A stretch of 37,212 nt of DNA from an uncultured Pelagibacteraceae bacterium (GTDB lineage: Bacteria; Pseudomonadota; Alphaproteobacteria; Pelagibacterales; Pelagibacteraceae). Shown here in pieces: positions 1-37,212 of the stretch (its first letter is position 1; every line of letters starts with the position of its first letter). Under the pieces are notes generated by a model. The model worked only from the letters and a program-made list of their open reading frames with translations. It was not told the origin of the DNA and searched no databases. Where the stretch lies: contig CABYJR010000004.1 of the NCBI GenBank assembly GCA_902519445.1, forward strand, positions 1 through 37,212, read 5' to 3'. Made by a program: the position numbers and the translations under genes.

Positions 1-2
1 AA

Positions 3-1460
3 ATGTCTAATATTTTAAAATTATCATTAACAGAAATAATTAATGGTATAAAGAAAAAAAATTTTTCGTCAGAAGAAGTAACTAAGGTATTTATTGATAA
101 TTCAAAAAAATCAAAAGGACTTAACACTTATATAACTGAGTGTTTTGATGATGCATTAAAATCTGCAAAAAATTTTGATAAAAAAAAAAATTACAAAGGT
201 CTATTACCTGGTATTCCTATTGCTGTTAAAGATTTATTTTGTACGAAAAATGTTAAAACTACCGCCGGTAGCAAAATATTAAATAATTTTATTCCAACAT
301 ATGAATCTACCGTTACGAATAATTTGTGGTCACAAGGAGCTTTTTTACTTGGAAAGTTAAATTGCGATGAATTTGCAATGGGATCATCTAATGAAACAAG
401 TTTTTTCGGAAATGTTAAAAATCCATTTGGAGAAAATTTAGTTCCTGGAGGATCCTCAGGTGGATCAGCCTCAGCATTAGCTGCTAACCTTACTCCAGCA
501 ACAATAGGAACTGATACCGGAGGATCAATTCGTCAACCCGCATCTTTTACTGGAACCGTAGGATTAAAACCAACTTATGGAAGATGTTCAAGATGGGGAA
601 TAGTTGCTTTTGCTTCATCTTTAGATCAGGCAGGCCCTATGGCAAATAATGTTCAAGACTGCGCTTTGCTTTTACAAGCAATGTCTGGTTATGATCCTAA
701 AGATTCTACTTCTGTAGATAGAAAAGTTGATAATTATTCTTCTAAATTAACTGAAAATATAAAAGGATTAAAAATTGGAATTCCAAAGGAATATAGAGTT
801 GAAAATATGCCATCGGAAATAGATGATCTTTGGAAAAAGGGAATCGATTATTTAAAAGATGCTGGAGCGATAATAAAAAATATTTCCCTACCACATACTA
901 TGTATGCACTTCCAGCTTATTATATAGTAGCTCCTGCTGAAGCTTCTTCAAATCTAGCAAGATACGATGGCGTAAAATATGGTCACAGGGCAAAAGGAAA
1001 TAACTTAATTGAAATGTATGAAAACACCAGATCAGAAGGTTTTGGCAATGAAGTTAAAAGAAGAATTTTAATAGGAACCTATGTCTTGTCCTCTGGTTAT
1101 TATGATGCTTATTATTTAAAAGCACAAAAGGTTAGAAAAATGATTAAAAATGATTTTGATAAATCTTTTAATGATGTTGATGCAATACTAACACCTTCAA
1201 CTCCTAGCTCAGCTTTTAAAATAGGGGACAAATCTAACGATCCAGTTTCCATGTATTTAAATGATATTTTTACTGTACCAGTAAATTTATCTGGTTTACC
1301 TGCAATTTCGGTTCCTGCTGGTTATGATAAAAATAATTTACCATTGGGATTACAGTTTATCGGTAAACCTTTTGATGAACAAACAATTTTAAATTTATCA
1401 TTGGCTATTGAAAAAAGAGCAAATTTTAAGAAAAATTTAAAAGTTTGGTGGAATCAATGA
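3..1460 (+). CDS. gatA: Glutamyl-tRNA(Gln) / aspartyl-tRNA(Asn) amidotransferase subunit A
   Basis: This is the amidase subunit of the GatCAB complex. It releases ammonia from glutamine so that GatB can convert misacylated Glu-tRNA(Gln) or Asp-tRNA(Asn) to the amide. The 485-residue protein is full length for the family. The amidase-signature catalytic triad is visible: K76 (in AVKDLF), S151 (in [10 protein letters not shown]) and the nucleophile S175 (in [10 protein letters not shown]). The start codon lies at the window edge with only two upstream bases, so its promoter and any gatC upstream cannot be seen. The stop codon overlaps the gatB start as ATGA, which suggests translational coupling of the two subunits. 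Assignment is secure; only the upstream context is missing. Confidence 0.97.
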
Positions 1461-2923
1461 CGGAAAATAAATTTGATTATTTTATAAATGGAGAAAAAGG
1501 TAAATGGGAAGTAATTATAGGTTTAGAAGTACATGCCCAAGTCTTATCAAAATCTAAACTTTTTTCTTCGTCTTCTGCTAAATTTGGGGCTGACCCCAAT
1601 ACTCAAGTAAGTTTAGTTGACTCAGCTTTCCCAGGAATGCTTCCAGTGATAAATCAATTTTGTATAGAACAAAGTGTCAAAACTGGCTTGGGATTAAAAG
1701 CTAAAATAAATTTAAATTCCGTTTTTGACAGAAAAAACTATTTTTATGCTGATTTACCACAAGGCTATCAAATTTCACAATATAAAAATCCTATAGTTGG
1801 AGAAGGGGAAGTTATACTTGATATGCCGTACGGGACTAAAAAAATTGGCATTGAAAGACTACATCTTGAGCAAGATGCAGGAAAAAGTATTCATGATATG
1901 GATCCGGACAATTCATTTGTAGATCTTAATAGATCAGGTGTTGCTTTAATGGAAATTGTAAGTAAACCAGATTTGAGGTCACCGGATGAAGTGAATTCAT
2001 ATATTAAAAAGCTTAGATCAATAATGAGATACCTCGGAACTTGTGATGGCAATATGCAAGAAGGATCTTTGAGAGCTGATGTTAACGTTTCTGTTAGAAA
2101 AGTTGGAGATAAAAAATTTGGAACAAGATGTGAAATTAAAAATGTTAATTCAATTAAATTCATGCAAATGGCAATTGAATATGAAGCAAAAAGACAAGTT
2201 GAAATATTAGAGTCAGGTGAAAAAGTAAATCAAGAAACAAGATTATATGACACAAAAAAAAACTCTACTAGATCTATGAGATCAAAAGAAGATGCTCATG
2301 ATTACAGATATTTCCCTGATCCAGATTTATTACCACTTAAATTAGATAAAGGTTTAATTGATAAATTAAAAAAAAATTTACCAGAATTACCAGATGAAAA
2401 AAAAGAAAGATTTATCAAAGAACATAATCTTTCTTCCTATGAAGCAAACATTTTAGTTTCAGAAAAAGACATATCTGATTATTATGAAGAGGTAATTAAA
2501 GAGTGTGATAAAAAATTAGCCACCAATTGGATTATCGTTGAATTATTTGCTGTTTTAAATAAAAAAAATCTTTCTATTTCACAATCTCCAATTAGTTCTA
2601 AAAATTTATCTTCATTAATTAAAATGATTTCTTCTGGAAAAATTTCTGGAAAAATTGCAAAAGATGTTTTTGAAAAAATGCAAGCAGGAAACAAAAATCC
2701 TATTCAAATTGTTGAAAAAGAAGGTTTGTTACAGCAAAGTGACCCAAAAAAATTAGAAAAGATAATTTTAGATGTGCTAACAAATAACCAAGACAAGGTT
2801 GCCCAATATAAATCTGGTAAAGAAAAACTTTTTGGTTATTTTGTTGGTGAAGTTATGAAAATATCAAAAGGAAAAGCTAATCCACAACTTGTAAATGAAA
2901 TTCTTAAAAAGAAACTTCATTAG
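1457..2923 (+). CDS. gatB: Glutamyl-tRNA(Gln) / aspartyl-tRNA(Asn) amidotransferase subunit B
   Basis: This subunit binds the misacylated tRNA and carries out the ATP-dependent transamidation with ammonia delivered from GatA. It shows the N-terminal GatB/E catalytic domain ([11 protein letters not shown] near residue 20, [19 protein letters not shown]) and a C-terminal YqeY-like tRNA-binding tail (about residues 340-488). I chose the ATG at 1457, which overlaps the gatA TGA as ATGA and gives 488 residues. An upstream in-frame TTG at 1445 would add only four residues inside gatA and is less likely. The O-methyltransferase gene follows after 5 bp. Together with gatA it implies that this organism makes Gln-tRNA and/or Asn-tRNA by the indirect route. 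Confidence 0.97.
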
Positions 2924-2928
2924 ATAAA

Positions 2929-3585
2929 ATGGGATCAAATCTTGTAATAACAAAAGAAATTGAGAATTATATTAACAATCATTCGCTGAAACTCACAGCA
3001 ATCCAAAATGAAATAATTTCTTATAATAACAGTTTAGGTGATATTAAAAGAATGCAAATATCTATCTCGCAATGTCATTTTTTGCATTTAATTATTAAAG
3101 CATCTAATGCAAAGAAAATTTTAGAGATAGGTACTTTTACTGGGTTAAGCGCATTAACCATGTCATTGGCCCTGCCTAACGATGGAAAGCTGGTTACATT
3201 AGATAAAAATAAGGAAACCAATAAAACTGCAGCTAATTTTTTTGAAAAAGCTAATCAGAAAGATAAAATTGAATCAATCCTTGGTCCAGCATTAGAAAGC
3301 CTAAATAATTTGAAGATAAAAGGAAACAAATTTGATCTTATTTTTATTGATGCCGATAAAGAAAATTATAAAAATTATTATGTTCAATCACTAGATTTAT
3401 TAGAAAAAAATAACTTGATAGTAATAGATAATGTTTTATGGCACGGCGAAGTTACTGATCATAAAAAACAGGATAAACTTACTACCAGTATTAGGGATTT
3501 TAATTCATATGTTAATGAAGATAAAAGAACAGAAAACTTAATTATTCCAATTGGCGATGGTTTTACAGTATGTAGAAAGTTGTAA
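2929..3585 (+). CDS. SAM-dependent O-methyltransferase, family 3 (caffeoyl-CoA OMT-like)
   Basis: The 218-residue protein is a class I SAM-dependent methyltransferase of the catechol/caffeoyl-CoA O-methyltransferase type. The glycine-rich SAM motif is ILEIGTFTGLSAL (near residue 64), followed by the acidic strand KLVTLDKN. The metal and substrate region reads IFIDADKENY, then VIDNVLWHGEV. This pattern fits a divalent-metal-dependent O-methyltransferase. The natural substrate cannot be read from the sequence. The stop TAA shares its last base with the ATG of the next gene (trhO-like), so the two are probably co-translated. It follows gatB by 5 bp; this reflects a compact operon more than a shared pathway. 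Confidence 0.85.
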   Translation: MGSNLVITKEIENYINNHSLKLTAIQNEIISYNNSLGDIKRMQISISQCHFLHLIIKASNAKKILEIGTFTGLSALTMSLALPNDGKLVTLDKNKETNKTAANFFEKANQKDKIESILGPALESLNNLKIKGNKFDLIFIDADKENYKNYYVQSLDLLEKNNLIVIDNVLWHGEVTDHKKQDKLTTSIRDFNSYVNEDKRTENLIIPIGDGFTVCRKL

Positions 3586-4484
3586 TGTATTATATTTCAG
3601 GATTTTATAAGTTTAAGCAAATAAATAATATTAAAATAAATAAAAAAAAATTACAGACTTTTTTAATTAATAATAGTGTCAGAGGGACGATAATAATTTC
3701 AAAAGAAGGAATTAATGGGACCATATCAGCAAGGAAAAAAAATTTAACTTTAGTATTAAATAAAATAAAAAAAACATTCAGATTTAAAAACTTTGATAGT
3801 ACAAACTTGTCTTCAAGTAAGTTTAAACCTTTTCATAGAGGAAAAGTTAAAATTAAAAAAGAAGTTGTACCCATGGGCATAAGAATTATAAAAAGGAAAA
3901 CAAAAAACCATGTAGAGCCAGCTAAATGGAATAAACTAATAAAAAATAAAAATACTTTTTTAATTGATGCAAGAAAACCATTTGAATATGAACTTGGATC
4001 TTTTAAAGAGTCAATAAATCCTAAAGTTGATAATTTTAGAGAATTTCCAAAATATTTAAAAAATTTAAAAAAAGAAAAAATAATAGCTATGTTTTGTACG
4101 GGAGGAATCAGATGTGAGAAAGCAAGTATTTTTCTTGAAAAAAAAGGTTTTAAAAACGTATACCAATTAAAAGGAGGAATTATTAATTATCTTAAAAAAA
4201 TTAAAAAAAGTGACAGTTTATGGAAAGGAGAATGTTTTGTTTTTGATAACAGAGTTTCGGTAAAACATGGCCTGGAGATCGGAAGCTATTCTATGTGTAG
4301 TGGCTGCAGAAAGCCTATATCTGAAAAAGATAAAAAATCAAAAAAATATGAGGAAGGTGTGTCATGTCCAAATTGTCACGATTACTTAAAACCCTCACAA
4401 AAGGAAAGATTTAGAATGAGACAGAAGCAAATAATTCTTGCTAAAGAACTTGGAAAAAAGCACATATTCCAAAAAGAATTTTGA
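3585..4484 (+). CDS. trhO: TrhO/YceA-type tRNA uridine(34) hydroxylase with rhodanese domain
   Basis: The 299-residue protein matches the TrhO (YceA) family, known to make 5-hydroxyuridine at tRNA position 34 with oxygen. The N-terminal domain carries SKEGINGTISA (about 39-49). The rhodanese domain (about 113-210) contains LIDARKPFEYELGSF and the catalytic loop MFCTGGIRCEKAS, with C171 at the loop start. A cysteine-rich C-terminal segment (CSGCRKPIS near 258, then CPNCHD) is typical of the family. Its start overlaps the stop of the methyltransferase by one base. A tRNA-modification role near gatAB is plausible but this is an inference. Confidence 0.88.
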   Translation: MYYISGFYKFKQINNIKINKKKLQTFLINNSVRGTIIISKEGINGTISARKKNLTLVLNKIKKTFRFKNFDSTNLSSSKFKPFHRGKVKIKKEVVPMGIRIIKRKTKNHVEPAKWNKLIKNKNTFLIDARKPFEYELGSFKESINPKVDNFREFPKYLKNLKKEKIIAMFCTGGIRCEKASIFLEKKGFKNVYQLKGGIINYLKKIKKSDSLWKGECFVFDNRVSVKHGLEIGSYSMCSGCRKPISEKDKKSKKYEEGVSCPNCHDYLKPSQKERFRMRQKQIILAKELGKKHIFQKEF

Positions 4485-4485
4485 A

Positions 4486-5826
4486 ATGAATTTATTAAAA
4501 GATCCTATTCCTGGTTTAATTAAAAAAATAGCTTTACCAGCTAGTATAGGTACACTTTTTCAAACACTTTTTAATATAGTTGATACTTTTTTTGCCGGAA
4601 CCATTTCAGCAGAAGCTCTATCAGCGTTAGCAAAATCATTCCCAATTTATTTTATAATTATTGCTGCTTGTGTTGGCGTAACTGTTGGCGGCACCTCTTT
4701 AATTGCAAATTCGATAGGCGAAAATAATAAATCTAAAATACATGGATATTTTGCACACACAATTATTTATGCAATTATAGTATCAATTTTCATTACTGCT
4801 GTAGGTTTGTTTTTTGCACCTTATTTATTTGAGTCAATGGGTTCTGAAACTGAAGTAGTTCAATTAGGACTTTCGTATACTAATGTTGTTTTTTCAGGCT
4901 CGATTGTTTTTATTATGCTAGTAGCTTTAAATTCACTTTTACATGCAGACGGAGATACTAAAACTTATAGAAATGTTCTTATTTTAAGTTTTTTCCTAAA
5001 TATATTATTTAATCCATTATTTATATTCGGTTTTGGTCCTATACCAGCTTTTGGAATATCAGGTATAGGAATAGCTACTATTCTTGCTCAATTTATTGGA
5101 TTGGTGATTGTTTTTATTAAAGCATCTAATTCAATAAGAATAAAAAATATTTCTCTAAAGGATTTTAATTTCAATTCAAAAATACTCACTAATTTATTTT
5201 TTCAATCAGCACCAATTTCCGCGGCCTTATTATTGATATCTGTAGGTAATTTTATTATTTTAACTTATATTGGAGTTTTCGGTGAATTTGCAACAGCTGG
5301 TTATGGATCTGCAGCACGTTTTGAGCAAATATTATTACTCCCTGTACTTGGTTTAAACACAGCCATCATATCAATTATTGGACAAAATTATGGATCAAAA
5401 AGTTATGCAAGAGTAAAAGAATCATATTTTAAGGCAGTATTTTATGGTTTTAATCTTATGATAATTTCTGGTTTAATAATTTTTTTTTCCGCGGACAAAA
5501 TAGTTTCTATTTTTTCTGATAATCAAGAAGTAATTAAATATGGTACTTTGTATTTAAAAATATCTGCGCTTATTTTTCCAGCCTATCCAATATTCTTTAT
5601 TAGCAATGGATTTTTTATGGCAATTAAAAAATCATCATACTCAATGTATTTAAATATTATTAGAAATGTTATTTTACCAATACCAACAATATTAGTAGCT
5701 AATTTTTTTGATGGAGGATTTGATACCTTTTTTTGGAGTTATTGTTTTTTTAATTGGTTGTACGTTATATGTTTATTTATTTATGTAAAAAGTTATATTA
5801 AAAAAAATTTAAATAAGATTAGATGA
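4486..5826 (+). CDS. MATE family efflux transporter
   Basis: A membrane protein of about 446 residues with about 12 hydrophobic segments. The N-terminus (DPIPGLIKKIALPASIGTLF, then TLFNIVDTFFAGTIS) is the MATE/NorM/DinF signature, and an internal repeat (QSAPISAALLLISVGNF) marks the second half. Family members export cationic drugs or metabolites by Na+ or H+ antiport in the inner membrane. I chose the ATG at 4486, one base after the trhO stop; an in-frame TTG at 4438 would add 16 hydrophilic residues inside trhO and is unlikely. The 3' end overlaps the end of the convergent soxG by 18 bp. Substrate unknown. Confidence 0.9.
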   Translation: MNLLKDPIPGLIKKIALPASIGTLFQTLFNIVDTFFAGTISAEALSALAKSFPIYFIIIAACVGVTVGGTSLIANSIGENNKSKIHGYFAHTIIYAIIVSIFITAVGLFFAPYLFESMGSETEVVQLGLSYTNVVFSGSIVFIMLVALNSLLHADGDTKTYRNVLILSFFLNILFNPLFIFGFGPIPAFGISGIGIATILAQFIGLVIVFIKASNSIRIKNISLKDFNFNSKILTNLFFQSAPISAALLLISVGNFIILTYIGVFGEFATAGYGSAARFEQILLLPVLGLNTAIISIIGQNYGSKSYARVKESYFKAVFYGFNLMIISGLIIFFSADKIVSIFSDNQEVIKYGTLYLKISALIFPAYPIFFISNGFFMAIKKSSYSMYLNIIRNVILPIPTILVANFFDGGFDTFFWSYCFFNWLYVICLFIYVKSYIKKNLNKIR

Positions 5827-6378
5827 ATCTTTTAGCCAATCCCACAAATGTTTAGAAAAGGAACGTCTTACATATAAATCAATATTACTTTCACTCTTTT
5901 TATGAATAGTAACATCTATATGATTCAATATTGTTTGAATAACTTTATTATTAGCAAACCTATCTGAATTAAAGTCGAAAGGACATCCTTTAGAAAGTAT
6001 TTCAAAAATGTTTGAACCAGTTAAATTAAATATTGTAAATTGATCACTAATATTTGTAACTGCGCCTAAATTTCTTTTTGAAATCTCATTAAATAAAACT
6101 TTTTCTAATTCATAATCATTTGAATCTTTTGTAATCGTGTCATTTGAAACCAATAACCATTCATTAGGACCTAACCACATACACGTAATTTTTTCTTTTG
6201 TAGATATAGAACAGGGTTCTTTTGGAAGAATCATTCCTAATATTTTTCCTACAGTGCTTGCAAAATCTTTATTTTCCAAGTTTCCTCTTAAATTAATTTT
6301 TCCAACTGGAGTTTTTTCTTTCATTGAAAAATTATTATATGTATGACTTTCTGTAATTGGTGATATGAAATTAAGCAT
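5809..6378 (-). CDS. soxG: Sarcosine oxidase gamma subunit
   Basis: This is the gamma subunit of heterotetrameric sarcosine oxidase, which has a GcvT-related fold and no cofactor of its own. The 189-residue protein has the family pattern, with GKINLRGN near residue 30, then MWLGPNEWLLVS (about 67-78) and a C-terminal DLYVRRSFSKHLWDWL. It is the last gene of the rarD-soxBDAG run. Its ATG lies inside the 3' end of soxA (8 bp overlap), consistent with coupled translation of stoichiometric subunits. Its 3' end overlaps the MATE gene on the other strand by 18 bp, so there is no room for an intrinsic terminator. Confidence 0.92.
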   Translation of the reverse strand: MLNFISPITESHTYNNFSMKEKTPVGKINLRGNLENKDFASTVGKILGMILPKEPCSISTKEKITCMWLGPNEWLLVSNDTITKDSNDYELEKVLFNEISKRNLGAVTNISDQFTIFNLTGSNIFEILSKGCPFDFNSDRFANNKVIQTILNHIDVTIHKKSESNIDLYVRRSFSKHLWDWLKDSSNLI

Positions 6379-9376
6379 TTAATCTCTTTCCTTCTTTATC
6401 TAAAAAAATTGTATCAGATACAGTCACTTCAATTGTTTTGTTTGGCATAGGAATATAAAGTTTTTTTCCTTTTAATTTTTTACCGTTTTTAACGATCGCT
6501 AAAGCAATCGATTTATTTAAATTAGGGCTATAATAACTTGAAGTAACGTGTCCAATCATATCCATAGGAGGTTTGTTTTTAACTTCAGCTACAATTTGAG
6601 CTCCTTCTTCCAGAATTTCTTTTGGATCTTTAGTAATTAATCCTACATATTGTTTTCTATCCTCTCTTATTGTATCTGATCGATATAAAGATCTTTTTCC
6701 TATAAAATCGTATTTCTTCTTACTAACAATCCAATCCATCTGTAGGTCCACAGGAGTCACGGTTCCATCAGTTTCCTGACCTACTATTATAAAGCCTTTT
6801 TCAGCTCTTAATAAATGCATTGCCTCTGTTCCGTATGGGGTGATTCCGTATTCTTTTCCTGCAACTATACATTTTTCCCAAACAGATTGACCATAATTTG
6901 CTTGTACGTTTATTTCATAACTTAATTCACCAGTAAAACTTATTCTCATAACTCGACAATTTATTTTATCTACTAAACCATTTTTAAAACTCATGTGAGG
7001 AAAGTTGGTATCAGAATAATCAATATTTTGTGTTACTTTTTCTAATATTTTTTTACTATGAGGACCGCAAACACTAATAGTAGCAAAATGGTCAGTTACT
7101 GAAGTTAAGTAAACATTTAATTCAGGCCATTCCGTTTGAAGAAAATCTTCTAGCTTACCCATTACGGTAGCTGCTCCACCAGTAGTCGTTGTCATTATAT
7201 AATGATTTTCGCCCAAACGCGTTGTAACGCCATCATCATAAACCATTCCATCATCGTTAAGCATTAAACCGTATCTGCATTTTCCTATAGCTAGTTTGTT
7301 CCAAGCATTTGTATAAACCCGATTTAAAAACTCAGAAGCATCACTGCCTTGGATATCAATTTTTCCTAAAGTTGAAGCATCTAAAATTCCTGCGTTTGAC
7401 CTAGCAGCTTTAGATTCCCTTTGAACAGCATCATACATACTTTCTTTACCAGAAGGATAATACCAAGCCCGTTTCCACTGACCAACATCTTCAAATTTTG
7501 CATTATATTTTTCGTGCCAATTGTGCATTGGTGTTTTTCTGACAATATCAAAAAATTTTCCAACATTTCTTCCCACAAGAGCTCCGAATGTTATTGGAGA
7601 GTAGGGAGGACGAAAAGTTGTAGTTCCCAATTCACCTAATTTAGTATTTGTAACTTCAGAGATAATTCCTAACGCATGCATATTAGCAATTTTTCCTTGA
7701 TCGGTAGCCATTCCAGTAGTTGTGTATCTCTTAACATGTTCTATTGATTTAAAACCTTCTCTCAAGGCAAGTTTAATATCGTTAGCAGTAGAATCATTTT
7801 GATAATCAACAAAAGATTTAGTTTTTCCAGAAATTTTATTACTTGGTATTAACCATATATTTTCAAAATTTCCACTTCTGGGTTCTAAAATACTAAATTG
7901 TTCTGTTTTTTTAATATCAAGGAATTCTTTAGTTTTTTCATGAGATTCAGTTATAATATTTTTTAATCCAAAAGTGCCGTTACAAGAACCAATAGACATT
8001 TGGTTAAGAGTATTCTTTTTAGGAAAGAAGTAATGTTTATCTTCATTATAATCCAACTTCCCTCCTGATTGCGTATATAAATGAACTGCTGGTGTGTAGC
8101 CTCCTGAAACACATAACAAATCGCAATCTATTTTTAATTTATTTCCAACAACACTACTATTATCTTTTGATAAATTTATTACATGTATTTTATTAATTTT
8201 TTTGTATCCTTCTGTATAAATTACAGCACTTTTCCAATGTATTTTGATTCCTAGCTCATCACATTTTTTTGGAAGAGAACCATTTGATTTCTCTCGAATA
8301 TCTATAATAGATTTTACTTTAATACCCTTATTATGCAAAGTAATAGCTGTTTCATATGCATCGTCGTTATTTGTAAAAATACTAATGTTGTTACCGCATT
8401 TTACCCCATAGCTATTTGCATATTTTCTAACAGCTGAGGAAAGCATTATTCCTGGTCTATCATTGCAATCAAAAATCATGGGCCTTTCAATCGACCCAGT
8501 TGCTAAAATTACTTTTTTGGCTCTAACCTTCCATAATCGCTGTCTTATTTTCCCTTTTTTATCTTTGTCAGGTAAATGATCAGTTAAATTTTGCATCATG
8601 ATTAAATAATTATAATTGTGATAAGCAGCAACACTTGTTCTATTTAATATTTTAATATTTTTGTAATTTTTTAATTCTAAACAAGTTTTTTTTATCCATT
8701 CTAAAGGAGCCAATTCATTTATTTTATTGTAATTTTCGTTCGCAAAATTTAAGTTTCCACCAAAATTGGGTCTTTCGTCTACCAAAAGTACTCTTTTTCC
8801 AGCATTTGCAGCTGTTTTTGCTGCCACTAATCCAGCTGGTCCTGCACCAACAATGAGAACTTCGCAATGATAATAGTTATGGTCATACATATCAGGATCT
8901 TTTTTTGTGGGAGATTTTCCTAGACCGGCGGCTTTTCTAATAAAGTATTCATATACATTTTTCCATAGGCTAGCCGGCCACATGAAAGTTTTGTAATAAA
9001 AACCAGCAGGTATGATAGGAGAGAATAAATTGTTAATCGATCCTAAGTCAAACTTTACTGAAGGCCAACAATTTTGACTTGTTGCACTTAAACCTTCGTA
9101 AATTTCGATTTGAGTAGCACGTAAATTTGGATCAGTTTTAGCTTCATCTTTAATGATTTGAACTAAGGCATTAGGTTCTTCAACTCCTGATGTAAATATT
9201 CCTCTTGGTCTATGATATTTAAAACTTCTACCAATTAAATGAATACCATTTGCTAGAAGAGCTGAAGCTAAAGTATCACCTTTATAACCATAAAGAATTT
9301 TTCCATTAAATTTAAAGGAAATGATTTCACTTCTATTAATTTGACCACCAGAAGATAATCTATATTCATTTGACAT
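6371..9376 (-). CDS. soxA: Sarcosine oxidase alpha subunit
   Basis: The large subunit of heterotetrameric sarcosine oxidase (1001 residues, normal length). The N-terminal ferredoxin-like domain (about 15-95) lacks cluster cysteines, as usual for SoxA. A Rossmann FAD/NAD domain starts at VLIVGAGPAGLVAA (about 173-186). A C-terminal GcvT-like tetrahydrofolate domain runs from about 600 to the end (LGTTTFRPPYSPITFG, then GEDRY-region equivalents). The complex oxidises sarcosine to glycine, reduces O2 to H2O2, and transfers the methyl carbon to tetrahydrofolate as 5,10-methylene-THF. It overlaps soxD by one base (stop/start) and soxG by 8 bp. The GcvT half resembles DMSP demethylase DmdA, but the fused dehydrogenase half excludes that. 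Confidence 0.96.
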   Translation of the reverse strand: MSNEYRLSSGGQINRSEIISFKFNGKILYGYKGDTLASALLANGIHLIGRSFKYHRPRGIFTSGVEEPNALVQIIKDEAKTDPNLRATQIEIYEGLSATSQNCWPSVKFDLGSINNLFSPIIPAGFYYKTFMWPASLWKNVYEYFIRKAAGLGKSPTKKDPDMYDHNYYHCEVLIVGAGPAGLVAAKTAANAGKRVLLVDERPNFGGNLNFANENYNKINELAPLEWIKKTCLELKNYKNIKILNRTSVAAYHNYNYLIMMQNLTDHLPDKDKKGKIRQRLWKVRAKKVILATGSIERPMIFDCNDRPGIMLSSAVRKYANSYGVKCGNNISIFTNNDDAYETAITLHNKGIKVKSIIDIREKSNGSLPKKCDELGIKIHWKSAVIYTEGYKKINKIHVINLSKDNSSVVGNKLKIDCDLLCVSGGYTPAVHLYTQSGGKLDYNEDKHYFFPKKNTLNQMSIGSCNGTFGLKNIITESHEKTKEFLDIKKTEQFSILEPRSGNFENIWLIPSNKISGKTKSFVDYQNDSTANDIKLALREGFKSIEHVKRYTTTGMATDQGKIANMHALGIISEVTNTKLGELGTTTFRPPYSPITFGALVGRNVGKFFDIVRKTPMHNWHEKYNAKFEDVGQWKRAWYYPSGKESMYDAVQRESKAARSNAGILDASTLGKIDIQGSDASEFLNRVYTNAWNKLAIGKCRYGLMLNDDGMVYDDGVTTRLGENHYIMTTTTGGAATVMGKLEDFLQTEWPELNVYLTSVTDHFATISVCGPHSKKILEKVTQNIDYSDTNFPHMSFKNGLVDKINCRVMRISFTGELSYEINVQANYGQSVWEKCIVAGKEYGITPYGTEAMHLLRAEKGFIIVGQETDGTVTPVDLQMDWIVSKKKYDFIGKRSLYRSDTIREDRKQYVGLITKDPKEILEEGAQIVAEVKNKPPMDMIGHVTSSYYSPNLNKSIALAIVKNGKKLKGKKLYIPMPNKTIEVTVSDTIFLDKEGKRLNA

Positions 9377-9648
9377 TATTCGCTTGGTTTTTCTCCTATT
9401 TTATAAACTGAATGAATTTTGTCGTTTGATGTATCTCTAGATAGATTAAACCAACGTCTACATCCGTGTGAGTGATTCCATCTTTCATATTGAATACCTT
9501 TTATGTTTTTTCTCATAAATAAATATTCAGCCCATTGATCATCGCTTAATTCTGTTGGTTGTTTTGGCCTTACCAAATGCGCCTCACCACCATAACTGAA
9601 TTCAGCATGATCTCTCTCTCCACAATATGGGCAATTAATAATAAACAT
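9376..9648 (-). CDS. soxD: Sarcosine oxidase delta subunit
   Basis: A 90-residue zinc-binding subunit of heterotetrameric sarcosine oxidase. The probable Zn ligands are visible at the expected places: C6 and C9 in the N-terminal CPYCG, then H59 and C63 in NHSHGCRRWF. The conserved SYGGEAH and DQWAEYLFMR are also present. The gene sits between soxB (1 bp away) and soxA (1-base overlap), the usual soxBDAG order. It is diagnostic: monomeric sarcosine oxidases have no delta subunit. Confidence 0.96.
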   Translation of the reverse strand: MFIINCPYCGERDHAEFSYGGEAHLVRPKQPTELSDDQWAEYLFMRKNIKGIQYERWNHSHGCRRWFNLSRDTSNDKIHSVYKIGEKPSE

Positions 9649-9649
9649 A

Positions 9650-10903
9650 TTAATGAGCTACTGCTGCTGCTCCATGTTCATCAACTAAATCGCCACTAAC
9701 AAATCTGTTGATATCGAATGCTGCGTTCAATGCGTGTGGTTCGTCCTTCGCAATGGTGTGAGCAAATAAATGTCCTGATCCGGGAGTGGCTTTAAAACCA
9801 CCAGTTCCCCAACCGCAGTTGAAATAAAGTCCTTTAATTGAAGTTTTAGTGATTAGAGGACTAGCGTCTGGACATATATCAACAACACCTCCCCATTGTC
9901 TAAGCATTCTTAATCTACTAAAAATTGGATAGAGTTCTATTATAGCTTTTAAGGTCCCCTCAACAATTTCATGAGTACCTTTTTGAGTATAGGAAATATA
10001 AGAATCAGTTCCTGCACCTATAACAAGTTCTCCTTTGTCGGATTGACTTACATATGCATGTACAGCATTAGACATAACAACAGTATCAATTATAGGTTTG
10101 ATTGGTTCAGAAACTAATGCCTGCAAAGGTTTACTTTCTAAAGGCAGTCTAAGTCCTGCCATGTTAGCAATTACACTTGAATGACCTGCAGCGACTACAC
10201 CAATTTTTTTAGTTTTAATAAAACCTTTTGTAGTGTCAATTCCTTCAATAGAATCTCCTTTTCTTTTAATTCCTTTTACCTCACAATTTTGAATTATGTC
10301 TACTCCCATAGCGTCGGCGCCCCTCGCATATCCCCAAGCAACAGCATCATGTCTTGCGGTACCAGCTCTTCTTTGTAAAGTACTACCCATTACTGGATAG
10401 CGAATTTCAGGAGAACAATTAATGATAGGGCAAAATTTTTTAACTTGTTCTACATTTAGCCATTCACAATCTATACCATTGAGTCTATTAGCGTGAGTTC
10501 TTCTTTTTAATTCTCTCACATCGTGTAGATTATGAGCTAAATTCATAACACCTCTTTGACTAAACATGATGTTATAATTAAGTTCTTGTGATAAGTTTTC
10601 CCAAATTTTTAAAGCATGATCATAAAGACCAGCACTGGCATCCCACAGGTAATTTGATCTAATTATCGTAGTATTTCTTCCTGTATTTCCGCCACCAATC
10701 CATCCTTTTTCTATCACAGCAATATTTTTTAAATTATGTTCTTTTGCTAGATAATATGCTGTAGCCAATCCATGTCCGCCGCCACCAATGATTATGATAT
10801 CATATTGTGATTTAGGTTCAGGATCTCTCCAGGCTCGCTGCCAGTTTTCATGGTAGCTAAAGGAGTTTTTTATAAGCGAAAATATAGAATATTTATTCTT
10901 CAT
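9650..10903 (-). CDS. soxB: Sarcosine oxidase beta subunit
   Basis: The DAO-family flavoprotein subunit that holds the sarcosine oxidation site (417 residues). The dinucleotide-binding motif [17 protein letters not shown] (about 37-53) begins the FAD domain, followed by the family sequence [20 protein letters not shown]185 in [14 protein letters not shown] is the conserved histidine that binds FMN covalently in characterised SoxB. The C-terminal [17 protein letters not shown] completes the flavin site. It begins 14 bp after the upstream EamA transporter gene, so the two probably share a transcript. A typical SoxB N-terminal extension ([14 protein letters not shown]) is present, which supports the chosen start. 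Confidence 0.96.
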
Positions 10904-10917
10904 TGGAACAAATTATA

Positions 10918-11802
10918 TCAATTACGTATTTTTTCTCTAGATAAATCATGTAAATAAATAGCCACAGCAATCCAAATTATTATAAATCCTATCAATTTGT
11001 TTAAATCAAAATATTCATTATAATAAAAAATACCTAATAAAAATTGACCTGTAGGAGCTATAAAGAAAATCATACCAGAAGTACCTAAGCCAGCTAAATC
11101 AACACCTTTTAAGAATAGAAACAAAGGTATCACTGTCATTGGACCTGCTAAAAATAACCAAAAAGCAATTTGTGGATTTGAGAAAGAAAAATAATAATTT
11201 CCATCTAGAGAAATTAAAAAAAATACGACTAAGGCTAGCGGAGAAACATATAAACTCTCTATTAATAGACCAATATCAGATTCAACATTTATTTTTTTTC
11301 TTAAAAAAGAATAAAGACTCCACGTAATACCAACGATTAAACCTGTCCAAGGGACAGAGGAATAGTTAATTAACAAATATATTATAGAAATTAATACAAG
11401 CGAAACGGATAGTATTTTTTGTTTATTATAGGTTTCTTTTAAAAATAAAATTCCTAAAAAAACACTTAATATTGGCATAATAAAATAACCAAAACTTGCA
11501 TCTACAATTTTATTAGTAACTACGGCGTATATCCAAGTTGACCAGTTAGTAAAAATTAAAATTCCAGTTAATAGCAAATAAAACATTTCTCTTTTTTTTT
11601 TGATTAATTTTAAGAAAATATCCCATTTGTTAAATAAAGAGGTTGTTATGATTAGTGAAAAAGCCGTCCAAATAGTTCTATGAACCACGAGTTCTATTGG
11701 TCCTGCAAAAGATGATGATTTAAAATAAAAAACACCTACGGTTCCCCACCATAATGAACCGCTTGCACCATATAAAATCCCATTGAAAGTATTTTTTTTC
11801 AT
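10918..11802 (-). CDS. EamA/DMT-superfamily transporter, RarD-like
   Basis: A 294-residue inner membrane protein with about ten transmembrane segments in two EamA-type halves. The start GILYGASGSLWWGTVGVFYF and the second-half segment GPMTVIPLFLFLKGVDLAGL resemble RarD. DMT-superfamily members move small metabolites, often amino acids, but the substrate is not predictable here. It is the first gene of a minus-strand run; soxB starts 14 bp after its stop. That position makes it a candidate for uptake or export linked to sarcosine/methylated-amine metabolism, which is an inference from context only. No clear Shine-Dalgarno sequence precedes the ATG. Confidence 0.85.
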   Translation of the reverse strand: MKKNTFNGILYGASGSLWWGTVGVFYFKSSSFAGPIELVVHRTIWTAFSLIITTSLFNKWDIFLKLIKKKREMFYLLLTGILIFTNWSTWIYAVVTNKIVDASFGYFIMPILSVFLGILFLKETYNKQKILSVSLVLISIIYLLINYSSVPWTGLIVGITWSLYSFLRKKINVESDIGLLIESLYVSPLALVVFFLISLDGNYYFSFSNPQIAFWLFLAGPMTVIPLFLFLKGVDLAGLGTSGMIFFIAPTGQFLLGIFYYNEYFDLNKLIGFIIIWIAVAIYLHDLSREKIRN

Positions 11803-11822
11803 AAATTACTGTTATCATTAAA

Positions 11823-11851
11823 TTGAAAAGTGACTAAAATAAAGGTAAATA
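11823..11851 (+). promoter_or_regulatory. Candidate promoter of tRNA-Ser
   Basis: A TTGAAA box at 11823-11828 is followed after 17 bp by TAAATA at 11846-11851, placing a start point just before the tRNA 5' end at 11862. The -10 match is weak, so this is tentative. Confidence 0.35.
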
Positions 11852-11861
11852 GATAACAAAA

Positions 11862-11954
<93 letters not shown>

Positions 11955-11955
11955 C

Positions 11956-14184
11956 TTAATAGTGAGGCTTATCTTCAAAGAAATTATGAATTCTTACAGG
12001 TTTTCCGCCTAATATATATTTATATACATTTACGTTTTCCAAGACTCTTTGAACATAATTTCTTGTTTCTTTGAATTTTATAAGTTCAATCCAATTAACA
12101 TAATCAATTTGATTTTTTTGGGGATCACCATTAATCTTTTTCCAATATTTTACTCTCTTTGGTCCAGCGTTATAAGCTGCTAGAGCAAAAGGGTATGATC
12201 CTTCATATTGTTCTAATAAACCAGCCAAATAGAAAGAACCCAATTTTATATTATAAGAGGGGTCGCTTTTAAGTTTATTTTTTACATAAGGAAGTTTAGC
12301 CTGCTTAGCAACGAGTTTAGCTGTATACGTCATTAACTGCATCAAACCTCTTGCACCAACATAACTATGGGCTTTTTGATCAAATTCACTTTCTTGTCTT
12401 ATCACAGATAAAACAAGTTCTGATTTAGGCATAGTTTTTTGATTTACAATTTTTGGAGTTTCAATTATAGGATAATTTATTTCATTAAGAAATCTTTTTT
12501 CATAGGATGCTTTTTTAGCTATCTGAATTGCGAAATCATATCTACCAATTTTAATTGCCAACTGACCAGCAAGAATTTCACTTCCTTTTTCTATGTCGAG
12601 AGTTGCTAAATGTTTAAGAAAATCTTTTGTATATTTTGATTTATCTAATTCATTTAATAATAATATACTTTTTATTAAAGGATTTTTGTTAAAATATTTT
12701 TCATACTTCTCTGTCACTTTTTTTTGCTCTTTTAAAGAAAAAGGCTTTCCACCATTCATTTCAAAAAAAGCAAGTTGACCATAATATGTATTCATATATT
12801 TCGAAGCTTCAGTAAACCATTCCTCAGATTTTTTTTCATTTCTAATTTTTTTATAAGTTGTTCCTAACCAATAAGCTCCTCTTGATAAACTTATCGGATA
12901 TCCAACATTGTTATAAAAATTTTTAAAATGTTGTAACGCTAAATTGGGATCATCTAAAAAAGTAAGAGCAATCCAACCAGAAAGCCATTCTGCATCTGCA
13001 TATTCTGGACCATCTGATAGTGAATGATTGCTAGAAACTTTGTAAGCTTTTGGATATTTCTTTTTATAAATAAGTGAGCGAGCTAATATGGCTCTTTCTT
13101 TCCACCATATATCTGGTCTGACTAATTTTATTGGATCTTTTGGTAGAGTAAATAAAATTTCTAGGGAAGAATCTACCCTGCCTCTACGTCTTCGCCATTT
13201 AAGTCTATCATATTTTAATCCAACGTCATTTTTAAATTTAGCAGGAATTTTTGCTATAGCATTGTCCACGCCATAAGATCTGCTCATTAGCAATTGTCTG
13301 GCTCTATATAAAGCTGTTTCTTCTTTAGGTAAATACCTCAACATTCTTTGCACATCCCAGTGTTTGCCTTCCCATGCATGCCAATCAGCTCTTTTAATAT
13401 TATCCTCAACTGTTATAATTTTTTTATATTTTTTTCTTAAATATCTTAGATTAGATTTTGATAACCTGGCTTTAATCCATCCTTCCTTTATTAAACTGGA
13501 TCCTTTGGCGATATCATTTTGCAACAAGTATATTTCACCAAGTTTAATTTTACCAAAATCACTTAGTGGCTCTTTATTGTCAAACCACTTTATTATAGAT
13601 TTAGGGCTATTTGTTTTTAGATTTATTTTATGTTCTGCTAAATATCTTAATCTACCAATTCTTGGATAATCAGAATTATTATTTATAAAAGTTGTGTAAT
13701 CATAAAAACTGGCAGCATTACTAGTTTTTATTAAATAAAGATAGTTAACTAAATTATATAATGTTTTATCACGTGATTTTTTTGATATTTTTAAGGCAGT
13801 TTTCCATTTTTTTTTGTCAATAGCTTCAAATGCTGATATTGCAATTTTAAAATCTTTTTTTGATAAGAGTGTTGATTTAGGAACAATTTTACTGATTTTT
13901 TTTTGTACAATAATAGGTTTTTTTTTAGGATAAATAAAAGTTTCGTCTTTTTCTGAATCTGCTATTTGAACATCTTCACTCTTGCTTTCAGTCTCTATAT
14001 CTTCACTTTTCTTTTTTGGTTTCTTTTTAGGATATATATTTTTCTTTTCCGCAGTAGTTTTTTTTATATCAGCACTTACATTGGGCTTTGGTAATGGTAA
14101 AATTTGCTCTTTAGCAAGTGATGTAATAGGAAAAATGACAAAAATCGTTAAAAAGGTTACACTAATTTTAATAAAATTATTCAT
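11956..14184 (-). CDS. slt: Soluble lytic murein transglycosylase, periplasmic
   Basis: A 742-residue periplasmic peptidoglycan-cleaving enzyme. An N-terminal signal peptide (about 1-24, ending near SLAKEQ) precedes a lysine/proline-rich linker with repeated YPKKKP motifs (about 50-95). A long alpha-helical superhelical U-shaped domain follows (about 100-570). The C-terminal SLT domain has catalytic E598 in VIRQESEFD, then ARGLMQLM and AYNAGPKRVKYW. It cleaves between MurNAc and GlcNAc to form 1,6-anhydro ends. The ATG at 14182-14184 fits the signal peptide. It is divergent from dapA (44 bp between) and ends one base from the tRNA-Ser. Confidence 0.93.
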   Translation of the reverse strand: MNNFIKISVTFLTIFVIFPITSLAKEQILPLPKPNVSADIKKTTAEKKNIYPKKKPKKKSEDIETESKSEDVQIADSEKDETFIYPKKKPIIVQKKISKIVPKSTLLSKKDFKIAISAFEAIDKKKWKTALKISKKSRDKTLYNLVNYLYLIKTSNAASFYDYTTFINNNSDYPRIGRLRYLAEHKINLKTNSPKSIIKWFDNKEPLSDFGKIKLGEIYLLQNDIAKGSSLIKEGWIKARLSKSNLRYLRKKYKKIITVEDNIKRADWHAWEGKHWDVQRMLRYLPKEETALYRARQLLMSRSYGVDNAIAKIPAKFKNDVGLKYDRLKWRRRRGRVDSSLEILFTLPKDPIKLVRPDIWWKERAILARSLIYKKKYPKAYKVSSNHSLSDGPEYADAEWLSGWIALTFLDDPNLALQHFKNFYNNVGYPISLSRGAYWLGTTYKKIRNEKKSEEWFTEASKYMNTYYGQLAFFEMNGGKPFSLKEQKKVTEKYEKYFNKNPLIKSILLLNELDKSKYTKDFLKHLATLDIEKGSEILAGQLAIKIGRYDFAIQIAKKASYEKRFLNEINYPIIETPKIVNQKTMPKSELVLSVIRQESEFDQKAHSYVGARGLMQLMTYTAKLVAKQAKLPYVKNKLKSDPSYNIKLGSFYLAGLLEQYEGSYPFALAAYNAGPKRVKYWKKINGDPQKNQIDYVNWIELIKFKETRNYVQRVLENVNVYKYILGGKPVRIHNFFEDKPHY

Positions 14185-14214
14185 AAATTTAAGATGATTT
14201 GCTTTTTCAAACTA

Positions 14215-14223
14215 TGTTATAAA
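14215..14223 (+). promoter_or_regulatory. Candidate extended -10 promoter of dapA
   Basis: TG at 14215-14216, one spacer base, and TATAAA at 14218-14223 make an extended -10 element. Its 3' end is only 5 bp before the dapA ATG at 14229, so transcription would begin at or next to the start codon, giving a leaderless mRNA. It overlaps the minus-strand slt -10 box. Confidence 0.45.
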
Positions 14224-14244
14224 GATTTATGTTTAAAGGATCAA
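14216..14244 (-). promoter_or_regulatory. Candidate promoter of slt
   Basis: Read on the minus strand, TTGATC (14239-14244) and TATAAC (14216-14221) are separated by 17 bp. The predicted start point is near 14209, giving a leader of about 25 nt. The -35 box lies inside the first codons of dapA, so the two divergent promoters overlap. Confidence 0.45.
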
Positions 14245-15113
14245 TCGTTGCATTAATTACACCATTCAAAAATAACAGTTTGGATGAAGATTCCTATATA
14301 TCGCTTATACATCATCATTTAAAAAATGGGACTTCAGGCTTGGTACCTGCTGGAACAACTGGAGAATCTCCAACATTAAATCATAAGGAACATGAAAGAG
14401 TTATAGAATTATGTGTAAAAGAATCAAAAGGAAAAATTCCAGTTATAGCTGGAACAGGATCCAACTCTACAGATGAAGCTATATCATTAACAAAATTTTC
14501 TGAAAAAATAGGAGCTAATGCAGCATTAGTAGTTACTCCTTATTATAACAAACCCACACAAGAAGGCTTGTATCAACATTTTAAAGCAATAAACGATAAT
14601 TGTTCTATACCTATTATAATTTATAACATTCCACCAAGATCGGTTGTCGATATGAGTGTTGATACAATGGCAAGACTTTTTGAATTAAAAAATATTATTG
14701 GCGTTAAAGATGCAACAGGTGATTTGGATAGGGTTAAAAAACAAAAAGACAAAATGGGATCGGAATTTATTCAGTTATCAGGTGAAGATGGAACAGCATT
14801 AGAATTTAATTTAAATGGTGGCGTCGGATGTATTTCAGTTTCAGCAAATGTTGCGCCAAAACTTTGTGCTGAGTTTCAAGAAACATCTCTAGCTAAAAAC
14901 AATAGTAATTTATTATCAAAAGCAAAAGAAATTAATGAAAAATTAATGCCTTTACATAAATCATTGTTTATAGAAAGTAGTCCAAGTCCTGTAAAATATG
15001 CAGCTAGCTTATTAAATTTTTGTTCAGATGAGGTTAGATTGCCACTAGTTAAAATTACAGAAGGAACAAAAAAAGCAGTAAAGTCTGCAATGCAACATGC
15101 CAATTTAATTTAA
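14229..15113 (+). CDS. dapA: 4-hydroxy-tetrahydrodipicolinate synthase
   Basis: The first committed enzyme of the diaminopimelate/lysine pathway: it condenses pyruvate with aspartate semialdehyde through a Schiff base. At 294 residues it has the normal length. Catalytic residues are in the expected places: T43/T44 ([10 protein letters not shown]), Y132 (YNIPPR) and Schiff-base K160 (GVKDATGD). The N-terminus [13 protein letters not shown] aligns with the usual family start, which supports the ATG at 14229 despite the lack of a Shine-Dalgarno sequence. It is the first gene of a ten-gene plus-strand run; smpB begins 2 bp after its stop. It shares a divergent regulatory region with slt, and both act in cell-wall metabolism. 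Confidence 0.97.
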
Positions 15114-15115
15114 TA

Positions 15116-15586
15116 ATGATTCAAAAAACCAAGAGTGGTTTAAAAATTATTTCAAATAATAGAAAAGCTAGATTTAATTATTTTTTTAAAGAGTTTTACG
15201 AAGCGGGAATTGTTTTATATGGATCTGAAGTAAAATCTTTAAGAAGCGGAAAGGCAAATATTTCTGAAGCTTATGCCTTTGACAATAAGGGAGAAATATA
15301 TTTAGTTAATTCTCATATACCTTCATATAAAGAATCAAGCTATAACGACCATTTGCCTAATCGAAATAGAAAGTTATTATTAAACAAAAAAGAAATAGAT
15401 AAACTTATTGGTAGAATTAATAGAGATGGTTTAACGTTAATACCTACAAAATTATATTTCAAAAAAGGTAAAGCTAAAGTTGAAATTGCTGTAGCTAAAG
15501 GAAAAAAGCAATATGATAAAAGGCATGTAAAAAAGAAAAGAGATTGGAACAGGGAAAAAGCTAGATTTTTTAGGAAGTCTAGCTAA
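15116..15586 (+). CDS. smpB: SsrA-binding protein (trans-translation)
   Basis: SmpB binds tmRNA and brings it to stalled ribosomes for rescue. The 156-residue protein has the OB-fold core ([24 protein letters not shown]) and the lysine/arginine-rich C-terminal tail ([20 protein letters not shown]) that fills the mRNA channel. The gene lies 2 bp after dapA and 6 bp before folK. The dapA-smpB pairing is common in alphaproteobacteria. The tmRNA gene itself is not in this window. Confidence 0.97.
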
Positions 15587-15592
15587 ATTATA

Positions 15593-16105
15593 ATGATCGT
15601 ATTAGGCTTGGGTTCAAATTTAAATTCATCATATGGAGATAGATTTAATAATATTAATCATGCTCTTTCTACTCTGGAATCTTATAAAATTAAAATTTTA
15701 CTGAAATCAAGTCTTTATGAAACACCATCTTATCCAAATAATAATGATCCTAGATTTATTAATATGGTTATCGGAATTTCCACCAACCTTAAGCCTGAGG
15801 AGTTAGCCGCGGCATCAATTTCTGTTGAAGAAAGTCTTGAAAGAAAAAGAAATTACAAAAATGAGCCAAGAACATGCGATATCGATATTATTGATTATAA
15901 TGGGCAAATTATTAACTTTAAATATAAAAACTTTGATTTTAATGTACCTCATGTAAATCTTATTTATAGAAACTTTGTTTTATTTCCTTTAAAAGAAATA
16001 CTGCCTGAATGGAAACATCCAAAAACTAAAGAACCTATTGATTTAATAATAAATAAACTTTCTGATGTAGATAAGAAGTCTATATTAAAGATCAAAAAAC
16101 CTTGA
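15593..16105 (+). CDS. folK: 6-hydroxymethyl-7,8-dihydropterin pyrophosphokinase
   Basis: This enzyme transfers pyrophosphate from ATP to 6-hydroxymethyl-dihydropterin in folate synthesis. The 170-residue protein shows the HPPK pattern: GLGSNL at 5-10, SLYETPSYPNNNDPRFINMV around 40-59, and the Mg-binding D96 and D98 in EPRTCDIDIIDYNG, followed by VPHVNLIYRNFVLFPL. Folate is the C1 carrier that sarcosine oxidase and GlyA use elsewhere in the window. It starts 6 bp after smpB and ends 12 bp before spoT. folB and folP are not adjacent. Confidence 0.93.
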   Translation: MIVLGLGSNLNSSYGDRFNNINHALSTLESYKIKILLKSSLYETPSYPNNNDPRFINMVIGISTNLKPEELAAASISVEESLERKRNYKNEPRTCDIDIIDYNGQIINFKYKNFDFNVPHVNLIYRNFVLFPLKEILPEWKHPKTKEPIDLIINKLSDVDKKSILKIKKP

Positions 16106-16117
16106 TATAATAATATT

Positions 16118-17860
16118 ATGTTAAAGCAAGAAGAATTAATAAAAAAGGTGAGAACCTATAATCCTTTTTTAAATCCAGAAGCTTTAACCAAAGCTTATAC
16201 ATTTGCTCTAAATGCGCACAAAAATCAAAAAAGAGATTCTGGAGACCCATATTTAATTCATCCAGTTGCAGTAGCTGATATTTTGTCTGATTTAAAACTT
16301 GATAGCGCTACTATTACAACAGGTTTATTACATGACACTATTGAGGATACAAAAACTACTTATCAAAATGTTGAATCTGAATTTGGAAAAGAAGTTGCAG
16401 ATTTAGTTGATGGAGTAACAAAAATTTCAGAGCTAGAAGGTAAAATTATAGAAAATTCTAAAGCGGAAAATATTAGAAAACTAATACTAGCAACATCCAA
16501 AGATATTAGGGTGTTACTTGTTAAACTTGCTGACAGACTACACAATATGAGAACTCTCAATTCTATTAGCAATTCAGAAAGAAGGAAAAGAATTGCACAG
16601 GAAACTATGGAAATATATGCCCCATTGGCAGATAGAATGGGAATGAATCACATTAGAGATGAACTTGAAGATTTATCTTTTGAAACATTAAACCCAAAAG
16701 CTAGAGACCTTATCGTAGAGCGTGTTTCTTTAAATAAAATTAATCGAATAAAAACTTTTAACGAAATATCATTAAAATTTTCAAAACTACTAGATGAAAA
16801 TGGTATAAAATCAAAAATAATAGGAAGAGAGAAAACTCCTTTTTCAATTTGGAGAAAAATACAAAGTAAAAGAGTATCATTAGAGCAGTTAACTGACATA
16901 ATTGGATTTAGAATTGTAGTTAATAGTATTGAAGATTGTTACAAAGTGCTTGGAATTTTTCATAGCAAGTGGTCTGCTATACCAGGAAGGTTTAAAGATT
17001 ATATTTCTACACCAAAAATAAATAATTATAAATCTATTCATACAGCAATAATAGGACCCAAAAAAGAAAGAGTTGAAATTCAAATTAGAACTCAGTTAAT
17101 GCATGATTTTGCAGAAAGAGGAATTGCATCACATTGGATATATAAATCTTCAGAAAAAGTAAGTCATCTTGCTCTTAAAGAATATGATTGGCTTAGAGAT
17201 TTAGTTGAAATTATGGAAAAAGAAAAAAATACAGTTCACTCATTGGAATATACAAAATTACAAATGTTTCAAGATAATGTTTTTTGTTTTACGCCGAAAG
17301 GTGAAGTAATTAAACTTCCAAAAGGAGCTACCCCTATTGATTTTGCTTATGCTGTACACACAAAAATTGGTGATACTTTACTTTCTTGTGAAATTAATGG
17401 AAGAGGTTCACCTTTATCAAGTGAGTTAAAGAATGGAGACATAATTAAAATAACAGGTGGTAAAAATAGAGGTCCTTCGCTACAGTGGTTATCTTATTGT
17501 AGAACAGGTAAAGCTAGAGCTTCCATAAGAAAATACTGGCTTAATAAAACCAATACAAACATTTTATCTGATAAAAAATACATCAGCAGTCTATGTATAA
17601 AAATTCCAAATATGCCAGGTAAACTTGGTGAAGTAAGTAGTTTAATTGGCTTTCATGAAAATAATATAATAAATATGGAGATTATTTCTAAAAAGAAAGA
17701 TTATATAGAATTTATTTTTGATATACAGATAAGAGATTTAAAAAATTATAAGAATTTAATAAGCGAACTTAAACTAAAGGAATATAAATTTAAAGTAATT
17801 AGACACAGAAAGAAAAATGCTTTCTTACAAAGAATCTTTAAAAATTTTAAAAGAGACTAA
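16118..17860 (+). CDS. spoT: RelA/SpoT bifunctional (p)ppGpp synthetase/hydrolase
   Basis: An Rsh-family stringent-response enzyme. The N-terminal HD hydrolase domain has H48 (YLIHPV) and H72-D73 (LLHDTIEDT), then VKLADRLHNMRTL. The synthetase domain (about 230-350) retains RFKDYISTPKINNYKSIHT and EIQIRTQLMHDFAERGIASHW. A TGS domain (about 390-450) and a C-terminal ACT domain (about 490-565) follow. Both catalytic signatures are intact, so a bifunctional enzyme is likely. At 580 residues it is clearly shorter than the usual 700-740; the region between TGS and ACT is reduced. The downstream pyrE start lies inside its last 44 bases. The usual upstream rpoZ is not here. Confidence 0.94.
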   Translation: MLKQEELIKKVRTYNPFLNPEALTKAYTFALNAHKNQKRDSGDPYLIHPVAVADILSDLKLDSATITTGLLHDTIEDTKTTYQNVESEFGKEVADLVDGVTKISELEGKIIENSKAENIRKLILATSKDIRVLLVKLADRLHNMRTLNSISNSERRKRIAQETMEIYAPLADRMGMNHIRDELEDLSFETLNPKARDLIVERVSLNKINRIKTFNEISLKFSKLLDENGIKSKIIGREKTPFSIWRKIQSKRVSLEQLTDIIGFRIVVNSIEDCYKVLGIFHSKWSAIPGRFKDYISTPKINNYKSIHTAIIGPKKERVEIQIRTQLMHDFAERGIASHWIYKSSEKVSHLALKEYDWLRDLVEIMEKEKNTVHSLEYTKLQMFQDNVFCFTPKGEVIKLPKGATPIDFAYAVHTKIGDTLLSCEINGRGSPLSSELKNGDIIKITGGKNRGPSLQWLSYCRTGKARASIRKYWLNKTNTNILSDKKYISSLCIKIPNMPGKLGEVSSLIGFHENNIINMEIISKKKDYIEFIFDIQIRDLKNYKNLISELKLKEYKFKVIRHRKKNAFLQRIFKNFKRD

Positions 17861-18401
17861 TGCTCTACAGGAGGGACATTTTGTTCTTTCCTCCGGTTTA
17901 CATAGTGATCAATATGTTCAATGCGCAAAGTTATTAAGTCATCCTAAAAAAGCTTCATTAATATGCTCTTCTTTATGTGAAAAAATAAAAAAAAAATTTA
18001 ATAAAATAGATATAATTTTGTCACCAGCAATAGGCGGGATTGTCATTGGTTATGAAGTTGGTAGACAATTAAATATAGAAACAATTTTTGCTGAAAGACA
18101 AGAAGGTAAGCTAGTTTTAAGAAGAGGTTTTCACATACCAAAAAAATCTAATGTTCTTATTGTTGAAGATGTAATTACCACAGGAAAATCTGCTTTAGAA
18201 TGCGTTAATTTGATAAAAGATTATAAATCAAACTTTATTGGTTATGCTTGTATTATTGATAGAAGTGATAAAAATTCATTAATTAAAGAAGAAATTGTTT
18301 CACAAATAAAACTGAAATTTGATATTTTTAAAAGTACGGATATTCCTGAAAAGCTGAAAAGTATAAAAGCTATCAAACCTGGAAGTAGAAATTTATCTTG
18401 A
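17817..18401 (+). CDS. pyrE: Orotate phosphoribosyltransferase
   Basis: Converts orotate and PRPP to OMP in pyrimidine synthesis. The 194-residue protein has the family N-terminus (LKETNALQEGHFVLSSGLHSDQYVQC) and the PRPP-binding signature VLIVEDVITTGKSA at 113-126. The only in-frame start before the conserved region is the ATG at 17817, which overlaps spoT by 44 bp in another frame. The stop overlaps the pdxJ start as ATGA. Assignment is secure; the long upstream overlap implies translational coupling with spoT. Confidence 0.96.
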   Translation: MLSYKESLKILKETNALQEGHFVLSSGLHSDQYVQCAKLLSHPKKASLICSSLCEKIKKKFNKIDIILSPAIGGIVIGYEVGRQLNIETIFAERQEGKLVLRRGFHIPKKSNVLIVEDVITTGKSALECVNLIKDYKSNFIGYACIIDRSDKNSLIKEEIVSQIKLKFDIFKSTDIPEKLKSIKAIKPGSRNLS

Positions 18402-19126
18402 TGAATATTAAAAAACTAGGAGTCAATATAGATCATGTTGCTACAGTAAGAAATGCTAGAGGAGAAATCTATCCAAGTCCATTAAGAGCCGCTTTGTTAG
18501 CCGAAAAATCAGGAGCAGACTCAATAACTATACATTTGAGAGAAGATAGAAGACACATAAGAGACGAAGATCTTATAAATTTAAAAAAAAAAATTAAAAT
18601 ACCAATAAATTTAGAGATGTCACCAACAAAAGAAATGAAAAAAATAGCAATCAAATTTAGGCCTAATTACGTTTGTATTGTTCCTGAAAAAAGAAAAGAA
18701 ATTACCACTGAAGGTGGTTTGAATGTTATAAAAAATAGAAAATTACTAAAACAATTAATCAAAACATTAAAAAAAAATAATATAAGAGTGAGTTTATTTA
18801 TAGAACCAAACCTAAGAGATATAAAAATCTCACATATAATAGGTGCCAATTGCGTAGAGTTACATACTGGTCAATTTTGTAATTTATTTAATAAAAGAAA
18901 AAATACATTTTCCAGTTACCATAAAATAAAAAAATCAGCAGAATTTGCAAGAGAGTTAGGTCTAGAAGTTCATGCTGGACATGGGTTAACATATAAATCT
19001 GCTTATAAAATTTCAAAAATTAAAGATATTTCTGAATTTAATATAGGGCATTTTATAGTGGCAGAATCAATTTTTTTTGGTCTAAAAAAAACCATTGTTA
19101 AATTTAAAAAAATAATTAATAAATAA
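18401..19126 (+). CDS. pdxJ: Pyridoxine 5'-phosphate synthase
   Basis: Forms pyridoxine 5'-phosphate from 1-deoxyxylulose 5-phosphate and 3-amino-2-oxopropyl phosphate. The 241-residue TIM-barrel protein shows LGVNIDHVATVRNARG at the N-terminus, ITIHLREDRRHI, INLEMSPT, and EVHAGHGLTY near residue 190. I chose the ATG at 18401, overlapping the pyrE TGA; an upstream in-frame TTG at 18398 would add one residue. The pdxJ-acpS order is conserved in many proteobacteria; acpS begins 1 bp later. The product pathway supplies PLP for GlyA and MetY in this window. Confidence 0.97.
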   Translation: MNIKKLGVNIDHVATVRNARGEIYPSPLRAALLAEKSGADSITIHLREDRRHIRDEDLINLKKKIKIPINLEMSPTKEMKKIAIKFRPNYVCIVPEKRKEITTEGGLNVIKNRKLLKQLIKTLKKNNIRVSLFIEPNLRDIKISHIIGANCVELHTGQFCNLFNKRKNTFSSYHKIKKSAEFARELGLEVHAGHGLTYKSAYKISKIKDISEFNIGHFIVAESIFFGLKKTIVKFKKIINK

Positions 19127-19127
19127 A

Positions 19128-19520
19128 ATGAAAATATTTGGATTAGGTACTGATATAGTGAATATAAAAAGATTAGAAAAAATTTTAAAAAAAAAAAATA
19201 GCGGTTTTAAAGCAAGAATCTTTTCTAAAAATGAAATTTTATATTGTGACAAAAAAAGCAACCCTATTCCGTTTTATGCAAAAAGATACGCAGCAAAAGA
19301 AGCTTTAAGCAAAGCTTTGGGCACAGGTATAAGAAAAGGTGTTAATTTTAAAGATATTGAAGTGTCAAATAATAATCATGGTAAACCATACATAAAGTTA
19401 AAAGGAGAAACTGCAACCTTCCTAAAGAAAAAAATTAAAAAAAAAAAATATTCGATTTATCTTTCTTTGTCAGATGATTTGCCTTGGGCGCAAGCAACAG
19501 TAATAATATCTTATAATTAA
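19128..19520 (+). CDS. acpS: Holo-[acyl-carrier-protein] synthase
   Basis: Transfers 4'-phosphopantetheine from CoA to a serine of apo-ACP. The 130-residue protein shows GLGTDIVNIKRL with metal-binding D9, and RYAAKEALSKALGTGI with E58. The gene contains two runs of twelve A residues (19187-19198 and 19437-19448), both encoding lysine stretches; these may be prone to polymerase slippage. It overlaps lepB by one base. The pdxJ-acpS-lepB-rnc order is typical of alphaproteobacteria. Confidence 0.95.
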   Translation: MKIFGLGTDIVNIKRLEKILKKKNSGFKARIFSKNEILYCDKKSNPIPFYAKRYAAKEALSKALGTGIRKGVNFKDIEVSNNNHGKPYIKLKGETATFLKKKIKKKKYSIYLSLSDDLPWAQATVIISYN

Positions 19521-20248
19521 TGAAAAAAGTAATCATAGAAAATATAAAAACTTTATTTTATGCTTTGATAATTGCTATAATTATACGTAGTATTTTATTT
19601 CAACCATTTTATATTCCGTCATCTTCAATGGAACCCAATTTGTTAGTTGGTGACAGATTGTTCGTATCAAAGTATTCATACGGGTATAGTCGGCATTCAT
19701 TACCATTTAGTCCAAAAATATTTACAAATAGAATTTTTGAAAAAAAACCAAAAGCAGGTGATATTATTGTTTTTAAAACACCAGCCGACAATAGAACAGA
19801 TTATATTAAAAGACTTATCGGCATGCCGGGTGATAAAATCCAGTTTGCAAACAATGATTTGTACATAAATGATGTAAAAGTTATAAAGGAAAAAATAAAT
19901 AATCAATTCGAAATATCATGTGGTGGTCAAATTATAGATGTTGATTTCTATAAGGAAACTTTACCTAATGGTAAAAAATATATCGCTGTTTATAGAAAAG
20001 AAGGAACAATGATAAATTCAGATAAATATATTGTTCCTAAAAATCATTATTTTTTCATGGGTGATAATAGGGATTGTTCAAAAGACAGCAGATACTTGAG
20101 TAGTGTAGGTTATGTTAATTTTACAAATTTTGTAGGAAAGGCTCAAGTAATATTTTTTTCAAACAATAAAGAAAAGGGTTCTTTTTTTAAAATATGGAAG
20201 TGGAAGGATTCAATTAGAACTTCACGTTTTTTTAAAAAAATCTATTAA
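19520..20248 (+). CDS. lepB: Signal peptidase I
   Basis: Inner-membrane serine protease that removes signal peptides from exported proteins. One transmembrane segment spans about residues 10-27. Box B contains the nucleophile S36 (PSSSMEPNLLVGD) and box D the general base K97 (YIKRLIGMPGD); MGDNRDCSKDSRY is the C-terminal box E. The 242-residue length is normal for alphaproteobacteria. It overlaps acpS by one base, and rnc begins 3 bp downstream. Its substrates would include the Slt precursor encoded in this window. Confidence 0.96.
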   Translation: MKKVIIENIKTLFYALIIAIIIRSILFQPFYIPSSSMEPNLLVGDRLFVSKYSYGYSRHSLPFSPKIFTNRIFEKKPKAGDIIVFKTPADNRTDYIKRLIGMPGDKIQFANNDLYINDVKVIKEKINNQFEISCGGQIIDVDFYKETLPNGKKYIAVYRKEGTMINSDKYIVPKNHYFFMGDNRDCSKDSRYLSSVGYVNFTNFVGKAQVIFFSNNKEKGSFFKIWKWKDSIRTSRFFKKIY

Positions 20249-20251
20249 TGT

Positions 20252-20917
20252 ATGAAAAGTTTATTAAAATATAAATCATATTTAAAAATTAGTTTTAAAG
20301 ATAAATCCTTAATAGAATCTGCACTCACTCACAAAAGCGCAAATCAAAAAAAAAATAACGAAAAACTTGAATTTTTGGGTGATAGAGTTTTAGGTCTGGT
20401 TCTTTCAAAAAAATTATTTGATCTTTATCCCAATGAAACAGAGGGGGTTCTTGATAAAAGATTTGCAACTTTAGTTAAAAAAAAAACCTGCTCAGATGTT
20501 GCTTGGGATTTAGGCTTACAAAATTTAATAATTACCGGAAATCAAAAAATTAAAATTACTAAAAAAGATGAAAAAATATTAAGCGACTGTTGTGAAGCTG
20601 TTGTAGGTGCAATTTTCATTGATCGCGGTTTTGACTATGTTAAAAAGTTTATTCTAAACGCATGGAAAAAAAATATAGACAATTCTGATATTACAATTTT
20701 AGATTCAAAGACAAAGTTACAGGAATATTCACTTAAAAAATTTAAAAAACTACCATTTTATCGCATAGTTGGTTCTACAGGGCCAAGACATAATCCTGTT
20801 TATAAAATCACAGTTTCTATTTTAGGAAGCAAATCTTTTATTGGTACAGGCAAATCCAAACAGGAAGCTGAGCAAAATGGAGCTACCAATTTATTAAATA
20901 ACCTTAATATTAAATAA
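20252..20917 (+). CDS. rnc: Ribonuclease III
   Basis: Double-stranded-RNA endonuclease for rRNA and mRNA processing. The 221-residue protein has the signature NEKLEFLGDRVLGLVLS with metal ligands E40 and D44, and a second acidic pair D112 and E115 (SDCCEAVVGAIFID; the second position is usually alanine, here cysteine). A C-terminal dsRNA-binding domain runs from about 150 to 221. In most alphaproteobacteria era follows; here recO starts 2 bp after the stop and era is absent. Confidence 0.96.
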   Translation: MKSLLKYKSYLKISFKDKSLIESALTHKSANQKKNNEKLEFLGDRVLGLVLSKKLFDLYPNETEGVLDKRFATLVKKKTCSDVAWDLGLQNLIITGNQKIKITKKDEKILSDCCEAVVGAIFIDRGFDYVKKFILNAWKKNIDNSDITILDSKTKLQEYSLKKFKKLPFYRIVGSTGPRHNPVYKITVSILGSKSFIGTGKSKQEAEQNGATNLLNNLNIK

Positions 20918-20919
20918 TT

Positions 20920-21573
20920 ATGCAGTGGTCTGATGAAGGATATTTACTATCAAAAAACAATTTCGATGAAAATTCTATCATTATTGAAGTATTTACAATA
21001 AATCATGGGAAATACTCAGGTCTAGTATACGGTGGAGCATCACGTAAGCAAAAAAAAATATTCCAAATTGGAAACAAAATTTTTTTAGACTGGAAATCTA
21101 AAGGTGAAAACAAGTCTGGGTATTTCACTGTTGAGTTGATTAAACCAATAGCACCAATTTTTTTTGATGATAAAAAAAGATCAATATGCATCATGTCAAT
21201 AACTTCTATTTTAAAAATGTTACTACCTGAGAGACAAATTAATAAAAAAATATATAATTCTTTTGAACAGATGTTGGGCAATTTAAATACTAATAATTGG
21301 ATAAAATTATATATACAGTGGGAATTATCGTTAATTAAAGAACTTGGTTATGAATATGATTTTAAAAACCAAAAAAAACGTAATTTTATTGAAATCAATA
21401 ATAAATCAATAAAAATTCCAAGTCTTTTTTTAAAAGAAACTGATGAAAATTTTCAAAATAATGAAATTAAAGAAGCTTTACTCTTTAATAAAGCTCTTTT
21501 AATTGAAAACTTTATTAGTCCTAATAAATTAAGATTTCCATTATTTAGAAATATTTTAGAAAGTTATTATTAG
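20920..21573 (+). CDS. recO: DNA repair protein RecO
   Basis: RecO loads RecA in the RecFOR pathway. The 217-residue protein has the N-terminal OB-fold pattern (WSDEGYLLSKNNFDENSIIIEVFT, then HGKYSGLVYGGASRKQK) and a helical C-terminal domain (WELSLIKELGYEYDF). The cysteines that form a zinc site in some RecO proteins are absent. It is the last gene of the dapA-recO run, and its stop is 3 bp from the hemB stop on the other strand. Divergent sequence but pattern and position agree. Confidence 0.9.
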   Translation: MQWSDEGYLLSKNNFDENSIIIEVFTINHGKYSGLVYGGASRKQKKIFQIGNKIFLDWKSKGENKSGYFTVELIKPIAPIFFDDKKRSICIMSITSILKMLLPERQINKKIYNSFEQMLGNLNTNNWIKLYIQWELSLIKELGYEYDFKNQKKRNFIEINNKSIKIPSLFLKETDENFQNNEIKEALLFNKALLIENFISPNKLRFPLFRNILESYY

Positions 21574-21576
21574 TAT

Positions 21577-22566
21577 TTATTTTAATTTATTTGCAATTTC
21601 ATCAGCGAAGTAGGTAACAATTGCTGATGCCCCAGCCCTTTTGAAAGATATTAAACTTTCATAAATAGCTTCATTTGTTATCAATCCATTGTTGATGCCG
21701 TTCTTAATTAAACTATATTCACCTGATACTTGGTATGCAAAGACAGGAATTTTAAAATTATCCTTTACCAACTTAATTATGTCTAAATAAGGTAATCCTG
21801 GTTTTACCATAACAAAATCTGCTCCTTCGTTTATATCTAAAGCAACCTCTCTCAACGATTCCTTGGCATTAGAAAAGTCCATTTGATAATTTTTTTTGTC
21901 ACTTTTTAATAGCCTTTTTGATCCTACGGCATCTCTAAAAGGTCCGTAAAAATTAGAAGCGTATTTTACTGCATAAGAAAGTATCTGAACTAATTGATAT
22001 CCATTTTTGTCGAGTGCCTTTCTTATTTGGCCAATTCTTCCATCCATCATATCTGATGGGGCTATTACATCACAACCCATTTCGGCTTGTAATATTGATT
22101 GTTTAATTAAAATTTTAATTGTTTCATCATTATCTACATAATTTTTTTTAATGATGCCATCATGGCCATGAGACGTGTATGGGTCCAAGGCAACATCACA
22201 CATTAATCCAATTTCCTTGTAATTTTTTTTAATTAATCTTAAAGCCTTACATATTAAATTATTTTTATTTAAAGCTTCAGATCCTTTTAAATTTTTTTTT
22301 GAAGTTTCAGTATGTGGAAATAATGCAATCATTGGAATTTTTTTGCTAATTGCTCTTTCTACAAGTTTTTCAATTTTATCAAGAGAATATCTATAAACTC
22401 CTGGCATCGTTTTAATAGGTTCTTTAATATTTTTTCCTTCCCTTATAAATATAGGCCATATTAAATCATTAGCTGACAAGTCACTCTCTCTAACAAGTCT
22501 TCTAGACCAATCTGTTTTTCTATTTCTTCTTAATCTTACGTTTGGGTATGATCCTATATTTTTCAT
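21577..22566 (-). CDS. hemB: Delta-aminolevulinic acid dehydratase (porphobilinogen synthase)
   Basis: Condenses two aminolevulinate molecules to porphobilinogen in heme synthesis. The 329-residue protein has both active-site lysines, K201 (in YAVKYASNFYGPFRDA) and the Schiff-base K255 (in MVKPGLPYLD). In the metal-site segment DVALDPYTSHGHDG the three zinc-binding cysteines of the E. coli and human type are replaced by A126, D128 and D136. This marks the Zn-independent (Mg2+/K+-type) form common in alphaproteobacteria. It is a single-gene minus-strand unit between recO (convergent) and an AspH-like oxygenase (divergent). Confidence 0.97.
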   Translation of the reverse strand: MKNIGSYPNVRLRRNRKTDWSRRLVRESDLSANDLIWPIFIREGKNIKEPIKTMPGVYRYSLDKIEKLVERAISKKIPMIALFPHTETSKKNLKGSEALNKNNLICKALRLIKKNYKEIGLMCDVALDPYTSHGHDGIIKKNYVDNDETIKILIKQSILQAEMGCDVIAPSDMMDGRIGQIRKALDKNGYQLVQILSYAVKYASNFYGPFRDAVGSKRLLKSDKKNYQMDFSNAKESLREVALDINEGADFVMVKPGLPYLDIIKLVKDNFKIPVFAYQVSGEYSLIKNGINNGLITNEAIYESLISFKRAGASAIVTYFADEIANKLK

Positions 22567-22604
22567 TTGATAACCATTCTCATTTCAATCTCAAAGTTTA
22601 TATT

Positions 22605-22632
22605 ATTATAAAATGTAATTCTATTGCGACAA
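22605..22632 (-). promoter_or_regulatory. Candidate promoter of hemB
   Basis: On the minus strand TTGTCG (22627-22632) and TATAAT (22605-22610) are separated by 16 bp. A start point near 22598 gives a leader of about 32 nt with a weak GAGAATGG before the ATG. The -10 box is a perfect consensus. Confidence 0.55.
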
Positions 22633-22672
22633 AACCAGCCTATTAAATATACCTATTATGATGTAGATAATG

Positions 22673-22678
22673 TATAAT
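22673..22678 (+). promoter_or_regulatory. Candidate -10 box of the AspH-like gene
   Basis: A perfect TATAAT lies 13 bp before the ATG at 22692, so the leader would be only about 5-8 nt. No good -35 hexamer is seen 16-18 bp upstream. The 125-bp divergent region holds this element and the hemB promoter and nothing else I can recognise. Confidence 0.45.
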
Positions 22679-22691
22679 CTAAATTATTATT

Positions 22692-23282
22692 ATGATTAAT
22701 TCTGATAACTTTCATACTTTAAAGGATCTTAAATTTGATCCAAAAAAACTTCAAGAGGCATTAAAAAAAGTTTTACATATCAAAAAATATGATGATGCTG
22801 GAGGAATCAGTAATTTTGGTGCAATATGTTTAAACCAAATCCCAGGAGATCCAGATTCTACAGTTGGAAAAAATGCGCGAGGTGTATATTGGACGAAACC
22901 TGATCATACAGGAAAAGAATCTTTGCGAGACAAAATTATAAATGAACGAGCGTATACTGAATTTGTTAAAGATTTTGAAAATACATATTTTAAAGAAGTT
23001 TACGAAAAATTATCTAAAAAATTTAAATTAGGTCGAGTACGAATTTTGCTAAAACAACCTAGATCTACGTTAAGCTGGCATAGAGATCCCGAACCAAGAT
23101 TACATGTCCCAATCATAACAAATCCTGGATGCATAATGGTTATAGAAGATGTAGCCAGACATCTTCCAGCTGATGGCTCGGTTTATATTACTAATAATCT
23201 CAAATATCATAATGCTTTTAATGGTGGCGAAGAAAATAGAGTCCATTTAGTGGCGTGTTTACCTGATTATAAATTCAATTAA
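22692..23282 (+). CDS. Aspartyl/asparaginyl beta-hydroxylase-like 2OG-Fe(II) oxygenase
   Basis: A 196-residue cytoplasmic protein with the double-stranded beta-helix pattern of the AspH-like 2-oxoglutarate oxygenases. Likely iron ligands are H130, D132 (SWHRDPEPRLHVPI) and H173 (KYHNAFNGG). R183 in ENRVHLVACL is the probable 2-oxoglutarate contact. R136, H138, P140 and N144 fit the conserved RLHVPIITN block. The first 100 residues are not recognised. It stands alone between hemB (divergent) and rpiB (87 bp downstream), with its own likely promoter. Substrate unknown: bacterial members may hydroxylate proteins, free amino acids or lipids. The family is also found in marine phages, but nothing around this gene looks phage-derived. 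Confidence 0.75.
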   Translation: MINSDNFHTLKDLKFDPKKLQEALKKVLHIKKYDDAGGISNFGAICLNQIPGDPDSTVGKNARGVYWTKPDHTGKESLRDKIINERAYTEFVKDFENTYFKEVYEKLSKKFKLGRVRILLKQPRSTLSWHRDPEPRLHVPIITNPGCIMVIEDVARHLPADGSVYITNNLKYHNAFNGGEENRVHLVACLPDYKFN

Positions 23283-23308
23283 TCTACCTTAGATCTTAAA
23301 TCAAAATA

Positions 23309-23337
23309 TTGTGGTATAAATCTTTATACTATATATA
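23309..23337 (+). promoter_or_regulatory. Candidate promoter of the rpiB-glyA-rib operon
   Basis: TTGTGG (23309-23314) and TATATA (23332-23337) are separated by 17 bp, in the 87-bp gap between the AspH-like gene and rpiB. The predicted start is near 23345, giving a leader of about 25 nt. The sequence is very AT-rich, so alternative -10 boxes (for example TATACT at 23325) exist. Confidence 0.4.
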
Positions 23338-23369
23338 TGTAGTGAATTTAGCATAAACGCAGCTTCAAT

Positions 23370-23804
23370 ATGAAAATGAAAATTAAAAGGGTTTTTTTAG
23401 CTTCGGATCATGCTGGTTTTGTATTGAAGCAAAAGATTAGTGAATTTTTAACGAATAAAGGGATTAATACTTTGGATTTGGGAACAAAAAATAGTAGCTC
23501 TGTTGATTATCCAGATTTTGCTCATTTGTTAGCAAAAAAAATAAAAACAAAAAATAATATAGGTATTCTAGTTTGTGGATCAGGAATAGGGATGTCCATG
23601 GCAGCAAATAGACACAAAAATATTAGAGCAGCTTTGTGTCATAATATTAAATCTGCAAAACTAAGTAGAATGCATAATAATGCTAATGTAATAGCAATAG
23701 GCTCTAGATTAATTAAAAAGGACCTAGCATTAAAATGTGTTAACGCTTTTTTAAAAACACCTTTTGATGGTGGAAGACATTTAAGAAGAGTAAAAAAAAT
23801 ATAA
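23370..23804 (+). CDS. rpiB: Ribose 5-phosphate isomerase B
   Basis: Interconverts ribose 5-phosphate and ribulose 5-phosphate. The 144-residue protein shows the LacAB/RpiB pattern: LASDHAGFVLKQ, VDYPDFAHLLA, GILVCGSGIGMSMAANRH (the cysteine is the usual catalytic base) and RMHNNANVIAIGSRLI. A second ATG at 23376 is possible, two codons later. It heads the run rpiB-glyA-nrdR-rib-nusB, a conserved alphaproteobacterial order; glyA begins 6 bp after its stop. Ribulose 5-phosphate is also the substrate of the RibB enzyme downstream. Confidence 0.95.
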   Translation: MKMKIKRVFLASDHAGFVLKQKISEFLTNKGINTLDLGTKNSSSVDYPDFAHLLAKKIKTKNNIGILVCGSGIGMSMAANRHKNIRAALCHNIKSAKLSRMHNNANVIAIGSRLIKKDLALKCVNAFLKTPFDGGRHLRRVKKI

Positions 23805-23810
23805 AACTTT

Positions 23811-25127
23811 ATGCCTAAAATAAATAAATATATATCTAACGAATATCAAAATTTTTTTGATAACGACCTTTCAATATCTGATCCTGATTTATACAATTCT
23901 ATTAATCTTGAACTTAAGAGACAACAGGAGCACATAGAACTAATAGCTTCAGAAAATATTGTTTCGAAAGCAGTCCTTGATGCCCAAGGTTCAGTTCTTA
24001 CAAACAAGTATGCAGAAGGTTATCCATCAAAAAGATATTATGGAGGTTGCGAATTTGTTGATATAGCAGAAAACTTAGCCTTAGAAAGAGTTAAAAAATT
24101 ATTTGAATGTAATTATGCTAATGTCCAACCTCATTCAGGAGCTCAAGCAAATGGAGCAGTATATTTAGCTCTATTAAAACCAGGTGACACTATACTTGGG
24201 ATGAGTCTTAATTCCGGAGGTCATTTAACGCATGGAGCAAAAGTTGCTTTGTCAGGCAAATGGTTGAATTCTTTTCATTACGAAGTAAATAAAAAAACAG
24301 GTTTAATTGATTATAGCGAGGTTGAAAAAATTGCAATTGAAAAAAAACCAAAATTAATAATTGCAGGTGGAAGTGCATATTCAAGAGTAATTGATTTTAA
24401 AAAATTCCGTGAGATTGCAGATAAAATTAATGCATATCTTATGGTTGATATGGCACATTTTTCTGGATTAGTTGCCGGAAAAGGTTATCCAAATCCAATT
24501 CAATTTGCCCATGTTGTTACTTCGACTACACATAAAGTTTTAAGGGGCGGAAGAGGCGGAATTATCTTAACTAATAGTGAAGAAATTTATAAAAAAATAA
24601 ATTCTGCTGTTTTTCCCGGATATCAAGGCGGTCCGTTACTTCATGTGATTGCCGCAAAAGCAGCAGCTTTTAATGAAGCATTAAAACCAAGTTTTAAAGA
24701 TTATATTAAATCTGTACTTGCTAATGCTAAAATTTTATCAGAAACTTTAAAAAATAATGGATTTAAAATATTTTCTGGCGGAACTGATACACATCTAATG
24801 CTTGTTGATTTGAGACCTTTTAATGTTACTGGTAAAGCTGCTGAAACAAGTTTATGTAAAGCAAATATTACTTGTAATAAAAATGGAATACCATTTGATG
24901 ATGCAAAACCTACAATTACTTCTGGCATAAGACTAGGGAGTCAAGCAGCCACAACAAGAGGTTTTGGTTTAAATGAATTTAAAAAGGTAGGAGAATTAAT
25001 TACTAAAGTAATACAAGGATTATCAAAGAATGCTGATGATAATAGTAAAGCCGAAACCGAAGTTAGAAATGAAGTTTTAAAACTTTGTTCTAATTTCCCA
25101 ATTTATAATCATTTAACGAAAGATTAA
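23811..25127 (+). CDS. glyA: Serine hydroxymethyltransferase
   Basis: PLP enzyme that interconverts serine and glycine with tetrahydrofolate and 5,10-methylene-THF. The 438-residue protein has the family N-terminus ([15 protein letters not shown]), [22 protein letters not shown] and the PLP-binding K242 in [15 protein letters not shown]. Length is normal. There are only 6 bp between rpiB and glyA, so no glycine riboswitch lies directly before it. With sarcosine oxidase in the same window, GlyA can combine the glycine and methylene-THF produced there into serine. Confidence 0.98.
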
Positions 25128-25130
25128 ATT

Positions 25131-25595
25131 ATGCTTTGTCCTTTTTGTAGAGAAAAAGATACTTCTGTTGTCGACTCGAGGCCAACTGAAGATGGTACAG
25201 CAATACGAAGAAGAAGAGTTTGTGGTTGTGAAAGAAAAGAACGTTTTACAACATTTGAAAGAGTTCAATTTCGAGAACTAACTGTTGTTAAAAGCAATGG
25301 ACGTAAAGAGCCATTTGATAGAGATAAACTTTCTAAATCCGTGAATATTTCTTTGAGAAAAAGACCAATTGACAGTGAGTCTATTGAGAAATTTATTTCA
25401 AAAATTGTTAGAAATCTTGAGGGTTTAGGTGAAAATGAAATACCCACATCCACAATAGGTAAATTCATTATGGATGGACTCTCGAATTTAGACCAAGTAG
25501 CTTATGTTCGTTTTGCTTCAGTTTATAAAAATTTTAAGGAAGCAAAAGATTTTGAACAATTTATAGGCAACTTGAATGTCTACAAATCAGAATAA
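25131..25595 (+). CDS. nrdR: Transcriptional repressor NrdR
   Basis: Represses ribonucleotide reductase genes according to dATP/ATP. The 154-residue protein has the N-terminal zinc ribbon followed by [17 protein letters not shown], and an ATP-cone domain (about 49-139; [16 protein letters not shown]). The ribbon is odd: the first pair is the normal C3-x2-C6, but the second is C31-x-C33 in [15 protein letters not shown], where the family has CxxC and one residue fewer before RFTTFE. The gene begins 3 bp after glyA, and ribD starts inside its last 20 bases. The glyA-nrdR-ribD order is typical of alphaproteobacteria. Confidence 0.94.
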
Positions 25596-26667
25596 AAAAA
25601 AAAGAAATAATTACTTTATGTCACTTGCTTTAAAACAAGCAATGATAAATCTAGGCAACACAAAAGAAAATCCTTCCGTAGGCTGCGTAATTATTAAAAA
25701 TAATTCTTTAATAAGTGCAGGACACACTAGTACCAATGGAAGACCACATGCTGAATATAATGCTATAACAAATAGTAAAAAAAATCTCACTAATTCAATT
25801 CTTTATGTGACTTTAGAGCCTTGCACACATTACGGAAAAACGCCGCCATGTGTAAAAAAAATTATTAAAAGTAAAATAAAAAAAGTTTTTTTCTCTATTA
25901 AAGATCCTGATCAAAGATCTTACAATAATTCTTCTAAAATTTTAAAAAAGAAAAATATAAATGTTAATATTGGAATGATGTCCAATAAAATTAAAGAATT
26001 TTATAGAAGTTATATACTTTCAAGAGAAAACAGGCTTCCATTTGTAACTTGCAAATTAGCTGCGTCCAAGGACTTATTTACTATAAATAAAAGAAAAAAA
26101 TGGATCACAAATGAATATTCGAGGGGAAGAGTGCATTTAATGCGATCTCAGCACGACTCTATTATTACAAGTTCCTTAACTATTATGAAGGATAATCCTC
26201 TTTTAAATTGCAGGATCAATGGTTTGAAAATGACATCACCAACAATAATAATATTAGATAACCATTTAAAGATTTCAACTAAATCAAAAGTAATAAAAAA
26301 TAATACTATTATTTTTTATAATAAGTTTAATAAAAGGAAAATTAAATTGCTTAAAAAAGCTGGCGTAAAAACATATAAAGCTACACTTAATGACAAGGGA
26401 GATTTAAATTTAACAAATGTTCTTATGAAGGTTAAAAAACTAGGTTTTTATAGAATTTTTCTTGAATCTGGAATAACATTAGCAAGTAGTTTTTTAAAAG
26501 AAAATTTAGTAAACGATTTAAAAATTTATATATCAGATAACAAATTAAATAATAATGGTACTGGGAATATTAATAGACTTATTAAGTTTTTTTTAAAGAA
26601 AAAAAAATATACTATTGAAAAAGTTAACTTGTTTGGTGATAAATTAATTTCATATAAAATTAAATAA
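25576..26667 (+). CDS. ribD: Bifunctional diaminohydroxyphosphoribosylaminopyrimidine deaminase / 5-amino-6-(5-phosphoribosylamino)uracil reductase
   Basis: Carries out the second and third steps of riboflavin synthesis. The N-terminal deaminase domain (about 13-145) has the zinc site H58-A-E60, C83 and C92 ([13 protein letters not shown]). The C-terminal reductase domain (about 155-363) is more divergent but keeps [21 protein letters not shown] and DNPLLNCRI. The chosen ATG at 25576 overlaps nrdR by 20 bp; an ATG at 25618 would also leave the deaminase motifs intact. The stop overlaps the ribE start by one base. Confidence 0.94.
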
Positions 26668-27260
26668 TGTTTAGCGGAATCATTACACATACTGGTAAAA
26701 TTAAAAAAATTATGAAAACCAAAAATAATTGTATTATTCAAATAAAATCTAAACTTAAGTTTACAAAAGAGGAAATAGGATCTTCTATTTCTTGTTCGGG
26801 AGCCTGTTTAACCTTAGAAAAATATAATAAAAATTTATCAAGTTTTTACCTTTCTTCAGAAACATTAAAGCGTACAATTTTTAACACTTCTAAAATTGGA
26901 GATATTATAAATCTAGAAAAATCTATTAAACTTGGAAAAAGGATGTCAGGACATTTCGTTCAAGGTCATGTTGATACTACTACTCAAGTTAAAAAAATTA
27001 GTCCTTATGGAAAAACTCGTTTAATCAATTTTAAATTGCTAAATAGATATAAAAAATATTTAATTCACAAAGGTTCTATTACAATAAATGGAGTTTCTTT
27101 AACAATTTCAAAAATTTATAGAGACAGCTTTCAAATTTCTATAATTCCACATACTTTAAAATGGACAAACTTAATAAATTTAAAAGTAAAAGATTCTGTT
27201 AATATAGAATTTGATGTTTTAGGAAAATATATTAAAAATTTTATAAAAAATGAAAATTAA
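26667..27260 (+). CDS. ribE: Riboflavin synthase, alpha subunit
   Basis: Converts two 6,7-dimethyl-8-ribityllumazines to riboflavin plus a pyrimidine. The 197-residue protein has the internal duplication expected of the enzyme. The N-terminal barrel begins [12 protein letters not shown] with SGACLTLEKY, and the second contains MSGHFVQGHVDTT and GSITINGVSLTIS. The start overlaps the ribD stop and the 3' end overlaps ribB by 11 bp. Confidence 0.96.
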   Translation: MFSGIITHTGKIKKIMKTKNNCIIQIKSKLKFTKEEIGSSISCSGACLTLEKYNKNLSSFYLSSETLKRTIFNTSKIGDIINLEKSIKLGKRMSGHFVQGHVDTTTQVKKISPYGKTRLINFKLLNRYKKYLIHKGSITINGVSLTISKIYRDSFQISIIPHTLKWTNLINLKVKDSVNIEFDVLGKYIKNFIKNEN

Positions 27261-28350
27261 ATACTCAAGTATAAATAAAATTATCACTGACGCTAAACAT
27301 GGAAAAATGTTTATTTTAGTAGATGACGAAAGCAGAGAAAATGAAGGAGATTTAGTTATCCCAGCCACAAAAGTTTCCGCTAAATCTATAAATTTTATGG
27401 CTAAATATGGCCGAGGTCTTATTTGTTTAGCTTTGAATCAAAACCAAATAAATAAACTTAATTTACAGTTGATGTCGCCATCTAATAATTCAAGAACTCA
27501 AACCGCTTTTACAGTTTCAATCGAGGCTAAGAAAGGTGTTACAACAGGAATTTCAGCGCATGATCGAGCACATACAATTAAAACAGCTATTAGGGATAAT
27601 GCTAAATCTAAAGATATTGTTTCCCCAGGTCATGTATTTCCTTTAATTTCTAAAAATGGAGGAGTGCTTGTAAGAGCTGGTCATACAGAAGCTTCTGTAG
27701 ATATTTCAAAATTATCTAAATGTGGTTCATCAGCAGTTATTTGTGAAATTATGAATGATGATGGGACTATGGCTAAAGGAAAACAGTTAATGAATTTTGC
27801 AAAAAAACATAAACTTAAATTAGGAAAAATAGATGATCTTATTGCGTATCGTTTGAATCAAGAAAAATTAATTAAACATAAAAAATCTTCAAATATCAAA
27901 ATTAAAAAACAAAATTATAATATAAAAATATTTGAAAACTTGCTTGATGGATCTGAAAACTTTGCTTTGATTAAAGGAAATATTAAAAAAAATAAAAACC
28001 CAAGAGTCAGAGTTATATCATCAAACATTGTAAAAAATTATCTAATGGGCGAAAAATTACCTAATTCATTTAATGCTACTATAGAATACTTTAAAAATCA
28101 TAAGGATTGTGTTTTAATCTTTATAAGAGATACAAATCTAAAATCAGTTTCTGAAACTTTAAGAGGTTACAAAAGTAAAAAGTTTTATAAAGACGGCCAA
28201 GATAGATTGATTAGAAATTATGGTATTGGTGCACAAATTATTAAAGCTTTGGGTATAAAAAATATGATATTAGTTACCAGATCTAAAAAGAAAGTTATTG
28301 GTTTAGATGGATATGGTATTAAAATTACAAAACAAGAAATTATAAAATGA
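27250..28350 (+). CDS. ribB: 3,4-dihydroxy-2-butanone 4-phosphate synthase fused to a degenerate GTP cyclohydrolase II-like domain (RibBX type)
   Basis: The N-terminal half (about 1-215) is a complete DHBP synthase: [52 protein letters not shown] and [11 protein letters not shown]. It makes the four-carbon precursor of lumazine from ribulose 5-phosphate. The C-terminal half (about 225-366) resembles GTP cyclohydrolase II only at its end ([21 protein letters not shown], then GLDGYGI). The zinc-binding cysteine cluster and the GTP-site RQEGRGIGL motif are missing, so cyclohydrolase activity is not expected. Such RibB-RibX fusions are known in proteobacteria. A separate ribA must be elsewhere. 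Start overlaps ribE; stop overlaps ribH as ATGA. Confidence 0.93.
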
Positions 28351-28763
28351 AAAAACTTTGTATAGTATTAGCAGATTATTATAAAGACATCTCCAAAATG
28401 TTGTTGGATGGTGCTGCCTCAGAGCAGGCAAATGATAAATGCAATCTAGTAATAAAAAAAGTTTACCATGTCCCTGGAGTTTTTGAAATCCCAGTTACAA
28501 TTTCTAAACATATAAATAGATATGATTGTTTTGTAGCTTTGGGGTGTGTTATTAAAGGAGAAACGCCTCATTTTGATTTAATTTCAAAGGCTGTTGTTAA
28601 TGCAATTATGGACTTATCAGTCGAAAGTAAAAAACCAATAGGAAATGGAATAATTACTTGTCTTAATATGAAACAAGCTCTTGAAAGAGCCAACCCAGAA
28701 GGAAAAGATATAGGAGGTAATGCTGTTTCAGCAGTAAACCAAACTTTGGCTAATTTTAAATAA
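28347..28763 (+). CDS. ribH: 6,7-dimethyl-8-ribityllumazine synthase
   Basis: Condenses DHBP with the RibD-pathway pyrimidine product to lumazine. The 138-residue protein carries VPGVFEIPVTISKHI, the phosphate-binding ALGCVIKGETPHFDLIS with the catalytic histidine, and KPIGNGIITCLNMKQALER followed by GGNAVSAV. It is slightly shorter than the typical 150-160 residues because the N-terminus is short. It overlaps ribB as ATGA, and its stop shares a base with the nusB start. The ribH-nusB pair is conserved very widely. Confidence 0.95.
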   Translation: MKKLCIVLADYYKDISKMLLDGAASEQANDKCNLVIKKVYHVPGVFEIPVTISKHINRYDCFVALGCVIKGETPHFDLISKAVVNAIMDLSVESKKPIGNGIITCLNMKQALERANPEGKDIGGNAVSAVNQTLANFK

Positions 28764-29167
28764 TGGATAAAGAAGCGCTTCAAAATCCTAGAGTAATAGT
28801 AATTCAAAAGTTATACGCATATCACTTAAATAAAGATTCTGAATTATATTTTCCAAAACATAGATATAGAAAATTTATTAAAGATGTTGTTGTTGGAACA
28901 ATTGAAAGAAAGGAATTAATAGAAAATCTAATAAATAAAGAATTAGAAAAAAATATTAATGAAAAAAAAACTGATTTAATGGTAAAATTAATGATTATGG
29001 CAGCAATATATGAATTTATGTTTATGCATAAAAATCCAGTGAAAGTAATAATATCTGAATATCTTAAGGTTTCAGATTCTTTTATTAAATCTTCACAAAA
29101 AAACTTCCTGAATGCTATTTTGGATAAAGCTTCTAAAATAAGCCGTGTTGTTAATGTGTCAAATTGA
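28763..29167 (+). CDS. nusB: Transcription antitermination factor NusB
   Basis: NusB binds boxA RNA with NusE (S10) for rRNA antitermination. The 134-residue all-helical protein matches the family in RVIVIQKLYAYHL near the N-terminus and in the C-terminal VIISEYLKVSDSFIKSSQKNFLNAILDK. It is the last gene of the rpiB-to-nusB run. A 107-bp gap with the hppA promoter follows. thiL, often downstream of nusB, is not here. Confidence 0.92.
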   Translation: MDKEALQNPRVIVIQKLYAYHLNKDSELYFPKHRYRKFIKDVVVGTIERKELIENLINKELEKNINEKKTDLMVKLMIMAAIYEFMFMHKNPVKVIISEYLKVSDSFIKSSQKNFLNAILDKASKISRVVNVSN

Positions 29168-29235
29168 ACTGCTCAATAAAATGGCAAATATACACAATTT
29201 AAAGAAGAAATTATTGTTGCCTTTTATGTTTTTTT

Positions 29236-29265
29236 TTGACACTTTTCGTTTTTATTCAATTTAAA
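29236..29265 (+). promoter_or_regulatory. Candidate promoter of hppA
   Basis: A perfect consensus TTGACA (29236-29241) is followed after 18 bp by TTTAAA (29260-29265). The -10 ends 9 bp before the ATG at 29275, so the mRNA would have a leader of about 0-4 nt, and no Shine-Dalgarno sequence is seen. The rest of the gap 29168-29274 shows T-rich sequence and no stem-loop terminator for nusB. Confidence 0.5.
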
Positions 29266-29274
29266 TTTTAATAA

Positions 29275-31368
29275 ATGATAGGAACACTTAATATAATAAT
29301 AGGAGCGGGATTATTAGCTATCCTATATGGATATATTGTTGGTAAACAAATTTTATCTTCAAGCCCTGGGAATTCAAAAATGCAGGAAATTGCAGCAGCT
29401 ATTCAAGAAGGAGCTCGGGCATACTTAAATCGTCAATATAAGACAATTGCTATAGTTGGAGTAATTATTTTATTTATAATTACATTTGCCTTAGGATTTT
29501 GGGTAGGCATAGGTTTTTTCATTGGAGCTTTTTTGTCTGGCGCAGCTGGTTATGTTGGAATGTTAATGTCTGTGCAGGCTAATGTAAGGACAGCTGAAGC
29601 GTCAAGAAAAGGTTTGTCAGCTGGTCTTAATATAGGATTTAAATCAGGTGCAGTAACGGGAATGTTAGTTGCGGGTTTAGCGCTATTATCTATAGCAGCA
29701 TATTATTTAGTTTTATTAAAATTTAATGTTGAGAGCAGAGAAACAATAAATGCTCTTGTAGGATTAGGTTTTGGAGCTTCTCTAATATCTATTTTTGCAC
29801 GATTAGGAGGAGGTATATTTACCAAGGGAGCAGATGTTGGAGCTGATTTAGTTGGCAAGGTTGAAGCTGGAATTCCAGAAGATGATCCAAGAAACCCAGC
29901 TGTTATTGCTGACAACGTAGGGGATAATGTTGGTGATTGCGCAGGCATGGCTGCAGATCTTTTTGAAACATACGCTGTTACAATTGTTGCAACAATGGTT
30001 TTGGCATCAATATTTTTTCAAGATAATTTAAATATGATGATATATCCATTAGCTATTGGAGGATCTTGTATTATTACTTCTATAGCTGGAACTTTTTTTG
30101 TTAAACTTGGTAAAAACAATAATATTATGGGAGCTTTATATAAAGGATTTATTGCTACTGCGATTCTTTCTGTAATAATTTTATATCCTGTCACAGATAA
30201 AATTATTGGATTAAATAATATATATTCATCTAATAATGCAACTTTTACAGGCTTTGGCCTTTTTCAATGTGGAGTCATAGGTTTAATCATAACCGGTTTA
30301 ATTATTTGGGTAACTGAGTATTACACTGGCACAAAATTTCGTCCTGTCATTAGTGTAGCAAAATCCTCTGTTACAGGACATGGAACAAATGTTATTCAAG
30401 GTTTAGCTGTTTCATTAGAAGCAACAGCCCTACCTGCAATAATAATAGTTGGTGGAATTTTATTGACTAATCATATCGCGGGTTTGTTTGGTATAGCTAT
30501 AGCTGTCACTACAATGCTTGCTTTAGCTGGCATGGTGGTTGCGCTTGATGCTTATGGTCCTGTGACTGATAATGCCGGAGGAATAGCTGAAATGTCCAAT
30601 CTTCCTAAAAATGTGAGAAAAACAACTGATGCTCTTGATGCTGTTGGAAATACTACTAAAGCTGTTACCAAAGGTTATGCTATAGGTTCCGCTGGTCTTG
30701 GTGCCTTAGTTTTGTTCGCAGCTTATACGGAGGACATTAAATTTTTTTCAAATGTTAAAGGATCTAATTTAGAAAATATATCTGTTAGTTTTGATCTATC
30801 AAATCCTTTTGTCGTAGTAGGTTTATTATTTGGAGGAATGCTCCCATACCTTTTTGGTTCTATGTCAATGCAAGCTGTAGGAAGGGCTGGAGGAGCAGTA
30901 GTACTTGAAGTTAGAAGACAATTTAAAAAAATACCAGGTATTATGAAACGAAAAAGAAAACCAGATTATGGTAGATTAGTTGATTTATTGACTAAAGCTG
31001 CCATTAAAGAAATGATAATACCTTCTTTATTACCAGTTCTATCTCCAATATTTTTATATATTTTTATTTTAAATATAGCTGGTATGGAAGCTGCCCTTTC
31101 GTCTTTAGGAGCTATGTTATTAGGAGTTATTATTACAGGATTATTCGTAGCTATTTCAATGACAGCTGGGGGAGGAGCGTGGGATAATGCAAAAAAATAT
31201 ATCGAGGATGGTAAATTTGGAGGCAAAGGTTCCGAAGCTCATAAAGCTGCTGTTACAGGTGATACAGTTGGTGATCCTTATAAAGATACTGCTGGTCCGG
31301 CTGTAAACCCAATGATTAAAATAACTAATATTGTAGCTTTATTATTATTAGCAGTTATTGCACACTAA
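29275..31368 (+). CDS. hppA: H+-translocating membrane pyrophosphatase, K+-independent type
   Basis: An integral membrane pyrophosphatase (697 residues, about 16 transmembrane segments) that couples PPi hydrolysis to proton transport. The catalytic loop reads [20 protein letters not shown], followed by [18 protein letters not shown]; the C-terminal conserved segment is [18 protein letters not shown]. In [18 protein letters not shown] the residue at 462 is lysine, the marker of the K+-independent H+-pumping subfamily (the K+-dependent form has alanine). SAR11 and other alphaproteobacteria carry this enzyme, probably to recover energy from biosynthetic PPi. It is a single-gene unit, ending 2 bp from the convergent bamE stop. 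Confidence 0.97.
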
Positions 31369-31370
31369 TA

Positions 31371-31823
31371 TTATTTTCTTTTTTGTATCATTTTTTGTCT
31401 TACACTTGACAAGAAACTATAAATAAAATTTTCTTTTCTCAATTCATTAACCGTTTCATCTTTTGCAAATTTTATCTCGTTCATATGTTTTTTATCATAA
31501 AACTCTTTTCTTTGAAGAATCCCATATTTGTCAAAATCTAGAACCAAAACATTGTTTTTCAAAAGATAATTTCTACCAAGCTTTAATAATTTACCTCTAG
31601 TTCTTGTTCTTTCAATATATATCCACAAATTATCATTCGACATACCTTTTGTAGAAGGCTGGCCTAAAATAGATATAGCGTCATTTTTGTTAGATACATT
31701 GACTTGTATTAATTTTTCTCTTTTCTTAAGATAAGCTACGCCATGTGTTTTTATTACTTCATTTTGACTACAATTAAATGTAAAAAATAATATAAAAACG
31801 AAATAAAATATTTTTTTTATCAT
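31371..31823 (-). CDS. bamE: Outer membrane assembly lipoprotein BamE (SmpA/OmlA family)
   Basis: A 150-residue lipoprotein of the beta-barrel assembly machinery. The signal peptide MIKKIFYFVFILFFTFNC ends in a lipobox-like FTFNC with the acylated cysteine at residue 18. The SmpA/OmlA domain follows (about 35-115; AISILGQPSTKGMSNDNLWIY is the typical core). The ATG at 31821-31823 is needed for the signal peptide, yet it directly abuts the start codon of the plus-strand bc1 chaperone gene (CATATG). No Shine-Dalgarno sequence is visible in the region that would form its leader, which lies inside the neighbouring coding region. Confidence 0.88.
   Translation of the reverse strand: MIKKIFYFVFILFFTFNCSQNEVIKTHGVAYLKKREKLIQVNVSNKNDAISILGQPSTKGMSNDNLWIYIERTRTRGKLLKLGRNYLLKNNVLVLDFDKYGILQRKEFYDKKHMNEIKFAKDETVNELRKENFIYSFLSSVRQKMIQKRK
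31764..31793 (+). promoter_or_regulatory. Candidate promoter of the bc1 chaperone-rpmF-plsX run, inside bamE
   Basis: TTGACT (31764-31769) and TAATAT (31788-31793) are separated by 18 bp; a start near 31800 would give a leader of about 24 nt before the ATG at 31824. The whole element lies within the bamE signal-peptide codons, read on the opposite strand. Confidence 0.4.
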
Positions 31824-32348
31824 ATGAACAATTTACCAAGTCATCACAAATTTAATGAACTAAACTTATATAACAATATTCTTTCTTTATCACGTAATAA
31901 ATTATTTTATACAAAATTTGCCCTCGCTGACACATTCCAAAATAGGATAAATTTAATTTTTTTTCATATTTCCTTCATTTTTATTAAAGTTAATAAGAGT
32001 GAGAAGAAAAATGATTATAAGGTCTTTCATCAAAAATTATTTGATACTGTATTTAATCAAATAGAGATGAATATGAGAGAATTAGGATTTGGCGATGTTA
32101 CGGTAAATAAAAATATGAAATTTTTAGTTAAATCTTTTTATAACATTCTCCTTTTTTCTGAGAAATTTAATGACAAAAATAATGAATATAAAAGAACCTT
32201 TTTTAAAGAATGTTTAAAATGTAATATTAACAGCAAAACCGCTAATTATGATAATTTAATAGCCTATTTTAGAGATTTTCAAACTTTTTGTTTTGATTTA
32301 AGTTCTGATAGTGTATTAAAAGGTGAATTTAAATTTAAATTTAATTGA
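31824..32348 (+). CDS. Ubiquinol-cytochrome c chaperone family protein (CBP3-like)
   Basis: The 174-residue protein matches the bacterial relatives of mitochondrial Cbp3, which helps assemble cytochrome b of the bc1 complex. The family pattern is LYNNILSLSRNKLFYTKFALADTFQNRINLI (about 15-45), a hydrophobic helix, then FNQIEMNMRELGFGDVTVNKNMK and LVKSFYNILL. Divergent in sequence but the bamE / chaperone / (DUF177) / rpmF / plsX arrangement is seen in alphaproteobacteria, and it supports the call. Here no DUF177 (YceD) gene lies between it and rpmF. Its ATG abuts the bamE start codon with no intergenic base. Confidence 0.75.
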   Translation: MNNLPSHHKFNELNLYNNILSLSRNKLFYTKFALADTFQNRINLIFFHISFIFIKVNKSEKKNDYKVFHQKLFDTVFNQIEMNMRELGFGDVTVNKNMKFLVKSFYNILLFSEKFNDKNNEYKRTFFKECLKCNINSKTANYDNLIAYFRDFQTFCFDLSSDSVLKGEFKFKFN

Positions 32349-32357
32349 TTTAATAAT

Positions 32358-32537
32358 ATGGCTGTTCCAAAACGAAAAACATCAAAATCAAGAAGAAATA
32401 AGCGAAGATCACATCATAAAATTTCTTCAATAAATATAATTGAAGATAAGAAATCAGGTGAATTTCGGCTTTCTCATCATCTCGATTTGAAAACTGGTAT
32501 TTATAATGGAAAGCAAATTTTAGATCCTAAAAAATAA
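32358..32537 (+). CDS. rpmF: 50S ribosomal protein L32
   Basis: A 59-residue protein starting [20 protein letters not shown], the diagnostic N-terminus of bacterial L32; later [23 protein letters not shown] fits the alphaproteobacterial form. It has no zinc-binding cysteines (the C-minus type). It begins 9 bp after the bc1 chaperone gene and ends 13 bp before plsX. The rpmF-plsX linkage is ancient and widespread. Confidence 0.96.
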
Positions 32538-32550
32538 TTTTTCAATATTT

Positions 32551-33561
32551 ATGAATGATAAAGTAAAAATTGCAGTAGATGCAATGGGTGGTGATAACGC
32601 GCCTAAAAAAATTATAAAAGGCATTGAATTATCTTTAAAGCAAAAAAAGGATAATTATTTTTATTTATTTGGTAAAAAAGATTTAATAGAAAATGAGGTA
32701 AAAAATAATAATTTAGTACGTGAGAATTCTGAAATTATTGATGCAAAAGATATTATATCAGATGACGAAAGCCCACTTGCAGCTGCTAAGAAAAGCAAAG
32801 AAACTAGCATGTGGAAATCTATCGAATTTTTAAAAAATAAAAAAGCTGATATAACATTGTCAGCTGGAAATACGGGAGCAATGTTAGTTATATCAAGACT
32901 CCTTCTTAATAATATTAAAGGAATCAATAAACCAGCTCTTGCAGGGTTATGGCCAAATCAAAATAACATGAACATAGTTTTGGATCTTGGTGCAAATATA
33001 GTTTGTGATGAAAAAAATTTATGTGATTTTGCATCCATGGGATCAGCTTTATTTAAATCACTTTTTGAAAATGAAAAACCAAGGGTAGCCCTTTTAAATG
33101 TCGGGCTGGAAGAAAATAAAGGTAACGATGTTTTGAAAAAAACTTTTTCAATAATGAAAAAAAATGACATAAAAAATTTTGATTTTACAGGATATATAGA
33201 AGGCAATCATATAATGGATGGAGATGTTGATGTTATAGTTACAGATGGATTTACTGGAAATGTTGCGCTTAAAACTGCTGAAGGTACTGCAAATTTTATA
33301 ACAAAAAATTTAAAAAAATCATTGAACAAATTATCAATTTTATTTTCCTATTCTTCTCTTAAGAGATTTAAAAATAAACTAGATCCAAGAAAATATAATG
33401 GAGCTATTTTTCTAGGATTAGAAAGTCCACTTGTAAAAAGTCATGGTGCAACTGATTCAGTTGGCTTCGCTCATTCTATTAATGTATGCAATCAAATTAT
33501 AAATGCTAACCTTATTGAAAAGATTAAATCTAATCTTATTACTATTGACGATAAATTATAA
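32551..33561 (+). CDS. plsX: Phosphate acyltransferase PlsX
   Basis: Converts acyl-ACP to acyl-phosphate, the first step of phospholipid synthesis in the PlsX/PlsY route. The 336-residue protein has VAVDAMGGDNAPKKI at the N-terminus, TLSAGNTGAML, LLNVGLEENKGND, and DVIVTDGFTGNVALKT. Length is normal. fabH, the usual next gene in proteobacteria, is missing; ihfA starts 20 bp downstream. Confidence 0.96.
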   Translation: MNDKVKIAVDAMGGDNAPKKIIKGIELSLKQKKDNYFYLFGKKDLIENEVKNNNLVRENSEIIDAKDIISDDESPLAAAKKSKETSMWKSIEFLKNKKADITLSAGNTGAMLVISRLLLNNIKGINKPALAGLWPNQNNMNIVLDLGANIVCDEKNLCDFASMGSALFKSLFENEKPRVALLNVGLEENKGNDVLKKTFSIMKKNDIKNFDFTGYIEGNHIMDGDVDVIVTDGFTGNVALKTAEGTANFITKNLKKSLNKLSILFSYSSLKRFKNKLDPRKYNGAIFLGLESPLVKSHGATDSVGFAHSINVCNQIINANLIEKIKSNLITIDDKL

Positions 33562-33581
33562 AGTAATAGTATTTTCAACTA

Positions 33582-33878
33582 ATGGTAAAAAAAAATTTTA
33601 CTAGAAAAGAACTATCAAATAAAATTTCTAAACGTATTGGTTTTTCCAAAAACTATTCATCGATAATTGTTGATGATTTTTTTGAAACTTTGATTCATCA
33701 TTTGGTAAAATTCAAACAAATTAAAATTTCATCATTTGGTACTTTTCAAGTTAAAAATAAAAAAGAAAGAATAGGAAGAAATCCAAAAACAAAAGAAGAA
33801 GCAAAAATTAGTTCAAGAAAGGTTGTTAAATTTAGACCTTCATCATTTTTTAAAAAAAAAATAAATGAAAAATATTGA
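33582..33878 (+). CDS. ihfA: Integration host factor alpha-type DNA-bending protein
   Basis: A 98-residue HU/IHF-family protein. The beta-arm sequence RIGRNPKTKEEAKISSRKVVKFRPS contains the intercalating proline P68, and the N-terminus FTRKELSNKISKRIGFSKNYSS is the IHF-alpha dimerisation part. It lies between plsX and a MerR-type gene, the usual ihfA place in alphaproteobacteria, which favours IHF-alpha over HU. The last 14 bp overlap the merR-like gene. Confidence 0.9.
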   Translation: MVKKNFTRKELSNKISKRIGFSKNYSSIIVDDFFETLIHHLVKFKQIKISSFGTFQVKNKKERIGRNPKTKEEAKISSRKVVKFRPSSFFKKKINEKY

Positions 33879-34269
33879 TAAATTTGAAAATAAATATAAG
33901 ACTATAGGAGAGGTTGCCAAGCAACTAAATCTTATTGACAAAAAAACTGGTCAATTACAAACACACACTATTAGATATTGGGAAACACAATTCAAACAAA
34001 TCAAGCCTACTATAATGGCTGGTCGACGAAGATATTACTCTAGTAAAAACATTAAAATATTAATTTTAATAAAATCTTTATTAAAAGAAAAAGGACTGAC
34101 AATAAGTGGAGTTAAAAAACTGTTAGAAGGAAAGAATTTAGAATCTATTGACGATACTATAAATTTTGGTGTATATAAGCCTACCAATTATTCTACGAAA
34201 ATTATTAGGGACAAATTAAAAAATATATCGAAAATTATTAAAGATTTAAAAAAAATAAAAAATGGCTAA
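33865..34269 (+). CDS. MerR-family transcriptional regulator
   Basis: A 134-residue protein with an N-terminal MerR winged helix-turn-helix (about 12-75): TIGEVAKQLNL, HTIRYWETQFKQIKP and AGRRRYYSSKNI. A short helical C-terminal tail lacks obvious metal-binding cysteines. The same regulator follows ihfA in most alphaproteobacteria; its targets are not known to me. The start overlaps ihfA by 14 bp and the end overlaps rpmG by 8 bp, so it is probably a constitutively expressed member of the operon. Confidence 0.88.
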   Translation: MKNIDKFENKYKTIGEVAKQLNLIDKKTGQLQTHTIRYWETQFKQIKPTIMAGRRRYYSSKNIKILILIKSLLKEKGLTISGVKKLLEGKNLESIDDTINFGVYKPTNYSTKIIRDKLKNISKIIKDLKKIKNG

Positions 34270-34453
34270 AAAAACTCACATAAAGGTAAGGTTAGTTCCC
34301 GAAGCTAAACCAGATAGTTCTTTTTTTTATTATGTAAAAAAACCTACCAAAGGCGAAAAAGCAAAAATTAAATTGAAGGTTAAAAAATATAATCCCGCAA
34401 CAAGAAAACATGAAGTTTTTGTTGAAAAAAAATTACCTCCACATAGTAAATAA
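34262..34453 (+). CDS. rpmG: 50S ribosomal protein L33
   Basis: A 63-residue basic protein fitting L33: MAKKTHIKVRLVPEAKPDSS followed by FFYYVKKPTKGEKAKIKLKKY-like core and a C-terminal NPATRKHEVFVEKKL. It has no cysteine, so it is the zinc-free type. It is a few residues longer than typical L33 (about 55). It overlaps the merR-like gene by 8 bp. Its TAA stop directly abuts the TAA stop of the convergent chorismate mutase gene (TAATTA). Confidence 0.88.
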   Translation: MAKKTHIKVRLVPEAKPDSSFFYYVKKPTKGEKAKIKLKVKKYNPATRKHEVFVEKKLPPHSK

Positions 34454-34732
34454 TTATTTCTTCTTAAAATTTCTTCTTTGAAAATCTATATAGCTAGAAA
34501 TCATAGATTTCCAAATTTTTTTAGTAATGCGAGGATCTATTTTATTTTGTATTGATTTTCTTTTTAATTTTAATAAAATTTCATTGTTTCTTTTATGATC
34601 AACAATTTGATGCCTATATTTTTTAAGAATTAGCATTTTTTTGACAATAATCGTTCTTTTTTTAATCAGATTAAAAATTTGCTGATCTATCTTATCAATC
34701 TTTTTTCTTTCTTTTTTTAATCGTCTATTCAT
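34454..34732 (-). CDS. Chorismate mutase, AroQ class
   Basis: A 92-residue, all-helical stand-alone chorismate mutase that would convert chorismate to prephenate for phenylalanine and tyrosine. Compared with the E. coli P-protein mutase, R9, R26, K37 or K38, D45, R48 and Q85 fall at the expected places of the active-site residues. The position after R48, usually glutamate in the D-x-x-R-E motif, is N49. The protein is very lysine/arginine rich. Its stop abuts the rpmG stop; its start is 40 bp from the divergent ctaA, a gap in which I see no clear promoter boxes. Confidence 0.8.
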   Translation of the reverse strand: MNRRLKKERKKIDKIDQQIFNLIKKRTIIVKKMLILKKYRHQIVDHKRNNEILLKLKRKSIQNKIDPRITKKIWKSMISSYIDFQRRNFKKK

Positions 34733-34772
34733 ATAAGCGACAATTTAATAATTTTATATTTAACAAATAGAT

Positions 34773-35798
34773 ATGTATATTAATTTTATGAACGAAGATA
34801 ACAAAAATATTTATATATCTTCCTGGTTATTGTTAATAACTTTCTTGATCGCCTTAATAATTATAGTTGGTGGATTAACAAGGTTAACTGATTCAGGGTT
34901 ATCAATTACCAAATGGCAATTATTTTCTGGATTTTTACCTCCTTTAAATAATGCTGATTGGGAAACCTATTTTAATTTATATAAAGAAATTCCAGAATTT
35001 AAAATTCAAAATTACGCAATGACTATGAATGAATTCAAGATAATTTTTTGGTGGGAGTGGGCGCATAGATTTTTAGGAAGATTAATAGGAATTTTTTTTC
35101 TATTACCACTTATTTATTTTACAATAAAATTAGGTTTTAAAAATTTAAAAAGTCTTTATTTAATATTTTTTCTTATATGTTTTCAGGGTTTTATTGGCTG
35201 GTATATGGTTTCAAGTGGATTAGAAAATAGACTAGATGTCAGTCACTATAGATTGGCTATACATTTGTTAATCGCTTTTTTTATTCTTTCGCTAATTTTA
35301 TGGGATTATTTAAAGTTAAAAGATATTAATTTATCTCATAAAAAATTAAAATTTTTCTTACCTTTAATATTTTTAATATTAGTTTTTTGCCAAATAGCAG
35401 TTGGAGCTTTTGTTTCAGGAATGGATGCTGGAACTATATACAACTCTTGGCCACTAATGGGTTCATCTTATTTTCCAGATGATAATGATTTTATCAACAT
35501 GTTTGCCTTAAGTGCTTTTAGCGAACCTTCTTTAGTTCAATTTTACCATAGAAATTTAGCATATATAATTCTTATCTATTATATAATTTTAGTTTATAAA
35601 ATTTATAAAAATAATTTAATAAGATACTTTCTTCCGATAAAGATAATTGGTTTAATTTTGATTGTTCAGATTATATTAGGAATTTTTACTTTATTGTATG
35701 GTGCACAGATTTACTTAGCTTCTATGCACCAAATTACTTCAATTTTTTTAGTAAGTTCTAGTATATATTTTCTATACTTGAACTCGAGTTCTAACTAA
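34773..35798 (+). CDS. ctaA: Heme A synthase (COX15/CtaA)
   Basis: Oxidises the C8 methyl of heme O to the formyl group of heme A for cytochrome c oxidase. The 341-residue protein has eight predicted transmembrane segments and the four family histidines: in WWEWAHRFLGR, DVSHYRLAIHL, QFYHRNLAY and SMHQITSIF. N-terminal GGLTRLTDSGLSITKWQ is diagnostic of the COX15 type found in alphaproteobacteria. The ATG at 34773 is used here; an ATG at 34788 would shorten it by five residues. The last 8 bp overlap the convergent metY. Confidence 0.95.
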   Translation: MYINFMNEDNKNIYISSWLLLITFLIALIIIVGGLTRLTDSGLSITKWQLFSGFLPPLNNADWETYFNLYKEIPEFKIQNYAMTMNEFKIIFWWEWAHRFLGRLIGIFFLLPLIYFTIKLGFKNLKSLYLIFFLICFQGFIGWYMVSSGLENRLDVSHYRLAIHLLIAFFILSLILWDYLKLKDINLSHKKLKFFLPLIFLILVFCQIAVGAFVSGMDAGTIYNSWPLMGSSYFPDDNDFINMFALSAFSEPSLVQFYHRNLAYIILIYYIILVYKIYKNNLIRYFLPIKIIGLILIVQIILGIFTLLYGAQIYLASMHQITSIFLVSSSIYFLYLNSSSN

Positions 35799-37119
35799 CA
35801 GCCTTAAGTTTAGCTGTACCCGAAGCTTTCAATGCTTGATCAAGGTCAGCTATAATATCATCAGGATGTTCAATTCCTATTGAAAGTCTTACATAACCAG
35901 GAGTAACTCCAGCAGCTAGTAACTCTTCTTCCGTCAATTGACTATGAGTAGTCGTTGCAGGATGAATTGCTAGACTTCTTGCGTCTCCAATATTAGCTAC
36001 ATGATAAAACATTTTTAAAGATTCAATAAATTTTTTACCCGCCTGGACTCCACCTTTTACCTCAACTCCTACTAAAGCACCGTTTCCGCCTTTAAAATAT
36101 TTTTTTGCTCTATTGCCAACTTCTCCTTTATGAAGCGTTGGGTATATAACTCTATCAACATTTTTATGCTTGTTTAAAAAATCAACAACCTTTGTAGCAT
36201 TTGAGCAATGTTGTTTCATTCGAACAGCTACGGTTTCTAAACCTTGTATAATACCAAATGCGTTATCTGGAGCTAAAGCAGAACCTAGATCTCTTAATAA
36301 AACTACTCTAGCACGTACAGCATAAGCTACATTTGCTCCTGTAAGTTCAGGAACAACTTTACCCCATACAGCACCACCATAACTTGGATCTGGTTCATTA
36401 AATAATGGCTGTCTTTTAGGATCCCCGGTCCAATCAAAATTACCGCCATCAACTAAACATCCTCCAATGACAGTACCATGACCGCCGATAAATTTTGTTA
36501 ATGAATGAATAACTACTGCTGCACCATGTTCAATAGGTTTACATATAATAGGAGCTGCTGTGTTGTCCATAATTAAAGGAACATTATGTTTTCTACCTAT
36601 GTCAGAAACTTCTTTAATTGGAAAAACTCGTAGATATGGATTTGGTAATGTTTCAGCATAAATACATCTTGTTTTATCATCAATTAATTTTTCGAAATTT
36701 TTTGGATCAGAAGGATCTGCATACCTAACTTCTATTCCTAATTTTTTTAATGTGTGAGTAAATAAATTTACAGTTCCTCCATATAAATCGGTTGAACTGA
36801 TAAAATTATCACCTGCCTGACAAACATTTGTTATAGCAAAAGTAGAGGCTGCTTGTCCCGATCCTACTGTAACACAAGCTAAACCGCCCTCTAGAGCAGC
36901 CACTCTTTTTTCCAAAACGTCATTTGTTGGATTCATTATACGTGTATAAATATTACCAAACTCTTTTAGAGCAAACAGGTTTGCTGCAGTATCCGTGTCT
37001 TTAAATTGATATGATGTAGTTCTATAAATAGGTACGGCAACAGCTGTTGTAGCTGGGTCACTTCTATATTCTCCGCCGTGAAGAGCTATAGTTTCAGGGT
37101 TTTTTATTTCTTTGGCCAT
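35791..37119 (-). CDS. metY: O-acetylhomoserine sulfhydrylase (Cys/Met PLP family)
   Basis: PLP enzyme that makes homocysteine from O-acetylhomoserine and sulfide. The 442-residue protein shows TTAVAVPIYRTTSYQF, GSGQAASTFAI, MDNTAAPIICKPIEHGAAVVIHS and PLP-binding K209 in SLTKFIGGHG. The long insert region EPDPSYGGAVWG (near 255) distinguishes MetY from MetB/MetC. A strong Shine-Dalgarno AGGAG lies 6 bp before the ATG, stronger than at any other gene here. The 3' end overlaps ctaA by 8 bp. SAR11 metY genes have been reported with SAM riboswitches, but I see none in the 93 bases available. Confidence 0.95.
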   Translation of the reverse strand: MAKEIKNPETIALHGGEYRSDPATTAVAVPIYRTTSYQFKDTDTAANLFALKEFGNIYTRIMNPTNDVLEKRVAALEGGLACVTVGSGQAASTFAITNVCQAGDNFISSTDLYGGTVNLFTHTLKKLGIEVRYADPSDPKNFEKLIDDKTRCIYAETLPNPYLRVFPIKEVSDIGRKHNVPLIMDNTAAPIICKPIEHGAAVVIHSLTKFIGGHGTVIGGCLVDGGNFDWTGDPKRQPLFNEPDPSYGGAVWGKVVPELTGANVAYAVRARVVLLRDLGSALAPDNAFGIIQGLETVAVRMKQHCSNATKVVDFLNKHKNVDRVIYPTLHKGEVGNRAKKYFKGGNGALVGVEVKGGVQAGKKFIESLKMFYHVANIGDARSLAIHPATTTHSQLTEEELLAAGVTPGYVRLSIGIEHPDDIIADLDQALKASGTAKLKAVS

Positions 37120-37134
37120 TTTATTCTCCTTTTG

Positions 37135-37155
37135 ACTTTATTTATAAATACAAGT
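37135..37155 (-). repeat. Imperfect AT-rich inverted repeat before metY
   Basis: On the minus strand ACTT-G-TATT and AATA-AAGT form an 8-bp dyad with one bulged base around a TATA centre. It starts within the -10 box and spans the predicted start point, directly before the Shine-Dalgarno sequence. It could be an operator or a leader hairpin, or chance in AT-rich DNA. Confidence 0.35.
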
Positions 37156-37180
37156 ATATATGCGCGAATTACAATGACAA
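37153..37180 (-). promoter_or_regulatory. Candidate promoter of metY
   Basis: On the minus strand TTGTCA (37175-37180) and TATACT (37153-37158) are separated by 16 bp. The predicted start near 37146 gives a leader of about 27 nt containing AGGAG. The start is too close to the ATG for a full riboswitch, unless another promoter lies beyond the window end. Confidence 0.55.
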
Positions 37181-37212
37181 GTTTTATTAAAAAAAGTGAA
37201 ATAAAAAACAAT

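Follow-up and report, generated by a model that had tools for sequence, protein, structure and literature searches.

In the window, by which we mean the whole 37,212-nt stretch of Pelagibacteraceae DNA that was analysed, bamE and a gene of the Ubiq_cyt_C_chap family lie on opposite strands with their start codons back to back in the palindrome CATATG. We consider it likely that these genes form an old alphaproteobacterial divergent pair, that deletions in streamlined lineages removed the spacer and brought the starts into contact, and that each promoter now lies within the initial codons of the opposite gene. The junction is a well-supported further case of an already known type of divergent overlap. 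Its notable aspects are its persistence across the order, the spacer present in relatives without the chaperone gene and the existence of a second pair, mutY/dciA.

The junction and its two genes

The window reads TTTTTTTATCATATGAACAAT at 31812–31832 on the plus strand. CAT at 31821–31823 is the bamE start codon (minus strand) and ATG at 31824–31826 that of the chaperone gene (plus strand), with 0 nt between them. The preliminary description had reported this CATATG without an intervening base, and both the window sequence and its open reading frames bear it out. The features of the region are:

29275–31368, plus strand: H+-pyrophosphatase gene, converging on bamE with 2 bp between the stop codons
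31371–31823, minus strand: bamE, outer-membrane assembly lipoprotein (ORF of 150 aa, start CAT 31821–31823, PF04355)
31821–31826, no strand: CATATG palindrome in which the start codons abut, spacer 0 (from the sequence and relatives)
31824–32348, plus strand: Ubiq_cyt_C_chap family gene, presumed bc1 assembly chaperone (ORF of 174 aa, PF03981)
32358–32537, plus strand: rpmF (L32), following the chaperone gene in its presumed operon after a gap of 9 bp
32551–33561, plus strand: plsX, presumed chaperone operon
33582–33878, plus strand: IHF/HU family gene, termed ihfA here, presumed chaperone operon
33865–34269, plus strand: MerR-family gene, presumed chaperone operon

The bamE product matches the Pfam model BamE (PF04355; E 1.6e-7, 31.4 bits, cut-off 23.2) and carries a lipoprotein signal, with a signal peptide of residues 1–17 and a lipobox Cys18 recognized by eye; its class assignment combines the two. 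The chaperone product matches Ubiq_cyt_C_chap (PF03981; E 1.5e-14, 54.7 bits, cut-off 21.5) and is classified by this domain, its role as a chaperone being presumed. Neither product has a match in NCBIfam. These are two real protein genes on opposite strands whose 5′ ends touch, that is, a divergent abutting pair. Each has only one ATG, GTG or TTG between the upstream in-frame stop (TAA at 31788–31790 for the chaperone gene; for bamE, TTA on the plus strand at 31833–31835) and the conserved part of the protein. No Shine-Dalgarno (SD) core was seen in the window sequence upstream of either gene.

Since rpmF, plsX, the IHF/HU gene and the MerR gene follow closely downstream of the chaperone gene, the junction probably serves an operon and not the chaperone alone. 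No rpmF match (E up to 1e-3) was obtained between the chaperone gene and plsX in loci of family f2 (L031, L037–L047 and others), and one is present there in the family f1 loci whose stretches reach that far.

Conservation of the layout within the order

Our order sample included 100 genomes, that of the window among them, and the chaperone was matched in 74. The genomes are small and AT-rich, in keeping with the SAR11 label used in the preliminary description. In all 74 loci, most of them from incomplete genomes, a bamE match adjoins the chaperone gene on the opposite strand. The distance from ATG to ATG was measured in 71 of these; taking the nearest pair of start codons it ranges from −27 to +12, which points to a conserved layout and not to errors in start calling, and taking the largest possible distance it ranges from −27 to +37 with a median of 0. 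Three loci have no ATG pair: L020 and L036, where the chaperone frame breaks at a run of T, and L052, where bamE has only a GTG start. In both L020 (genome G004) and L036 (G056) the break precedes the conserved part and may reflect sequencing error or decay; the bamE match of G004 also holds a stop.

The exact CATATG with a gap of 0 is found in 17 of the 18 loci from the same genus (g1), including that of the window, and in the single locus of genus g11. The exception in g1 is L020 with its broken chaperone frame, where by our own reading an ATG in another frame lies 4 nt away. Among zero-gap loci the flanking codons vary widely while the spacing is constant. This comparison of the junction with its relatives, which had been suggested as a check, came out in favour of the preliminary description. 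Other genera have registers of their own. These are constant in g2 (−24, 5/5) and g17 (+12, 3/3); g4 has −21 to −27 (4/4), g6 −6 (2/3), g3 −2 (3/4), g9 −8 or −2 (4/4), g8 −7, g10 −12, g15 −2 to +8 (27/28) and g16 both 11 and −6.

The protein segments encoded next to the junction are the most variable. Within the genus, mean pairwise identity is 24% for chaperone residues 2–13 versus 71% and 57% further in, and 35% for bamE residues 2–17 versus 73–74% beyond.

It is very improbable that the starts are misassigned and that one gene truly begins downstream, with an ordinary spacer left between the two. Poor conservation of chaperone residues 2–13 would agree with such an error, as would the finding that annotated divergent overlaps of more than 60 bp were all judged to be start errors (PMC2478687), but the overlaps seen here do not exceed 27 nt and bamE needs both its signal peptide and its lipobox. 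In the window neither gene contains another ATG, GTG or TTG upstream of its conserved part, and in 24 of the 71 loci where an ATG pair exists each of the two genes has just one canonical start. With one canonical start per gene and a layout kept in relatives, the earlier view that both starts are correct stands.

Spacers in the genus, the class and relatives without the chaperone gene

Background spacing was obtained with a home-made gene caller from a 437-kb sample, composed of the window and 20 stretches taken from ten relatives, of which nine belong to its genus. Among the 48 divergent pairs of this sample the median spacer is 84.5 bp; tandem and convergent pairs have medians of 4 and 2.5. 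Only two divergent pairs have a gap of 0 or less: bamE/chaperone, which is in the sample by choice, and mutY/dciA. A median intergenic length of 3 nt has been reported for the P. ubique genome (PMC2704228).

In the wider class, represented by 58 genomes including that of the window, the chaperone family occurs in 40, leaving 39 loci from other families. bamE lies divergently beside the chaperone gene in 37 of the 39, and the median spacer is 110 bp (33 loci measured). Six loci were left out, two for lack of a bamE hit (L104, L105) and four because no start fits the lipobox rule (L078, L093, L106, L152); L077, with a largest gap of −29 and a doubtful bamE start, was retained. We used the largest spacer over the possible ATG choices because chaperone starts are uncertain in GC-rich genomes. 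Even so, it is below 12 in three of the 33 loci: G109 (−2; 1.8 Mb) and G107 (+1; 1.4 Mb), which represent two other small-genome families of the class, and G115 (−29; bamE start doubtful). Spacer and genome size are correlated in the class (Spearman 0.45, p 0.009, uncorrected for phylogeny or completeness).

No chaperone match was obtained in 26 of the 100 order genomes, and the Pfam model also gave 0 matches in these 26, seven of which are at least 90% complete. They include all members drawn from genera g5 (4), g7 (3) and g12 (4), which, judging from these genomes, seem to be without a Ubiq_cyt_C_chap gene through loss. bamE was found in seven of the 26, and in one of them (G027, locus L186) the contig ends inside bamE, leaving six informative loci, all from g5, g7 or g12. 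In each of the six, bamE faces rpmF-plsX directly, with 108–133 bp between:

L187 (G049): 108 bp
L188 (G058): 114 bp
L189 (G041): 118 bp
L190 (G043): 133 bp
L191 (G028): 118 bp
L192 (G047): 125 bp

A profile built from the order revealed no chaperone ORF between bamE and rpmF in these six loci; the best E value was 0.0027, for an ORF elsewhere. That a spacer of ordinary size exists with no chaperone gene overlying it fits the idea of embedded promoters, but this DNA could also be a remnant. Taken together, a wide spacer in most other families, zero or negative spacing where the order keeps the chaperone gene and 108–133 bp where no such gene was detected indicate that a spacer was lost.

A second pair with nested starts

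The pair mutY/dciA was recognized by tblastn from proteins of L125. Among the best 30 loci fetched (L154–L183; 58 of 60 genomes matched, the weaker matches probably being related enzymes), 18, including that of the same genome as the window, have their start codons nested in ATGCAT with an overlap of 6 nt; in ten others the spacing lies between −12 and +21, and two have no ATG pair. The copy in the genome of the window is:

L157, G000:C1 about 19129–20082: mutY/dciA, start codons nested

The two pairs of the order thus have nested starts in common and differ in their genes, which are unrelated, and in their palindromic register. Because functionally unrelated pairs reached a similar outcome, compression is favoured over a purpose-built link, and by comparison of these sequences the layout is probably not specific to bamE and the chaperone gene as such. 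The preliminary description had seen in the junction a tie between the expression of BamE and that of a bc1 chaperone. We found no positive evidence for such a tie: the layout fits spacer loss during streamlining, and the same collapse is seen at mutY/dciA and in the two other small-genome families with gaps of −2 and +1. Our literature search found no work treating bamE together with the ubiquinol-cytochrome c chaperone. In L111 (16642–18430) only 10 bp separate the divergent genes of a further tight pair, one of the GNAT family and the other of DUF2334.

Promoter evidence

Three stretches around the junction are relevant to transcription:

31764–31793, plus strand: candidate promoter TTGACT-N18-TAATAT of the preliminary description, antisense of bamE lipobox-region codons, its form unconserved
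31774–31820, plus strand: putative promoter zone of the chaperone operon, within the codons for the bamE signal peptide (from the geometry and the inversion at locus L184, described below)
31827–31870, minus strand: putative bamE promoter zone, inside chaperone codons 2–16 (from the geometry and the low conservation of chaperone residues 2–13)

The string TTGACT-N18-TAATAT is indeed present at 31764–31793. In the region 31300–32600 there are 13 promoter-like hits, within the shuffled expectation of 11.2 (sd 3.8). Of the 18 zero-gap loci, ten have TTGACA lying antisense over the lipobox Cys codon and the one after it, and eight have another hexamer there, the window being among the latter; its TTGACT spans the two codons after the Cys. 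The ten perfect TTGACA hexamers arise because Cys-Gln is encoded as TGT-CAA, and the lipobox Cys is TGT in 14 of the 18, the same usage as in the genus sample (1067/1417). By eye, we saw no consistent −10 at 16–18 nt from the lipobox hexamer in the zero-gap loci and no TTGACA at the lipobox in the rows of family f2, in an alignment where the wrong Cys was picked in a few rows (e.g. L014, L045, L057, L067). The residue at position +2 of other lipoproteins provided too small a sample (three candidates in 440 called genes, this bamE included).

Promoter scores were compared to a null obtained by synonymous recoding of the overlying gene; the −10 and −35 matrices, like the SD cores, are approximations. 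In the 18 zero-gap loci there was no excess over this null on the chaperone side (z 1.33 and 0.75, the latter with the −35) or on the bamE side (z 0.58 and −0.27), nor was there any in 30 other loci with gaps of 0–12 (z 1.07, −0.83, −1.17 and −1.28). With the −35, the mean score upstream of the chaperone gene is 6.8 versus 5.18 for spaced genes, a value of 6.52 already resulting from the amino-acid sequence alone. Spaced first genes, taken as a control, exceeded shuffles with the −35 included (z 4.45, n=125) and did so only slightly without it (z 1.9). Upstream of 157 first genes, −10-like hexamers number 20–28 per 6-nt bin at 6–17 and at 24–35 nt from the ATG, versus 16–17 in shuffles, with no sharp leaderless peak. 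SD cores are rare, occurring in 22 of these 157 genes against 11.1 expected. Our literature searches turned up no transcript data: among the papers listed, none was a SAR11 map of transcription starts, as judged by title and the start of the abstract, and nothing direct was found on leaderless transcripts in Pelagibacter.

Two candidates were set aside. TTGACA or TTGACT at the lipobox was considered as a selected −35, but the hexamer changes with the codon used for Cys and with the residue that follows, and it is accompanied by no consistent −10; TGT usage equals that of the sample and the score equals the synonymous null. For the same reasons, the TTGACT/TAATAT box, antisense of lipobox codons and variable, is not supported as the chaperone promoter. 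A shared symmetrical promoter at the junction is disfavoured by geometry only, as a zero gap would leave no room for it if both mRNAs keep their start codons. The broader proposal that each promoter lies inside the coding region of the other gene remains the most likely arrangement, as the geometry and the relatives suggest.

Proposed origin and mechanism

We suggest that the ancestral regulatory spacer between bamE and the chaperone operon was deleted during streamlining. Where no spacer is left, transcripts that include both starts must begin inside the other gene or exactly at its edge, and each gene would be transcribed from its own promoter within the first codons of the other. The end of bamE encoding the signal peptide and chaperone residues 2–13 vary most, so promoter sequence could be carried there cheaply. 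If both mRNAs include their start codons, a zero gap has no room for a shared −10; two separate facing promoters would then be needed, and each transcript would cross the promoter of the other gene. The mRNAs would either have very short leaders without a Shine-Dalgarno sequence or be complementary at their 5′ ends. As a mechanical consequence, the two polymerases would interfere to some extent. Mutually exclusive initiation, as raised in the preliminary description, would be physically plausible, and none of this implies regulation dedicated to linking BamE with the chaperone.

Relation to known systems

Divergent overlaps are reported to be rare, with 331 in 58 species compared to 12737 codirectional and 1890 convergent ones (PMC2174442), and a count of 457 has been given as about 1% of well-characterised overlaps (PMC2478687). 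The bamE/chaperone pair resembles the divergent abutting or overlapping pairs that result from genome compression (PMC2174442, PMC2478687), in which the genes likewise occupy opposite strands and their 5′ ends touch or overlap. It differs in being backed by an order-wide comparison with genus-specific registers, whereas the divergent overlaps of more than 60 bp described in PMC2478687 were judged to be start errors.

Bidirectional promoters with a shared −10 (PMC12825309) produce two divergent transcripts from a short DNA segment with possible competition between polymerases, as may occur here too. Their start sites are described as flanking the −10 or lying within it, most frequently at a distance of 18 bp and otherwise of 10 or 23 (PMC12825309), room which the zero gap would not provide if both mRNAs keep their start codons. 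Excludons and noncontiguous operons (PMC7154746) involve neighbouring genes whose antisense-overlapping transcripts are able to interfere, as might those of this pair. In the excludon as described there, a long mRNA represses the overlapping neighbour, whereas the minimum overlap at bamE/chaperone, calculated from the genes alone, is 0–27 nt.

Divergent pairs of the genus mostly retain a spacer, so a pair which lacks it wherever the order keeps the chaperone, and has one where the chaperone is missing, would show how far promoters can move into coding sequence. Facing promoters and SD-poor initiation in SAR11-type marine bacteria could be studied at this junction as a naturally occurring system.

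Rearranged loci and alternative explanations

In genome G036 the bamE-chaperone-rpmF-plsX-ihfA block, flanked by merR and the pyrophosphatase gene, has undergone an inversion in place that leaves the −24 junction intact:

L184 (G036:C4:44000–53651), 2685–5120: inverted block

In G036, bamE is followed on its strand by merR and an L33-like gene (by eye), and at the opposite end of the block ihfA converges with the pyrophosphatase gene. Sense read-through from the pyrophosphatase gene cannot feed the chaperone gene there, and with the junction intact the simplest reading places the signals for both genes within the block. In G023 the pyrophosphatase position is taken by a GAPDH-like gene (by eye) and the divergent pair is kept. 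In G004 that position is occupied by a gene on the opposite strand (by eye), in a locus whose bamE and chaperone genes look broken.

These loci bear on the idea of a noncontiguous operon, in which transcription would reach the chaperone operon from the pyrophosphatase gene, running antisense through bamE, with only bamE having a local promoter. Such operons are known (PMC7154746), the pyrophosphatase gene converges on bamE with 2 bp between the stops and is matched in 69 of the 74 order loci, and no terminator-like site was found at 31300–32600. The inverted block in G036 and the replacement of the pyrophosphatase gene in G023 and G004 (the latter with its broken-looking pair) nevertheless argue against it. 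In most other families measured in the class, moreover, the spacer is long enough for a promoter, and we regard a noncontiguous operon as quite unlikely.

An evolved switch, in which selection keeps the zero spacing so that only bamE or the chaperone operon initiates at a time, is equally improbable. It would account for the zero gap in 17 of 18 genus loci, and polymerase competition at shared sites has been documented for bidirectional promoters once one direction is activated (PMC12825309). However, the register differs among genera (0, −24, −2, −6, −8, +4, +12), a similar collapse is seen at the unrelated mutY/dciA and in two other small-genome families, the six chaperone-less relatives have an ordinary spacer, and codon-level selection for promoters was not detected. 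A more general proposal, doubtful though slightly less so, is that start-nested divergent pairs (CATATG, CATG, ATGCAT) constitute a recurrent architecture of SAR11-type bacteria, cells with few regulators: facing promoters would lie wholly inside each other's coding sequence, mRNA 5′ ends would abut or be complementary, and mutual interference would couple outer-membrane assembly to the chaperone-rpmF-plsX-ihfA operon.

A similar inversion may have occurred in G029, where what seems to be the edge of an inversion carries an ORF with the beginning of bamE and the end of ihfA (L022 1145–1492; L185 2515–2826). The contig ends in plsX, and the bamE-ihfA fusion is possibly real or possibly an assembly fault.
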